Shown piece after piece: positions 1-64,000 of a stretch of DNA of 64,000 nucleotides (its first letter is position 1; every line of letters begins with the position of its first letter). Source of the DNA: Pirellulales bacterium (lineage in GTDB: Bacteria > Planctomycetota > Planctomycetia > Pirellulales > Lacipirellulaceae). Location of the stretch: positions 1 through 64,000 of the forward strand of contig JANQOF010000067.1 of NCBI GenBank assembly GCA_028279215.1, written 5' to 3'. The translations under genes and the position numbers were made by a program. The notes below the pieces were generated by a model that worked only from the letters and a program-made list of their open reading frames with translations, did no database searches and was not told the origin of the DNA.

Positions 1-19
1 ACTTCTTGCCTCGTGCCAT
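1..19 (-). CDS. 5' end of a gene leaving the window (unknown)
   Basis: On the minus strand an ATG at 19-17 is preceded by an AAGGAGG Shine-Dalgarno sequence (33-27) with 7-nt spacing, which is unusually good for this window. Only six codons are visible (MARGKK) before the edge. The basic N-terminus does not identify a family, so no function is proposed. The case rests on the ribosome binding site alone. Confidence 0.45.
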
Positions 20-105
20 CCTATCGCCTCCTTAAAGTTGCGTCCTGACGCCACGATTATTCATCACGGCACGGACTCGTTTAAGGGGGCTAGGTCACTG
101 CCTAG

Positions 106-405
106 CTCTACCACTATAGTAGCCGAACATTTACTGCCGGGGATACGTGGCAATGGGCAACGCCTACGAAGCTGGTTGATACCAACTGGTACGATGGCAA
201 CAGCGATGGAATTGACGATTACCCTGATAGCTGTTTGGACTTCGTATTCTTGACTGGGCTAGATGATGAGTGGGGCGTAACAAGCGAAGTTATCGTTAGG
301 TCGGGAGACTTTCCCGACGACAAGACAACTAGCGACCATAGGCCGGTTCTTGTTACTGTCTCGTTCGATGCAAATGACGATAAATCAGAATTATTTGGAA
401 AATGA
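106..405 (+). pseudogene. C-terminal remnant of an endonuclease/exonuclease/phosphatase (EEP) family protein
   Basis: Frame 1 is open from 106 to the TGA at 403-405. From about residue 12 it reads like the end of a DNase I-like EEP domain: DTWQWATPTKLVDTNW, DDYPDSCLDFVF, and the signature SDHRPVLVTV, whose Asp-His pair is catalytic in the family. A stop at 103-105 closes the frame and no ATG lies in it. No continuation of the domain (usually about 250 residues or more) is visible upstream in any frame. The gene is therefore 5'-truncated, probably by a rearrangement near position 100. A hairpin sits at the break point. Family assignment is by motif only. Confidence 0.6.
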
Positions 406-410
406 CAAAA

Positions 411-434
411 AAGCCAGCAATGTCTTACTGGCTG
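411..434 (+). terminator. Stem-loop after the EEP remnant
   Basis: AGCCAG and CTGGCT form a 6-bp stem around a short loop a few bases after the stop at 405. It follows a run of six A. A T-run on the plus strand is absent, so it resembles a terminator only weakly in this direction; the A-run would serve as a T-run on the minus strand. Confidence 0.35.
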
Positions 435-636
435 AAGGCGAATACTGGTGCACGGCACAACGCGAGTTGTAGGAACCTCGGCAAAACCAAACGCGGAAGG
501 GCTTGTTCAGCCGACGAAGGGAAGCCCTGCGGTATCTGTGGTGGGTAGAGCTACAAGGATCACCATAAGTGGCAATCAACAAAAAAGAAGAGTAGCACAC
601 TTTCCTATACTTCCAAATAGCGAGGAAAAAGTGGAG

Positions 637-1710
637 ATGCCAATTCTCGATCTCGCTGACGCCAAGACAATTAGCCTGTCGGCTTTCAGTCTGGGCGTGA
701 TACTGGATTTCTTTTTGCTCAACTACCGAGATGATATTTGGTTGAGAGGCCGAGAGCTATTTGGAACACTAGATAAAGTACAGTTCAAAAGCCTACATAG
801 ATTGATCGCAAAACGGCTAATCGCTCTGGTGTGGTATTCAGAGTCGTCCGCCCGTAGCGACTTGAGCAGCTTCGTCCTCGTTCTCGCCAGCATCGCTTGG
901 TCATTCACGGGTTTGTTTTTAATCTCGCCCTCTGCTCTCGGCAGCAATACGCTGGCAGACATTCAAAACTTGTATAAAGTGTTTTTGCTCTGTGGTTTCG
1001 CAGGTGCTACGTTGGGCGTTTTTCATATAGCACACGATTGGAGAGTCGCTAAGCAATCACAAGCGTTTAAGGATTGGGTAAACAATAGCCCTGAGTGGGT
1101 ACAGACCTGCTACTATTGGACTTTGGTGCCGTTTTATTGTACGTTTTTTGTGTTCCTTGCAGGCTTGGGTATAGGGGGAATACTGCTGCTGTTTTGGTTT
1201 GGAGTTTATCCCCCTTTTCCTGCCGCTCGTTCGGCGGCGATTCTATTCGTTGTAAACTTAGTTGGTGACTGGGCTTCTTTCCGAGTGACGTACTTTGTGT
1301 TAAAGCGAATAGCTTTCGCCAAGATGTGGTGGGCAATAGCTGGTCCGGTTGTAGACGTGTTAGCAGCCATGTTAATCCGTGTTATAGTCGCGGTTGTGAC
1401 TATGGCGGCTCTTGTTCAGCCCACAACGGCACACGGTGGAAAGCCAACAAGCACTGAATCGGCTGGGTTCATACTGCTTGTTGTGTGGTTGTCGTTAAGT
1501 GTATTCATGCCAACAATCTGCGTCGCTGCAACAATGATTGTTGCATATGTCTACAAGGCGATTTTCATCGGGGTTACATTGATTGCTAAAGCGTTCGTCA
1601 ATCAGGCTATACCACCGGACCACGACACAGTGGTTAGGCCATTCGCCGCATTGGGTGCAATAGCTGCTATAGCAACGTGGGCATTATATGCCTTTCAAGC
1701 CATCATCTGA
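637..1710 (+). CDS. Multi-pass membrane protein, unknown function
   Basis: The frame is open from 448. ATG 637 is chosen because GAGGA at 622-626 stands about 10 nt before it, and because the upstream residues are low complexity and unlike a membrane protein. The product is 357 residues. I count about eight hydrophobic stretches, for example SFVLVLASIAWSFTGLFL, VFLLCGFAGATLGVF, a long one around YCTFFVFLAGLGIGGILLLFWF, and a C-terminal AALGAIAAIATWALYAF. A cytoplasmic-looking basic stretch (about residues 30-60) precedes the first strong membrane segment. No family motif is recognised. The DNA looks more AT-rich than the housekeeping genes to the right. The gene lies between a truncated gene and an integrase/HTH pair, which suggests accessory cargo. 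Confidence 0.6.
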   Translation: MPILDLADAKTISLSAFSLGVILDFFLLNYRDDIWLRGRELFGTLDKVQFKSLHRLIAKRLIALVWYSESSARSDLSSFVLVLASIAWSFTGLFLISPSALGSNTLADIQNLYKVFLLCGFAGATLGVFHIAHDWRVAKQSQAFKDWVNNSPEWVQTCYYWTLVPFYCTFFVFLAGLGIGGILLLFWFGVYPPFPAARSAAILFVVNLVGDWASFRVTYFVLKRIAFAKMWWAIAGPVVDVLAAMLIRVIVAVVTMAALVQPTTAHGGKPTSTESAGFILLVVWLSLSVFMPTICVAATMIVAYVYKAIFIGVTLIAKAFVNQAIPPDHDTVVRPFAALGAIAAIATWALYAFQAII

Positions 1711-1969
1711 CATCATATCACCAGCAACAAAGTCAGTTGCGTTCAGAAAGTTTTCCTACACCGAAACATTGACTGCATGATCCTTCACTCTGCTAGTAGC
1801 TGTCCCATCGAGAAGTATCGAGTTTACGTGCCTGAGCGGCCTTCTGAACGGACTCAGCCCAAGGTTTGCCGTACATTGGCTCGATTTCGGCCCAAATGAA
1901 CACTCTATGAAGTGTTTTCCGAAAGAAATCTCGCCCCGGCCTGATTCCGCCCGTAACCTATACTTGTGC
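1711..1969. other. Intergenic, no gene seen
   Basis: A 259-base gap before the HTH gene. It holds a 6-bp stem-loop (AACACT...AGTGTT) near 1900-1917 and no convincing promoter or coding frame. Confidence 0.4.
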
Positions 1970-2452
1970 ATGAACTATGCACAATTCAAAAAGTGGCTCG
2001 AATCGAAACGCAAGGAACTAGCCCACTTCGCGTCCTATTACGAAGACTACACAATCAAAAACTACAGAGCCGCAACCATAGCAACCGAGGCATCCCAGCA
2101 CGCTGCAAATCTTCACCTACACGAACTCATGCGAGTGTGGGGCGAGCAAGCCGAAGTCTCTGAGGTTGATCGGTATCTAGTGGAATGCTTGGGTGCGATT
2201 CCAGAGCCGGAATCGGACACTCTCACTCCGCCAGAAATCGCCGGGCAACTTTCAGTGTCTAATGATACTGTCTTGGCTTGGATTCGTAACGGCGAACTCA
2301 AGGCATCCAACATCGCAGCGAGGACAAGCACTCGCCCGAAATGGATCGTAAGGAAAGCCGAGCTTGATACCTTCCTCAAGAATCGGCAGCCAGAAACCAA
2401 TGGTAAGCGGTCGACCAAGATTGAGTCATCATTCAAGCGTTATTCGACCTAG
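1970..2452 (+). CDS. Small HTH (excisionase-like) DNA-binding protein
   Basis: ATG 1970 is preferred over 1907 because the product then starts at MNYAQFKKWLES; the 21 upstream residues look non-coding. The protein has 160 residues. The first 80 or so are helical and charged. From about residue 85 (LTPPEIAGQLSVS, then TVLAWIRNGELKA) comes a winged helix-turn-helix of the MerR/excisionase (HTH_17) type, where a helix is followed by a W-x-R-x-G-x-L wing. Such proteins direct recombination or regulate mobile elements. The gene converges on the neighbouring integrase and the two overlap by 24 bp at their 3' ends, so it is probably that element's excisionase or regulator. Confidence 0.65.
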   Translation: MNYAQFKKWLESKRKELAHFASYYEDYTIKNYRAATIATEASQHAANLHLHELMRVWGEQAEVSEVDRYLVECLGAIPEPESDTLTPPEIAGQLSVSNDTVLAWIRNGELKASNIAARTSTRPKWIVRKAELDTFLKNRQPETNGKRSTKIESSFKRYST

Positions 2453-3511
2453 ATACCACTCGCGTACAAAGTTGCTGAACTTGAGCAACTGTTGGTCGAA
2501 TATCTTCTGTCGATAGATGCTCGCCATATCGTGCCGAGCGTGGCCAATGGCGTGGTCGATAACAGCCTGATTAACATCGGCACCCGTGGCAACGGTCTCT
2601 AGGGTTCGCTTGAGGCTGTAAAAGCCTTGGTTGTCAACGTCACATTTCTTGCACAGTTTGTCGAACTCACGGGCGACAACCCACCTATCCCACTCTCGAC
2701 CATTGAATACTAGCGGCTTGCAGACGACGGCCTTGATTGCCTTGGTTGTTTCTTTCCATAGTGGGCAACGCCGGTCAACTTGCGTCTTGGTTCTCCAGTA
2801 ATCATGCCAGCCATTTTTCAGGTCAACTTGCTTGGCTGGCAAGGTACAACAGTCTTTTGGGCCGAATCCACAATTGATACCAAGTAGGATCATGGCCTTC
2901 ATTTCAGGATCGGCGGCTTTGACCAACTTGCGAATCTGTTTGGCCTTGTAGAACTGTTCACCCCGCAAGCGTTCGTATTCTCGAATCTTGGTCTTTGGTG
3001 GTGCTTCTAACTTCCGTTTGAATTGCAATGCGAAACCATATTCCTCATTGGCCATTGCGAACACCATGCGGGCAATCTGCAAACGTTTCTTGAGTGTTGC
3101 TGGTCGATATGCTTTACCATCCTTATCCTTGCCCAATGCAACACGTAACCGACCAAAATCACCTGGAGTGAGTGAGTCTAGTGGGCGAGTCGTGCTAACA
3201 GCAGCCGCGATTGCATCAGTTGTTATTTGATATTCGTAATAGGAATGATGACTGATTTCGCCAGCTTCATATCGCTGCAATTTCTCACCAAGGAAGGTAT
3301 CCAGTAGGTTGCCAAGGGTGGCAACTTGACTTGGTGGAACCTGTCCAGCGTATAGATAGTCTCTCTGTTCGTTGTACTTGTTTAGTGCGGCTTGCCAGTC
3401 ATCCCATACGCCGAAATAATGCACCTTCCCCCGGATTTTCTTAGACCATTGGCCATTACCGTTGGCCGTCAACGGGAATTCGGGATACGGTTTGTTGGGT
3501 TTTGAAGGCAT
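2429..3511 (-). CDS. Tyrosine-type site-specific integrase, planctomycete subfamily
   Basis: 360 residues. The N-terminal 45 residues resemble an arm-binding/AP2-like domain (GNGQWSKKIRGKVHYFGVW). A SAM-like core-binding domain spans about 60-170, and the catalytic domain about 190-350. The C-terminal half shows FYSLKRTLETV (box II, Arg retained, usual His replaced), IGHARHDM and the presumed nucleophile in SIYRQKI. The box I Arg, normally in a GLR-x-x-E context, is replaced here by CGFGPKDCCTL. In my recollection that substitution is shared by many planctomycete integrases, so the subfamily rather than this copy may be divergent. The start lies 108 bp upstream of tRNA-Leu, the usual position for an integrase near its target. 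The 3' end overlaps the HTH gene. Confidence 0.8.
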   Translation of the reverse strand: MPSKPNKPYPEFPLTANGNGQWSKKIRGKVHYFGVWDDWQAALNKYNEQRDYLYAGQVPPSQVATLGNLLDTFLGEKLQRYEAGEISHHSYYEYQITTDAIAAAVSTTRPLDSLTPGDFGRLRVALGKDKDGKAYRPATLKKRLQIARMVFAMANEEYGFALQFKRKLEAPPKTKIREYERLRGEQFYKAKQIRKLVKAADPEMKAMILLGINCGFGPKDCCTLPAKQVDLKNGWHDYWRTKTQVDRRCPLWKETTKAIKAVVCKPLVFNGREWDRWVVAREFDKLCKKCDVDNQGFYSLKRTLETVATGADVNQAVIDHAIGHARHDMASIYRQKIFDQQLLKFSNFVREWYLGRITLE

Positions 3512-3581
3512 AGGAAAGTCTACCTCACGCAGTCGGGTATCGTCGCGGGTATCGTCTTCCTGACGCCTTCACTATGTTAGA

Positions 3582-3610
3582 TTGACAAACCCCTATAAAT
3601 CAAGGATAAA
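3582..3610 (+). promoter_or_regulatory. Sigma-70-type promoter of tRNA-Leu
   Basis: TTGACA (3582-3587), 17-bp spacer, GATAAA (3605-3610). The predicted start of transcription lies within a few bases of the tRNA 5' end at 3619. The -35 box is a perfect consensus match. Confidence 0.6.
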
Positions 3611-3618
3611 ACGCACAT

Positions 3619-3704
3619 GGCCGAGTGGCGGAATTGGCAGACGCTCTGGACTTAAAATCCAGTGTCCCGTGAGGGACGTGCGGGTTCGAGTCCCGCCTCG
3701 GCTA
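3619..3704 (+). tRNA. tRNA-Leu (anticodon TAA)
   Basis: An 86-nt class II tRNA. The acceptor pairs GGCCGAG with CTCGGCT (a G-U closes position 1) and the discriminator is A at 3704. The anticodon stem CTGGA/TCCAG holds loop CTTAAAA, giving anticodon TAA for UUA codons. A long variable arm (GTGTCCCGTGAGGGAC) is typical of tRNA-Leu. The T arm contains GGGTTCGAGTCCC. CCA is not encoded. Its 3' half is the integration target of the element to the right, and an integrase gene lies on each side. Confidence 0.95.
3659..3704 (+). repeat. Attachment-site repeat, left copy (tRNA-Leu 3' end)
   Basis: The last 46 nt of the tRNA recur at 6764-6809 with 41 of 46 positions identical by eye. The two copies bracket the decayed integrase, the GH2 fragment and the sulfatase, as attL and attR do for an element inserted in a tRNA 3' end. 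Confidence 0.8.
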
Positions 3705-3882
3705 CTTGTTATCAAAGGACTTACGTCGACTCCGACTCTGTCCAGATTTGCTCCTGAAAGCCGATTCAGTACACATTCGGTACAGCACGGTATTCAAGCG
3801 GCGCTTGCGTCGATGGTATTCCAGATTGCCTGACGTACTATTCCTATTCTCCCGCCTTGCTGGCGATGGTCGCCAGTGGCAG

Positions 3883-4771
3883 GAGAACCGATCTTGGCAA
3901 GCCTTGAAACAAACCAATAAATCTCGGAATTACTTCATTCGGTTTCGGTACCAAGGACGTAACATCAATCGCTCCCTGGGAACACGCAATCGCCGGCAAG
4001 CGATCGCCAAGAAAGTCCGCATCGAAGAAACGATCTGGCTATTGGAAGAGGGTCGAATCGAAGTGCCAACTGGCGTGATAGCGTATCGATCGTTTATCGC
4101 TGATCCGGTGAATCGGAGAAAGAGAGGCCCTCGTCAAATCGCCACCGTAGAAGGCTATGCTCATCAATACTCACGGCATATCGAAAGTTGGTTGGGTTCT
4201 CGAAAGCTATCCGCGATTCACGCCACGGACATCGATCGTTTTCACTCATCGGTTGGAAAGCACAGTGGTCCCTATGCAGCGAATCGAGCCGTATCCTTGA
4301 TTTCATCCGTTTACAATGACGCGATCCTGAAAGGCTGGCACTGGGAGAATCCAGCCAAGGGCATTCAGCGGTTTCCGGAACCGTCTCGCACCCGGTTCTT
4401 GCAAGAGGATGAAATCGGCCCGTTTATCCGGGCCTGCGAAGCAGCCAGAACTACCCGTTTGCGAACCGTGGCGGAAATAGTGCTGCTGGCCTTGCTATCG
4501 GGTCTGCGGCGGAGGAACGTCTGCCGTGCTCGGTGGGAGCAGATCGATTTTGATCGCCGCGTGTGGAACATCCCGGCTGACGAAATGAAGAACGGCGAGC
4601 CTCACTCGGTCTACCTGTGCGACTATTTGCATCAAATGCTCATGGCTCGATATTGGGATCGCAATTGTTCGGTATGGGTCTTTTCCAGCACCAGGACCGA
4701 AGACCCTCTGATGGAACCGAAAAAGGGCCTCGCTACGATCGTCGAGCGAGCCAAGATCGATACGATATCGC
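3883..4771 (+). pseudogene. Tyrosine integrase, truncated before the catalytic C-terminus
   Basis: Recognisable integrase begins around ENRSWQALKQ and NYFIRFRYQG (arm-binding domain). It continues through a core-binding domain (TVEGYAHQYSRHIESWLG to NDAILKGWHWENPAKG) and the first part of the catalytic domain, with box I Arg in LLSGLRRRNV and the beta-strand Lys in DEMKNGEPH. After IVERAKIDTIS, where box II (H-x-L-R-H) should follow, the frame reads into unrelated sequence; the GH, W/H and Tyr motifs are missing. No convincing start codon is visible, and the upstream residues back to 3706 look non-coding. The product cannot be an active recombinase. It starts just downstream of the tRNA 3' end, the normal place for the integrase of this insertion. 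Confidence 0.8.
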
Positions 4772-5065
4772 CGCAATTGGGGATATGGAGGCTTACCCAA
4801 GAACGAGGGAGAGTACAGGCAGCGCTACCTGACGTCGCTCGATCGACTCAACACCTTACGCCACCAGGGAGTCGCCGGCGGCGTCTACACACAGACTGCG
4901 GATATCGAAGGCGAGATCAACGGACTGATGACCTACGATCGCAAGGTGATGAAGATCCCTACGAAGGAACTCGCCACGCTACACTCGCGGTTGTACGCCC
5001 CGATCGATTCGAGCAATGCTCCCCAGTTTCCAGCATCGGCAATTGTAGAACAAGAGACGAAGTGA
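4772..5065 (+). pseudogene. C-terminal fragment of a GH2 family glycosidase
   Basis: In frame 2, offset from the integrase frame, the sequence reads NWGYGGLPKNEGEYRQRY, then GVAGGVYTQTADIEGEINGL, YDRKVMKIP, and stops at 5063-5065. The pattern VYTQT-D-x-EGEINGL-x-TYDRK is characteristic of the (beta/alpha)8 barrel end of GH2 proteins common in planctomycetes and Bacteroidetes. Only about 97 codons remain, and the catalytic glutamates lie upstream of what is left. The junction with the integrase at about 4770 is abrupt. The fragment implies a polysaccharide-degradation gene stood next to the sulfatase before a deletion. Confidence 0.75.
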
Positions 5066-5270
5066 AAGCCGAGCAAGTTGATGCAGTTGAGGTTGCGACT
5101 TGAGCGAAAACGCCCAGAAAATTGGCGAACAGGGCGAGGCTATCGCACCACTCGAAGTCAAAGATCTCAACAACGTCGAATATCTACCTACGTGCGAAAG
5201 ACCCGACTTACGTGATGCCGGGGTCCGAAGACGTGCAACAATGCAGAAAGAAGCGATCGGCCTGCGAGTT

Positions 5271-6695
5271 ATGGTAAAGATGCAACTGCCCTTGAAGCTA
5301 CTCACCGCGTGTATTGCCGCCCTGCACTTTGCAACCGCTTCGTCTGACGCAAGCGCTGCGGATCGGCCCAACATAGTTGTTGTATTCATTGATGATATGG
5401 GCTGGTCGGATGTCTCCTGTTTCGGTGGACAAGGTCCCAAAACGGAACATATCGGCCAGCTTGCCGCCGAGGGCATCCGATTCACTAACTTCTACGTGAA
5501 CTCGCCCATTTGCTCGCCGTCTCGTGTGGCTCTGACAACCGGCCAGTATCCCCAGCGATGGCGGATTACGTCGTATCTCAACCACCGGAGTAGCAACCAA
5601 GAGCGTGGAATGGCGCAATGGCTCGATCCTGCAGCTCCTGTACTCGCGAGAGAACTACAACATGCGGGCTACGCGACCGGGCATTTTGGCAAGTGGCATA
5701 TGGGCGGTCAGCGCGACGTCGACGATGCGCCGTCGATTGCCGACTACGGTTTCGATCAAAGCTTGACAAACTTCGAAGGCATGGGGCCGAAACTACTTCC
5801 ACTTGCGTTGAAGCCCGAATGGAAAGAGCCTCGCAAAATCTGGGGTGAAGCGATTCGACTAGGAGGTCCATCTGTTTGGATGCTCCGCTCTCAGGTTACT
5901 CAGGGATTCGTGGAATCGGCGGTGTCGTTCATCGACGACTCAACTCGCCGTGGGCGACCGTTCTACATCAATCTTTGGCCCGACGACATGCACGCACCGT
6001 TCTTTCCGCCCGTAGATGAATGGGCTGACAGACCTCGAGGGCGCTACTGGAAAGTACTGGATTCGATGGACGAACAACTCGGCCCATTGTTCGATCGCAT
6101 TCGTAACGACAACAAACTACGCTATAACACCTTGATCATGTTTTGCTCCGACAACGGTCCACAGCCCGGTGCCGGCACGAGTGAGCCACTTCGAGGTGCT
6201 AAGGCCTGGTTGTATGAAGGTGGCGTGCGGTCGCCATTGATCGTGTGGGGGCCCGGGCTAGTGAACGAGAACATGGTCGGGAAGACCAACAGAGAATCGA
6301 CTTTCAGCGCCATTGATCTTAACCGTTCGCTGTATACCATCTGTGACGTTCCGGTGCCCGCAAGCGCGACGCTCGACGGCGAGAACCTATCGAACGCGCT
6401 ACTGGGCAAGGCGCGGCAAAGTCGCGAGGCTCCCATCTTTTGGCGCCGCCCGCCCGATCGTCCCGGCTTCGGACACGGCTTCCAGGAAGACAACCCCGAT
6501 CTTGCCGTACGCGACGGGAAATGGAAGTACTACGTGAACTACGACGGTAGCAATCCTCAACTGTACGACCTCCACGGCGACGAGCCCGAGTCGAACAACG
6601 TGGCCAGCCGATACCCAGGCGTCGTCTACCGACTTCAATCAGCGATCGAGCAGTGGAATTCCGCAATGCCCAAGGATGCAGGGCAATTGAAGTAG
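5271..6695 (+). CDS. Secreted arylsulfatase (formylglycine-dependent sulfatase)
   Basis: ATG 5271 gives a 474-residue protein with a signal peptide (VKMQLPLKLLTACIAALHF...ASA). The frame is open back to 5100, but those residues look non-coding. The fold follows sulfatase order: metal ligands in NIVVVFIDDMGWSD, the activation motif CSPSR with Cys81 to be oxidised to formylglycine, GKWHMGG, then the second metal site in MFCSDNGPQPG with a Lys-containing LRGAKAWLYEGG. The C-terminal subdomain ends in WKYYVNYDG and QLYDLHGDEPES. It hydrolyses sulfate esters, probably on algal or mucin-like glycans, in the periplasm or outside the cell. It is the only intact gene in the tRNA-Leu insertion, so it looks like retained cargo. 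An anaerobic or aerobic maturase must be encoded elsewhere. Confidence 0.92.
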   Translation: MVKMQLPLKLLTACIAALHFATASSDASAADRPNIVVVFIDDMGWSDVSCFGGQGPKTEHIGQLAAEGIRFTNFYVNSPICSPSRVALTTGQYPQRWRITSYLNHRSSNQERGMAQWLDPAAPVLARELQHAGYATGHFGKWHMGGQRDVDDAPSIADYGFDQSLTNFEGMGPKLLPLALKPEWKEPRKIWGEAIRLGGPSVWMLRSQVTQGFVESAVSFIDDSTRRGRPFYINLWPDDMHAPFFPPVDEWADRPRGRYWKVLDSMDEQLGPLFDRIRNDNKLRYNTLIMFCSDNGPQPGAGTSEPLRGAKAWLYEGGVRSPLIVWGPGLVNENMVGKTNRESTFSAIDLNRSLYTICDVPVPASATLDGENLSNALLGKARQSREAPIFWRRPPDRPGFGHGFQEDNPDLAVRDGKWKYYVNYDGSNPQLYDLHGDEPESNNVASRYPGVVYRLQSAIEQWNSAMPKDAGQLK

Positions 6696-6763
6696 GCCCA
6701 CAATTGGCGCAGGCCGACCGAGTCCAAGTGATCGCGGCCCTACAAGAATCGCGCTCCTAATAC

Positions 6764-6809
6764 CCAGTGTGTCGTGAGGGACGTGCGGGTTCGACTCCAG
6801 GCTCGGCTA
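6764..6809 (+). repeat. Attachment-site repeat, right copy (tRNA-Leu 3' fragment)
   Basis: A degenerate duplicate of tRNA-Leu positions 3659-3704, same strand, with mismatches at five sites including the T arm. It lacks the anticodon arm and 5' half, so it is not a tRNA gene. It marks the right end of the insertion. Confidence 0.8.
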
Positions 6810-6831
6810 TTCTTTAAGCGTTGATCTTGCC

Positions 6832-7359
6832 TCAACCCGCGATTTTGCGTCGTCGACGCGAGATTCTCACTTGATATGGGAGCCAGAAAAGGTAGAGTCC
6901 CGAGAACCAAAGGACTAGCAATAGCAACGCAGTTGGCAGAAAAACAGCTAGTTTTGCATCGTCGTGAAACCAAGAACCATCGTGGATCGATTCGATGAGG
7001 TCCGATCGTCGATAGGCTACCTGAAGCACCTCGCCCGTGGTGGTGTCGATTTGTATCTCCCAGCGATTCTTCGCGCGCACCTTGACGATGCCATGGTCCG
7101 GTCGCACGTCGAGGCGATCAACGTCCGACCAACTCTGCACACTCGAGCGTTCAACACCGCTTGCAATCGACAAGATTTGATCGAACGTGATATTGGGTGA
7201 AGTCGAACTGCCGGACCGTGTGGAGGGCTGAATCCAGTCGCTTTGTTTCTTGAGCAGCAGTAGGGTTCCTGTGCAAACTACAATCAGCAGCGGCACCGCA
7301 ATCGCTACCGAAATCCAACGGTGGATTCGGCGACTCCACATTTTGATACTCATGGACAT
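6832..7359 (-). CDS. PepSY-associated transmembrane protein
   Basis: The frame opens at 7404. The start MSMSIKMWSRRIHRW (ATG 7359, or 7353) is preferred because homologues begin close to an RR-x-HRW motif. About 175 residues: one N-terminal membrane helix (ISVAIAVPLLIVVCTGTLLLL), a periplasmic PepSY-like section (WEIQIDTTTGEVLQV, where DTTTGEV is the usual turn), and a second helix (LAVFLPTALLLLVLWFSGLYLF) followed by basic residues. Proteins of this kind occur with iron-uptake and redox systems, but nothing nearby supports a specific role. It ends 22 bp beyond the right attachment copy, so it is the first gene outside the insertion. Confidence 0.7.
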   Translation of the reverse strand: MSMSIKMWSRRIHRWISVAIAVPLLIVVCTGTLLLLKKQSDWIQPSTRSGSSTSPNITFDQILSIASGVERSSVQSWSDVDRLDVRPDHGIVKVRAKNRWEIQIDTTTGEVLQVAYRRSDLIESIHDGSWFHDDAKLAVFLPTALLLLVLWFSGLYLFWLPYQVRISRRRRKIAG

Positions 7360-7473
7360 TGATCGGAATCGGCGCCTATGCTTCAGCTTAACCCTTTCAA
7401 CCACTCGGCACGCAGCGCACGCACACCCTAGACGAGCTATGCGGGCGTTCGCGAATCGTGTGTTGATCTCAAG

Positions 7474-10400
7474 CTACTTGGGTATTGGCTCGCCAGTGAT
7501 GCCTTCGACCCCGGAACTCTGCGCTTTCTCGACGAACTCCTTGACCGTCACCTCGACGAACTTACTAAGGTCGGGCTGAAGGTCTGCGTACATCTGCATT
7601 GCAACCTGCAGAGAGTCTCGGTGCGTTTGAGTGGGACTACTGAATGAAGAATTGAAAGCGCCTGCGCCCATTAGCCTTTGCGAGATCGTCAGCGGCAACT
7701 CCACACCGATACGCCCTGCATCGCTCCAACCGAAAAGGCGACGCTCAAGATCGGAGTAGCTCTTTCGTAGCCTTCGAAGCTCCTGTACTAATTCATAGTG
7801 GGAGTCGTCTGATCTATCTATCGCTTTCTCGACCTCGTCGAGCATCTCCTTGGTGTTCGTAAAGCCATTAGATGCTCTTCTAAACTTCTTTCTGAAGCTT
7901 CGAAGCTGCTCGTAGTAAGCCAGATCTTGTGTCCGGTCGCCCGCCGGCAGGGACGACGTTGCGTAGGAGACGATTCGAAACGGCTTGGGGTTTGCAAGCT
8001 TCGTCGAGTCACCTCCATCAACTCGATCGACCGATACCGAATACTCGCCGGGCAAGACCTGCTGGCCATCCTGGTTCCTCAAGTTCCAAGTCATCTTCGC
8101 CAACCCCTTCGAGTCTTCGGCCGTCAACCGATTGACGACGTTGTCGCTGCTGTCACGGATGGTGAACACTAGCTGAGGCGTTGTTTCGAGTTCTTCTGCC
8201 GCCAGTTCTTCAAGCGTGGGATAAGGAACCTCTTCCTTCGCCTTACGAGCAGCCGACTCGGCTTTCTTGCGTTTCGATTTGGCCGACTTGAAATCGTCGC
8301 GATTGAAGTAGGTCCAAGTGACGCCATACGGCGGGTTGTTGGCGTTGTAAAATCCGCCTCCTTGAAAACCACGCTTGCCACCCAGTGCATCGGTTACCGG
8401 GAACTGTTTGGCATCCTTGATGTCGAACATATGAAAAGCCTTCTCCTTAAATAGCCCGGGCGCCAATTGTCGCAAGGGAGTGTAGTCGTCGAGTACATAG
8501 AAACCTCGCCCGAATGTCGCAATAACTAGATCGTTTTCTCGCCTTTGGATCTCGATGTCGCGCACCGAAATAGTTGGCAGACCATGGGAGAACTTGAACC
8601 ATTCTTGCCCGCCGTCGATCGTCGCGAACACACCATACTCGGCCGCCAGGAAGAGCAGGTCGGGTTGCCCATGATCCTGGATGACTCGCCAGCAGAGGTG
8701 TTTTTCAGGGATACCGGTCGTGATGATCTCCCAGGTTTCGCCGCGATCGGTACTCTTAAGTACATACGGTTTGTAGTCACCGTACTTGTGATTGTCGCAG
8801 CAGACAAAGACCGTATCGGGGTCGTGTCGACATGCCTTGATGTCGTTGACAAATGCCATCTCGGGCAGGCCAGAGATCAAATCGACCTTGCGCCAAGTCG
8901 TACCGCCGTCTTCGGTGATTTGGATGAGTCCATCGTCCGTTCCAACGTAGATCAGTTTTTCGTCCAGAGGCGATTCGCCGATCGAGGTGATATTGTTGTA
9001 TTCGCTCATGGCGTAGTGGTCCCATGAGTCGTCGATGCCCCAATACTGCCCGAGGATGGGCAGTTTCATTCGATTCACGTTGCGGGACAAGTCGGGACTG
9101 ATTGCCGTCCAACTGTCGCCTCGGTCGTTGCTACGATGCAGTTTCTTCGAACCGAAGTAGAGTCGCTTATGATCATGAAAACTGATCTCGATCGGCGAAT
9201 CCCAATTGAATCGCAATTGCGTCTCACCGGCGGCTGGTTGTGGGCGGATGTCGGTTGTCTGCCCGGTCTGTCGATCGAAGCGACGAAGATAGCCCTGCTG
9301 GCTTTCACCATAGATGATGTTAGGGTCTTTGGGATCAATGGCGCAATCATGACCATCGCCGCCAATGATCACCCGCCAGTCGCGGTTGGTGATTCCTTGA
9401 ACGCGATTTGTTGCGGTAGGGCCATACTGTGTGTTGTTGTCCTGAGTTCCACCGACCACATTGTAGAACGGTAACTCGTTGTCGACGGATAGCTTGTAGA
9501 ACTGGGTGAGGGGCAGGTTGGCCGCAAAGCGGTACGTCTTGCATCGATCGTGCGAGACATAGAGGCCTCCGTCGCTACCGACGATCACCATATCTGGATC
9601 GGTAGGGTGGAAGGCGACCGCGTGATTGTCGCCATGCTTGCTACTGCTGCCGACCTCCTCGAATGTCCTGCCTCCATCCGAACTGTATCCAAGCACAACG
9701 TTCGCGTGGTAGATGGAATCAAACCGATGAGGATCGCACCAAATCTCTTGGTAGTAGTGGGGGCCAGTTCCAACGCCCACATAGTCGCTCATTTTCGAAA
9801 AGCTCTGACCGTCGTTGTCGCTGCGAAAGACGCCGCCTTTAGTTTGGGATAGCTCAACGGCAGCGTAGATCACATTTGGCTGCTGTGGCGAGATGGCGAT
9901 GGATATCTTGCCTTTGTCGCCGCTGGGTATTCCATTGCTTAACTCAACCCAAGTCTTGCCGCCGTCATACGACTTGTGGATGCCCGATTCCGGCCCCGCA
10001 GCCATGAAGGCTGCGACCGTGCGATGCTTCTGATAGGTGGCCGCGTAGATGATGTTTGGGTTGTCAGGGTGGAGGACAACGTCGGTTGCGCCTGTGTATT
10101 CTCCGGCGCCAAGAATCTTGCTCCATGTTTTGCCGCCATCGGTGGTTTTGTAGATCCCGCGCTCTCCACCAGGGGTCCATAGCGGTCCCTGACAGGCAAC
10201 ATACACAATGTTCGAATTCTTGGGGTGAACGGCGATTTTCGAGATGTGTTCGCTCTTGTTCAGCCCAAGATTCTCAAACGACCTGCCGGCGTCGTTGCTA
10301 AAGTAGATCCCATCGCCAATTCCAACGTGGCGTCCAGCCACGTTCTCACCCGTGCCAACCCACAGGTTCGCCGAATTGCTTGGGTCGAGCGCGACACAGC

Positions 10401-10752
10401 CGATGGAGTAAGAACCGTAGTTGTCGAAAATGGGCGACCATGTGGTTCCAGCATTCGTTGTTTTCCATACTCCACCCGAACCTGCGGCAACATACCAGAC
10501 GTTCGGATTTTTCGGATCGACAGCAATATCGGCAATTCGACCCGACATTAGTGCCGGTCCAATGCTCCGAAACTTCATTGCCGCAAGCTGTTTCGTTTCA
10601 AGAGAACCTTTCTCATTGGCCGCCTCCGTGTCGTCGCCGTCTTGAAGCGTAGAATCCGCCTGGGCGATGGAACTAGACAAGTGAATTGGCAACTGGCTCC
10701 AGCACAACGCCACCAACAAGAAAACGAAACACAAGTTGCATACTCTAGCCAT
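7474..10752 (-). CDS. Secreted Asp-box (BNR/VPS10-like) beta-propeller protein
   Basis: 1092 residues. A signal peptide is visible (ARVCNLCFVFLLVALCWS). From about residue 55 there are at least nine Asp-box repeats of the form S/T-x-D-x-G-x-T-W, such as TTNAGTTWSPI, KTTDGGKTWSKI, KSYDGGKTWVEL, RSNDRGDSWTAI and ITEDGGTTWRKV. They build two seven-bladed propellers as in sortilin/VPS10 and oligoxyloglucan-hydrolase folds. The last 300 residues include a low-complexity KSAKSRKKAESAARKAKEE segment, an Ig-like section with LPGEYSVSVD, and a helical end. Planctomycetes carry many such proteins, usually named glycosyl hydrolase or exo-sialidase. I see no catalytic acid pair, so function is open. It is probably periplasmic or surface exposed. 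Confidence 0.82.
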   Translation of the reverse strand: MARVCNLCFVFLLVALCWSQLPIHLSSSIAQADSTLQDGDDTEAANEKGSLETKQLAAMKFRSIGPALMSGRIADIAVDPKNPNVWYVAAGSGGVWKTTNAGTTWSPIFDNYGSYSIGCVALDPSNSANLWVGTGENVAGRHVGIGDGIYFSNDAGRSFENLGLNKSEHISKIAVHPKNSNIVYVACQGPLWTPGGERGIYKTTDGGKTWSKILGAGEYTGATDVVLHPDNPNIIYAATYQKHRTVAAFMAAGPESGIHKSYDGGKTWVELSNGIPSGDKGKISIAISPQQPNVIYAAVELSQTKGGVFRSDNDGQSFSKMSDYVGVGTGPHYYQEIWCDPHRFDSIYHANVVLGYSSDGGRTFEEVGSSSKHGDNHAVAFHPTDPDMVIVGSDGGLYVSHDRCKTYRFAANLPLTQFYKLSVDNELPFYNVVGGTQDNNTQYGPTATNRVQGITNRDWRVIIGGDGHDCAIDPKDPNIIYGESQQGYLRRFDRQTGQTTDIRPQPAAGETQLRFNWDSPIEISFHDHKRLYFGSKKLHRSNDRGDSWTAISPDLSRNVNRMKLPILGQYWGIDDSWDHYAMSEYNNITSIGESPLDEKLIYVGTDDGLIQITEDGGTTWRKVDLISGLPEMAFVNDIKACRHDPDTVFVCCDNHKYGDYKPYVLKSTDRGETWEIITTGIPEKHLCWRVIQDHGQPDLLFLAAEYGVFATIDGGQEWFKFSHGLPTISVRDIEIQRRENDLVIATFGRGFYVLDDYTPLRQLAPGLFKEKAFHMFDIKDAKQFPVTDALGGKRGFQGGGFYNANNPPYGVTWTYFNRDDFKSAKSKRKKAESAARKAKEEVPYPTLEELAAEELETTPQLVFTIRDSSDNVVNRLTAEDSKGLAKMTWNLRNQDGQQVLPGEYSVSVDRVDGGDSTKLANPKPFRIVSYATSSLPAGDRTQDLAYYEQLRSFRKKFRRASNGFTNTKEMLDEVEKAIDRSDDSHYELVQELRRLRKSYSDLERRLFGWSDAGRIGVELPLTISQRLMGAGAFNSSFSSPTQTHRDSLQVAMQMYADLQPDLSKFVEVTVKEFVEKAQSSGVEGITGEPIPK

Positions 10753-10998
10753 TTGAAGATCCTACAGAAGCCCATGACAGCGGCACTGAAAACGATGAAG
10801 CCATTGGAACATCGAAAGTTCCTGATCCCAAGAGACACCGAGTCCCTTTCGGGGGCACGAATAACCCTAACATAATTGACCGATACGCTGACAGCTACTC
10901 GTCCCGACGAATACTCAAGGTTTTCTCGGCGTGGTGTCCTGTGCCGTGATACTCGGTCAACCTCCCGTGCCACGTTTCGTCCATGGCAGCGTGTTGCA

Positions 10999-11967
10999 TC
11001 ACACTTTGTCTTCAATCACGGATTGCCTGGTGCGATTCATAGCAAGCCTTAGGACGTCTGGTCTGGAGTAGTGCCCCGATACATCCAGATTCTGACGCTC
11101 GCGCAGGACTTCTCGATGGTCGATCGTCGCCGACAGGAGCGTTTCTTCACCACAGACCGGTTCGATTACCCACTCGCCCTTGGGTGACGCAACACAAGAT
11201 CCTCCGTTAGCAACTGTGTCACTACCAAGGCTGCCCACGACTAACTCGCGGTGTGGGAAGCTGTCCGGTATATCGGCTGTACGCAGCAGGCCAGAAATCG
11301 AAACGACGAACGACCTCGACTCCATTGCAATGAACCTTGTGCTATCTACGGTGTTCTGAATGCCACCCGGCCAGACCGCCACGTGAAGATCCTCACCCTG
11401 GCCATAGAGCGCCGTTCGCGCCAGGGGCATCCAGTTCTCCCAACAGTTTAAGCCACCAACACGAAACGCCCCCAAGGGGAACACCTGTAGCCCGTTCCCA
11501 TCTCCTGCCCCCCAAGCTAGCCGTTCTTCGTACGTCGGCACCAGTTTGCGGTGCACGTTCTTGATTCCCTCTCCTGGTGCGACATGAACCAGCGAGCAGT
11601 ATCCAGTATGTCCCCCTCGATCAGTTCCTAACTCATAACATCCAAGCATTACATGAATACCTCGCTGCCCAGCTAGCTCGACTAAAGGAGCAAGATCGCC
11701 GCGTACGATATTGACCGCCTCACGAAGGTAGTACGCGTGCATGTCCTTCTGCATATCACAATCAAACTTCGACCCGTGTGTTGCGCTGAGCCAGAACGGA
11801 TATCCTGGAACTAGAGACTCTCCAAACACCACCAGATCGCACTCTTGGTCTGCCGCGTGAGAAACATACTGCAATACTTTTTGAAGTGTCGCTGTACGAT
11901 CAAGCCAAACTGGTGCGATCTGCGCGAGACCGACGTTGATGGTGGACTGTCGTTGCGATTGGTTCAT
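10999..11967 (-). CDS. Carbon-nitrogen hydrolase, nitrilase branch
   Basis: Start MNQSQRQS at 11967 (an ATG two codons upstream is possible); 322 residues. The catalytic triad is visible: Glu50 in VVFGESLVPGYP, Lys141 in HRKLVPTYEERLAWG, and Cys175 in GGLNCWENWMP. A CWEN context after the Cys and the PTYEER stretch fit true nitrilases (nitrile to carboxylic acid plus ammonia) better than amidases or N-carbamoylases. No pathway partners flank it. The 246-bp gap before the propeller gene holds nothing recognised. Cytoplasmic. Substrate cannot be deduced. Confidence 0.85.
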   Translation of the reverse strand: MNQSQRQSTINVGLAQIAPVWLDRTATLQKVLQYVSHAADQECDLVVFGESLVPGYPFWLSATHGSKFDCDMQKDMHAYYLREAVNIVRGDLAPLVELAGQRGIHVMLGCYELGTDRGGHTGYCSLVHVAPGEGIKNVHRKLVPTYEERLAWGAGDGNGLQVFPLGAFRVGGLNCWENWMPLARTALYGQGEDLHVAVWPGGIQNTVDSTRFIAMESRSFVVSISGLLRTADIPDSFPHRELVVGSLGSDTVANGGSCVASPKGEWVIEPVCGEETLLSATIDHREVLRERQNLDVSGHYSRPDVLRLAMNRTRQSVIEDKV

Positions 11968-12149
11968 GGTCAACTTACTTCTTTCCGGCAGGCAGAAGAC
12001 ATCTTACGAATTGCAAGGGCCGTACTGGGGATCCAAATGTGGTCGAAGGCATCCGAACGCGCGGAAGAAGGCGCACTAAACTGGTTAGAGTACCGTCGCC
12101 GCGAACCGTTCCCACAAGGCGAGTTTACCAATCGGCATTCGTTTCTAAA

Positions 12150-12604
12150 TCAGCTGCTCTTCTCGGAGCGAGCTTTCTTGCGAACGGGCTTCTTCTTCGC
12201 CGCGCCAGGTTTCTTTTTTGGGACCTTTTTATCTGGAGTCTTCTTGGCTAGCTTCTTGGTATTGCCCGACCCACAACAGATGTCATACGACTCTCGCAAC
12301 CATTTTTCCCAGATCGCATTCGGAATAGGTTCTTCGGCAGTGAATCGGGCCGTCACCCACCCAGTCGATCCAACCTCATAGCGGTCTGGCTCTTTGGACG
12401 CGAGCTTGCGAGCCTGGGACATCGATCGTTCCAACTTAAACATGGCCTTGAAGCCGGCCCCTTGGCACCCGGGCCAATGAACAGGAAGGAGCCTTTGCCC
12501 GCCTTGAATGAACTTTGGTTGCACGACGTACCTTTGGCAACGTCGGGGAAGGAAGCTGCTTTCTCACGAATTGGTTGCGTGGGATCTGTGGAACGAGCCA
12601 TCAT
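12150..12604 (-). pseudogene. MmcQ/YjbR family protein, interrupted by a one-base frameshift
   Basis: Two overlapping frames each carry half of one family. The 5' half (start 12604 or 12601) reads MARSTDPTQPIREKAASFP and GSFLFIGPGAKG. The 3' half reads GFKAMFKLERSMSQARKLA, GSTGWVTARFTAEEP and WLRESYDICCG. The join is at about 12460-12467, in a run of four G on the coding strand; a fifth G would give KGAGFK and restore one 151-residue protein. The total span (455 nt) is one short of a multiple of three. MmcQ/YjbR proteins are small cytoplasmic domains of uncertain role with a CyaY-like fold. A Lys-rich tail (KKVPKKKPGAAKKKP) is added at the C-terminus. This may be a recent mutation or a sequencing error in the homopolymer. 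Confidence 0.75.
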
Positions 12605-13219
12605 TGCAGACCTATCTGGGAGTCAAAATTGTTTCGGCAATGTACTTCATTCCATGAACCACAGCGTAGCAGATCGAACCACGGCCAACCTCAGCGGGCA
12701 ATGTTATTTGGAGGCCGGTTTTGTAGTTGCTACAACGCCCCGGCCGCAGTGCCAATGTGTCTAGTCGCACGGTTTTTCCTTGAAAGTAGGCCACAGGTTT
12801 GATCCAATATAGTCACCCTATGGCGCTTGGTTTGTACGCTTTTTCATTGGCAATTTGTCGTGACTAGTGTCGGCGGCGAGTAGCTAGGTCGCTGCGCGGG
12901 CTGTTGGCTGTGGGCAGTCAGCTCTCAGCCGGTTGGTTTCCGATGGCTATGAGGCAATTGGTCATTCCACGGAGTTTTGCCCCAATTGGGGCAAAACCTG
13001 GGGCAAAACTCGATCGATTCCAGCATTCGGCAGAGACGTAACTCCCACCTCAATAACACGTTAGTCGATCACCCAACGGCGCGTAGAAGCGAGTTTTGCC
13101 CCAACGAATCGTGTTTCCAAAAAATGCGTGCGGGGAGAAACGCCAAACCGTTGCACCCCAACGGGTTATGAAGATGGGTTTTGCCACACTGGGAAACTAT
13201 CTGGGTGCAGAGCGAGCGG
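12605..13219. other. Gene-free stretch carrying GTTTTGCCCC repeats
   Basis: No believable coding frame in 615 bases. The right half contains one perfect palindrome (12974-12997) and further half-sites at 12999-13010, 13091-13104 and a diverged one at 13177-13185. The left half holds nothing I recognise. Confidence 0.5.
12974..12997. repeat. Perfect 24-bp palindrome, GTTTTGCCCC family
   Basis: Arms GTTTTGCCCCAA and TTGGGGCAAAAC are exact reverse complements with no spacer. A third half-site (CTGGGGCAAAACT) abuts it at 12998-13010, and another lies at 13091-13104. A similar 24-bp element with the same core (TTGCCCC) is at 33591-33614. Confidence 0.75.
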
Positions 13220-14527
13220 CTAACGCGACGCAGGGTCGTCGGGCGACTGGCCCTCGTTTTGGCTCTCTTCGAGCTGCTGGGCGGCGAGGTCTTCGCCATT
13301 TAGCAGAGCGTTGATTGACTCGGTTAGCTCGGCTTTGAGATTGGCGGGCAGCCCGGTGTGGACTAGTTGGACTCGGCCGTCCAAGCCGATGAGCACGGTT
13401 TGGGGAACTGCGGAAACTTCGTACTTTTGGGCCGCGGCGCCTTGGGCGTCGAGGAGGACTTGGAGGTCTAGTTCGCGGTCGGTTAAGAAGGCTTGGATGG
13501 TTTCGGGGTCCTCTTGGATGTTTACTGCATATATGGCAACTTTCTTGTCCTTGAATGCTTCGGCGACAGCGACGAGTTGTGGCAAACCTTCGACGCACGG
13601 TGGGCACCAAGTGGCCCAAAAGTCGAGGACCACCACTTTCTTGCCGAGCACGTCTGCGAGTTCAAAGGCTTTGTCCCCGCCGAGTTCCACCAGCGCGAAC
13701 TTCGGCGCAGGCTGGCCGATGAGTGGATTCACCGCGACGATGGGCGGAACCGGGGCTTCGGGCATGCGTGCCGAAAGCTGCTCGACGAGTTCGGCCGAAG
13801 CAGGTGGGGTGTACGCAAAGCTCTCGTCGGTAAGTTGTGGGTCGAAGTTCCACTTGGTGTATTCGAGCGAGATGACGATCGAGAAGCCGGCTTCCTGTTC
13901 CTCTTCGCCAAGCTGCTTGGAAACGTCAGGGCGAATGCGACGAATAGTTGGCTGGTCGCCGGCGGTGACCCAGAGGTTGATGTCCCACTCCGGTTGAATG
14001 AACCTCAGGTGATGGCACGCAACCCCGTCGATCACCTCCTCGGCAACGTACTCACTGGAAGTCGCGTTGCTGGTGAGTCGTTCGACGGGATCGTCGGACA
14101 ATAGTGCCATCATGAATCCGCCTAAACCTTGCTCGATCAGCATCATCCCAGTGATGCTGGCGCTAAAGTCGTCGAGCGACTTGGGAGCTTCGTTTTCGGT
14201 GTACTGGCGAAGTTCCGCGACATATTCGATGAGCTGCCGGCCGTCCGACACCACCGTGGCGCCCAGATCGCCATCGGTGCGGAGAAAGACGAAGCGATTG
14301 GGGCGCTCGACGGCGATGTCGTATCGCGCGTAGCGACCATGCTCGAGTCCGGGGAGGCCAACTTTCACAGCGAATTCAAACTCAGTCGTAAACGCGTCGG
14401 CCGACTTAATGAGATCGGTTGCCGACTTGAGGATCGCCATGGGATCGCGATGGTCGTCATCGGCAAGCGTGATGGTTGGCAAAACCAACAGCGCGGCGAC
14501 CAGCGGAAACGGACGGATCGAAACCAT
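13220..14527 (-). CDS. Secreted DUF2092-like/TlpA-type thioredoxin fusion
   Basis: 435 residues. A signal peptide is followed by two domains. Residues about 25-245 resemble DUF2092, a LolA-like lipid-carrier fold (YDIAVERPNRFVF, VSDGRQLIEY, EVIDGVACHHLRF, VTAGDQPTIRRI). After a Pro-rich linker, residues 265-415 are a TlpA/AhpC-type redoxin: GQPAPKFALVELGG, FWATWCPPC with Cys308 and Cys311, and the cis-Pro loop in SAVPQTVLIG. The likely role is thiol-disulfide exchange in the periplasm tied to a bound hydrophobic ligand, but the coupling is inference. The tail (about 20 residues) is acidic. The gene lies 73 bp downstream of the ALDH gene on the same strand and could share its transcript. Confidence 0.85.
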   Translation of the reverse strand: MVSIRPFPLVAALLVLPTITLADDDHRDPMAILKSATDLIKSADAFTTEFEFAVKVGLPGLEHGRYARYDIAVERPNRFVFLRTDGDLGATVVSDGRQLIEYVAELRQYTENEAPKSLDDFSASITGMMLIEQGLGGFMMALLSDDPVERLTSNATSSEYVAEEVIDGVACHHLRFIQPEWDINLWVTAGDQPTIRRIRPDVSKQLGEEEQEAGFSIVISLEYTKWNFDPQLTDESFAYTPPASAELVEQLSARMPEAPVPPIVAVNPLIGQPAPKFALVELGGDKAFELADVLGKKVVVLDFWATWCPPCVEGLPQLVAVAEAFKDKKVAIYAVNIQEDPETIQAFLTDRELDLQVLLDAQGAAAQKYEVSAVPQTVLIGLDGRVQLVHTGLPANLKAELTESINALLNGEDLAAQQLEESQNEGQSPDDPASR

Positions 14528-14600
14528 AACACTCTCCGTAGTGGGGCACAGGGTGGGGCGATTGGCAGATACAACGGGCGTCGAAGCATTCTACGTAAGA

Positions 14601-16163
14601 CTACTCGCCAAAGCGAATGCCTTGCGCCAAAGGAAGTTCCGATCCGTAATTTATCGTACAAGTCGTCCGTCGCATGTATTGCTTCCAACTGTCCGACCCG
14701 CTCTCGCGGCCGCCACCGGTGTCCTTTTCGCCACCAAACGCCGCGCCAATTTCGGCTCCGCTGGTGCCGATGTTCACTCCCACGAGCCCGCAGTCGGACC
14801 CCGCCGGACCTATGAAGCGGTGGGCCTCGCGAACGTCGTTGGTAAAGATGGCCGACGAAAGGCCTTGCGGTACGGCGTTGTGCATTTCGATGGCGTCGTC
14901 GAAGCTCTCGTACTCCACCATGTACATCAGCGGGGCGAATGTCTCTTCGTGCATCACGGGCGTCTGAACTGGCAGTCGGACGATAGCCGGCTGGACGTAC
15001 ACGCCGCCTTCCGGCACGCCGCTGGTTACGCGGTCGCCGCCGCAAATCAGCGTACCGCCCTGATCGTGTGCTGCGGCGAGGCTGGCCTGCATAGCGTAGA
15101 GTGCTTGTTCGCCAACGAGTGGACCGACCAGTGTGTCAGGCTCTCGCGGGTCGCCGATTGGCAGCGTCTCATAAACGCTGGTCAACCGTTCGATCAAAGT
15201 ATTGGCAATCGAAGTATGAACAAACAAACGACGCAAGCTGGTGCAACGTTGTCCGCAAGTACCGACGGCCGCAAAGGTAATCGCTCGCACAGCAATGTCG
15301 AGATCGGCCGACGGGGTGACAATCATTCCGTTGTTGCCGCCAAGCTCCAACAAGCTGCGACCCAGTCGGGCACCAACCAATTCGGCCACAGCGCGGCCCA
15401 TCGGTACCGACCCGGTAGCCGAAACAAGCGGAACACGTCGGTCGGTCGCCAGCGCTTGGCCAACGTCGGCCCTGCCAATGACCACGGCGGACAACCCCGT
15501 CGGCGCGTCGACACCGAACTTCGCGCTGGCGAGTTGGACCATCTGGTTGCATGCCAGTGCCGTAAGCGGCGTTTGTTCCGACGGCTTCCAAATGATTGGA
15601 TCGCCGCACACCAAACCGATCATCGCGTTCCACGCCCACACGGCAGCGGGAAAGTTAAAGGCCGAAATCACACCGACCGGTCCGAGCGGGTGCCATTGTT
15701 CAATGAGGCAATGTTCCGGGCGCTCAGTGGCAATCGAAAGCCCATGCAACTGCCGCGACAATCCGACGGCGAATTCGCACACGTCGATCCACTCTTGGAT
15801 TTCGCCTTCCGCCTCGGCGCGAATCTTACCCGCTTCGAGAGTAATCAAATCGGCGAGTTGCGACTTGTGTTCGCGCACCAGTTCGCCAATCAGTCGTACG
15901 AACTCACCACGGCGAGGGGGCGGCACGGTTCGCCAATGCTCAAAAGCATGGCTGGCGTTGGAGACGGCTTCGGAGACCTGCGACGCGCTGGCCGCACGAA
16001 GTTGGCAAGTCGCGCTGCCATCGATCGGCGACTTGGGTTCAAGCAATTCACCATTGGCGCCGGCGGCAACACCGTTCGTCCAAAGTCCCGAGTAGTAATC
16101 GCCGTCCTTGGGCGGAAGCAGGTGGTTGGGAATTGGCATGTTCGGTCCTTCGTTTTTGGCCAT
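14601..16163 (-). CDS. Aldehyde dehydrogenase of the ALDH7 (aminoadipate semialdehyde) type
   Basis: 520 residues. Conserved features are FNFPAAVWAWN and IIWKPSEQTPL (NAD site), catalytic Glu273 in LLELGGNN, and nucleophile Cys307 in CGQRCTSLRRL. The C-terminus TINYGSELPLAQGIRF matches antiquitin/L-piperidine-6-carboxylate dehydrogenases. The reaction is 2-aminoadipate 6-semialdehyde (in equilibrium with piperideine-6-carboxylate) to 2-aminoadipate with NAD. The next gene upstream, 6 bp away, is a saccharopine dehydrogenase family member, which makes that semialdehyde in lysine breakdown. A DUF1338/HglS gene follows upstream of that. The context strongly supports lysine catabolism. Cytoplasmic. 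Confidence 0.88.
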   Translation of the reverse strand: MAKNEGPNMPIPNHLLPPKDGDYYSGLWTNGVAAGANGELLEPKSPIDGSATCQLRAASASQVSEAVSNASHAFEHWRTVPPPRRGEFVRLIGELVREHKSQLADLITLEAGKIRAEAEGEIQEWIDVCEFAVGLSRQLHGLSIATERPEHCLIEQWHPLGPVGVISAFNFPAAVWAWNAMIGLVCGDPIIWKPSEQTPLTALACNQMVQLASAKFGVDAPTGLSAVVIGRADVGQALATDRRVPLVSATGSVPMGRAVAELVGARLGRSLLELGGNNGMIVTPSADLDIAVRAITFAAVGTCGQRCTSLRRLFVHTSIANTLIERLTSVYETLPIGDPREPDTLVGPLVGEQALYAMQASLAAAHDQGGTLICGGDRVTSGVPEGGVYVQPAIVRLPVQTPVMHEETFAPLMYMVEYESFDDAIEMHNAVPQGLSSAIFTNDVREAHRFIGPAGSDCGLVGVNIGTSGAEIGAAFGGEKDTGGGRESGSDSWKQYMRRTTCTINYGSELPLAQGIRFGE

Positions 16164-16169
16164 CGGCTG

Positions 16170-17315
16170 CTAAGCCTGCAGTTCCGGCCGGGTGTCGCTG
16201 GAAATCGGTGCACGCACGTGAGTGGCCGAGGCGTAGGGTGCGCCAAAGCGATTGGCGAGAAAGTCGGAAAGTTTCACGTCTTCTTGTCGCACGAAGCCGC
16301 GTTCGGGCAGATGGCCTTCGCGCCACAGGTCGACCACGGCACAGAGCGATGTGGCAGTAGTGATTTGAATACTGCTGGCCGTGAGCCCATGGATCTCGCC
16401 GTGGTAGATCTTTCGAGCGTCGGCGAGCTGCTGATACTCGCCGTTAATCCATCCGGTAACTGTGCTGAATACGAGCACCACGTCCTGGTGCGTGCACGGA
16501 ACGGCCGCTTCGAGCAGTTGTTTCAGCAATGGACGCTTATCGCGGAAACGCAGGCCGGACAGCAAAAAGCTCATCAGATAGCGATGGCCAACGTATCGCA
16601 CGGTCTTGTAATCAAGCTCGTTGACATCCCCCTCCAGCGTTTCACACAGCGTGCCCAGGCCGCCCGATGTGTTGAAAGCTTCATAGTCCACACCATCGAG
16701 TGCGAACTGTTCCAACCCTTCCAGTGGCTGGAGCGATACAAGCTTGCCATCGCGAATGGCTTCGCACCGGTTGCAATACTCGTTGATCAATCCATCCGTC
16801 GACCAGGTGAGGTTGTACTTCAGCATATTGTCGGGATACAGCGGCAGTGCCCCCACACGCATCTTCACACGGTCGAGCCGCTCGAACTGTCTGCACAAAT
16901 CATACGCCAGAATGCCGATGAATCCCGGTGCGAGCCCACACTGCGGCATGAAAATCTGCCCGGGCGCGGTGTGCTCGGCGATCGCCCGCACGGCGTGCGT
17001 GGTGGCAACGTCCTCGGTCAAATCGAAATAGCTCACGCCGGCATCGTGGGCGGCTTCAGCAATGCCCTTGTTTACATCGAACGAACAAGCAGAAACCACC
17101 GCATCGAGCCCTTGAAGAAATTGGGCGATGGCTTGCTTCTCCGCGACGTTGATTACGTTGGTCTCAACGGGCGTCTCGGCGACCAACGAGTTAAGCGCTG
17201 CGTCCGATACGTCGCCCACGCGCACCGCATAGTCGCCCGAGTGGTGCAGCAGCCGCGCCACCGCTCTACCGATTTTGCCGGCACCCAAAATGCCGATGTT
17301 GGTTCGTGGTCCCAA
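16170..17315 (-). CDS. Saccharopine dehydrogenase family protein
   Basis: 381 residues. The N-terminal Rossmann fold shows IGILGAGKIGRAVARLL, then VGDVSDAALNSL. The middle contains ACSFDVNKGIAEAA, FDLTEDVA and MPQCGLAPGFIGI, which are typical of saccharopine reductase/dehydrogenase-like enzymes. The C-terminal domain ends with SLCAVVDLWREGHLPERGFV. In the lysine route such an enzyme splits saccharopine to glutamate and 2-aminoadipate semialdehyde. Homologues with other substrates exist (carboxynorspermidine dehydrogenase), so the assignment leans on the neighbours: 6 bp to the ALDH7 gene and 64 bp from the HglS gene, all on the minus strand. The lysine-2-oxoglutarate reductase partner is not in the window. 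Cytoplasmic. Confidence 0.82.
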   Translation of the reverse strand: MGPRTNIGILGAGKIGRAVARLLHHSGDYAVRVGDVSDAALNSLVAETPVETNVINVAEKQAIAQFLQGLDAVVSACSFDVNKGIAEAAHDAGVSYFDLTEDVATTHAVRAIAEHTAPGQIFMPQCGLAPGFIGILAYDLCRQFERLDRVKMRVGALPLYPDNMLKYNLTWSTDGLINEYCNRCEAIRDGKLVSLQPLEGLEQFALDGVDYEAFNTSGGLGTLCETLEGDVNELDYKTVRYVGHRYLMSFLLSGLRFRDKRPLLKQLLEAAVPCTHQDVVLVFSTVTGWINGEYQQLADARKIYHGEIHGLTASSIQITTATSLCAVVDLWREGHLPERGFVRQEDVKLSDFLANRFGAPYASATHVRAPISSDTRPELQA

Positions 17316-17379
17316 AAGTCAACTCCGCATGATTCGAACGGCACGCTTGCGCCAAGTCATTCACTCGATATGAGCGGCT

Positions 17380-18186
17380 CTATTCCTTTGCGGTATCGGT
17401 GGATTCAAATATCTTGTCGGCGCTTGCGGCAACGAATCCCTGGAATAGGTTGCCGTCGGCATCCGGGTAACGCTTGGCGAATTCGTAATAGCAAGTTGGG
17501 ACTTCGTGTTGCTCGCCGCCGGCAAAGTCTACCAGCAACTTGTCAGCCATGGTCGAGCCTTGTTCCAACAGTTGGGCGGACGATCCTTTCACTCGGCCGC
17601 CCGAATCGTTTACCGCATAGCCTAGCGACTCGACGACTTGTAACACGTCTTCAATTTCGGTGGTCTTGTGCAAATGATTGACACTAATGGTGAAATGGTT
17701 GGGGCGCAAACCGAGCGTCGCCACCCAAGCAGCGTATTCGCTCTCGGCGAGCAGAGTTTGGTAGTCGTCCCAGGCGATTGGGTCCCACAGGCGGCCGCTC
17801 CACAACACTTCTGGCTGGGCTACTTCAGTCGAGTCGACCCATGCAGCGCACTCACGCAGTACGGTGGCCGACGCTGGCGACAATTCGTCGACCTTCAACT
17901 CCGAGAGAAATATGCGTGGTGCATCGGGATCGTCGCTTACGTATCCGAATGCTCGGAGCTTCTTGGCTGGAAAGTCGTAGGGTTCGAGTTGCCGATAACC
18001 AAGCTGAAGAATGTGAGGCTCCAGTTTTTCGATGCCGATCGGTTCGAGCCCAAGCGTGCGAAACGCCACGTGGTCGTTAATCACGGTTTCGCCGCGCGAC
18101 TCGAATTCACTGCGGATGCGTTCGGCCTGCGGCGCCATGGCGACGTAATCGCGCCACAATTCGGTGAAGAAGTCGTTGGGTGTCAT
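17380..18186 (-). CDS. hglS: 2-oxoadipate dioxygenase/decarboxylase (HglS, DUF1338)
   Basis: 268 residues. DUF1338 features are clear: INDHVAFRTLG, where the His is a metal ligand in this vicinal-oxygen-chelate-like fold, NHFTISVNHL, and a conserved end CYYEFAKRYPD then LFQGFVAASADKIFEST. Characterised members (Pseudomonas putida HglS, E. coli YdcJ, plant FLO7) are Fe(II) enzymes that turn 2-oxoadipate into D-2-hydroxyglutarate and CO2. Its partners in the cluster supply the upstream steps, so 2-aminoadipate made by the ALDH would need only a transaminase to reach this substrate. The length is that of the short form; E. coli YdcJ is longer. It is first of the three genes in transcription order. 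Confidence 0.85.
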   Translation of the reverse strand: MTPNDFFTELWRDYVAMAPQAERIRSEFESRGETVINDHVAFRTLGLEPIGIEKLEPHILQLGYRQLEPYDFPAKKLRAFGYVSDDPDAPRIFLSELKVDELSPASATVLRECAAWVDSTEVAQPEVLWSGRLWDPIAWDDYQTLLAESEYAAWVATLGLRPNHFTISVNHLHKTTEIEDVLQVVESLGYAVNDSGGRVKGSSAQLLEQGSTMADKLLVDFAGGEQHEVPTCYYEFAKRYPDADGNLFQGFVAASADKIFESTDTAKE

Positions 18187-18276
18187 AAAAGGAACTTGCG
18201 GATGAAAGGACGAGGAAACAATTTGAGGCTGGCACCAATGGATGCCCGGCGATCAATCCTGGCTTCGAGAACTCAC

Positions 18277-19782
18277 TCAGATAGGAGTATACACATAAGG
18301 CCAACTTGGTGGCGATCCGTCTGGCACTTTGGACGAACGGGCGGTGCGTGACTCAGCATCGACAGGCGCGCCGAGACTCTCAAAGAGCGGGCGGCAAGCA
18401 ACTGGCCATGCGTTGGCCAAGCCGCCTACGCCACTAGCAATTTGAGCTACCAGGATGACTGCGGCTGCCACTTTCACCAGACCAAGCGAGCGCCGCGACA
18501 ACTGGGTGGTTGAGACATCGGACGCGAGTGGCACGGCGCACGCGCGAGTGTCTGCCACCCTGCGATAGATCCTATTACCCACGGCCGCGATTGGCGGCAA
18601 GTAGATGAATGGAAGCGTCAACCATAACAACGGTACCCGCCAAGCGATCCGTTGGTAGGCGTCATAACCTCTGGTGATCCGGCATGTGTCGTCGTCGCTT
18701 CGTTCGGCGGCGTGCATATCGGTCATTAAGGCTGCGTCGTTCAAATGCCCTAAACCGTTGGTTTCGAGTCGATGGCGGTCGAACGCGTTGACTGGTTTGA
18801 GTGCTCGCAGCCAGTCGAGGACAAGCAGCATCGCCATCGTTCGACGACACAACTTACAATTTCCATCATAGAGCACGAGGATGCGCCGGCCGAAGACTCG
18901 CTGCCCAAGACGCCCGAGGAACCTTTGCCAATCGATCGACATCACGTACATCACTTGCAGGGGATAAGCAGCGACGTTACCAAGCTGCGCGGCGACGTTG
19001 TGAAATACGACGCCGGCGAACGACCAAGTAAGTCGTGAAGGACGCCACAGCAGCGCCACCGGAGCTGTAAGTGCCATCGCTATCGCAGCCATTGCCGCGA
19101 CCGACTCAAACTCGGTGCTTAGTTGTATCCCCTCAGAATGTGCGGCCAGTTGCCAAGCCCCCGCGAAGAAGTATGTGAGGGCAAACACCAACATCGACAG
19201 CCGAATGGGCATTCCGTAGCAAACGTGACGCTTCGCTTGTCGGACCTGCCCGCGATCGGCTTGGCGTACCGCTTGGTACAGTGCGTCGACCGATAGAGCA
19301 TCACCAATCCGCGTGGTGGACAACATTAGCGCGACGAGCACCGCGGGCTGGATGATGCAATCGACGTCGCCGGCCCATTGCGGGATTCCAAGCAGGTAAA
19401 CCGAGAGCACGGAGCTGATGCACGCTGCGGTGCGACTCAACGCGCCGATCAGCGTAAAGGCTGTTGCAGCTAGAGCAACTGGCATCAACACGTCGACGAG
19501 GCCGACGCTCACGGGCAAGAGCGACGTAGACGATTCCGCTGCAAATTCTCGTAGGGGTTGATTGTTTAGTAGCACCAGCAGCACGCCAAAAACTGCGATT
19601 CGAAGTATGGCAAGATTGAGCGGCGCCACCGGGGCAATGAGGAATCGCAGTACCTGCCGCCGAACGGGTGGAAGAAAGGCCACCGCGGCGAGCACACCGA
19701 CGACGATCGCTGCCAGGGACGCAGTTGTAGACGCCAGTAGCGGCGTCGTCTGCTGCCAAAGGCGATCGGCATATCTGAGCAT
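18277..19782 (-). CDS. HTTM membrane protein fused to a DCC1-like thiol-disulfide domain
   Basis: 501 residues from ATG 19782; the frame is open to 19851, but those residues lack conservation signs. Residues about 20-290 have several membrane helices and HTTM (vitamin K gamma-carboxylase-like) traits, for example LAILRIAVFGVLLVLL, GDVDCIIQPAVL and ALTYFFAGAWQL. Residues 300-400 are a DUF393/DCC domain with LVLYDGNCKLCRR; Cys309 and Cys312 form the CxxC. A final helix spans AAAVILVAQIASGVG. Fusions of these two domains, and neighbouring pairs, occur in several phyla and are thought to couple a membrane redox reaction to a quinone-like substrate; the reaction here is unknown. It is 90 bp upstream of hglS on the same strand. 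Confidence 0.75.
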   Translation of the reverse strand: MLRYADRLWQQTTPLLASTTASLAAIVVGVLAAVAFLPPVRRQVLRFLIAPVAPLNLAILRIAVFGVLLVLLNNQPLREFAAESSTSLLPVSVGLVDVLMPVALAATAFTLIGALSRTAACISSVLSVYLLGIPQWAGDVDCIIQPAVLVALMLSTTRIGDALSVDALYQAVRQADRGQVRQAKRHVCYGMPIRLSMLVFALTYFFAGAWQLAAHSEGIQLSTEFESVAAMAAIAMALTAPVALLWRPSRLTWSFAGVVFHNVAAQLGNVAAYPLQVMYVMSIDWQRFLGRLGQRVFGRRILVLYDGNCKLCRRTMAMLLVLDWLRALKPVNAFDRHRLETNGLGHLNDAALMTDMHAAERSDDDTCRITRGYDAYQRIAWRVPLLWLTLPFIYLPPIAAVGNRIYRRVADTRACAVPLASDVSTTQLSRRSLGLVKVAAAVILVAQIASGVGGLANAWPVACRPLFESLGAPVDAESRTARSSKVPDGSPPSWPYVYTPI

Positions 19783-19857
19783 TGCGAGCAGCGTGGGGCA
19801 AATAGGCGCGGATGCTACCTTAATTGTAGTTGTCCGCCCACTACCCTCCAAGCCGCG

Positions 19858-20070
19858 TCAGTAGTGTGGCGGTTTTTCCTGGGGCAAATCGTCGCCCATA
19901 CGTTCAACGAGGTTGACAAGCAACTCGATTTTCGCCTCCAGCTTGTCGACCACTCGCCCAAGCCGGTCGAGCTCCGACTGCTGCTTGGTTACCTCAGTGT
20001 TCAGCGCATCGATCAGATGCTGCTGGTGCGCAAGAAGCTCTTCAAGACGTGTTTGTCGATCGCCTGACAT
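19858..20070 (-). CDS. slyX: SlyX family small coiled-coil protein
   Basis: 70 residues from MSGDRQTR (ATG 20070); an ATG at 20088 would overlap gltD. An unbroken heptad-rich helix (LEELLAHQQHLIDALNTEV...SELDRLGRVVDKLEAKI) ends with LPQEKPPHY; the PPHY tail is the SlyX signature. Function unknown. It is 14 bp downstream of gltD, so it is probably cotranscribed. Confidence 0.8.
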   Translation of the reverse strand: MSGDRQTRLEELLAHQQHLIDALNTEVTKQQSELDRLGRVVDKLEAKIELLVNLVERMGDDLPQEKPPHY

Positions 20071-20084
20071 AACATTGACCACGC

Positions 20085-21656
20085 TCACACCACCTGCTGC
20101 GGCAAATTGAGTCCTGGCGCGGCCATGGTCGTGCTGCCCATTAGGTATTCATCGATCGCACGGGCAGCGCCACGGCCTTCGTTGATTGCCCATACCACCA
20201 GACTTTGGCCACGGCGACAGTCACCAGCGGCGAACACGCCCTCGACGTTTGTGACGAACTTTCCGTGCTCGGCGGAGAGCGTGGTCCAGCCGCGACGTGG
20301 CTGTTGTGTCTCCAAGCCAAGCAACTCGCCTACCTCGGACTCGGGGCCGACAAAGCCGGTGGCCAAGAGCACCAAGTCGGTGGGCCACACCTTTTCGCTA
20401 TCCTCTACTTCAGAGAACGGCGCCGCGTCGGAGGGTTTCGACCAATCGACTTCTACGGTCTTCACTCCCGTAATGTGCCCGTTCTCGCCCACGAAATCCT
20501 TGGTTAGCACTTGGTAGATCCGCGGATCGCTCCCTGTTCGTGCTTCTACCTCGGCGTGAGAGTAGTCGACCCGGTAGACTCGCGGCCACTCGGGCCAAGG
20601 ATTGTTCTCACTTCGCTCGGCTGGCGGTTTTGAAAGCAACTCGAAATTAACAATGCTAGTTGCACCATGCCGCAAAGACGTACCGATGCAGTCGGCTCCC
20701 GTATCGCCACCGCCGATGACTACGACGTTCTTGCCTTTCGCCGAAATGAACTCGCCGTCCTGCAGATCGGAGTCGAGCAGACTCTTGGTGTTTCGAGTGA
20801 GAAAATCCATCGCGAAGTGGATGCCCTCCAGGTCGCGGCCAGGGCAGCGGCCCGTCGGATCGAACGGCTTGGTTGCCCCAGTGGCAAGCAGCAACGTGTC
20901 GTATTCTTCGAGCAGCTCCTTAGGATCGACCACCGTGATGTTAAGTCCTCCCTCCTTCATAATGCCGGTCATGTGGCCCGCCTCGAAATCGCTGCGATTG
21001 CCAACGTGGACGCAGGTGCGAAATTCGACGCCTTCTTCTCGCATTTGCTCGAGCCGTCGTTCGACCACGTCTTTGCCGAGCTTCATGAATGGGATGCCGT
21101 ACATCAGCAGCCCACCGATCCGATCCGCCCGCTCGAAAACAGTAACCCCGTGACCGCGGCGCCGCAACTGTTGAGCGGCGGCCAATCCAGCGGGGCCCGA
21201 GCCGACGATAGCCACTCGCTTGCCGGTTTCCAGCGTTGGCGGCAGCGGCACGACCCAACCCTCGGCGAATCCGCGGTCGATAATCGCGTTCTCGATGTTC
21301 TTGATCGTGACCGGCGGTTCGTTGATGCCAAGCACGCAGGCCCCTTCACACGGTGCTGGACAAGCGCGGCCCGTAAACTCGGGGAAGTTGTTGGTCTTAT
21401 GCAACCGGTCGAGGGCATCGCGCCAACGACCTTGGTAAACCAAGTCGTTCCACTCCGGTATCAAATTGTCGATAGGGCAACCGGTGTTTGATTGGCAGAA
21501 CGGCACCCCGCAGTCCATACACCGCGCACCTTGCGTGCGTAGTTGCCCTTGGGGCGCAGGCGTAAAGATCTCCAAGTAGTCGTTCGCACGTTCCAGCGGG
21601 TCGCGATACGGCACGACTTCACGCTGGTACTCTTTAAAGCCTGTGGGTTTTCCCAT
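20085..21656 (-). CDS. gltD: Glutamate synthase (NADPH) small subunit
   Basis: 523 residues. The N-terminal ferredoxin-like part holds Cys clusters for 4Fe-4S centres ([27 protein letters not shown]). FAD binding is at [19 protein letters not shown] and NAD(P)H binding at [19 protein letters not shown]. The end carries [19 protein letters not shown]. It passes electrons from NADPH to the GltB subunit for conversion of glutamine plus 2-oxoglutarate to two glutamate. Cytoplasmic. It follows gltB with a 67-bp gap on the same strand. Confidence 0.95.
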
Positions 21657-21723
21657 CGTTTACTCTTCGTTTTGGCAGTCTTCTATCATCATCACGCAAA
21701 GGCGAAATCGTTGCTCGGGAGCC

Positions 21724-24700
21724 CTACGCTCCAGCCGCCACGGCGGACTTGGCCGTTTGTTCTTCCAGCACGCGTTTGTAGTCAGTCGGCATCACCTTGA
21801 CGAACTCACCTAGTACTTCATCCAAGCGGTCGAGTACTGCCGCGGCGACGGTCGACCCCGTGTGCCGCGCGTGCGATTCGACCAATTGCAGCAGCTCGGC
21901 AACATCCTCCTCTGCCACCACATCTTCCAGTTCGACCATCCCGAGATTGCAGTTGATGCGGAACGCGTCGCGGTCGCGCGCCCAGACGTAGGCGACGCCG
22001 CCACTCATGCCGGCGGCAAAGTTTCGTCCAGTCGGACCTAACACTACCACGCGACCACCGGTCATGTATTCACATCCATGATCACCGACACCTTCGATCA
22101 CGGTGTAGGCACCGGAATTGCGAACACAGAATCTTTCCGCCGCGCGACCGCGGAAGAACGCTTCGCCGCCGGTGGCGCCGTACAAGCACACGTTGCCGAC
22201 GATAATGTTCTCTTCGGGCACGAACGTCGACTGCTTGGGCGGGTAGACGATGATGCGCCCACCGGAAAGCCCCTTGCCGATGTAGTCGTTTCCGTCGCCT
22301 TCTAGTTCGAGTGTGACGCCTTTTGCAAGAAACGCTCCGAGACTCTGCCCTGCTGAACCCGTGAACTTGAAATGAATGGTATCGTCTGGCAGGAGGTCGT
22401 GGCCCCACTTCTTCGCGATCTCGTTCGACAGAATCGTACCCACCGTGCGATCAGTGTTGATGATGTCCAACTCGGCTCGCACCGGCTTGCCGTCTTCGAT
22501 GGCCGGTTTCGCTAGGTCTAGCAGCTTGCGAATGTCGAGCGACTGGTCGAGCCCGTGATCCTGCTCCATCGTGCAGTAGGTGCCTGTATCGGGGTGCGGT
22601 TTGGCCGCTGGCTGCAACAAGTTGGTGAGGTCCAGCCCGTCGGCTTTCCAGTGCTTGATGGCTGCGTCAGTGTTCAGGCAATCGACACGACCGACCATCT
22701 CATCGATCGTGCGGAATCCGAGTTCGGCCATCAGTTGCCGAGCCTCTTCAGCCACCATGAATAGATAGTTCACCACGTGTTCGGGCTTGCCGCTGAACTT
22801 CTTGCGCAAGTCAGGATCTTGCGTAGCAATGCCGACCGGGCATGTATTTAGGTGACACTTCCGCATCATGATGCAGCCAAGCGTGATGAGCGGGGCCGTT
22901 GAGAATCCAAACTCCTCGGCACCGAGCATGGCGGCAATCACTACGTCGCGACCGGTCTTCAGACCGCCATCGGTTTGTAGGACCACCCGGCTGCGCAGAT
23001 CGTTCATCACCAATGTTTGGTGCGTCTCGGCGATGCCGAGCTCCCATGGCAGGCCGGCATGTTTGATGCTGGTAAGTGGCGAAGCGCCAGTGCCGCCACC
23101 ATCGCCCGAAATCAGAATGTGGTCCGCGTAGCCCTTGGCCACACCGGCGGCAATGGTGCCCACGCCAACCTCCGATACCAGCTTCACGCTCACCCGCGCC
23201 GCACGGTTGGCGTTCTTCAGGTCGTGAATCAACTGCTTGAGATCTTCGATGGAATAGATGTCGTGGTGCGGCGGCGGCGAGATCAAGCCTACGCCAGGTG
23301 TTGAATAACGGATGCGGGCAATGTTGGCATCTACTTTGCGACCCGGCAGTTCACCACCCTCGCCTGGCTTGGCGCCTTGCGAGATTTTTATTTGTAGCTC
23401 ATCGGCGTTGGTCAGGTAGTTGATGGTGACACCGAATCGACCTGACGCAACTTGCTTGATCGCGCTGCGACGCGAGTCGCCATTGCTGTCGGGCGTCCAG
23501 CGATCCGGATCCTCCCCGCCTTCGCCTGTGTTGCTCTTGCCGCCCATACGATTCATGGCGATCGCGAGCGACTCGTGTGCCTCGGCCGATATGGAACCAA
23601 ACGACATCGCGCCAGTGCAGAACCGCTTGACGATTTCTTTCGCCGGCTGAACCTCGTCGAGCGAAATCGGCCCACCGTTGGCGTCAGGCTGGAACGTCAA
23701 TAAACCGCGCAGTTGGCACCGCGTGCGGGCATCGTCATTGATGTGCTTTGCAAATCGCTCATAAGCATCCGCGTCGCCCGAACGCGCGGCGACTTGGATG
23801 TCTGCGATGGCTTGAGGATCCCACATGTGCCGCTCGCCTTCGGCCCGCCAGTGGTACTCGCCAGGATTGGGGAGCACGGGAAGCCTGGGATTGTTCGCTT
23901 CTGGATATCCAAGCGCGTGCCGGCGCATGGCCTCGTCGGCCAACACTTCGAAGCCAACCCCTTGGATGCGGCTGGCGGTTCCGACGAACGAGCGATCGAT
24001 TACCTCGTCGCGCAAACCAAGTGCCTCGAATATCTGGGCACCCTTATAGCTCTGCAGCGTCGAGATACCCATCTTCGCCATGACCTTCAGCATGCCTTTT
24101 GCAACACCTTTACGATACTTGCTCACCAGTTCGTGGTCGTCGCGGGTGACGGGATCGATTTTCTCAGTATTGCCATTTACAGCAGGGTGCGTTCGGCCTT
24201 CACCGCTCTCCTCGTCGCCCGGTTGCGAGTCGCCCGCGTCGAGCAATCCATCGCGGCGTGCCTGCCACAGCGCTTCAAAGGCGAGATACGGGTTGATGGC
24301 GTCAGCGCCGTATCCAACGAGCAAGCAATGATGGTGCACTTCGCGAGCCTCGCCGCTTTCGACGATGATGCCGATACGCGTTCGTTTGGCGACTTTCACC
24401 AGATGGTGATGAACCGCTCCGGTCGCCAGGAGCGAGCTAAGCGGCACGCGATCGGCATTGGTGGCGCGATCGGACAGTACAATGATGGTGTAGCCGTCGT
24501 CGATAGCCATCTCGGCTTCGGCGCAAACGCGATCGATCGCCTGCACCATGCCGCTCTTGCCTGCGCTCCGCGACCAGGTGATGTCGATAGTCCGCGTCTT
24601 CCAGCCACGCGCAACATTGGGATCGTCTTCCATATGTTGGATCGCTGCTAGTTGCTCGTTCGACAAAATCGGGTGTGGAACACGCAAACGGTGCGCGTGT

Positions 24701-26403
24701 TCCTCTGTTGTGTCGAGGAGATTCTGCTCTGGGCCGATGTAGCACTCCAACGACATGATTACTTCTTCGCGGATCGAATCGATCGCCGGATTGGTCACCT
24801 GAGCGAACAATTGCTTGAAGTAGTCGTACAGCATTCGCGGTTTGTCGGACAAACACGCAAGGCACGAGTCGTTGCCCATCGAGCCGATGGGATCCTTCTC
24901 GACCTTGATAAGCGGAAGCAGCATGAAGTGCATCGTTTCCAGCGTATAGCCAAACGCCTGCATTCGCTCTAGTAGCGTCGACGGATTGAAGCCGTGCGGT
25001 TCTTGGTCAGGCTTCAGATCGTTCAGGTCGATCCGTTGATTCTTGAGCCAATCAGAGTACGGACGTCGACCGGAAATGTCTTGCTTCAGTTCCGCGTCCG
25101 GAATTAAACGGCCCTGCTCAAAATCGACAAGGAACATCCGCCCAGGTTGCAGCCGACCTTTGATCTTCACGTTCTCCGGTGCGACGCTCGGCAGTACGCC
25201 TGCTTCACTGGCCATGATGACGTGGTCGTCGTGCGTCACGTAATAGCGGCTCGGCCGCAATCCGTTACGGTCAAGCGTTGCGCCAATGTACTTACCGTCA
25301 GTGAATGCCACCGATGCCGGCCCGTCCCATGGTTCCATCAACGCGGAATGATATTCGTAGAAGGCGCGCTTGTCCTCGGGCATTGTGGCGTGGTTCTGCC
25401 ATGCCTCGGGTATCATCATCATCACCGCTTCCTGCAGCGTTCTGCCGTTCATCAGCAGAAACTCTAGCGCGTTGTCGAATGTACCGGAGTCGCTACAGTC
25501 GGGCTCGATAATGGGGAACAGCTTGGGAAGCTCGTCGCCGAACAGTTCGCTCTCGACGACTCCCTGCCGCGCGAACATCCAGTTGGCGTTGCCGCGGACG
25601 GTGTTGATTTCGCCATTATGGCTCATGAACCGAAGCGGTTGCGCACGGTCCCATGATGGGAAGGTATTGGTGGCGAACCGCGAGTGGACCATCGCCAAAT
25701 GACTGGTGAACGACTCGTCGGAGAGGTCGGGATAGTACTTGAACAACTGCTCGGTGGTGAGCATGCCCTTGTAGATGATGACCTTGGTCGACAACGAGCA
25801 AATGAAGAACATCTTGGCCTCGGCCAACGACGCGTCGCTACGGAGCTGGTTACTGGCCTGTTTGCGGATCAGATAGACCTGTCGTTCAAACGTATCGCCG
25901 GCGAAGCCATCGCCGGCGGCAATCACCAGTTGCTCAATGTATGGCTCGGCTGCTCGGGCAGTTGGTCCGATATCGGCGCCGTCGGTATCGACTGGCACCT
26001 GACGCCATCCAACTAGTCGTTGGCCCTGCGCTTCAACCAATTGGTTCACGAGTTGCTTGCAGTGCTCGCGCTCGCGTTCGTCTTGTGGCAGAAAGACGTT
26101 TCCGGCAGCAAACTGCCCCGATGGTGGGAGATCGACACCCAAGTCGGTCTTCACTGCTTGGGTCAGGAACTCGTGCGGCAACGCAGTCAATATGCCCGCG
26201 CCGTCACCCGTGTTGTGTTCGCAACCACATGCGCCACGATGGTCCATGTTGCGGAGTACGATCTCCGCATCGAGTAGGATCTGATGGCTACGCTTCCCCT
26301 TGATATGAGCCACAAATCCGACACCGCAAGCGTCGTGCTCCAGAGAAGGATCGTACAGCCCTTGCCGCTCCGGCAGGTGGAGTAATTGGTGCCTTGTATC
26401 CAT
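21724..26403 (-). CDS. gltB: Glutamate synthase large subunit
   Basis: 1559 residues, full length. The class II glutaminase begins with a short propeptide; Cys26 in SLEHDACGVGFVAH is the nucleophile exposed by cleavage. A central domain follows, then the FMN/(beta/alpha)8 synthase domain (GKSNTGEGGEDP, LISGDGGGTGASPLTSIKHAGLPWE). The 3Fe-4S cluster ligands are CIMMRKCHLNTCPVG. A C-terminal right-handed beta-helix is rich in Gly (NDYIGKGLSGGRIIVYPP). It hydrolyses glutamine and channels ammonia to 2-oxoglutarate. Together with GltD it is the main ammonia-assimilation step with glutamine synthetase. A LysR gene lies 81 bp upstream in the same direction, a common arrangement for a gltB regulator (compare GltC). 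Confidence 0.96.
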   Translation of the reverse strand: MDTRHQLLHLPERQGLYDPSLEHDACGVGFVAHIKGKRSHQILLDAEIVLRNMDHRGACGCEHNTGDGAGILTALPHEFLTQAVKTDLGVDLPPSGQFAAGNVFLPQDEREREHCKQLVNQLVEAQGQRLVGWRQVPVDTDGADIGPTARAAEPYIEQLVIAAGDGFAGDTFERQVYLIRKQASNQLRSDASLAEAKMFFICSLSTKVIIYKGMLTTEQLFKYYPDLSDESFTSHLAMVHSRFATNTFPSWDRAQPLRFMSHNGEINTVRGNANWMFARQGVVESELFGDELPKLFPIIEPDCSDSGTFDNALEFLLMNGRTLQEAVMMMIPEAWQNHATMPEDKRAFYEYHSALMEPWDGPASVAFTDGKYIGATLDRNGLRPSRYYVTHDDHVIMASEAGVLPSVAPENVKIKGRLQPGRMFLVDFEQGRLIPDAELKQDISGRRPYSDWLKNQRIDLNDLKPDQEPHGFNPSTLLERMQAFGYTLETMHFMLLPLIKVEKDPIGSMGNDSCLACLSDKPRMLYDYFKQLFAQVTNPAIDSIREEVIMSLECYIGPEQNLLDTTEEHAHRLRVPHPILSNEQLAAIQHMEDDPNVARGWKTRTIDITWSRSAGKSGMVQAIDRVCAEAEMAIDDGYTIIVLSDRATNADRVPLSSLLATGAVHHHLVKVAKRTRIGIIVESGEAREVHHHCLLVGYGADAINPYLAFEALWQARRDGLLDAGDSQPGDEESGEGRTHPAVNGNTEKIDPVTRDDHELVSKYRKGVAKGMLKVMAKMGISTLQSYKGAQIFEALGLRDEVIDRSFVGTASRIQGVGFEVLADEAMRRHALGYPEANNPRLPVLPNPGEYHWRAEGERHMWDPQAIADIQVAARSGDADAYERFAKHINDDARTRCQLRGLLTFQPDANGGPISLDEVQPAKEIVKRFCTGAMSFGSISAEAHESLAIAMNRMGGKSNTGEGGEDPDRWTPDSNGDSRRSAIKQVASGRFGVTINYLTNADELQIKISQGAKPGEGGELPGRKVDANIARIRYSTPGVGLISPPPHHDIYSIEDLKQLIHDLKNANRAARVSVKLVSEVGVGTIAAGVAKGYADHILISGDGGGTGASPLTSIKHAGLPWELGIAETHQTLVMNDLRSRVVLQTDGGLKTGRDVVIAAMLGAEEFGFSTAPLITLGCIMMRKCHLNTCPVGIATQDPDLRKKFSGKPEHVVNYLFMVAEEARQLMAELGFRTIDEMVGRVDCLNTDAAIKHWKADGLDLTNLLQPAAKPHPDTGTYCTMEQDHGLDQSLDIRKLLDLAKPAIEDGKPVRAELDIINTDRTVGTILSNEIAKKWGHDLLPDDTIHFKFTGSAGQSLGAFLAKGVTLELEGDGNDYIGKGLSGGRIIVYPPKQSTFVPEENIIVGNVCLYGATGGEAFFRGRAAERFCVRNSGAYTVIEGVGDHGCEYMTGGRVVVLGPTGRNFAAGMSGGVAYVWARDRDAFRINCNLGMVELEDVVAEEDVAELLQLVESHARHTGSTVAAAVLDRLDEVLGEFVKVMPTDYKRVLEEQTAKSAVAAGA

Positions 26404-26484
26404 AGTTATGGTCCCTTTTTGCTCGTAGGCAGCCCCACGAGGGCCGAAGGCCCGCGTCGCGGAGGCCGCACTTGGGCGACCTCG

Positions 26485-27429
26485 TTATGCAACAACGGTT
26501 TGTGTTCTACTGGATGAGGAGTGCGGCAACCGCGATTCAAGATCGTCGTCAGCGTGCCGTTGCAAATACTCAATGAATCGCCGAGCAGTGACGCTCATCT
26601 CACGATCGCGTCGGTAGACAAATCCAAGCGGCCGTGAAAACTTCTGCCCGCTAAGCGGAATTGCCACTAACGTTCCGGCAGCCACCTCCCGGGTAACGGT
26701 CGGAGCAGGGAGGATGCTCACGCTTGAACTGACTTCTACGGCGCGTTTGATGGTTTCGATGTTGTCAAACTCGAATTGCACCGCCACCTCGACACTTCGA
26801 AGGTCGAATTCGCGATCGATCTCTTCGCGAATCCTCAGTCCCTTCTGAAAGCCAACGAGCGTTTCGCCGCGCAGGGCTTCCAATGGTGCCCGCTCGCGAC
26901 CGGCTATCGGATGCGAAGGCGCTGCCACGATCACCATCGGCTCCATTCGCCAAGGCACTGCGGCCAGCACCCGTGAATCCTCGGGGTAACTCGTGATTCC
27001 GAAATCTGCTTGATCCGATTCGACTAATTCGATCACTCGATCGGGGTGAAGGTACTCGAGGCGAATGTCGCTATTGGGATACTGTCCCGAAAAGTCGCGC
27101 AGATGCTGACTCATGTGCGCCAAACCGGCCGAATAGATCGAGGCAATCGTAATGCGGGCCTCTTCGGCATCGTGTAGCGAGCGGACGTCCCGTTCCAAAG
27201 CATCGTATTGGCTGGTTAGTTTCAAGCAGCCCTCAAAATAGCGTTCTCCTTCGCCCGTGAGCACGAATGGGCGCCGAGATCGGTCGATGAGTTGAACTCC
27301 CAGATGCTCTTCCAAGTGATGCACCACTTGGCTGGCATTCGATTGCGACACACCATTCGCGTCCGCAGCTTTCGAAAAGCTCCGCTGCTTGACGATGTCG
27401 CAGAAGATTCTGAGCGATTTGATGTGCAT
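26485..27429 (-). CDS. LysR-type transcriptional regulator
   Basis: 314 residues. The N-terminal winged HTH reads LRIFCDIVKQRSFSKAADA and SQSNASQVVHHLEEHLGVQL, with DRSRRPFVLT, as in the LysR family. The effector domain follows from about 90 (ITIASIYSAGLAHMSQHL, VIELVESDQADFGI). It is upstream of gltB on the same strand, so it may regulate nitrogen assimilation as GltC does in Bacillus, though the sequence identity cannot be judged here. Its 5' end faces a 526-bp gap shared with the porin gene, so it might instead control the porin divergently. Cytoplasmic, DNA bound. Confidence 0.85.
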   Translation of the reverse strand: MHIKSLRIFCDIVKQRSFSKAADANGVSQSNASQVVHHLEEHLGVQLIDRSRRPFVLTGEGERYFEGCLKLTSQYDALERDVRSLHDAEEARITIASIYSAGLAHMSQHLRDFSGQYPNSDIRLEYLHPDRVIELVESDQADFGITSYPEDSRVLAAVPWRMEPMVIVAAPSHPIAGRERAPLEALRGETLVGFQKGLRIREEIDREFDLRSVEVAVQFEFDNIETIKRAVEVSSSVSILPAPTVTREVAAGTLVAIPLSGQKFSRPLGFVYRRDREMSVTARRFIEYLQRHADDDLESRLPHSSSSRTQTVVA

Positions 27430-27955
27430 CGATCGGTAGCGCAGTCATCCTTCAGGGTCGCCGACGCATGAGCATCGACGACTGGGTTTGGGTTGCTATT
27501 CCGCCATTTCGCGGGCCAAGCCGTGCGGAACGTGCAACGCGGAGAAGAGTCTTCCCAGCAGGCAAGAGCATCATGGATGCAAATATCGGTCGCGTGCAAG
27601 ATTCCGAAACCGAATACTACCCACATTTGGACGGTGCTGTCAATCCGCGGAAGCAGAAGGTGCCGCCACGATCTACGCCGGTCTACGCAGCGATTTGCGG
27701 CACACCGCATTTCACTGCTGGTTGAAACAAACAGGGCAATTTGCAACAGATGCGGCGGCCTCCCGGCCGGCGTAGGCCGAAAACCTTTCCTAATCGCCAT
27801 TTTCGGCAGACGTAGCAATCCTCGCGCCGCCGATTCCATTGGTAGGCCGCGGATGCGCGCATTTGACGTCGCCCGTCCACACCGGGGTGCGTTTCCATTG
27901 CGTGCTTGCCGATCACTGTCGCCCCATTGCGTGCTTTGGTTGTACTGAAATACTC
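27430..27955. other. Divergent intergenic region between LysR gene and porin
   Basis: 526 bases without a believable gene. It should contain promoters for both flanking genes. I found no clear sigma-54 or sigma-70 match and no obvious LysR box. A GC-rich hairpin-like stretch (GGCCTCCCGGCCGGCGTAGGCC) is near 27750-27780. Confidence 0.4.
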
Positions 27956-29512
27956 ATGCTCACCGCCTACGCGCGAGTCACGATGCTCGTCGCCGCGCTC
28001 GGAGTATCCGTAGCGTCGTACGGGGGTGGTGCGTCGATTGGTGAAGGTGGTGCGATTGGAGAAACAAGCATCGCCTATGGGGTGAACCCGATCGCCTACC
28101 ATAACGATTTCTGGCTCGAAGGCCCAGATTTCGAGCAGCCCGAGCCCATTGGTGCCGGCCAACCAAGAGCCTCCAATCGGGACGACGAACTTGCCGCGCT
28201 AACCGCTCGGCTAGCAGAGCTCGAGCTAAAGTACACCGAGTTGGAATCGATGCAAAGCGACTTCGCGTCGAACATCGAAGGGCTAACTCGCCCCTTGAGC
28301 AACGGTACCACGCTTCGGACCCTGGGGCGTATGCATGTCGACTACTGGGGATTTCCTGCCTCCTCGCCGGGCATCAATGGATTCGAAACCGGCGACAATA
28401 ATCTGTCACCACAGGATGAGATTGGTTTTCGGCGATTGCGCTTTGGGATCCGCGGGACGATTTGGAAAACCATGGTCTATGAAGTCGATCTGGAGTTCGC
28501 CGACGCAAACAACGCTGAGTTTCGCGACGCCTACTTCGGTTTCGACGAAGTCCCCTGGCTACAAAAGGTGCTCATCGGCAACCAGAAGAGGCCCTACGGT
28601 TTGGACTACCTGAACAGCAGCAACTACAACGTCTTCATGGAGCGGCCGTTCGCGATCGAGGCGTTCAATCGCGACGTTCGACGGGCGGGAATTCAATCGT
28701 GGAACTTCTCTGACGATCTCGCCTGGAACTGGCGATACGGCTTCTTCAATCAGGGGCAGATTCAGGGTACCGGCATTTATGTGAGTGACCACTGGCAAGG
28801 GCAAGTCGCCGGCCGCTTGGCAAATACCATATGGTACGACGAGTGCTCCGACGGGCGTGGCTACGCGCACTGGGCCATTGCTGGTACTTGGGCCAACACC
28901 GACGGCAACGCGAACTCATTGAACTACGCTGCCTCGGGTCTAAACACGGCGCGATTCGCCACCCGCCCAGAGGCGCGAAGCTTCTCGCTCTGGCTCGACA
29001 CTGGACTGATCGAAGGAGCCGACAACTACACACTGCTTGGCCTCGAAAACGTCGTGAACGTTGGCGCTTGGCAATGGGTGGGCGAGTACCAGCACGTATG
29101 GCTCCAGCGCGACGACGCCAGCGAGTTGGAGTTCTCCGGAGGCTATTTCTATCTCTCATACTTCCTGACGGGCGAGCACATTCCGTGGCATCGCGAAACA
29201 GGCACAATCGACCGTGTGATTCCGTTTGAGAACTTCTTCCTGGTAGATACCTGCGGCGACGGAGTGCGTGGTGGTTGGGGCGCCTGGCAGATTGCTGCTC
29301 GCTTTTCTGCAGTCGATCTGTCGGACAACGACATCCAGGGCGGCATTGGTCGAAGCTTCACGGCTGCCTTGAACTGGCACTGGAATCCTTGGGCCCGAAT
29401 GCAAGTGAACTATCTATACGGCGACATCTACGACAACGCCTTTAATGCCGTTGGCGGAATCGATTTCGGAAATTACCAGATCGTTGGCGCGCGATTCATG
29501 GTCGACTTCTAA
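27956..29512 (+). CDS. Outer-membrane porin, phosphate-selective OprO/OprP-like
   Basis: 518 residues from ATG 27956, where a signal peptide begins (MLTAYARVTMLVAALGVSVAS); the longer frame upstream is not credible. A coiled-coil segment (DDELAALTARLAELELKYTELESM) precedes the barrel, as in porins that trimerise through N-terminal helices. The barrel begins LRTLGRMHVDYWGF and has many alternating aromatic strands (GIRGTIWKTMVYEVDLEFAD, LIGNQKRPYGLDYL), ending in GNYQIVGARFMVDF with a terminal Phe, a usual outer-membrane assembly signal. The family name does not prove phosphate selectivity. Confidence 0.82.
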   Translation: MLTAYARVTMLVAALGVSVASYGGGASIGEGGAIGETSIAYGVNPIAYHNDFWLEGPDFEQPEPIGAGQPRASNRDDELAALTARLAELELKYTELESMQSDFASNIEGLTRPLSNGTTLRTLGRMHVDYWGFPASSPGINGFETGDNNLSPQDEIGFRRLRFGIRGTIWKTMVYEVDLEFADANNAEFRDAYFGFDEVPWLQKVLIGNQKRPYGLDYLNSSNYNVFMERPFAIEAFNRDVRRAGIQSWNFSDDLAWNWRYGFFNQGQIQGTGIYVSDHWQGQVAGRLANTIWYDECSDGRGYAHWAIAGTWANTDGNANSLNYAASGLNTARFATRPEARSFSLWLDTGLIEGADNYTLLGLENVVNVGAWQWVGEYQHVWLQRDDASELEFSGGYFYLSYFLTGEHIPWHRETGTIDRVIPFENFFLVDTCGDGVRGGWGAWQIAARFSAVDLSDNDIQGGIGRSFTAALNWHWNPWARMQVNYLYGDIYDNAFNAVGGIDFGNYQIVGARFMVDF

Positions 29513-29534
29513 ACTTGGATCGGGAGTTACCCGC

Positions 29535-30182
29535 ATGACGCTTACAGAGTTCTTGCAGTTGTTGTTAGCTCCTGCGTTGCTGTTTGCGTCGGAGGTTCGC
29601 GGCGACGACCCGCCCATATTCCATGCTCACGGTGCTGGCTGCCAAAGCGGGTGTTGGGGGCGCGATGGTTGCGCAATTGGCGGACTGTGCAACCACGGCG
29701 ACTGCGGCAAGGTGTGCCGCGCAACGGTCGCGCCAGTAACCGAGGAAGAATCGTGCTGGGTTGTCGAGTGCGAGAAGATTTGCGTGCCGCGTGTGGTTTG
29801 TCCATGGAGCGAAGGTGGTTCAGGGCTAACGTTGTTCAATTGTCTCAAACACAAATCCAGCAGCCATTGCGCGGACGCTTGTCCTTGCTGCGGCGAGTAC
29901 AACGGCGGTTGCGGTTGCCGCCGGCTCGCTCCGCGTTGCGGCGACGTGCGGTGCGTCCGCGTGCTCAACAGTCACGACTATGAGATAACACGTTACAAGT
30001 GCAATTGGGATCTCAATAGTTCCACCGATTCGTGCAACTGCCGATCGTGCGTTGATGCCAACGCGCCACCAAGCAACCTCAACCAGGTGAAACAAGCTGC
30101 ACTGGAACTCCCCACGCAACCGGACGCCGATACGGCAAACGAGCCTGAGTCGGCGAAGCGGCCGTTTTGGAAATTCTGGTGA
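29535..30182 (+). CDS. Cys-rich secreted protein, planctomycete type
   Basis: 215 residues from ATG 29535, 22 bp after the porin stop. The signal peptide is TLTEFLQLLLAPALLFASEV. The mature part has about 30 Cys, including GCQSGCWGRDGC, CNHGDCGKVCRA, VECEKICVPRVVCPW and CPCCGEYNGGCGCRR. CVPRVVCPW and RVLNSHDYE-type patterns recur in uncharacterised planctomycete proteins. It may bind metal or form a disulfide-rich wall component; neither is shown. The C-terminus ends with an aromatic run (RPFWKFW). Cotranscription with the porin is plausible. Confidence 0.65.
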   Translation: MTLTEFLQLLLAPALLFASEVRGDDPPIFHAHGAGCQSGCWGRDGCAIGGLCNHGDCGKVCRATVAPVTEEESCWVVECEKICVPRVVCPWSEGGSGLTLFNCLKHKSSSHCADACPCCGEYNGGCGCRRLAPRCGDVRCVRVLNSHDYEITRYKCNWDLNSSTDSCNCRSCVDANAPPSNLNQVKQAALELPTQPDADTANEPESAKRPFWKFW

Positions 30183-30187
30183 CGCTA

Positions 30188-33748
<3,561 letters not shown>

Positions 33749-34303
33749 TCAAGAACCGGGGGGTTTGGCCAAACGTTCGAGGCCGGGAATCCAATTTACA
33801 AAGAAGCGAAGTGCTTCTGGGTCTTGCCTCATCCCGCCGAACACGTGCATTCCGAGGGCCGCCCCACCGAAGGCGTAATAGCCGAACGCAACACCACCAA
33901 CAGCAACGATGCCGATCGCCGCGCCACCGATAGCGACTGCACCAACAGCAACGCCGCCGATGCCAATCAGCAACGTGATTGCCATGCCACCAAAGGCGAA
34001 ACCGCCGAAGGCGATCCCACCTAGCGCCACCAAGCCAAGTGCGATTCCGCCGAAGGCCAAGAGCCCCGTTGCCATGTCACCGACGGCTACGATACCGCGT
34101 GCGTGCCCCATCCTCTCGTTGTTCTCGGGATCGGGCCCAATGGCAATCTCATAGAGCGGCAGTCCCCACACGAGTTTGCTCGAACGCTTGCGCACGCAGC
34201 GCAACTCAGAGCCGCCTTTCAGGGTAGCAAGCTCCTGTTCCAATGCATGGATCTTCTCCAATGCATGGATCTTCCGTCGCAGTTTCCCTGAATCATCCAA
34301 CAT
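33749..34303 (-). CDS. Glycine-repeat membrane protein, unknown
   Basis: 184 residues from MLDDSGKLRRK (ATG 34303); the frame continues upstream but without credible sequence. A short coiled coil (IHALEKIHALEQELATL) contains a tandem HALEKI/HALEQE duplication. A soluble section (VWGLPLYEIAIGPDPE) precedes about ten AFGG/AVGG/AIGG units, for example GIVAVGDMATGLLAFGGIA and GGVAFGYYAFGGAALG, which form small-residue hydrophobic repeats likely to sit in or on the membrane. Proteins with this 'RGIVAIGD...GGIA' pattern occur in planctomycetes and elsewhere with unknown role. The C-terminus (FFVNWIPGLERL) is not repetitive. Confidence 0.6.
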   Translation of the reverse strand: MLDDSGKLRRKIHALEKIHALEQELATLKGGSELRCVRKRSSKLVWGLPLYEIAIGPDPENNERMGHARGIVAVGDMATGLLAFGGIALGLVALGGIAFGGFAFGGMAITLLIGIGGVAVGAVAIGGAAIGIVAVGGVAFGYYAFGGAALGMHVFGGMRQDPEALRFFVNWIPGLERLAKPPGS

Positions 34304-34515
34304 GAAGTGACCTCGAAAAACGTGCTGATACGGTACCGAGCGAGACTGCCCCAGGCGCTTGCCCGAAGTATACCCGCAATCGCTCGCGGAGGCCAAAGTT
34401 CTATCTCACCTTCGCTAGACCTAACGCCCTCTCCAATTTTTCGCTGGAAATCCGCCCAATAAATCGGTTAGGCTGAACGAACATGGAATGGCGTCTTTCT
34501 AACTAAGGCAGTGCT

Positions 34516-36096
34516 ATGCGAAACCTGGTTTGCACACTCGCGGGCGTGATGTTGGCCGTGGGTTCGGCGGTGGCGGCCAACTTGGCTCAGCAAGAGGCGC
34601 TCCCTGTGCCTGGCGACCGTTACGCCATGGCCGCCCGGGTCGACGAAGTGCTTGCCGCGGCGCGGACCGAAGCGGAAGTGCAGCCGGCGGCGGTGGCTAG
34701 TGATGGCGAGTTTCTCCGCCGGGCGTCGCTCGACCTCACCGGCGTGGTGCCGCGGGTGTCGCGGGTGAGGGAGTTTTTGACCGATGAGAATCCCGCCAAG
34801 CGAATGGACTTGGTCGCGGAGTTGCTTGACTCACCGCGTTACGCCACGCATATGGCCACCACCTGGCGGAATCGCATTGTGCCCGCCGAGGTAGAGCAGG
34901 CAAACATGCGCGAGTCGCTTGCCTTGGAAAAGTGGCTCCGGACGCGGTTTGCCAAGAACTTGCGGTACGACAACATCGTTGGCGGCCTGCTCGCGACTGG
35001 CGGCGACGAACTTGGCCCGGCACTCTACTTTCGTGCCAACGACCTCGCGCCGGAGAAGCTGGCGGCAAGCACGTCGGAATTGTTCCTGGGCGTGAAGCTC
35101 GAATGTGCGCAGTGCCATGATCACCCGTTTGCCGATTGGAAGCAGCGCGACTTTTGGGGCTTGGCGGCGTTCTTCGCCCGGGTCGAAGGCTCCGACACCA
35201 TGCAAATGCAGGCCGACTTTCGCATTCGCGATCGCGACAGCGGCGAAGTCACCTTGCCCGACTCCGACGAGGTGGTGCCGCCGAAGTTCCTCGGCGGCGA
35301 CGAGGTGCCCGACGGCCGTCGGCAATCGCGGCGCGTGCAACTGACCATTTGGATGACCGAGCGCGACAATCGCTTGTTCAGCCGAGCCGCCGTGAATTGG
35401 GCGTGGACGCATTTATTCGGTGAGCCGCTGGTCACCGCAGTCGATCTGCCGCGCGAGCAGCAGTCGGCCGTCCATGCGGATTTGCTCGACGAGTTGGCCA
35501 ATTACTTTGTTGCGACGAAGTTCGATTTCAAGAACCTGTGGTTGGTGCTGGCAAGCACTGACGCCTATCAACTCTCAAGCGATCATCCTCAGTCGTCCAG
35601 TACCGATCCGCTCGATCCACAATTGTTCGCCCACATGCTGCCCAAGCCGCTGACGCCCGAGCAGTTGTACGACAGCTTGGTGTTGCTTTCGCCCCGCAGC
35701 ACCTCGTTGAACACACAGGCAATGGGCGACGAGTTGCAAGAGGATCCTTTGCGAGCCGAGTTCGTGCGTCGGATGCGCACGCCGGCTGGCAGCCCAGTCG
35801 ATTTCCAGGCTGGCACGTTGCAGGCACTACTGTTGATGAACGGCAATACGACCACCGAAATCACCAGCGACGAACAAGGCCGGCTGCTCACGGCGCTAAC
35901 CGCTCCTTACATGCGATCGGGGCAGCAAGTCGAAACATTGTTCTTAGCAACACTCGCTCGCCAGCCCGATTCCAACGAACGAAACTTGGCCGAGCAGATG
36001 CTCGAAGAAACGGCCAACGACGAACAAAGAACAGAGGCTTTGAGCGACCTGCTGTGGGCGCTGGTGAATAGCACCGAGTTTGCGTTTAGAAGGTAG
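34516..36096 (+). CDS. Secreted DUF1549/DUF1553 protein
   Basis: 526 residues with a signal peptide (RNLVCTLAGVMLAVGSAVA). DUF1549 covers about 45-250: FLRRASLDLTGVVPRVSRVREF, then ECAQCHDHPFADWKQRDFWGLAAFFARV, where a CxxCH is conserved but is not necessarily haem-binding. DUF1553 follows (NRLFSRAAVNWAWTHLFGEPLV, DLLDELANYFVATKFDFKNL). Planctomycetes have many DUF1549/1553 genes paired with a DUF1501 gene, as here (122 bp apart). The usual PSCyt1 cytochrome domain is absent from this copy. Role unknown; an extracytoplasmic complex with DUF1501 is commonly supposed. Confidence 0.85.
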   Translation: MRNLVCTLAGVMLAVGSAVAANLAQQEALPVPGDRYAMAARVDEVLAAARTEAEVQPAAVASDGEFLRRASLDLTGVVPRVSRVREFLTDENPAKRMDLVAELLDSPRYATHMATTWRNRIVPAEVEQANMRESLALEKWLRTRFAKNLRYDNIVGGLLATGGDELGPALYFRANDLAPEKLAASTSELFLGVKLECAQCHDHPFADWKQRDFWGLAAFFARVEGSDTMQMQADFRIRDRDSGEVTLPDSDEVVPPKFLGGDEVPDGRRQSRRVQLTIWMTERDNRLFSRAAVNWAWTHLFGEPLVTAVDLPREQQSAVHADLLDELANYFVATKFDFKNLWLVLASTDAYQLSSDHPQSSSTDPLDPQLFAHMLPKPLTPEQLYDSLVLLSPRSTSLNTQAMGDELQEDPLRAEFVRRMRTPAGSPVDFQAGTLQALLLMNGNTTTEITSDEQGRLLTALTAPYMRSGQQVETLFLATLARQPDSNERNLAEQMLEETANDEQRTEALSDLLWALVNSTEFAFRR

Positions 36097-36138
36097 CAGC
36101 GACCAAATAGGGTGGATGGTTCCGCCAATGGGCAGGTT

Positions 36139-36178
36139 CACCCACCTTGTTGACCGGCGAAGGTGGGTGCAAGCACCC
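36139..36178. repeat. Overlapping hairpins between the DUF1549 and DUF1501 genes
   Basis: CACCCACCTT (36139-36148) pairs exactly with AAGGTGGGTG (36160-36169). The right arm can alternatively pair downstream as GGGTG/CACCC (36165-36178). No T-run follows, so a terminator is doubtful; it may be a dispersed palindrome. Confidence 0.5.
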
Positions 36179-36218
36179 ACTCTACTTCTTGATTCGAGGA
36201 TTGCGAGACAACCAACCC

Positions 36219-37535
36219 ATGTCCAATTACGTTGATCGGCGGCAGATGATGCGGGCGATGGGGCTCGCTACTTTGAGCACGGCCAGCGCTAGTTGGTTTG
36301 CGCCACTCGCCCAGGCGATGGCGGGCCACTCAGGTCGGCGGCGACACTGCATCCTGCTGTGGATGAACGGTGGGCCGTCTCAGACCGATACGTTCGACAT
36401 GAAGCCGAACCATGCGAACGGTGGTGCGTTCAAGGAGATTTCCACCTCGGTGCCGGGGCTGCGTTTCAGCGAGCACTTGTCGAAGCTCGCCCAGCACGGC
36501 GAGCACCTGGCGGTGATTCGATCGCTGTCAACGAAAGAGGGCGACCACGCCCGCGGGGCACACGTAGTCCGCACTGGCTACGCTCCCGTAGGCGACGTGG
36601 CCTACCCGACGATGGGCTCGGCGCTGTCGAAGCAACTGGCCCTCGGCGACACCATTCTGCCCAGCTACGTGAGCATCGCCCCGCAACCGCAGCTCAACCC
36701 GGCGGCGTTCGGCCCTGGCTTCCTGGGCCCCAAGTACGCTCCGGCGATTGTGGGCGGAGGACCCGACGCGGTCGCCGACGGCGGGCAAGCGATGGCCGAT
36801 TTGCGACTGGAGAACATCGAGTGGCCTGAAGGTCTGAAGCCCGAGCAAGTGACGCGACGAATGACAATGTGGCGCACTTTGGAAAACAAGTTCCTGGCCA
36901 GCCGCCAGGTCGATTCGTTTGCTGCTCACAACACGTTGTACAAGCAAGCCGCCGAAATGATGCGGCCGGAAGTACGCCAAGCGTTCGACCTTGCCGAAGA
37001 ACCCGATGGGGTACGCGAGCGATACGGACGCGGACTGTTTGGCCAAGGTTGTTTGCTGGCCCGCCGGTTGGTGGAACGCGGTGTGCCGTTTGTTGAAGTC
37101 GCTCTGGGTGAAGGCTTGGCCTGGGACACGCACGCCGACAACTTCCGCCTGGTGGCCAACCTTTCGGCCCAGCTCGACGCGGGTTGGTCGAGCCTGATGA
37201 TCGACCTCGGCAACCGCGGCTTGCTCGAAAACACCACCATCGTGTGGATGGGCGAGTTCGGCCGCACACCGGTCGTCAATTCCAACGCCGGTCGCGACCA
37301 CTTCCCCAACGCCTGGAGCTGCGTGCTGGCGGGTGGCGGCATCGCTGGCGGTCAGGCATACGGCAGAACCTCGGACGACGGCATGACCATTGAGGAAGGC
37401 AAGGTACAAATAGGCGACGTGCTCGCCACGCTATGTGCGGCACTCGGCGTGCCACCACATCACGAGAACGTCACGCCCATGGGCCGGCCGGTGGCCATTG
37501 CCGAAGGCTCGGCGATTGGCGAGCTGCTTGCGTGA
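36219..37535 (+). CDS. DUF1501 family secreted protein
   Basis: 438 residues from ATG 36219. The N-terminus DRRQMMRAMGLATL...FAPLAQAMA resembles a twin-arginine leader, usual for the family. DUF1501 hallmarks are LLWMNGGPSQTDTFDMKP, HLAVIRSLSTKEGDHARG, TMGSALSKQL and EFGRTPVVNSNAGRDHFPNAW. The fold belongs to the alkaline phosphatase/sulfatase superfamily; the final metal-site-like motif GRDH is visible. Function unknown. It is downstream of its usual partner DUF1549 and probably forms an operon with it. Confidence 0.88.
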   Translation: MSNYVDRRQMMRAMGLATLSTASASWFAPLAQAMAGHSGRRRHCILLWMNGGPSQTDTFDMKPNHANGGAFKEISTSVPGLRFSEHLSKLAQHGEHLAVIRSLSTKEGDHARGAHVVRTGYAPVGDVAYPTMGSALSKQLALGDTILPSYVSIAPQPQLNPAAFGPGFLGPKYAPAIVGGGPDAVADGGQAMADLRLENIEWPEGLKPEQVTRRMTMWRTLENKFLASRQVDSFAAHNTLYKQAAEMMRPEVRQAFDLAEEPDGVRERYGRGLFGQGCLLARRLVERGVPFVEVALGEGLAWDTHADNFRLVANLSAQLDAGWSSLMIDLGNRGLLENTTIVWMGEFGRTPVVNSNAGRDHFPNAWSCVLAGGGIAGGQAYGRTSDDGMTIEEGKVQIGDVLATLCAALGVPPHHENVTPMGRPVAIAEGSAIGELLA

Positions 37536-37538
37536 TGG

Positions 37539-37723
37539 GTTAACTACGGAGGACTCGGAGGGCATGGTGACTTCAGCCACGGATGAACACCGATTGACAC
37601 CGATGATGATTGCTACCAGCACCTAAAATGCGCATTAACCATACGCATCACAAACCATCAGTGTCCATCCGCGCACATCCGTGGCCAATAGCTCTCTGCG
37701 TACTTTGTGCCTCTGTGGTTAAT
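37539..37723. repeat. Imperfect inverted repeat, arms of about 70 bp
   Basis: The left arm 37539-37607 (GTTAACTACGGAGG, CCACGGATGAACACCGAT) is matched, in reverse complement, by the right arm 37656-37723, which read backwards gives GAATTAACCACAGAGG and CCACGGATGTGCGCGGAT. The centre is about 48 bp. Fragments like CCACGGATGAACACGGAT recur between genes in many planctomycete and other bacterial genomes as I recall, so this is probably a dispersed non-coding element. Its right end may overlap the start of the EF-hand gene. Confidence 0.6.
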
Positions 37724-39373
37724 TCTCGAATAGCACGACGGTTGAGCATCCTCCTCTCGCTGGCTCTTGCGCTCACGGTAGGTTGCCGACGTTCCGAACC
37801 GCCCAAACCGCAGGCGGCCGCTGAAGTTGAACCAAAGCCAGCGGCGGCTGAGTCGGAACCGAAATCAGAGGCAATTGAATCCCTTAAGGTTGCCGCCGAA
37901 GCGGAGGAGCCGGAGCCAGAACCCAGGGTAGAACCCGAACCGGCATTTGAGTGGCCCGACGAAGAGCTGCGAGAGCGAATCATACTCATCGCGCCGGGCG
38001 GTCCCTTAGTGGTGGATGTTTGGCTGTCGATCGATGGTCGGTCGCACCGAGAGGGCGTCGAGGAAATCATCGATACGGCGCTCGCGGCGGGCGACACCAA
38101 CGGCGATGGGCGGAAGACTTGGAAGGAGTGGCGGGAGAACGTCGAGTACTTCTCGCAGGTCGTCCCCAATCAGGCGCCCAACCGGCGGCAACTCGATATG
38201 TGGGAAGACACGTACGACCAGAATGGCGATCATCGCATCCAACGCCATGAGATAGCCGCGTGGCTCGGCCGCGACGCGGGGCGTTCGGCTGCTGGGTTGT
38301 CGTTGCGTAGCCGTCGTTCGCGCGGCAGTGGGCGTAGCATCGACTCGCGATTGTGGGACCTGTTGGATCTCGACCAAAGCGTGGGGCTTTCGCACACCGA
38401 AATGGCGCTGGCGTCGGACGCCTTATGGATGCTCGATGCTGACGACGATCGAACGCTAGTCGATGCCGAATTGACACCGCTAGAAGACCAACTCGCGGGC
38501 AACCAAGGGAATCAGGTGCGGGCCAGCCGCGTCGCCAGGCGGCACGCGGCCCTGCATTTCGGTCCGCACTTCGATACAGGGCGTTTGGGATATCTACTGG
38601 CCGACCTTTACTCGCCACGCGGAACGCTGTCGGCCGAGAGCTTTGCGGATCTGCCCGGCTTGTTTGACGAACTGGACGATGGCGACCAATGGCTCGGCGA
38701 CGACGACCTGGCGAGGCTAGGCGAAATCGAACCTCACGTCCGCATGGCGATGACTTTCGATAGCGATTCCCCAAGCCCCACGATCGACCAAATCGATCTA
38801 TCGCCACGGGTCGAGCGATTGGCGGTCGCCGCCCGTCCATCCGATTCGCGGATGGTACTGACTTTTGGCAAGACGCGTCTCGTGTTTTCAGTGCACGATC
38901 TCGCTGGCGCCGACGGTCCCACCGAAAACCTCCGCCGCAGTCAAACTCAACTGATGGTGCACGACGAGTGCGACGTGCTGTTTGAGTACGTCGATTCGAA
39001 TTCCGATGGCCGGTTGGGAGAACGCGAAGTGACCACAGCGAGCGACCGCCTCGCCGATTGCGACCTCGATGGCGACGGACTGCTATCGACCGACGAGTTA
39101 CCGTATACGATGATCGTCGCATTTCAGCGAGGCGACGACCTCTCGGCGCGGAACTTCTACGTGCCGGCGTCGCCCGCGATTGCCGAGAGCGACAGCGGTG
39201 CGCCTCGTTGGTTCGCCGCCGCCGACTTCAACGGCGATGGAGATCTCGGCCGCCGTGAGTTTCTGGGGCCGACAAACCTGTTTGGCGATCTCGATTCGAA
39301 TGGCGACGGATTCATCGATGTAAGCGAAGCGATGGCGGCAGACAACTCAGAAAGACTTTCGAAGTCCGATTGA
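37715..39373 (+). CDS. EF-hand lipoprotein
   Basis: GTG 37715 gives VVNSRIARRLSILLSLALALTVGC, a lipoprotein signal with lipobox LTVGC. An ATG at 37628 would translate the inverted repeat and is less likely. 552 residues. After the Cys come about 60 residues rich in Glu, Pro and Ala (EPEPEPRVEPEPAFEW), probably an exposed tether. Calcium loops follow: DTNGDGRKTWKEW, DQNGDHRIQRHEI, DADDDRTLVDAEL, DSNSDGRLGEREV, DLDGDGLLSTDEL, DFNGDGDLGRREF and DSNGDGFIDVSEA. At least four have the full EF-hand ligand pattern. The DUF1501 gene is 179 bp upstream. The product is likely a surface or periplasmic calcium-binding protein of unknown partner. Confidence 0.75.
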   Translation: MVNSRIARRLSILLSLALALTVGCRRSEPPKPQAAAEVEPKPAAAESEPKSEAIESLKVAAEAEEPEPEPRVEPEPAFEWPDEELRERIILIAPGGPLVVDVWLSIDGRSHREGVEEIIDTALAAGDTNGDGRKTWKEWRENVEYFSQVVPNQAPNRRQLDMWEDTYDQNGDHRIQRHEIAAWLGRDAGRSAAGLSLRSRRSRGSGRSIDSRLWDLLDLDQSVGLSHTEMALASDALWMLDADDDRTLVDAELTPLEDQLAGNQGNQVRASRVARRHAALHFGPHFDTGRLGYLLADLYSPRGTLSAESFADLPGLFDELDDGDQWLGDDDLARLGEIEPHVRMAMTFDSDSPSPTIDQIDLSPRVERLAVAARPSDSRMVLTFGKTRLVFSVHDLAGADGPTENLRRSQTQLMVHDECDVLFEYVDSNSDGRLGEREVTTASDRLADCDLDGDGLLSTDELPYTMIVAFQRGDDLSARNFYVPASPAIAESDSGAPRWFAAADFNGDGDLGRREFLGPTNLFGDLDSNGDGFIDVSEAMAADNSERLSKSD

Positions 39374-39385
39374 GTGGAGCGCCTT

Positions 39386-40516
39386 CTACGATTCGATCGG
39401 TTGCGAAATCCGTGATTCGGTTGTCAGTTGTCGCACCACGTCGACCAAACTGCCGGTTTCTTCGTAGAGGTCGAGTTGTCGCTGCGACCAACTCGTTTCG
39501 CGAGCGAGTTGCTCGCAACGGGCGAGCCATTGGTCGCATCCCAGGCGCTTCGCCGTCGGCATTAATAGGTCCGCCAGCTCAGATACAACGGTATGCACGG
39601 GCTTCGTCTGGTAGGTAAACGAATCGACGAGTTCCGCCTCCAGGCCAAACCGGGCGGCCCGCCACTTGTTTTGCCGCACCATCATTGGGTGACAGTCGTG
39701 TTGGTAGGCGCCGTTGTCGATTTCGTCCGACAGCGATTGCACCAAGCATTGGATCATGGCGGCGATTGCCAACGTATGGTCCAGATTGCCCGGCATGTCG
39801 CATACGCGTACTTCAACCGTACCGAAGTTGTGGTGAGGGCGAACGTCCCACCAGATTTCGCGAATCGTATTGATGAACCCCGTATCGACCATGTGGTTCA
39901 CGAGCCAAACATATTCACTCCAGTTCCGCATCAAAGTCGGCAGGCCCGCGGTGGGCAGACCTTCCATGACTTTCGAGCGAAACGACTGTAGCCCCGTCGT
40001 TCGGCCTTCCCAAAACGGACTGCTCGTGCTGATGGCCAATAGCGTCGGCAAGTGCCGCATCATGCGGTCGCAGATCATAACCGCCTTGTCCCCCGAGTCG
40101 ACGCCCACGTGCACATGCATGCCGTAGGTAATCAGACGCCGCGCCATCTCCTGCAGCATTTCGACCAGCCCCATGTACCGCTCGTTGCTGGTAACCTGCT
40201 GGTCGCGCCACAACGAAAACGGATGGCTTGCGCCCCACCACAATCGCACGCCTACCTCGTCGGCGGCTCGTTCCACGGCGCACAGTTTGGCTTCGAGGTC
40301 GGTCTTTGCGTCGTCGATGGTTTTGCAAACGCCGGTGTTGATCTCGAGGACGCATTGCATTAGTTCATGCTTTACACCAGTCACCGATTCGTCGAGCACC
40401 TCAGCCAGATCGTCGTAACCGCTGGCCAGAGCCATCGATCGATGGTCGACCAAGCCCAGTTCAATCTCGATGCCGAGTGTCGGGTGATCGTTCGTGGTGA
40501 AGCCGATTTTGCCCAT
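39386..40516 (-). CDS. Carboxylate-amine ligase, YbdK/GCS2 family
   Basis: 376 residues from MGKIGFTTND (ATG 40516); ATG 40528 is possible. Family traits: TLGIEIELGLVD near the start, LQEMARRLITYGMHVHVGV in the middle, WWDVRPHHNFGTVEVRVCD, and a C-terminal HPMMVRQNKWRAARFGLEAELVD. GCS2 proteins have weak glutamate-cysteine ligase activity and their true substrate is often unknown. It is 17 bp downstream of the M20 gene and probably cotranscribed. Cytoplasmic. Confidence 0.88.
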   Translation of the reverse strand: MGKIGFTTNDHPTLGIEIELGLVDHRSMALASGYDDLAEVLDESVTGVKHELMQCVLEINTGVCKTIDDAKTDLEAKLCAVERAADEVGVRLWWGASHPFSLWRDQQVTSNERYMGLVEMLQEMARRLITYGMHVHVGVDSGDKAVMICDRMMRHLPTLLAISTSSPFWEGRTTGLQSFRSKVMEGLPTAGLPTLMRNWSEYVWLVNHMVDTGFINTIREIWWDVRPHHNFGTVEVRVCDMPGNLDHTLAIAAMIQCLVQSLSDEIDNGAYQHDCHPMMVRQNKWRAARFGLEAELVDSFTYQTKPVHTVVSELADLLMPTAKRLGCDQWLARCEQLARETSWSQRQLDLYEETGSLVDVVRQLTTESRISQPIES

Positions 40517-40533
40517 AGCGTCTGCCACCGTAA

Positions 40534-41727
40534 CTAAGCCATGCTTGCTTCAACCGCCGCGGTTGCCAGTATTTTCGCTCCAACCGCCAAGCAACGCTCG
40601 TCGATATCGAAAAGTGGAGTGTGCAGCCCGCTGGCGGGCGTGGTATCGCGCGCCGCTCCCAAGCGAAACATCGTGCCTGGTACCTGTTCCAAGTAGAACG
40701 CGAAGTCTTCGCCACCCATGCTGGGCCGCTCAATCCATTGAACCCGGTCGGTTCCCAGCACGCTACCGCCAATGTTGGCGACCAAGTCGGTAAGTTGCGG
40801 GTCGTTCTCCACACCGGGAATATGAACGCCGAAGTCGATATGTATGCTCGTACCGGTCATGTGCCCCACGGCCTCGGCCAGGTGCGCCACATGGCCAACC
40901 GCGTGGTTGCGTATGTCGCGACCTAGCGAGCGTATCGAACCCGCCAATTCCACACGGGGCGGAATGACGTTCGACGTACTACCCCCGTGGATCTGAGTAA
41001 TGGATACCACGCAAGAGTCTTGGCTATCGACGCCTCGAGGAACGAATTGATACAGCGCGCTTATGAACTCAGCCGCTGCGGCGATGGCATCCTTACTCTC
41101 ATGCGGCCGAGCGGAGTGTCCGGCCACGCCATCGATCTGGATGTGCATCGCGTCGCAATGGGCAGAGAAAGTGCTGGCGCGCACACCGATCACGCCGGCG
41201 GGTCGCGTCGGGTCGACATGCAGGCTAAAGATGCTGTCGACATCGGCGAGTGCCCCGGCAGCGATCAATTCGCTGGCCCCTGTGGCAGTTTCCTCGGCCG
41301 GTTGAAACAGGGCTCGCCAAGTGACGGGGCACGGCAGCTTGCCCGCTTCGGCCAACTGATGCAGCGCCACCACGGCCCCGTAGACACACGATGCATGCGC
41401 GTCATGGCCGCAGGCGTGCATCACCCCTTGAACCCGACTGTGGTATTCCACCTGCTTCTGGTCTTCTAGCAGCAGGGCATCGATATCGCCGCGCAGGGCC
41501 ACACGCTTGGGCGAATCCTGGTCAATGCTGTTGGCCACCACGCCGCGACCGTGATGCGGTGTTTGGGCCGCGATTCCGTGCGTGACGAGCTGCTGATGCA
41601 GATGCCGGCTGGTTTCGACCTCCTCGCCGCTTGGCTCCGGATGTTGATGCAAATGGCGCCGCAATGCCACCATTTCGTCCGCGTGTCGATCGATTCGATC
41701 CCAAAGTTCCTGACGCCAATCGTGCAT
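40534..41727 (-). CDS. M20 family amidohydrolase (peptidase/N-acyl amino acid hydrolase)
   Basis: 397 residues from MHDWRQELWDRI (ATG 41727); the frame extends to 41835, where the residues look unrelated. Metal-site motifs: HQHPEPSGEEVETS, MHACGHDAHASCVYG and LFQPAEETATGAS. A dimerisation lid follows (HSARPHESKDAIAAAAEF, then GGSTSNVIPPRVELAGSIRSL). The C-terminus has MGGEDFAFYLEQVPG. These enzymes remove acyl or aminoacyl groups with one or two zinc ions. The substrate is not evident. It sits between an LptF-type permease and a YbdK-type ligase on the same strand. Confidence 0.9.
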   Translation of the reverse strand: MHDWRQELWDRIDRHADEMVALRRHLHQHPEPSGEEVETSRHLHQQLVTHGIAAQTPHHGRGVVANSIDQDSPKRVALRGDIDALLLEDQKQVEYHSRVQGVMHACGHDAHASCVYGAVVALHQLAEAGKLPCPVTWRALFQPAEETATGASELIAAGALADVDSIFSLHVDPTRPAGVIGVRASTFSAHCDAMHIQIDGVAGHSARPHESKDAIAAAAEFISALYQFVPRGVDSQDSCVVSITQIHGGSTSNVIPPRVELAGSIRSLGRDIRNHAVGHVAHLAEAVGHMTGTSIHIDFGVHIPGVENDPQLTDLVANIGGSVLGTDRVQWIERPSMGGEDFAFYLEQVPGTMFRLGAARDTTPASGLHTPLFDIDERCLAVGAKILATAAVEASMA

Positions 41728-41894
41728 GAAAATAGCCGCAAGTGTTAGCCGCCCCGCAAAGCGCGTCGTTAGCCGCGCCACGTAGCGAAGCGTGTCGTTA
41801 GAAGCGCTAGTGGCAGGTGAAACGGCAGCGCTCACTACCTATAGCCTACCACGCTGAACGCAAGATTGCCTACGCGGATGTTACCAAGTGCGTG

Positions 41895-43034
41895 CTACCG
41901 CCGCAGCGAATCGGCCAGGTAGACCGCCACGGGGCAGAAGATGATCAGCGGCAACCAAGCCGCCAGCGCCGGTCGCAACCATCCCGAGATGCCGAGCGAT
42001 TGGCATCCCAGCGACACGGCGAAGAACAGCGCGACCACGAGTGTCGCCATGCCGATCGCCACGAATGGGTTGCGATTGCTTCGCGAAACGATAAGCGGCA
42101 GCCCAAGGAACAGCAGCGTGCCATCCAAGAACGGTTGCAGGAGACGCGAGTGGATGGCCACCCGCACGTCGTTGCCCAGGTCGATACTAGGACTGCGAAG
42201 CTCGCTGACCAACTCGGCCGTCGAAGCAAATTCGCGCCATACGGCGCTGCCGGTGAGTATTTCGAACGTCACGTCGCTAACGACGAATAGCTGGTCGTCT
42301 TCCAACCATTCAGCGTCGCGGGGAGTAACGACCACCAACCGATCGTCGACGCTCAGCGATGGCTTCTCGCGAAGCTCGGATGGGCTTCTCACGCCGGTCA
42401 GCAGGTAGCCGCTCGGACGTTGTCCTTCGGCTGGCATGTACTTGGCTTCCGCAGCGGCGACTTGCCGGCCGTACTTCGACAACTCCGATGGCAAGATGAA
42501 GTTCGGCCCGACGATGGTTTGCGTCGCCACAATCGCCTCGGCTCCATCAATTAGGATGTCCGACCGGTTGTCGTATTGCGAGACGATCTTCTCGGCCTGA
42601 TCGCCGCCAATGTTGCGCGAGTCAACAGCCAGGTGCTCTCGAATCTGCGGCATCACGACTTCCCGGTTCGCCGCGGCCAGCAGGCCAACGGCGATTGCCG
42701 CAATCAGGACGGGGCGGAGCACCCGTAACCGCGACACGCCGGCTGCCATGAGCGCCGTAAGCTCGTTGTAGCGTTCGATCCAGGTAACCGTGAACATAGC
42801 GGCCACCAACGCCAGGATGCCGCTGGTTTGGTCAAAAATGGCGATGGCTCTGTAGGAATAAAACTCGGCGAGCACCTGCAGTAGGCCCTGGTCTTTGCTG
42901 CGGGAGAAGGTGATGAAATGATCGATGTTGGTGAACGCGTCGATCACGATGAATAGCCCCGTCAAGCTGACGTAACAGATGCAGAAGATCTGCACAAACT
43001 GTAGCAGCAGGTAGCGGTCGACGATGCGCAGCAT
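41895..43034 (-). CDS. LptF/LptG family permease
   Basis: 379 residues. N-terminal membrane helices (FVQIFCICYVSLTGLFIVIDAF), the conserved RYNELTALMAAGVSRLRVLRP just after the second helix, a periplasmic beta-jellyroll in the centre, and C-terminal helices (LFLGLPLIVSRSNRN, LAAWLPLIIFCPVAVYLA). It is the inner-membrane part of the LPS-exporting ABC transporter, together with LptB. Only one permease is here; its partner is elsewhere. The periplasmic domain is shorter than in E. coli LptF. Confidence 0.85.
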   Translation of the reverse strand: MLRIVDRYLLLQFVQIFCICYVSLTGLFIVIDAFTNIDHFITFSRSKDQGLLQVLAEFYSYRAIAIFDQTSGILALVAAMFTVTWIERYNELTALMAAGVSRLRVLRPVLIAAIAVGLLAAANREVVMPQIREHLAVDSRNIGGDQAEKIVSQYDNRSDILIDGAEAIVATQTIVGPNFILPSELSKYGRQVAAAEAKYMPAEGQRPSGYLLTGVRSPSELREKPSLSVDDRLVVVTPRDAEWLEDDQLFVVSDVTFEILTGSAVWREFASTAELVSELRSPSIDLGNDVRVAIHSRLLQPFLDGTLLFLGLPLIVSRSNRNPFVAIGMATLVVALFFAVSLGCQSLGISGWLRPALAAWLPLIIFCPVAVYLADSLRR

Positions 43035-43198
43035 GCTGGCGGGCTCGGACAGGGGGCAAACGGAAGTAGGGAAGTGGCGAAGGGTACGAAACGCTCACGC
43101 ACCACGTCAAGTCGACCAGGCCAGGGTGCGTGCTAGCACAGCGGCTATCGACTACAATACGCGGTCTACGAGCCCGTCCTGCGCACGGTGCAGCCAAC

Positions 43199-43972
43199 AT
43201 GCTTCACTTTCACCACTACCTTGGTTCGATCGGTGACTCCGTCGTGAATTGTCGCGAGCGGATGCTGGAGCTGGTTTTTCCGCCTGCGTGCGCTTCATGC
43301 GGGGGTGCGCTCGAGTCGTCAGGACCGGCGTCGTTGTGCGACGCGTGCATCGGTCAGCTTGGTGAGTTCGCTGCTCCGTTTTGCTTCGGATGCGGCGCCT
43401 CGGTGCCGGTGGCGCTTCCCGAGGGAAACACCTGCGGCCACTGTGGCGGCGAGCGCCCGCGCTACCATCGCGCGATCGCACTCGCGCCGTACGATGGATT
43501 GCTGCGCGACCTGATTCTGCGGGCGAAGAAACCACATGGCGAGCTTGTGGCCGCAGCGCTCGCTCGCCGACTGATGCGTGAGCAGGGCGATCGGCTTAGC
43601 GAACTGGACATCGATGTGGTTTGCGCCGTTCCGATGCACTGGCGGCGACGCCTACGCCGGCTGTGCAACTCGCCCGCCACCATCGCCGAGGTAGTTGCTC
43701 TTGAACTCGGCGTGCCGTTGGCCACCGACTTGATAAGACGGGTTCGCGCTACCAAGCCGCAGTACGCGCTACCGCCCAGTGGACGAGCCGAAAATGTTCG
43801 TCGGGCTTTCGCGTTGAGGGCCGGATATCAGTTAGATTCCGCACATGTGTTGTTGGTGGACGATGTCCTCACAACCGCGGCCACCTGCAACGAGGCTGTC
43901 CGAGCACTACGCCGAGCCGGGGCGCGCGACGTGTCGATAGCAGTGATTGGGCGCAGTTATTCGGGTCGTTAG
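43199..43972 (+). CDS. ComF family phosphoribosyltransferase-like protein
   Basis: 257 residues from ATG 43199, where MLHFHHYLGSIGDSVV leads into the usual helix; the frame is open upstream. Cysteine pairs of the zinc ribbon: CASCGG, CDAC, CFGCG and CGHCGG. The PRTase domain has the PRPP loop VLLVDDVLTTAATCNEAV. ComF acts in natural transformation in Bacillus; in many bacteria the role is unknown. It is divergent to the LptF-type gene with 164 bp between them. Confidence 0.88.
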   Translation: MLHFHHYLGSIGDSVVNCRERMLELVFPPACASCGGALESSGPASLCDACIGQLGEFAAPFCFGCGASVPVALPEGNTCGHCGGERPRYHRAIALAPYDGLLRDLILRAKKPHGELVAAALARRLMREQGDRLSELDIDVVCAVPMHWRRRLRRLCNSPATIAEVVALELGVPLATDLIRRVRATKPQYALPPSGRAENVRRAFALRAGYQLDSAHVLLVDDVLTTAATCNEAVRALRRAGARDVSIAVIGRSYSGR

Positions 43973-44094
43973 CCACGCGCGGGTTTCGTTGCTTGCCAAC
44001 GCCGCGTTTGTCGAGAGAATAGTTTTGCCGGCGGGCGTCGGTTTTACGATTAGGTAAACAGCGCCTGCCCCCGTCCCTCCCCGCTGTGGTGCCC

Positions 44095-45162
44095 ATGGCC
44101 GCCAAGTCGTCAACTGTTCCGCCCGCTGGCAAGCGGCCCCTCGATCCGTTCCGTCGTGCGGTGCTGCGCGGTTTGGCGGTGTTGTTGCCACCGCTGCTGA
44201 CGATTGTGATCTTCTTGTGGGTCGGAAGCACGGTGATCACCTACATGCTCGAGCCGCTGGAGAACGGTTCGCGATGGTTGTTGATGGAGTATGCCACCGA
44301 CATCCAGCCTAGCAATGCCAAGGCGACGCCAGTCTACGAATCGGACGAAGAGCCCGTCGACACCCAGCGCACAGACCCCAAAGACGAAGCCAACGCCGGC
44401 GAGACCGACGCACAGACCAAACCCGATAAACCGCCCGTCCCCAAGCGCGGCGACGCACAACCCGCCTACTACATGATCGACGGCAAGCCGTACGTGCGAA
44501 CGGCCGACGAGCGGTACGTACCGCTTACTGTACAGCAGGAAGTCCAGCATCGCGTTACTCGAAGGTCGAGCGCCGAGGAAATCTATCGCGAGTATTTCAA
44601 CCGCACGTGGCTCGACCGGCGTTTCGTCATCCCGGTGTTCTTGGGGGTCTTTATTCTTGTCCTCTACCTGCTTGGCAAGTTCCTGGCCGCTGGAGTGGGG
44701 CGATTCCTGTGGGCTCAATTTGAAAGCCTGATTAAACGCCTGCCGCTGGTGAGCAACGTCTACTCGTCGGTGAAGCAAGTCACCGACTTTATGTTCACCG
44801 AACCCCACTTGCAGGCGACTCGGGTGGTTGCCATCGAGTACCCGCGCCGCGGAATCTGGACGCTGGCGATGGTGACTGGAGAAAGCATGCTCGACATTCG
44901 GGCTGCCGCGAACGAACCGGTTCTCAGTGTGTTGGTTCCCACCTCGCCGATGCCGTTCACTGGCTTCACGATGACGGTGCGAAAGAGTGAGACCATTGAT
45001 CTGAACATCACGATGGACCAGGCATTGCAGTTCATCGTCAGTTGCGGTGTTGTTGTGCCGCCACATCAATTGGCGACCGACGTCGACGACCGCGATCGCA
45101 TCCTGTCGGCCGACTCGGCCCACTCGATGCCGCCGCCCATGCGGACGAAACCCGAAGAGTGA
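44095..45162 (+). CDS. DUF502 membrane protein
   Basis: 355 residues from ATG 44095 (GTG 44086 is possible). A membrane helix near residue 25 (AVLRGLAVLLPPLLTIVIFLW) is followed by a hydrophilic insert of about 90 residues, including ESDEEPVDTQRTDPKDE. A second helix comes at about 180 (FVIPVFLGVFILVLYLLGKF). DUF502 hallmarks follow: RLPLVSNVYSSVKQVTDF, EYPRRGIWTLAMVTG and VPTSPMPFTGFTM. The charged insert is not usual. Function unknown; membrane localised. It is 9 bp upstream of hemC, so cotranscription is likely. Confidence 0.85.
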   Translation: MAAKSSTVPPAGKRPLDPFRRAVLRGLAVLLPPLLTIVIFLWVGSTVITYMLEPLENGSRWLLMEYATDIQPSNAKATPVYESDEEPVDTQRTDPKDEANAGETDAQTKPDKPPVPKRGDAQPAYYMIDGKPYVRTADERYVPLTVQQEVQHRVTRRSSAEEIYREYFNRTWLDRRFVIPVFLGVFILVLYLLGKFLAAGVGRFLWAQFESLIKRLPLVSNVYSSVKQVTDFMFTEPHLQATRVVAIEYPRRGIWTLAMVTGESMLDIRAAANEPVLSVLVPTSPMPFTGFTMTVRKSETIDLNITMDQALQFIVSCGVVVPPHQLATDVDDRDRILSADSAHSMPPPMRTKPEE

Positions 45163-45171
45163 GGAATCGCC

Positions 45172-46086
45172 GTGGGCAATCAACCGCTGCGATTAGGCAC
45201 TCGCCGCAGCAAACTTGCTCGCTGGCAAGCCGATTGGACTGCCGCTCGCCTCGCAAGTCTCGGCACACAAGTCAAGATCGTTGAAATCACTACGACGGGC
45301 GACATCGATCAGTCGCACGACGTGGCGGCAATTGGCGCTGTTGGGCTGTTCACCAAGGAAATCCAGCGCGCCGTACTCGACGAAACCGTCGACTTTGCCG
45401 TTCACAGCCTGAAGGACCTACCGACCACGCTCGTGCCCGGACTCACGATTGCCGCGGTGCCCGAGCGCGCCGAAGTGGCCGACGCGCTGGTCGCCCGAGG
45501 CGAGTCGTCGCTTGCCGATCTTCCCACCGGCGCAAAGATCGGCACCGGCAGCCTTCGGCGGCGCGCGCAACTGTTGCGCATGCGCCCCGATCTTGAGTTG
45601 GCCGATATTCGTGGCAACGTGGATACGAGACTGCGAAAGCTCGACGATGGCCAGTATGACGCAGTCGTGCTGGCTGCCGCCGGATTGACACGGCTGGGGC
45701 TCATCGATCGCGTGACGCAGATGCTATCAGTCGACCAAGTGCTGCCAGCACCAGGTCAAGGAGCGCTGGCAATCGAATGTCGCGACGGCGATCAAACGGT
45801 GTTCGACGCGCTGACGCCGCTCAACGACTGGGCGGCTCGCGCTGAGGTTGAAGCCGAACGGGCAATGCTCGCCCGTGTCGAAGGGGGATGCCTGGCGGCC
45901 ATCGGGGCGTACGCGACGTCCGTAGACGAACAACTTCACCTACGCGCCGCGATTCTCAGCGGCGACGGAACTGAGCGACTGTACGCCGACGCAAGTGGTG
46001 CGCCGCGCGACGCGCACTCAGTTGGTGTCACAGCGGGCGACGATTTGCTCGCGCAAGGCGCGGCACGGCTACTGCAGCACCGCTAG
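45172..46086 (+). CDS. hemC: Porphobilinogen deaminase (hydroxymethylbilane synthase)
   Basis: 304 residues with a GTG start at 45172. Polymerises four porphobilinogen units to preuroporphyrinogen in tetrapyrrole synthesis, using a dipyrromethane cofactor bound to a Cys. The Cys is Cys240 in ARVEGGCLAAIGAYA. Other conserved sites are LRLGTRRSKLA at the N-terminus, HSLKDLPT, TGSLRRRAQL and PAPGQGALAIE. Cytoplasmic. It stands alone among heme genes here, after a DUF502 gene. Confidence 0.95.
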   Translation: MGNQPLRLGTRRSKLARWQADWTAARLASLGTQVKIVEITTTGDIDQSHDVAAIGAVGLFTKEIQRAVLDETVDFAVHSLKDLPTTLVPGLTIAAVPERAEVADALVARGESSLADLPTGAKIGTGSLRRRAQLLRMRPDLELADIRGNVDTRLRKLDDGQYDAVVLAAAGLTRLGLIDRVTQMLSVDQVLPAPGQGALAIECRDGDQTVFDALTPLNDWAARAEVEAERAMLARVEGGCLAAIGAYATSVDEQLHLRAAILSGDGTERLYADASGAPRDAHSVGVTAGDDLLAQGAARLLQHR

Positions 46087-46234
46087 CGGCAACTCGTGCC
46101 GATAGCAACGCCCATTGTCCCGCAAATGTTGCCGAAGGGCCAATGCCGGCAATGCGTAGCCCGCAAACGCGATCTGGTTCGTATCTCACGCAGTCGCAAG
46201 TAGTTGCAATCTGTTCTTCCTGCCATCGACCAGT

Positions 46235-46253
46235 TTGGCACGCGCGGTGCTTA
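46235..46253 (+). promoter_or_regulatory. Sigma-54 promoter of the flagellar operon
   Basis: TTGGCACG (46235-46242), four bases, GTGCTTA (46247-46253). The GG (46237-46238) and GC (46249-46250) pairs are 12 bp apart as sigma-54 requires, and only the first T of the usual TTGC differs. The predicted start of transcription is about 46262, 44 bp before flgF. No enhancer-binding protein site was identified. Confidence 0.7.
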
Positions 46254-46305
46254 CCAACGTGCCGCAACGTCAGGGGGGCATGACGCTAGCAACGCTCAGT
46301 AAGTC

Positions 46306-47058
46306 ATGCCATACGGAATGTACATGTCGGCTGAAGGCGCTCAGGTGCAATCGCAGCGCCTGGAGGTCATCGCGAACAATCTAGCCAACGTGAACACGAT
46401 CGGCTTCAAGCCCGACGTGGCCGGTTTTCAAGCGCGACTGGCCGAGGCGATTCAGCAGGGCGACGCGACTTACGGCGACCAATCCGACAACGATATCGGC
46501 GGTGGTGTCAGCATGTTCGACACGACCACCGACTTCTCTGCCGGCCGACTCCAGGAAACCGGCAACCAACTCGACCTCGCCATCATTGGCGGTGGGTTCT
46601 TTCAAGTACAGGACGAAAACGGCGAGCAGTTGCTAACCCGCGCCGGTGACTTCTCGATCGACAGTGAGAACCGGCTGATCAACCAACATGGCATGATGGT
46701 GCTCGACTCGGGCGGTAGCGAGATAACGCTCGAGCCGAGCATCCCCTGGGAAGTGTCCGCAGCGGGCGAGATCAGCCAGGCGGGGGTCAACGTTCCACTT
46801 GGGCTCGTAGCGCCTGAGTCGCTCGGTGACCTGGTGAAGGTTGGCAGCAACTTGTTCCGCCCGATCGCGGACGTCAGCCCGCTTGAACCTAACCAGCGCG
46901 AAGTTCGTGCTGGTTTCCTCGAAATGTCGGCGTCGAATCCGACGCGTCAGATGATGACGATGATCGAGACGACCCGAGCCTTTGAAGCCAACGTGCGGAT
47001 CATTCAAAGCCACGACAGCATGTCGAGCAATCTGATCAGTCGTGTGCTGCAACGATAG
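46306..47058 (+). CDS. flgF: Flagellar hook-basal body rod protein, FlgF-like
   Basis: 250 residues. The N-terminal rod signature is SQRLEVIANNLANVNTIGFK. A middle section has TGNQLDLAIIGGGFFQVQDENGEQLLTRAGDFSID. The C-terminal helix ends EASNPTRQMMTMIETTRAFEANVRIIQ. It is paralogous to FlgG next door, which has the more standard FlgG length and sequence; the first of two such genes is usually flgF, forming the proximal rod. First gene after the sigma-54 promoter. Exported by the flagellar type III system. Confidence 0.9.
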   Translation: MPYGMYMSAEGAQVQSQRLEVIANNLANVNTIGFKPDVAGFQARLAEAIQQGDATYGDQSDNDIGGGVSMFDTTTDFSAGRLQETGNQLDLAIIGGGFFQVQDENGEQLLTRAGDFSIDSENRLINQHGMMVLDSGGSEITLEPSIPWEVSAAGEISQAGVNVPLGLVAPESLGDLVKVGSNLFRPIADVSPLEPNQREVRAGFLEMSASNPTRQMMTMIETTRAFEANVRIIQSHDSMSSNLISRVLQR

Positions 47059-47130
47059 CCAATCTGATAGCCGCGCGGCATAGCCAAGCGGGCTTACCCT
47101 TTTCCAATACTCCAAACCCTCCTTTTTCCA

Positions 47131-47934
47131 ATGAGTGTCCAAACCCTCTATACGGCCGCCACTGGCATGGAAGCGCTCGAGACCAAACTCGACGTGATTG
47201 CCAACAACATGGCCAATATCAACACCACTGCGTTCAAAAAAGACCGAGCGAACTTCGAAGACCTGTTCTATCGCCAGATTCGCGAACCAGGCGCGGTAAA
47301 CGCCGATGGCAGCAGGACGCCAACCGGTATTGAAGTGGGATTGGGCGTTCGCGTGTCGAGCACCCAAAGCGACTACAAGCAAGGTGCGTTTCAGACCACC
47401 GAAAATGCACTCGACCTGGCGATCGAGGGCAACGGGTTCTTCCAAGTGCAGAATCCCAACGGAGGCGATCCGTTCTACACACGGGCAGGTAACTTCGGCA
47501 TCAATGCCGACGGCGAAATCGTCCTCGGCTCGGCCAACACTGGATACCGTTTGGAACCAAACATCACTATCGCTCAAGACGTCGTCGAAGTGGTCATCTC
47601 TTCCGATGGGGTGATCCAAACCCGTACGGCTGGGCAAACCGATTTGCAACCCGGTGAACAGATCCAACTCGCCACGTTCATCAATCCGGATGGTCTGATC
47701 AAGATGGGCGACAATTTGTACTCCGCGACGATTGCATCGGGCCCAGTGGAGATCGGCAACCCCGGCGATCCCGGTTTTGGGCAAGTCCGTCAAGGCGTGC
47801 TCGAAGCCTCCAACGTCGACCCGGTCACCGAGCTGATCGATCTGATCACCACTCAGCGAGCGTTCGAACTCAACTCGCAAGTCGTCCAGGCGGGCGACCA
47901 GATTATGCAAGTGGTCGCCAATATTCGGCGATAG
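47131..47934 (+). CDS. flgG: Flagellar distal rod protein FlgG
   Basis: 267 residues. Conserved parts: VQTLYTAATGMEALETKLDVIANNMANINTTAFKK at the start, the rod-specific loop DLFYRQIREPGAVNADGS, ENALDLAIEGNGFFQV, and a C-terminal VQAGDQIMQVVANIRR. The N- and C-terminal helices form the coaxial tube of the rod. 72 bp after flgF. Exported by the flagellar type III system, without a signal peptide. Confidence 0.95.
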   Translation: MSVQTLYTAATGMEALETKLDVIANNMANINTTAFKKDRANFEDLFYRQIREPGAVNADGSRTPTGIEVGLGVRVSSTQSDYKQGAFQTTENALDLAIEGNGFFQVQNPNGGDPFYTRAGNFGINADGEIVLGSANTGYRLEPNITIAQDVVEVVISSDGVIQTRTAGQTDLQPGEQIQLATFINPDGLIKMGDNLYSATIASGPVEIGNPGDPGFGQVRQGVLEASNVDPVTELIDLITTQRAFELNSQVVQAGDQIMQVVANIRR

Positions 47935-47965
47935 CTTCCCGACCTCTAGTCTTTGAAGCGGTGAC

Positions 47966-49156
47966 GTGAGCCTTTCCACACATTCCAAACTTGTCACACT
48001 AGTTGCCAGCGTTCTAGCGCCGCTGATGGGGCAGCTTGCCTTCTCGGCTGATATTGTGCTGCGCGACAAGATTGCGCCGGTCAAATCGGTCGTGTCGTTG
48101 GGTGACATTGCCGACATCCAAGCCACAAGCCTGGCGGAGCGCCAGCGTCTTGCGCTAACTCCGTTGTGGGTATCGCCGCCGCTAGGCGAGCAACGATTCG
48201 TAACCTCTCAACAGGTTATCGACATCCTGGTACACCACGGCTTCGATCCGGCAAGGCTTAACGTCTATGGCGCGCCGCGGGTGGCGATTGGTTGGAAACG
48301 CCCTGCCGAGGCTGAACAGCCAGCGAAGGAGGATACGCCTAGTGGCGATCAGAATCTTCCGGCCACCAACTCCATGGGTTTCCGGGTTCCACGCGCCGCA
48401 TCGCTTTTCAAGCCCGACGAAGCGCACAAACGCGATCCCGTCTTCTTGTCGACGGTGCAGCGCGAACAACTGGCCGACCAAGTACGCGAAGCGGTGATGA
48501 TGTACATTGAAGATCAAACCGGTAAAGTCGGCCTGATCGAGGTGGAGTTATCTCTACAGCAACGGCAAGGCGACTTGCTGAGCCTGCAAAAGAGCGACGT
48601 CTCGGTCGCTGGCGGCCAAGCGCCTTGGACGGGTCGGCAACGGTTCGACATCGAGTTCGACAGCGAAAAAGGCCCGCTCAAGCTTAGCCTGTACGCGATA
48701 GTGTACGACACCACCCCAGTGCTTGTCGCCAAGCGGCCAATCGCACGCGGGCAGTTGATCACGGCAGCCGACGTGGCCATTGGGAAACCGCCTCGCAACG
48801 CTCGTGTCGCGGCCGGTCGCGTGCCGGTGTACTCCCTCGAAGAATCCCTGGGCAAGGAAGCGGGACGGGCGGTTCGCGAAGGCCAAATCGTCACGACCGA
48901 GATGTGCCTGGAGCCGCAGATGATCGAACGAGGGGCGCTGGTATCGGTTGTCTCCGCGGGCAGCGGAATCGTCATTCGTCGCCAGGCTACAGCGACTCGC
49001 GACGCCCGCTACGGCGACGTCACCGAAGTTCAACTGCTCGACTCGCGCGAGCGACTCGTCGCTCGCGTCGTCGGACATGGTGAACTGGCAACGCTTGGCA
49101 GCTCGCTGCGTCCTCGCACCGCGTCCGGTGCACGTCAAACCCCCAAGTACCGTTAG
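47966..49156 (+). CDS. flgA: Flagellar P-ring assembly chaperone FlgA
   Basis: 396 residues, GTG start at 47966. A signal peptide is seen (LVTLVASVLAPLMGQLAFSA), giving a periplasmic protein that assists P-ring assembly. The C-terminal SAF domain is at about 245-380: VLVAKRPIARGQLITAADVAIG, LGKEAGRAVREGQIVTTEM, GALVSVVSAGSGIVIRRQA. The N-terminal half is longer than usual (family about 220-240 residues) and includes a linker VPRAASLFKPDEAHKR. It sits between flgG and flgH, in the same order as rod and ring assembly. Confidence 0.9.
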   Translation: MSLSTHSKLVTLVASVLAPLMGQLAFSADIVLRDKIAPVKSVVSLGDIADIQATSLAERQRLALTPLWVSPPLGEQRFVTSQQVIDILVHHGFDPARLNVYGAPRVAIGWKRPAEAEQPAKEDTPSGDQNLPATNSMGFRVPRAASLFKPDEAHKRDPVFLSTVQREQLADQVREAVMMYIEDQTGKVGLIEVELSLQQRQGDLLSLQKSDVSVAGGQAPWTGRQRFDIEFDSEKGPLKLSLYAIVYDTTPVLVAKRPIARGQLITAADVAIGKPPRNARVAAGRVPVYSLEESLGKEAGRAVREGQIVTTEMCLEPQMIERGALVSVVSAGSGIVIRRQATATRDARYGDVTEVQLLDSRERLVARVVGHGELATLGSSLRPRTASGARQTPKYR

Positions 49157-49167
49157 AGAATGTGGCC

Positions 49168-49896
49168 ATGCAGATTCAGACCAATATGATCGCTTCACGA
49201 ACCACAGCAATCACCCGCCTGACGACTGCGTTGCTGGCGATGGTGGCGGCGAGCAACATTGCGACGGCGCAGGAGGGAAGCTTGCTAGCCGCACAGATCC
49301 CGACCGACGATGGGACTCCGCCCGCGCAGATGCCACTGACGTTGGAAAACACGTCGTACCTGTTCCAGCCACTGCCTCCCGAAGCGCAGCGCGAATTGAA
49401 ACGGGAAGACTCCATCATCGTGCTGGTCGACTACCGCACGGCCATGAATAGCGATGGTAGTACGCAAAGTCGTAAACAGGCCAATTTCAATGCGGCACTG
49501 CTTGAGTGGATCGGGTTCGACGGCAGCGACATATTCGCCGCCCCACAGTTTCGAGGCGACCCCGAGATTGCGGGCATCCTCAACAGTCAGTATCGCGCGC
49601 AAACCGAGTTGGAACTTGAGGATTCGCTGACCTTCCGCATCGCGGCGAAGATCGTCGACATTCGCCCCAATGGAAACTTGGTGATCGAAGCCCATCGAAC
49701 GGTCCGCAACAACGACGAGGTGTGGCAGCAATCGCTCACCGGCGTTGTGGCACGTCAGTTTATCAATGCCGATCGCACCGTGCGCAGCGACGCCATTACC
49801 GATCTCTACATCGACAAACGCGAAATTGGGCAAGTCCGCGATGGGTATTCGCCCGGCTGGTTAACCAAGTGGTACGGCCGTTACAAACCATTCTAA
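49168..49896 (+). CDS. flgH: Flagellar L-ring protein FlgH
   Basis: 242 residues from ATG 49168; GTG 49162 is in frame. The signal peptide runs to about ASNIATA. The L-ring core is recognised by DSIIVLVDYRTAMNSDG, LTFRIAAKIVDIRPNGNLVIEAHRTVRNN, and VARQFINADRTVRSDAITDLYID. It forms the outer-membrane bushing for the rod. In this copy the signal peptide has no lipobox Cys at all, so the usual lipoprotein anchor of FlgH is missing. 11 bp after flgA. Confidence 0.9.
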   Translation: MQIQTNMIASRTTAITRLTTALLAMVAASNIATAQEGSLLAAQIPTDDGTPPAQMPLTLENTSYLFQPLPPEAQRELKREDSIIVLVDYRTAMNSDGSTQSRKQANFNAALLEWIGFDGSDIFAAPQFRGDPEIAGILNSQYRAQTELELEDSLTFRIAAKIVDIRPNGNLVIEAHRTVRNNDEVWQQSLTGVVARQFINADRTVRSDAITDLYIDKREIGQVRDGYSPGWLTKWYGRYKPF

Positions 49897-49948
49897 CTTC
49901 TGATTGTCTGTCGGCCCCATCTACACCACTCACTCAAAGATTCTCGTC

Positions 49949-51073
49949 ATGCACACCCCAACAGTTCTTCGCCGCATCACGCTGGTGGCCATCGCGACCG
50001 TGGTTGTTGGTACGTTTGCCTCGCCGGCGCACGGCGAGACCCGGCTGCGGAACATTTGCCGGCTTAAAGGCCAGGAAGAAAACGTGCTCCGCGGGCTAGG
50101 ACTAGTGGTTGGCCTCAACGGTACTGGCGAAGCAAACGACTTGCCCACGATGCAGGCCATCGCTCGTGCGATGGAACTACTCGGAAGCCCGGTGGGCAGC
50201 AATGGGCTAATCGACCCAACGGCGGTGGACGAGCTCAAAAAGATTAAGAACGCTTCGCTCGTGCTCGTCACCGCATCGGTTCCAGCCACCGGCGCCCGAC
50301 GCGGTGAGAAACTCGACTGCACGGTTTCCGCCTGGACCGGCAAGAGCCTCGTTGGCGGGCAATTGGCGTTCGCCGCTCTGCAGGGTCCGAATCTGCGGGA
50401 CCGCCAAGTGTACGCTCTGTGTTCAGGCTCCGTGAATGTTGAGGACTCAGAAGTGCCCACAGTAGGCCGAGTTCACAACGGCTGTCAGATGGAGCAAGAC
50501 ATTTACACACCGTTCTATCTGGAACGCGACGGTGTGAAGTGGATCACTTTGGTGCTCGATAGCCATCACGCCAGCTTCCATACGGCTGCCGACGTCGCAG
50601 GAACCATTGCCAGCAATTACACCGGTTACTACTCACCGGACGCCCTACGGGTAGAAGCGCGTCCAGATGACGAAGAGAACTTTGTCCGCGCGATTGACGC
50701 GACGAACATCGAGGTGCGAATTCCTGATTCCTACGAGGCAAACCCTGTATCATTCGCCTACGAAATACTGGAGCTGACGATTAGCGAAGAGGATCCCGAA
50801 GCTCGTGTGGTGATCAACAACCGTACGAAGACCGTTGTGATTAGCGGTGACGTACGGATTGGCGACGTCGTGGTGGTGACCGATCAGGTCGTCATCGAAG
50901 CCGGTCTTGCCGCGGACTTCACAGCTCTCGACGACAGCGAGTCGGCGAATCCAAGCCTTGAGCGATTAGTGCAGCAACTCAACACGCTAAAAGTCTCCCG
51001 TCAGGAAGTGATCGACATCATTCAGCGAATCAACAAAGCCGGCAAACTGCACGGCAAGCTCATCGTGGAATAG
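49949..51073 (+). CDS. flgI: Flagellar P-ring protein FlgI
   Basis: 374 residues from ATG 49949, where the signal peptide begins (HTPTVLRRITLVAIATVVVG). Conserved sequences: GQEENVLRGLGLVVGLNGTGE, TASVPATGARRGEKLDCTVSA, and a C-terminal QEVIDIIQRINKAGKLHGKLIVE. It forms the P ring around the rod in the periplasm/peptidoglycan. The open frame starts further upstream at TTG 49904, but that part lacks signal-peptide features. Confidence 0.93.
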   Translation: MHTPTVLRRITLVAIATVVVGTFASPAHGETRLRNICRLKGQEENVLRGLGLVVGLNGTGEANDLPTMQAIARAMELLGSPVGSNGLIDPTAVDELKKIKNASLVLVTASVPATGARRGEKLDCTVSAWTGKSLVGGQLAFAALQGPNLRDRQVYALCSGSVNVEDSEVPTVGRVHNGCQMEQDIYTPFYLERDGVKWITLVLDSHHASFHTAADVAGTIASNYTGYYSPDALRVEARPDDEENFVRAIDATNIEVRIPDSYEANPVSFAYEILELTISEEDPEARVVINNRTKTVVISGDVRIGDVVVVTDQVVIEAGLAADFTALDDSESANPSLERLVQQLNTLKVSRQEVIDIIQRINKAGKLHGKLIVE

Positions 51074-51129
51074 CACACCAATAGTGGCAGCGTAGTCGCC
51101 GCAAGGCCGTTCGCGAAAAGGATTCGAAC

Positions 51130-51543
51130 ATGGCAACCGTCAATCATCTATCGAGTCATACCTACGACTTGGTGAAGGCCACCCAGGCCCCTCCGCGGTT
51201 TCACTCGCCGACCGAGTCGCGGTCGCAGTCGGTGGCCGACGCGGAGGAGGTGCGTGAGGCCTTTTCGTCGTTCATTGGCGAAGCGTTCTACGGACAAATG
51301 ATGAAGTCGATGCGCTCGACGCTCAACAAGCCCGCCTATTTTCACGGCGGCCGCGCCGAGGAGATGTTTCAAAGTCAGCTCGATCAGCAACTGGCCCAGG
51401 AATGGGCGGCGGATTCGGGCGATCGGTTCGCCGAGCCAATGTTCGAGCAGCAGTTTCCTCACCACGCCAAGATCCTCCGCGAAGCAAAGCAGGCCGAAGC
51501 GGGCGAGCCGCTGGACGACCTTGCCTACCTTCGCCGGCGCTAG
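51130..51543 (+). CDS. flgJ: FlgJ-type rod-binding protein, no muramidase domain
   Basis: 137 residues. FSSFIGEAFYGQMMKSMRSTLNKPAYFHGGRAEEMFQSQLDQQLAQ is the rod-binding FlgJ N-domain pattern. The glucosaminidase domain that follows in E. coli FlgJ is absent, as in many non-proteobacterial flagella, where a separate enzyme cuts the peptidoglycan. Acts as rod cap during assembly. Located after flgI, 57 bp downstream. Confidence 0.85.
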   Translation: MATVNHLSSHTYDLVKATQAPPRFHSPTESRSQSVADAEEVREAFSSFIGEAFYGQMMKSMRSTLNKPAYFHGGRAEEMFQSQLDQQLAQEWAADSGDRFAEPMFEQQFPHHAKILREAKQAEAGEPLDDLAYLRRR

Positions 51544-51585
51544 TTCAACTCATCTAGTGATCCTCGCCCCCAGAATCCCGACTTT

Positions 51586-52119
51586 GTGTCCGACATGACA
51601 ACTCAAGTCCCACTCGAATCGAATGCCACCGCGTCCACCAACGACTGGGAGGCGCAGATCGGCAGCCTGCTGAGTACGCTTTCGACCGTACAGGCCGATC
51701 TGCTCGCCTTGCTCGGCGAAAAGCGGGAGGCGCTTGCCGCTGGAAACTACGAACAGCTCAGACGGTTCACCACTCGCGAGGCCGAGCTGGTGGGACGGCT
51801 CGAGCTTTGTCGTCGGCAACGGCATGAACTGCTTGAAGCGGCCGCGCGCGAAGGATTGCCAGCAGATAGCGTCCGGACGCTAGCGCAAGCGTTGCCAGCG
51901 GACGACCGCCAGACCCTCGACAAGAGCATCGAACAGTCTCGCCGTCAAAGCCGCCTGCTGCAGCATCATAGCCTGACGAACTGGGTGGTCGTGCAGCGCA
52001 CGCTCATTCACCTGTCGCAGATGATCGAGATTGTTGCAACCGGAGGTCGCATGCAGTCGACGTATGGAACATCGGCCCACACCAACTCCAGCGGCGCGCT
52101 GGTCGACCGCGAAGCGTGA
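51586..52119 (+). CDS. flgN: FlgN-like flagellar export chaperone
   Basis: 177 residues, GTG 51586 (an ATG at 51595 is three codons later). Long helices from residue 20 on: WEAQIGSLLSTLSTVQADLLALLGEKREAL and RFTTREAELVGRLELCRRQRHELLEAA. FlgN binds the hook-associated proteins FlgK and FlgL before export, and the next two genes code for them. The C-terminal third is not conserved. Cytoplasmic. Confidence 0.8.
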   Translation: MSDMTTQVPLESNATASTNDWEAQIGSLLSTLSTVQADLLALLGEKREALAAGNYEQLRRFTTREAELVGRLELCRRQRHELLEAAAREGLPADSVRTLAQALPADDRQTLDKSIEQSRRQSRLLQHHSLTNWVVVQRTLIHLSQMIEIVATGGRMQSTYGTSAHTNSSGALVDREA

Positions 52120-52182
52120 AGCCGTCCGAATCGCCGTCGCAACGACCCGCCAACTCCCAACACACAACTCCAATCGTTTCCA

Positions 52183-53886
52183 ATGTCACTCTTCGGTTCC
52201 CTACAGATGGCAAGCAACACCCTGCAGGCAATGCAGGTAGGGTTGCACGTGGTGGGCAACAACATTGCCAACGCCAACACTCCGGGGTTCATCCGCGAAG
52301 AAGTGGTCTATGCGCCAGCTCCTGTGCAGAGAAAAGGCGACTTGGTGCTTGGGTTGGGCGTCGTCGTCGAAGGTATCGCCCAGAAGGTCGATCAGTTTCT
52401 GCAAGAACGCCTGCGGAACTCCGGTAGCGATCGGGTGAATGCTGAGGTTCAGGAAGGCGCGTACGGCGACCTCGAGCAGATTCTCGGTGAACTCTCCGAC
52501 ACGGACTTGAGTTCGTCGTTCTCCAATTTCTTTGGCGCCGTGCAACAAGTACTGGATGCCAACGACGATCGTTCCGTACGGAATCTCGCCGTTCTTGCCG
52601 GCAAAACGCTAACCCGGGATTTCAACCGATTGTCGTCGCGAACGGAAGACCTGCACGATCGGTTAGACCTTCGCGTCAACGAAATTGCGGGCGAAATCAA
52701 TGAGCTGTCGGAGCAAATTCGCCAGCTAAACTTGCAAATCGTGACGATCGAGGGAGGTGGCTTGTCGGGCAGCGACGCCGGTGGATTGCGGACCCAACGC
52801 GACAACGCCGTGGCGGCCCTTTCGCAACTGGCCGATATTCGCGTAGTGGAGCAGCCAACCGGGTCGCTGACGATCGCCGTGGGGGGCGAATTCCTGGTGA
52901 CGGACGGTGTTCGTCGCGAGGTGTTTGCCGACGACGGCACGACGGCCGGGCGCAACACTTCGGCCATCCGGTTTGTCGACACGAACGCCGAGTTGGAAGT
53001 CACCGGCGGTGAGCTGCGCGGCCTTTATGCCGGCCGCGACGAGATCGTCGGCGGAGCAATCGCCGACCTCGACGAGTTGGCCACAACGCTGGCGTTTGAG
53101 TTCAACAAGCTGTACTCCCAGGGCCAAGGAATCGAAGGCTACAGCAGTGTGACGAGCGTCGACTCGGTACTCAACACCACAGCAGCGCTCGACGAAGCGG
53201 GGCTCACGTTTACTCCGGTCAACGGAGCGTTCGACATCCTGGTGCGCAATACCAATACGTCAAACGTCGAGACTCACACCATTCGCGTCGACCTGAATGG
53301 ACTCGACGACGACACGTCGCTCGAAGACCTGGCCGCAGCGATCTCGGCCGTCCCTGGTTTAACAGCCTCGACAACAGCCACGGGTGGACTCTCGATTGCC
53401 AGCAACGCGGTCGACACGGAATTTACCTTTGCCGGCGACACCAGCGGAGTGCTGGCGGCTCTTGGCATCAACACGTTCTTCACTGGTTCGTCGGCGGCAA
53501 CACTGGGGGTGAACTCGGTACTCGATGGAATCGACAACGCTGCCCTATTCGCTGCTAGCTTGAACGGCATCGGAGAAGACGCCCGCAACGCCGAGCGACT
53601 AGTCGAGTTTTACACCCGTCCACTCGACTCGTTAAACGGAGCAACATTGGCCGATAAGTATAGCCAGTTGGCCAATGGCGTTGCGCAAGGCTCAGCCGCG
53701 GCCCAAGCGGTCGCCGATGGGTTCCGCGTTTTCGAAGCCACGCTCGAAGGCGAAGCCCAGGCCCTCAGCGCTGTGAACCTCGACGAAGAGGCGGTGAAGA
53801 TGATCACCTTGCAGCGAACCTACCAGGCGTCGGCCCGCTACATACAGACCATTTCGGAGATGCTAGACACGCTGGTCAACCTGTAG
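52183..53886 (+). CDS. flgK: Flagellar hook-associated protein 1 (FlgK)
   Basis: 567 residues. N-terminus: FGSLQMASNTLQAMQVGLHVVGNNIANANTPGF. A long helix at about 80-200 includes LDLRVNEIAGEINELSEQIRQLN. The C-terminus VNLDEEAVKMITLQRTYQASARYIQTISEM is conserved. It forms the first hook-filament junction layer together with FlgL. Exported by the flagellar type III system with FlgN help. 63 bp after flgN. Confidence 0.93.
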   Translation: MSLFGSLQMASNTLQAMQVGLHVVGNNIANANTPGFIREEVVYAPAPVQRKGDLVLGLGVVVEGIAQKVDQFLQERLRNSGSDRVNAEVQEGAYGDLEQILGELSDTDLSSSFSNFFGAVQQVLDANDDRSVRNLAVLAGKTLTRDFNRLSSRTEDLHDRLDLRVNEIAGEINELSEQIRQLNLQIVTIEGGGLSGSDAGGLRTQRDNAVAALSQLADIRVVEQPTGSLTIAVGGEFLVTDGVRREVFADDGTTAGRNTSAIRFVDTNAELEVTGGELRGLYAGRDEIVGGAIADLDELATTLAFEFNKLYSQGQGIEGYSSVTSVDSVLNTTAALDEAGLTFTPVNGAFDILVRNTNTSNVETHTIRVDLNGLDDDTSLEDLAAAISAVPGLTASTTATGGLSIASNAVDTEFTFAGDTSGVLAALGINTFFTGSSAATLGVNSVLDGIDNAALFAASLNGIGEDARNAERLVEFYTRPLDSLNGATLADKYSQLANGVAQGSAAAQAVADGFRVFEATLEGEAQALSAVNLDEEAVKMITLQRTYQASARYIQTISEMLDTLVNL

Positions 53887-53938
53887 GCGCATCCAGCAAT
53901 CCATCTCCTCATTCGCTCACTCACCACTTTCAACTCTC

Positions 53939-56590
53939 GTGTCCGCAATCCTGCCCATTCCGACGAATCGCATCAGCGACTTGCTGGCGTCGCAACGCAT
54001 CACGCGGCAGCTTCAGTCGGACCAGATCGAGTTATTCCGCGCGCAGACCCAAATCAGCACAGGGCGACGCATCATCTCGCCCAGCGACGATGCGCCAGCG
54101 TCGCTGCGGGCGATGAACCTGCAGCGCATCTTGGAACGAAAGTCGCAAGCTCAGGTGAGCCTGCAGGATAGCGTCTTGTTTCTGGGCAACGCGGAGATAG
54201 CGATCAATTCGGTTTCCGACATTCTCAACAACGTGAAGTCCGAAGCTCTGGGGGTGGACTCGACGTTATCAACCGAGAACGAGAGACAATCGGTCGTCGA
54301 CCAAATCAATCGCGCCCTGGAGCAACTGGTGACGATTGGCAATAGCCAATTTCGTGAGCGGTACCTGTTTGCGGGCTCGCGATCACAGCAACAACCGTAC
54401 GACTACGTTGGTGATTTCGTGGCCTTCAACGGCAACGAAGACCATCTTCGGAGCTTTGTAGACGTCGGATTCCTGTACGAGACCAACATTCCCGGCGGCG
54501 AAGTGTTTGGCGGCATCAGCCAGCAGGTGCTCGGCACCGTCGACCTCAATCCGCATCTGACCACAGACACCCAGGTTCAACATCTCAACGGAGGCGCCGG
54601 TCTCTCCGGTGGTGCGGTAGAGATTGTGTACGTCGATGCGGGGAACAACGCCACGTCGTCGGTTGTCGATCTCTCAGGCGCGGCAACGATTGGCGACGTG
54701 GCGCGGTACCTGCAAGACGGCGTGCCGGCCAGCTCGGGCATCACCGTCGAAGTCACCGGCGCGGGCCTCACGTTGTCGACGGCCTCGGGAACCGACGGCG
54801 TGTTGGTTCAGGAGGTTGGCGAAGGACGCACCGCCCGCGACTTGGGCATCTTTGGCGACACACCCCAAGCGACGCTCGTTGGCGACGATATCCGGCCCGT
54901 GTTGCTCAAGACCACGCGCCTGGCCGACCTGCTTGGCACGAAATCCCAAGCAACTGTGGTTTCGGGCGGCGCGAATAACGACTTTATTGTGCGGGCGACT
55001 CAAAATGGCGCCGACGCTGGGGCCGCAACTCCTCTAAATGGCGTGACCATCCAAATCGTCGATGGGGAGAGTGCCGGTCGCGAGTTCGCCACGTACGACG
55101 GAAATGCCGGAACATTAACCGTGACCATCGAATCGGGCGTGAGTACCGCTTCGCAAGTGGTCGATGCGATCAATGCGGAGGCATCGGGGCTGTTTTCCGC
55201 GGAGATTGACTATCGCGACGCTGCGTCGACCGCGTTGGCGGGCGGAGGTATCGTGGCGCTGTCCGCTACAGCTGTCACAGCCGGTGGCAGTGGAGAGGTG
55301 CTCGACCAGTCGCATGGGCTGCGAGTAACCAACGGTGGCCAGACGGTCGACGTCGATGTTAGCTCGGCCGAAACCGTCGAAGACCTTTTGAACATCTTGA
55401 ATCAGGCCCAACTAGGCCTGCAAGTCGAAATCAACGCCGCGGGCAACGGCATCAACGCTCGGTCGCGATGGAGCGGCGCCGACTTGACAATTGGCGAAAA
55501 TGGCGGGCAGCTCGCCACACAACTTGGCATCCGCACGTACAACGGCGACACGCGCTTGGAGGGCTTCAACCGGGGCGTTGGCGTTGCTACTCCAGACGAT
55601 TACCGACTGCAACTTGCGCTCGACGGCGGACTAGGCGGTGTCACGAATTATCACGTGAACCTCAGCGACGATGCAGTCGCTGACTTCTCGTCGCTTTCGG
55701 AGCCGGTGGGCGGTTTGCTCGATTTGAAAGGGACCTATTCAGGCCTCGGCGGCAACAATCTTTCGATCGTGTTCGCCGAAGATGCCCTGTCGACAACTCA
55801 TTCGGCTTCGCTGGCCGGCGATGTACTCACCGTAACCGTTGGTGTTGGCGATGGCGTGGGGGGAACGTTGGCCAATGGCGCGACCATTAGCCTGGACCAG
55901 ATCTTTAGCAGCATCGACGACGTCGACTTCACAGGTGCGATCGACTATCACGCCGAGGACGTCGTCGGCAGCTACACGGTGGGAACGGACGCAGGTCAGT
56001 CCATCACTTTCAGCGGGGCGGGTTCCGTCACGGTCGATGACGTCATCGAGCGGATTAGTTTGGCGACCTCCGGCAATGTGGCCGCGGCGATCAGCACCGT
56101 AGGCAACGGGCTGGAGCTGTCGTTCGACAACTCGGCCGGGCAGACGCTCACCGCAACAGGTGGCGTCGCCGAGCGGTTGGGATTCTTCGACCAAAGTAAG
56201 ACAGCAGCAACGAGCACTACCGGCACGCTCACCGTCGAAGACCGCCACACGCTGGAGTCCGACAGCGTGTTCAACACTCTCATGCGCCTACGCGAAGCCA
56301 TCATCACCGAGGATTATCCCGCGGTCGGCCGCGAGATCGATCGAATCGACACCGACTTGGATCGGGTAAACTTCGCTCGCAGCGAACTTGGGGCACGGCT
56401 GCAAAGCTTGGAAACACTCCAGTTTCGTCACGAAGACGAGGAGGTTGCGCTGCGAAGCGCTCTTTCGGAAGAGATCGACGTCGATCTAACCGAAGCGATT
56501 TCGGAGTTCACCGCCCGGCAGTACGCACTTCAGGCGTCGCTGCAGGTGGCCGGCAATATTCTACAATTGACGCTGCTTGACTTCCTTTGA
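53939..56590 (+). CDS. flgL: Flagellar hook-associated protein 3 (FlgL), greatly enlarged
   Basis: 883 residues, GTG start; the E. coli protein is 317. The D0/D1 domains are the outer parts: residues 1-150 (RISDLLASQRITRQLQSDQIEL, GRRIISPSDDAPASLRAMNL, GNSQFRERYLFAGSRSQQQPY) and about 785-883 (FNTLMRLREAIITEDYPAVGREIDRI, ending LQVAGNILQLTLLDFL). Between them lie about 635 residues of Gly/Thr/Val-rich sequence with three or more flagellin-IN-like units, for example VTGAGLTLSTASGTDGVLVQE, VTNGGQTVDVDVSSAETVEDLLNIL and SVTVDDVIERISLATSGN. Such units build outward-facing beta domains in flagellins and hook proteins. The enlarged centre would stand out at the hook-filament junction. No frameshift or stop interrupts it. 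Last gene of the sigma-54 operon. Confidence 0.9.
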   Translation: MSAILPIPTNRISDLLASQRITRQLQSDQIELFRAQTQISTGRRIISPSDDAPASLRAMNLQRILERKSQAQVSLQDSVLFLGNAEIAINSVSDILNNVKSEALGVDSTLSTENERQSVVDQINRALEQLVTIGNSQFRERYLFAGSRSQQQPYDYVGDFVAFNGNEDHLRSFVDVGFLYETNIPGGEVFGGISQQVLGTVDLNPHLTTDTQVQHLNGGAGLSGGAVEIVYVDAGNNATSSVVDLSGAATIGDVARYLQDGVPASSGITVEVTGAGLTLSTASGTDGVLVQEVGEGRTARDLGIFGDTPQATLVGDDIRPVLLKTTRLADLLGTKSQATVVSGGANNDFIVRATQNGADAGAATPLNGVTIQIVDGESAGREFATYDGNAGTLTVTIESGVSTASQVVDAINAEASGLFSAEIDYRDAASTALAGGGIVALSATAVTAGGSGEVLDQSHGLRVTNGGQTVDVDVSSAETVEDLLNILNQAQLGLQVEINAAGNGINARSRWSGADLTIGENGGQLATQLGIRTYNGDTRLEGFNRGVGVATPDDYRLQLALDGGLGGVTNYHVNLSDDAVADFSSLSEPVGGLLDLKGTYSGLGGNNLSIVFAEDALSTTHSASLAGDVLTVTVGVGDGVGGTLANGATISLDQIFSSIDDVDFTGAIDYHAEDVVGSYTVGTDAGQSITFSGAGSVTVDDVIERISLATSGNVAAAISTVGNGLELSFDNSAGQTLTATGGVAERLGFFDQSKTAATSTTGTLTVEDRHTLESDSVFNTLMRLREAIITEDYPAVGREIDRIDTDLDRVNFARSELGARLQSLETLQFRHEDEEVALRSALSEEIDVDLTEAISEFTARQYALQASLQVAGNILQLTLLDFL

Positions 56591-56645
56591 TGCAGGGCGT
56601 CCTAGTATTACCGCCTTGCAGGTCGCGACCAAACGCTGATCGGGT

Positions 56646-59600
56646 TCAGTTAACAACTATAAGATCTGTATCCAGCGTATGAGTCGCGCCAATCTCTTCA
56701 AAGGCGGCGTCGCTGATGAGACTGGCATCTACGGTAGCATCGTCGGCTGTACGTGTTGTCATGTTTTCACGTACATCCAAATCGCCAGTAGCCGCGTACT
56801 GCTCACTCGACCCCTCAACCGTCAGCAAGTATAGCCAGGGGGCGAGCCAGACCTCGTCGCTGCCGGACGATGCGTTGGCGGCCAAGACCGCTTCTCTTAG
56901 GGTCATCGAGTAAGTATCGTTTTGAGCACGAATCCCGTCCGCGACACTCGTTACCACATAACCTGCGGACCCAATGTAATCGCCTTGTGAAGTCTCAAAG
57001 AAGTACTTTAGCACACCGCCAATCCACTGTTGCTGGTCGCTGTCGACGAGATTATCTCCCAGGTTTGTCGACGAGGCTGCGAGAGGCTCGACACGGACTG
57101 AGTGAAACGCCGTACCAGCCGTGTTGTTGGCAAACACGGAGGAACCAATCTCGACTGTGGCCGTGTCTTGATCGCCCGCATAGATCGCGCCACCTGCCGT
57201 GGCAGCCTTATTTCCTTCGAACACCGATCGCTCAATCCGAGCGTAGCCTGTCGAGCCCGAAATGCGAATAGCACCGCCTGCACCATCCGATTCGTTGTCG
57301 ACGAACGCCGAGTCCGTTGCATTCAAATCGCCACCCGCAACTACAATCGCGCCGCCGGTCTTGCTGTGCCCTCCGGTAATGGTAACCCGCGACAAGTCCA
57401 GATCGCCCGTGATATGAAATGCCTGGTCGTGCCATCCAACTCCATCAGACGACGCCAGGGCCGACGCGTCGATGACCGTCAGTCCGGCACCGACGCCGAC
57501 GATGGATACGTTGCCAGTAATGTCGAGGTCGTTGTAAGCCGCATTGCTCGACTCGGTGCCGGTTCGATCGAGTTCGTAGCGCCAAGCGGGAACGAAGATC
57601 GTGTCGTTGGTGCTGTTGGCCGCTTGCACGGCCTCGCGCATTGAAAACGCGTACGCGTCGTTGCTTGCGTCGATTTCGTCGTCGATGGTCGTCACCACAT
57701 GATCGACAGCCCCTATGTGGTCGCCCGTTGCAGTACTAAAGAAGTACGTTAGTACACCACCAATCCATTGCTGTTGGTCGCTATCCACAACGTTGTTGCC
57801 CAGGTTTTTTGAAGACGAGGCATCGGGCTCGACACGTACGTTAGCGAACGCGGTCCCCGCAGTGTTGTTGGCAAACACGGAAGAACCAATCTCTACCGTG
57901 GCCGTGCTCTGATCGCCCGCGTAGATCGCGCCTCCTCCCGTACCCGCCGTATTTCCCTCGAACACAGATCGCTCAATCTGAGCGTAGCCAGTCGAGCCGG
58001 AAATGCGAATGGCTCCACCTGCACCATCCGATTCGTTATCGACGAATGCCGAATCCGTGACGATTAAATCGCCATTGTTCACCACGATGGCGCCACCGGT
58101 CTTGCTGTGACCTCCCGTGATCGTGACCCCAGACAAGTTCAACTCGCCTAGCACATGGAATGTCTGGTCATGCCAACCAACACCTCCTGTGGCCAGCCCA
58201 GACGAGTCGATAACCGTCAACCCAGCGCCGGCACCCTCAATGGTGATACTGTCGGTCACGTCCAGATCGTTGTACGAAGCATTGGCTGCTTCCGCGCCAG
58301 TGCGTGTTAGAGAGTAAACGCCGGCGGGCACCACAATCCTTGTCGGCACGCCTAGCGCATTGGCTTCTTGCACTGCTGCGCGTAGCGAGACATTGCCCGA
58401 TGCATCCTCGGCTACTCCATCGCCCGGGTTCGCGTCGGGCGTGTCGGAGGTTGTGTTCACAACGAAGAAATCGTCAATGCGGACGACAAAGCCATCGCGA
58501 CCGCCACCGAACGATGTATCCCAGCCACCGGTGATGAAGTTCAGTGAAGAATCAGTTTCGCCTACAAGCGTTACGCGACTGTCGGCATCAACAGCAATTC
58601 CATCGCCCCATTGTAGTCCAACGTCCCCGATGTAGCTGCTCCAAGTATGACTACCATCTGGCTCAAATCTGATAACGAACGCATCGGCGCTAGCGTCGTA
58701 AGTGGTATCCCATCCCCCAACAATCCAGCCCGACGATTGGGTGTAACCTGAAACATAGATGCTGCCACTTGGCGCAACGGCAATTGCTCTCCCAGATTCG
58801 AGCCCGGAGCCTCCGAAGTAACTACTCCATGCATGGCTACCGTCTGCGTTGAGCTTTAGGATATAGCCGTCTCCCGCGCCACCGTAGCTGGTGTCCCATC
58901 CCCCGCTCGCCCACCCTGAAGAAGAGGCATTGCCCACAACGTAGACGTTACCTGCCTCATCGGTGACGATATCCTCGCTACCGTCGCTACCACCATACCC
59001 ACCGAAGTAAGTGCTCCAGGTGGTGTTTCCATCGGCATCGAGTTTTAGTACGAAGCCGTCGGTACCGCCACCTCCGCCGAACGATGTATCCCATCCACCA
59101 GCCACCCACCCAGCCGATCCGGTCGTACCTCCAATCAGGATGTTCGTGTCGGGATCAAAGCCAATTCCCGCGCCGAAGTCGTCATTGGAGCCACCGATGT
59201 AGGTGCTCCAGACGTGCGTGCCAGCCACGGTGAAGTAGGCAACAAATCCATCGTTGCCGCCGTTGTGGCTAGTGTCTTCACCGCCGGACACCCAGCCAGA
59301 GGAAGGGGTGGTCCCGGTGACTACAACATTGCCGAATGCATCGCTAGCAACTCCGCTAGCATAGTCAAAGCCTGTGCTACCTAGGTATGAACTCCAAACA
59401 TGATTGCCGTCTGCATCTAGTTGAGCGACAAAACCATCGCGTGATCCGCCATACGTCGTGTCCCAGCCTCCCGATATCCAACCTGATGACTCAGTTCCAC
59501 CTACCACGACCACGTTCCCGAACTCGTCAACCGTAAGATGTCCACTTTGATCATACCCGGTGCCCCCTAGATAGCTACTCCAGATGTGGTTTCCATCGGC

Positions 59601-60587
59601 GTCGAGCTTGACGACGATTGCATCCCAGCTTCCGTTGTAGCTTGTATCTCCGCCACCAGACACCCATCCGGGCGATCCTGAATCGCCAGACACTAGCACG
59701 CTGCCATCATTAGCGATTGCGAGACCATGGGCGCTATCAGAACCCCCTGCACCCAGGTACGTGCTCCACGAAAGATCGGGATCAATGACCAGTTCAAGCG
59801 TTGGATCGTAGCTCCCGGTAATTTCGAACGTGTAGGTGTCGGCATCCAGCAGCTTGAACTCGCCAGCCACTTCGATCTGCTCACCATCCACCATTTGGTA
59901 GATGTAAGGTGCGTCGTCAACAAGTGTCCCAAGCTCGGTCTCTACACGCAGTTGACCTTCGTCGTCGATCCAAAGTTCGCCGATACCGTCGTAGCTGATC
60001 TCGATTTGCTCGTAGTTGGCGCCAGGAGCGACATAGAACTCATACTTCAGGCTGCTGCGCTTGCCAAAAGTGTGCAGATCGATGCCCTCGTACAGATCCT
60101 CGTAGGCCACCGTCTTGTAGCCCTGCACGCCCGACCGCCAGTCGGTTTGATCGCCCACAAAGTAGTTAAACCGCGATTCTCCCGCATCGAGGCCGAGGGG
60201 GCTTGCTTTATTGGCTCCGTCGAAGGACACGGAGAACTGCGTCGAACGGATAGCTAGGCTGCCAGGTTCGTCCAACTGATCGCCCGAACCAATGTCACTC
60301 TCTTGTTGCGTCAGCAAGAACGAAAGTCCGTCGTCCGTGAACGCGATATTCACGCCTGTACCTTGAAACCCGTAGCGTACCGCCTCGTCTTCCCATTGGC
60401 CTTGGTTTTCTACGAACAGGGCGGTGGAGGTGTGAAACAACTCGATGCCGGCGCTTCCACCTGCACCATCGAGCATTTGCCGTTGTTCCAGCGACTCAAA
60501 TCGCGCGCGGGATCCTCTTTTTGCCACGCTTGTGGACCGGCGGCTGCGGCGGGAGTTGGTTGCTTTGCGCTTCCAAGTAAAAAACAT
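56646..60587 (-). CDS. LEPR-XLL surface protein with SBBP propeller and beta-helix domains
   Basis: 1313 residues, antisense to the flagellar genes. A basic N-terminus leads to RARFESLEQRQMLDG, the LEPR-XLL-type signal of planctomycete surface proteins. A beta-jellyroll-like part (about 50-270) precedes seven SBBP propeller repeats of about 72 residues, each with WSSYLGG/WSTYFGG and GWDTSYGG. From about 715, right-handed beta-helix units of about 200 residues include SLRAAVQEANALGVPT (CSLREA type). Two near-identical copies share HSKTGGAIVV, NESDGAGGAIRISGSTGY and SVFANNTAGTAF. A third starts with YSMTLREAVLAANASSG and stops early at TLDTDLIVVN, without dockerin or PEP-CTERM. It is probably cell-surface; the role is unknown. 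The gene's low relation to motility and opposite strand suggest insertion or rearrangement in this cluster. Confidence 0.8.
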   Translation of the reverse strand: MFFTWKRKATNSRRSRRSTSVAKRGSRARFESLEQRQMLDGAGGSAGIELFHTSTALFVENQGQWEDEAVRYGFQGTGVNIAFTDDGLSFLLTQQESDIGSGDQLDEPGSLAIRSTQFSVSFDGANKASPLGLDAGESRFNYFVGDQTDWRSGVQGYKTVAYEDLYEGIDLHTFGKRSSLKYEFYVAPGANYEQIEISYDGIGELWIDDEGQLRVETELGTLVDDAPYIYQMVDGEQIEVAGEFKLLDADTYTFEITGSYDPTLELVIDPDLSWSTYLGAGGSDSAHGLAIANDGSVLVSGDSGSPGWVSGGGDTSYNGSWDAIVVKLDADGNHIWSSYLGGTGYDQSGHLTVDEFGNVVVVGGTESSGWISGGWDTTYGGSRDGFVAQLDADGNHVWSSYLGSTGFDYASGVASDAFGNVVVTGTTPSSGWVSGGEDTSHNGGNDGFVAYFTVAGTHVWSTYIGGSNDDFGAGIGFDPDTNILIGGTTGSAGWVAGGWDTSFGGGGGTDGFVLKLDADGNTTWSTYFGGYGGSDGSEDIVTDEAGNVYVVGNASSSGWASGGWDTSYGGAGDGYILKLNADGSHAWSSYFGGSGLESGRAIAVAPSGSIYVSGYTQSSGWIVGGWDTTYDASADAFVIRFEPDGSHTWSSYIGDVGLQWGDGIAVDADSRVTLVGETDSSLNFITGGWDTSFGGGRDGFVVRIDDFFVVNTTSDTPDANPGDGVAEDASGNVSLRAAVQEANALGVPTRIVVPAGVYSLTRTGAEAANASYNDLDVTDSITIEGAGAGLTVIDSSGLATGGVGWHDQTFHVLGELNLSGVTITGGHSKTGGAIVVNNGDLIVTDSAFVDNESDGAGGAIRISGSTGYAQIERSVFEGNTAGTGGGAIYAGDQSTATVEIGSSVFANNTAGTAFANVRVEPDASSSKNLGNNVVDSDQQQWIGGVLTYFFSTATGDHIGAVDHVVTTIDDEIDASNDAYAFSMREAVQAANSTNDTIFVPAWRYELDRTGTESSNAAYNDLDITGNVSIVGVGAGLTVIDASALASSDGVGWHDQAFHITGDLDLSRVTITGGHSKTGGAIVVAGGDLNATDSAFVDNESDGAGGAIRISGSTGYARIERSVFEGNKAATAGGAIYAGDQDTATVEIGSSVFANNTAGTAFHSVRVEPLAASSTNLGDNLVDSDQQQWIGGVLKYFFETSQGDYIGSAGYVVTSVADGIRAQNDTYSMTLREAVLAANASSGSDEVWLAPWLYLLTVEGSSEQYAATGDLDVRENMTTRTADDATVDASLISDAAFEEIGATHTLDTDLIVVN

Positions 60588-61329
60588 GGCGCCCCTCAGG
60601 TGTAGTTAGACGGCGATTAGCCGGCACTTTGATTCAAAAACGCGGCTTAATAATTTTACATGAACCGTAGACAGTGCTTCGAGCCACTAAATTAATTCTC
60701 GAGTCAATGCGATGTCAACGGTTGGATTCCAGTTTTCGCTGGATTAATGAAGAAGCGGCGGTGTTTTCAACCATTCTGTGCGATTGGCACGCTTCTAGTA
60801 CACAGACCAATTCGCTACGACTTCACAACGACTACTAGAAAAACACCATTTGCTCATCACCGCCGCTGGCGCCTTGGGGCAATTAGGGCGTGCGGGTAAA
60901 GTGGCGCTTGATGGATGGCAGTTGTATTCGAGGTGCCTGCCGATCCGGCGACTGGCCTGTGCTTGTTTCTACACTCTCTCGTCTGTACAACACGCTCGCG
61001 GTTGAAGGCTCCCCATCCCCGGTCGGAAGATCTGAAGTATGACGTCCGACTTGGGGGGAGTGATAATTCGCGCGCCGCAAGCTTGTCGCACGGCTCCAAA
61101 CCATGGGTAGTCGCAGCAACTGCCAAGTGGAAGGCGCCCCACTTATCACCTGCTTCCTCATCCCTGCCGCTAGCAGCCCCGGTGCTATCACCGCATAGTC
61201 TACCTAGGTCTACCTGCAACGGTTTTTGTGATTGATCCTCCTACGCTGGCCGATGGAACAGTCAGGCGGGCGGAGCTGCGCCGTTGTATCTTCATTGCTG
61301 CCACCCGCACAACGCGCTTGGAGTAGGCT
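60588..61329. other. 742 bp without a gene
   Basis: The left end should carry the minus-strand promoter of the LEPR-XLL gene and is AT-rich near 60640-60700. Short frames elsewhere are not convincing. One half-site like the GTTTTGCCCC repeat (TTGGGGCAATTA) is at 60876-60887. No strong promoter for fliW was found. Confidence 0.45.
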
Positions 61330-61767
61330 ATGTACGCGATGACCACCCGTTTTGGTAACGTGCCGATCGAAGCATCGGACGTGCTTCGTTTCGAGCAAGG
61401 ACTCATCGGCATGGAGATGTGCCGCGAATGGGTACTGCTGGCCGACAACGCTCACAGCGGATTGGCATGGCTTCAGTCGCTAGAGCGACCCGAGGTTGCC
61501 TTGGCGGTCGTGAGTCCCCGCCGTTTCGTGAGCGACTACCAAGTTCGCGTCAGCAGTCGCGATTTGGCTCCCCTTGGCGAGTCGGCGGCCAAGTCGTTGC
61601 AAGTGCTCACCATTCTAAACCGTCACGAAGACACGCTAACGCTAAATCTGAAGGCGCCGATTGTGGTGAATCTGACTACGAATCGGGGACGACAGGTCGT
61701 GGCGAAGAACGACCACGAAGTGCAATTCGTGCTCGGCGCGACGATTCCGATGCGAAGGTCGGCTTAG
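61330..61767 (+). CDS. fliW: Flagellar assembly factor FliW
   Basis: 145 residues. VPIEASDVLRFEQGLIGMEMCREWVLL at the N-terminus is the FliW pattern (P-x-x-F-x-x-GLxGF). Near the C-terminus, LTILNRHEDTLTLNLKAPIVVNLTTNRGRQVV is typical. FliW binds flagellin and sequesters CsrA allosterically; when flagellin is exported FliW is free to trap CsrA, releasing flagellin mRNA. Its next neighbours are csrA and a flagellin gene, in line with the role. Cytoplasmic. It lacks an obvious promoter. Confidence 0.93.
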   Translation: MYAMTTRFGNVPIEASDVLRFEQGLIGMEMCREWVLLADNAHSGLAWLQSLERPEVALAVVSPRRFVSDYQVRVSSRDLAPLGESAAKSLQVLTILNRHEDTLTLNLKAPIVVNLTTNRGRQVVAKNDHEVQFVLGATIPMRRSA

Positions 61768-62058
61768 CCGAAAGCCTGTCGCGCAGCGATCACTTGGGAC
61801 TGCGACCAACTGCTACCGGCGTCCAGAACGCCACCGCAGGCATAATCCCTACCTCTCTAGGGTTACTTCAGATCGGAGCGGTCGTATTCCGAAGAACGGT
61901 GACAGGTAGAGAGTCGCGCCCGTACTACGGACTCGAAGCAGTTCATAGCGTGGCTCGTCGATGTCGATTCGCGGCGTCCCCAATCCACCGAAATTGCAGC
62001 CAGGAAACGATCGGTGCTCCCTGCGTAGGCAGGTCGGCAACCGCTGAAGGAGCGACCC
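61768..62058. other. fliW-csrA spacer
   Basis: 291 bp with no gene; a csrA ribosome binding site AAGGAG (62047-62052, 6 nt before the ATG) ends it. The separation argues that csrA has its own promoter, which I could not identify. Confidence 0.5.
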
Positions 62059-62277
62059 ATGCTGGTCCTATCGCGACAGCGCGACGAAAGCATCATTATC
62101 GGCGACAATGTAGTCGTGACCATTGTCGACGTGCGTGGCGATAAGGTGCGATTGGGCATCGAGGCCCCGATCGAGATACCCGTGCACCGCCAGGAGGTGT
62201 ACGAGGCCATTCAGCGCGAAAACCGCAAGGCAGCGCAAATCACGCCCGAAGACGCCCAGCAGCTTCCGAACGAATAA
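62059..62277 (+). CDS. csrA: Carbon storage regulator CsrA
   Basis: 72 residues. MLVLSRQRDESIIIGDN, VRLGIEAPIEIPVHRQEVYEAI and the C-terminal extension are typical. The dimer binds GGA-containing loops in mRNA 5' ends and blocks translation. RNA-binding residues (Leu4, Arg6 and the VHRxE motif, around Arg44) are retained. Preceded by fliW and followed by a flagellin gene; in Bacillus and Campylobacter CsrA represses flagellin and FliW opposes it. Good Shine-Dalgarno sequence AAGGAG. Confidence 0.95.
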   Translation: MLVLSRQRDESIIIGDNVVVTIVDVRGDKVRLGIEAPIEIPVHRQEVYEAIQRENRKAAQITPEDAQQLPNE

Positions 62278-62871
62278 CCGTAGTTTGAAGTTCTCTAAGC
62301 GGCGGGATGCCGCCAATGGTGAGGCGACGCCGGCGATCAACGTTCAGGCTTCTGCAGTCGGGTCGTCTTTTTCTCCGCCACTTGAGAACTGACCGCTGAC
62401 GCAGCGACGCTCCGAAGTGCGCGCCAACGGACTCTCGCCGGAGCCGCGCGTTGGGTGGGAACCCTCTCGCCCACGGTTAGGGTGTTTCAATGAGCCGGTC
62501 AGAGGAACTTGGCAAAACTGACGGGTCGTAGTGCTTGATCCGATTGCGCTGCCGGCGTGCTGCCTGAAAGCACAAAATCAGGGTTCTGCCGTAAAGCACC
62601 TATTTTCTCAGGTCGATACGTCTGTGTAGATGGCGGGGCCGTTGCGTAACATCGCATTACCGATGCGCGTGGCAGCCCGCAGGTGGTGACTGATTTTTGG
62701 AAAAGTCTCCACACGCGCCAAAACTACAACCTACTGTTGCTCAGCACGCCAGCTTTGGCGCCCGCGTGCAACGTGACTGTTAGAGACAGGCCGGGGTCGT
62801 TCGCTCCCCATCCAACCGTCCAGTCCGGAAAAACTTCGGAACACTTTTTGTTTGTTTAAGGGGTGTGTGCA
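62278..62871. other. csrA-fliC intergenic region with flagellin leader
   Basis: 594 bp. A stem-loop (GCGGC...GCCGC) about 25 bp after csrA could be a terminator, without a clear T-run. A sigma-28-like promoter lies at 62592-62619. The last 250 bp would be an unusually long flagellin leader, with GGA triplets at 62827-62829 and 62838-62840. No coding frame is credible. Confidence 0.5.
62592..62619 (+). promoter_or_regulatory. Sigma-28-type promoter of flagellin
   Basis: TAAA (62592-62595), 16 bases, GTCGATAC (62612-62619). It agrees with TAAA/GCCGATAA at 4/4 and 6/8 positions; the spacer is one base longer than the usual 15. It lies about 250 bp before the fliC ATG. Late flagellar genes are normally transcribed by this sigma factor. 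Confidence 0.5.
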
Positions 62872-64000
62872 ATGACTCGAATTAACACCAATGTGAGCTC
62901 GCTGGTCGGCCGCAACAACCTGAACCGGGCCAACGCGAGCTTGTCGCAGTCTCTTACTCGCTTGAGTACTGGTTTGCGAATCAACACTGGTAGAGATGAT
63001 CCGGCCGGTTTGATTGCTAGTGAGAATCTGCGAAGCGACATCACGTCGATTCGTCGTGCGATCAGCAACACCGATCGTGCGAACCAAGTAATCGCCACCG
63101 CCGATAGTGCATTGGGTCAGGTTTCGTCGCTGTTGAACGACATTCGCGGCTTGGTAACCGAGTCGGCGAATGCTGGTGCACTTTCCGACGAGCAGATCGC
63201 CGCTAACCAGTTGCAGGTCGACTCGTCGCTCGAGGCGCTGAACCGTATCGCCCAAACGACCACGTTCCAAGGTCGTCGACTGCTCGACGGCAGTTTGGAC
63301 TTTGTTACCTCGGCCAGCACGAACTTCACGAACCTATCCAATCTACAGATTGACCAAGCCAACCTTGGTGCTACCGGTTCGGTCAGCGTCGACATTGACA
63401 TTACAACTGCGGCGACACAGGCCCTGGTGGACATTGAGAGCATCCCAGGTGGGGCAGTTGCAGCAGTGACGGCCTCGGACGGAACGCTCGCTTTCCAGAC
63501 CTCTGAAGTGAACGCCACGGGAACGGTTACATTTGGAACCACGACGACCGTATCGTTCGACATCACGGCTGTATCAGGTCAGGCCGCCGCTGGTGCGACC
63601 GGCGCGTTGAACAGTGGTGTTGATGTGATCTTCACCGATAACAACGACGATTCTGGCGCGGTCAACTCGGTCACCTACGACAGCGTTAACAATACCTTGA
63701 CGATCGATGCCGACTTCAATAGTGCGGCAGCCGGCAACCCCGGTGTCACTGGCTCCGCGATCGCGGCCGCCATTGATGCGGAGGGAACGTTCGTCACCAG
63801 CAACGCGAGCGCCGGTATTGGCAACAATCTGGTTGCTGCCGACGCAACCACCTACTCCGATGTGACGACCGGCGGTACAGATGCGGTCGACGCAACGATC
63901 ACCATCAACCCCACTGCGAGCGGCGCGTCGTTCAACCGCACGATTACGTTCGCCGACAACGGTGCAGCGAGCAGCGGAATTGCGGTTACGGACGATGGCA
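62872..64000 (+). CDS. fliC: Flagellin, incomplete at the window end
   Basis: 376 codons are visible from ATG 62872, with AAGGGG (62858-62863) 8 nt before. TRINTNVSSLVGRNNLNRAN, LSTGLRINTGRDDPAGLIAS and ANQVIATADSALGQVSSLLND are the D0/D1 coiled-coil signatures; FQGRRLLDGSLDF closes D1. After about residue 155, Thr/Val/Gly-rich sequence replaces the D1 pattern (VSVDIDITTAATQAL, TATGTVTFG-like stretches), so the surface domains are large; the C-terminal D0/D1 lies beyond the window. Regulated presumably by CsrA/FliW, encoded just upstream. Confidence 0.93.
   Translation, partial: MTRINTNVSSLVGRNNLNRANASLSQSLTRLSTGLRINTGRDDPAGLIASENLRSDITSIRRAISNTDRANQVIATADSALGQVSSLLNDIRGLVTESANAGALSDEQIAANQLQVDSSLEALNRIAQTTTFQGRRLLDGSLDFVTSASTNFTNLSNLQIDQANLGATGSVSVDIDITTAATQALVDIESIPGGAVAAVTASDGTLAFQTSEVNATGTVTFGTTTTVSFDITAVSGQAAAGATGALNSGVDVIFTDNNDDSGAVNSVTYDSVNNTLTIDADFNSAAAGNPGVTGSAIAAAIDAEGTFVTSNASAGIGNNLVAADATTYSDVTTGGTDAVDATITINPTASGASFNRTITFADNGAASSGIAVTDDG

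Follow-up and report, generated by a model that had tools for sequence, protein, structure and literature searches.

Opposite halves of a planctomycete tRNA-Leu(UAA) gene probably supplied by two kinds of integrative element

The sequence analyzed here, referred to as the window, comprises 64,000 nucleotides (bases 1–64000 of contig C5) of a 4.56-Mb assembly in 83 contigs, and the relatives with which it was compared are planctomycetes. The only tRNA gene detected in the window with ARAGORN is tRNA-Leu(UAA), at 3619–3705 on the forward strand. The features on its 5' (left) and 3' (right) sides are as follows.

1–3659, no strand: putative right-hand end of a left, 5'-side integrative element (integrase family and exact 5'-half copies in relatives; GC content)
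448–1710, +: membrane-protein-like ORF in the left element, with no family match
1907–2452, +: helix-turn-helix protein resembling excisionases, encoded at the integrase tail (HTH_17, TIGR01764, phrog_66)
2429–3511, −: intact tyrosine integrase typical of the 5' side, reading away from the tRNA (PF00589; position of the family; model with a lambda-Int-like fold)
3535–3557, +: tandem arm-type repeat GGGTATCGTC GC GGGTATCGTC between integrase and tRNA (pattern match at 3536–3554; same design in seven complete elements)
3582–3610, +: promoter-like TTGACA-17-GATAAA directly before the tRNA (hexamers aligned by eye; not listed in a consensus scan)
3619–3705, +: tRNA-Leu(UAA) (ARAGORN), with 3619–3659 as the half borne by 5'-side elements, the part from about 3648 as the half borne by 3'-side elements, and the anticodon stem–loop as their overlap
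3706–3785, +: putative inner left end of the right element, conserved TATCAAAGGACTTACGTCGA plus tandem repeat TTCAGTACACATTCGGTACAG (comparison with relatives)
3894–4786, +: dead integrase belonging to the right element, with a frameshift behind the homologous start and an end before HxxR...Y; N-terminus and core differ in origin
4787–5065, +: last 92 residues of a GH2 glycoside hydrolase, left as a C-terminal stub (PDB matches 7sf2 and 9j6n; same gene before the G003 sulfatase orthologue)
5280–6695, +: intact secreted sulfatase of 471 amino acids with a CSPSR motif (PF00884; PDB sulfatases; orthologues in the genus)
6741–6752, +: TACAAGAATCGC, the putative inner right end, present unchanged in the G007 element
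6758–6809, +: displaced, degenerate tRNA-Leu 3' part, the putative outer end of the right element (repeat comparison)

The original prediction had noted a 46-bp degenerate repeat of the tRNA 3' end, and this was borne out: 3659–3704 and 6764–6809 agree at 41 of 46 positions, and the match runs to 45/52 when counted from the anticodon loop (from 3653 and 6758, respectively). No other 46-mer on either strand of the window exceeds 26/46, which rules out a chance origin of the repeat. Wide occurrence of the repeat in the genome had been named as evidence against an element, and in the whole 4.56-Mb assembly the tRNA-Leu 3' part has no occurrence beyond this locus except for matches within other tRNA genes. 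The locus has the layout of a tRNA island of the 3' fragment type: a complete tRNA gene (3619–3705) is accompanied at least 2 kb downstream, in the same orientation, by a cognate 3' fragment (6758–6809), and an integrase lies inside the island, with a PF00589 match within 3706–4794 in a broken gene.

The 3.1 kb between the copies had been predicted to be an old, shrunken integrative element in tRNA-Leu, and comparison with relatives supports this reading, specifically that of a dead element on the 3' side. In a genome of the same family (G007), TATCAAAGGACTTACGTCGA and an integrase with a related N-terminus follow tRNA-Leu(UAA). The tRNA 3' part recurs there without mismatch over 58 nt at a distance of 65.6 kb downstream, and the 12 bases in front of it, TACAAGAATCGC, also occur 5 bases ahead of the degenerate 3' copy in the window. 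Directly behind tRNA-Leu(UAA), the sequence reads TTGGTATCAAAGGACTTACGTCGA in G007 and TTGTTATCAAAGGACTTACGTCGA in the window, and the motif GACTTACGTCGA also occurs behind tRNA-Leu(CAA), tRNA-His, and tRNA-Ser, ahead of related integrases; related integrases were found behind other tRNAs as well. The G007 element (65.6 kb; G007:C4:296652–362379) is thus a larger element with the repeat and a related integrase, as had been anticipated. It shares with the window the same tRNA, the inner ends, and a related integrase N-terminus, but differs in its exact copy, its intact integrase, and the absence of any close sulfatase relative from the G007 genome.

The claim that an integrase starts directly behind the tRNA was correct only in part. 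The frame is open from the end of the tRNA, but the start homologous to those of relatives lies at 3894, in a different frame from the rest of the gene, which is frameshifted. This start reads TTGGCAAGCC, compared with ATGGCAAGCC in G007. Identity of the N-terminus to that of the G045 integrase reaches 53%, whereas the core belongs to another integrase type, so that the remnant appears to be chimeric, with an N-terminus resembling the tRNA-Leu integrases of relatives. Rather than the several decayed mobility genes originally described, the segment contains just one integrase remnant, which is followed from about 4787, in another frame, by the C-terminal 92 residues of a GH2 protein. The sulfatase is indeed intact, with an open reading frame and the CSPSR motif. 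Its orthologues in two genomes of the same genus are 73% and 70% identical, and the former, in G003, is located 2.4 Mb from the tRNA-Leu of that genome, again with the GH2 gene in front. Because of this shared gene order, the sulfatase appears to have arrived within a GH2–sulfatase pair, which is best read as cargo that was cut down by the deletion that fused the integrase to the GH2 gene. One intact sulfatase and a GH2 stub are all that is present, and not the several intact carbohydrate-active and transport genes together that characterize a polysaccharide utilization locus. Beside the island, a large secreted BNR/sortilin-like beta-propeller protein is encoded at 7474–10752 (−).

The 3' copy also begins at the anticodon loop in G003, G007, G009, G017, and G055 (in G055, its distance to the tRNA is about 15.7 kb); the stretches fetched from G005, G045, and G048 yielded no 3' half. 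The presence of the segment at the same place in all close relatives, which had been raised as a point against an island, was not observed: none of the same-genus genomes carries the integrase or the sulfatase at tRNA-Leu. The junction of 3704 with 6810 predicted for an empty site was not recovered because no synteny is kept in any relative, and a comparison of the proteins of the window and of contig C36 (see below) with the tRNA-Leu regions of relatives detected no shared flanks. In G003, which is of the same genus, a tRNA-Leu(UAA) 3' copy lies 11.1 kb behind the tRNA (G003:C1:5059471–5070723; 87% to the window tRNA), and none of the integrases listed falls in the stretch between them. Behind tRNA-Leu(CAA) of G017, four more tRNA 3' copies and several integrases extend over 127 kb (G017:C1:4240920–4368200), an apparent array of tandem 3'-side islands.

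On the other side of the tRNA gene, the window contains an intact integrase that the original prediction had not mentioned (2429–3511, −). It is separated from the downstream tRNA-Leu by 107 bp and is of the kind found 5' of tRNA genes, as in islands of the 5' fragment type. The GC content of the putative left element is 47–52%, compared with mostly 53–57% to the right, and the contig starts at position 1, so the other end of the element lies outside the window. Excisionase-like proteins of the same blastp cluster occur in seven other elements of the integrase family. The sequence TTGACAAACCCCTA lies ahead of both tRNAs with 5'-side elements in the source genome (tRNA-Leu and tRNA-Met). The tRNA-Leu gene may be transcribed from this promoter-like sequence of the left element, and the left integrase is presumably active. 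This 5'-side element with its intact integrase is more informative than the 3'-side element.

Relatives of the window integrase were found in 28 of the 43 genomes of the family, and the integrase family (E < 1e-20) in 102 of the 396 genomes of the order. Among the 40 loci with a tRNA within 700 bp, the integrase is 5' of the tRNA and divergent from it in 36, and 3' and codirectional in four. A partly overlapping survey of named public genomes, with records that include Pirellula, Bythopirellula, Rhodopirellula, Blastopirellula, and Gemmata, placed 63 of 67 on the 5' side, with 17 anticodons, and 4 of 67 on the 3' side. In nearly every locus with a nearby tRNA, the integrase lies 86–245 bp 5' of it. 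When the region on the integrase side was fetched, an exact 38–41-nt copy of the tRNA 5' half was present 13.7–59.7 kb upstream in six of seven loci; none was found in the region fetched for the truncated tRNA-Arg case of G003. The 5' copies end at tRNA positions 38–42, and the 3' copies begin at positions 29–35. The source genome itself contains a further example, in which tRNA-Met(CAU) (G000:C16:46576–46650) has a 5'-side integrase 45% identical to that of the window and an exact 5' half (39/39) at G000:C4:70927–70965. The same arm-type repeat occurs at both ends in the six loci and in this tRNA-Met case. Two 5'-side elements, L140 (G006:C85:1–13832) and L132 (G054:C1, 4865–19950), of 13.7 and 15.0 kb, respectively, have a common gene order; the former encodes a primase, terminase, major head protein, and portal, and the latter has a head morphogenesis gene. 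They look like small prophages or capsid-forming satellites.

The integrases of the family have Gly at the Arg I position of XerA and XerD, and Tyr at the His of the HxxR motif. Lys242, Tyr333, R240, R247, and N213 are invariant in the family, and His324 is nearly so, whereas the window integrase and the 3'-side integrase of G055 have Lys301 where most have Arg II; for the window integrase, this counts against the two-element reading proposed below. R240 and R247 are candidates, put forward from sequence conservation, for the residues that replace Arg I. The predicted fold is that of a complete tyrosine recombinase (mean pLDDT 93.6) and matches lambda Int with a Z-score of 16.6 (2.9 Å over 243 residues); the fold comparison retrieved ordinary tyrosine recombinases only and no closer relative. 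The exactness of the attachment-site copies argues that the enzymes of the family do integrate. Comparable active sites have been described: in the CTnDOT integrase, Arg I is replaced by another Arg, and the IntDes integrases, known only from Desulfovibrio and of function not established, combine a shifted Arg I with a His-to-Tyr change (PMC8138268). Like both subgroups, the family lacks the first catalytic Arg at the usual position, and like IntDes, it has Tyr at the first His of RKHRH, a likeness drawn from the published description. Descriptions of IntDes are confined to Desulfovibrio (PMC8138268), whereas the window family comes from planctomycetes.

On a tree of 36 of the family's integrases, at least three changes of the side label are needed. 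The 3'-side tRNA-Leu integrases of G055 and G017 cluster with the 5'-side tRNA-Leu(UAA) integrase of G019 (support 93/80), and because of this grouping, it appears that close relatives can approach one kind of tRNA from the 5' or the 3' side.

A candidate for the old 5' half at the window locus is located on another contig. On contig C36, the tRNA-Leu 5' half is matched at 41/41 positions (C36:4598–4638) with no 3' half next to it, and this is the only tRNA-Leu 5' half in the assembly. C36 is unlinked to the window, and the genes behind its tRNA half seem chromosomal. A group I intron in tRNA-Leu(UAA), the position of which is known from cyanobacteria, was considered as an explanation and rejected, as the match extends beyond the intron position and no 3' half is present on C36. 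The arm repeats are GGTGTAG at C36 and GGTATCG at the window integrase. No far end with matching GGTATCG arms was found elsewhere in the assembly, and other direct or inverted GGTATCG pairs were rejected because their positions read as coding sequence. C36 may represent the far end of the left element seen in the window. However, the arm repeats agree at both ends in all seven complete elements (the six relatives and the tRNA-Met case), and because those of C36 and the window differ, C36 may instead belong to another, older element of the same kind.

The locus and its relatives present repeats of the tRNA gene, two integrases on its opposite sides, and both architectures with exact copies. It is quite likely that tRNA-Leu(UAA) was used as an attachment site by two kinds of element bearing opposite halves of the gene. 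Both kinds would cross over in the anticodon stem–loop. In the proposed history, the insertion order of which is inferred, the right, 3'-side element would have brought a new 3' half and displaced the old one to 6758–6809. Later deletion would have reduced this element to the dead integrase, the GH2 stub, and the intact sulfatase. For its part, the left, 5'-side element would have brought a new promoter and 5' half, leaving the old 5' half upstream, either as the C36 copy or as one lost in an assembly gap. If both insertions happened at tRNA-Leu, the working gene would consist of two element-borne halves; its promoter and 5' half were probably supplied by the left element and its 3' half by the right element, so that both halves probably come from mobile DNA. 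The full reading, to which we assign a probability of roughly 0.65, combines this origin with a lineage in which an integrase family specialized for the 5' side, with a rearranged active site, switched several times to the 3' side through the symmetry of the anticodon stem–loop.

The most serious alternative is that two 5'-side elements were inserted in tandem, with C36 as the far end of an older GGTGTAG element, and the far end of the window integrase's element, together with its 5' half, lying in an assembly gap. The mismatch between the C36 and window arms, where complete elements agree, and the absence of a GGTATCG far end from the assembly favor this possibility, to which we give somewhat less than an even chance; there is nevertheless only one 5' half in the assembly, arm sites may change over time, and a rearrangement could have carried C36 to its present place as a remnant. 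It is improbable that only the right element used tRNA-Leu, with the element of the left integrase merely nearby and the C36 half an unrelated pseudogene. The unlinked position of C36 and its different arms would fit such a history, but the family lies 86–245 bp 5' of a tRNA almost without exception, exact 5' halves accompany it in six of the seven fetched loci, and the pattern is repeated at tRNA-Met in the source genome. Least credible of all, and given hardly any weight here, is an explanation in which 6758–6809 is a decayed duplicate tRNA gene, the sulfatase is a resident chromosomal gene, and the right element never existed. The GH2–sulfatase order is indeed also found in G003 far from tRNA-Leu; however, the copy begins at the anticodon loop as in the five other genomes named above, the G007 element has matching sequences at both inner ends, the tRNA is followed by an integrase remnant, and no remains of a tRNA 5' half were found just before 6758.

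Among the islands compiled with Islander, a 3' fragment is displaced in 3,760 of 3,919 and a 5' fragment in 159 of 3,919 (4%) (PMC4383910). The right element resembles the former in its regenerated tRNA, displaced 3' fragment, integrase behind the tRNA, and anticodon-centered crossover (PMC4383910), and differs in its dead integrase, degenerate fragment, and remaining length of only 3.1 kb. In archaeal pTN3-like integrases, the element bears the 5' half and a new tRNA promoter, as stated for pTN3, whereas bacterial tRNA genes used as integration sites are reviewed as keeping their original promoter, with very few exceptions (PMC8371274). As in the 5'-fragment islands and pTN3, the 5' half would be carried on the left element (PMC4383910, PMC8371274), but here the family is bacterial and order-wide, the 5' side is the rule, and many tRNA types are used; furthermore, the integrase gene is intact and not split by integration as in the pTN3-like integrases. 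The right element is thus an ordinary decayed tRNA island, and the left element is of the known but rare 5'-fragment kind. As far as we searched, and with priority uncertain, the new aspects are an order-wide bacterial family with the 5' side as its rule and the use of one tRNA from both sides; the open literature yielded no pertinent report of islands in planctomycete tRNA genes or of such two-sided use, most subscription papers being outside the search.

The locus suggests that an essential tRNA gene can be replaced piecewise by mobile DNA from both sides. It also provides a biological setting for integrases in which Arg I is displaced and His is replaced by Tyr, and a family in which few lineages are on the 3' side opens the determinants of the element-borne half to comparison and experiment.

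A second, unrelated integrase type also occurs on the 5' side, yet is oriented toward the tRNA, at L048/L049 (G021:C1:3799702–3822857) and L061/L062 (G018:C1:1003470–1021332). The 5' halves that accompany these elements measure 40 and 41 nt and are located 23 and 17.8 kb upstream, respectively, and the G021 element (L048/L049) contains three sulfatases.
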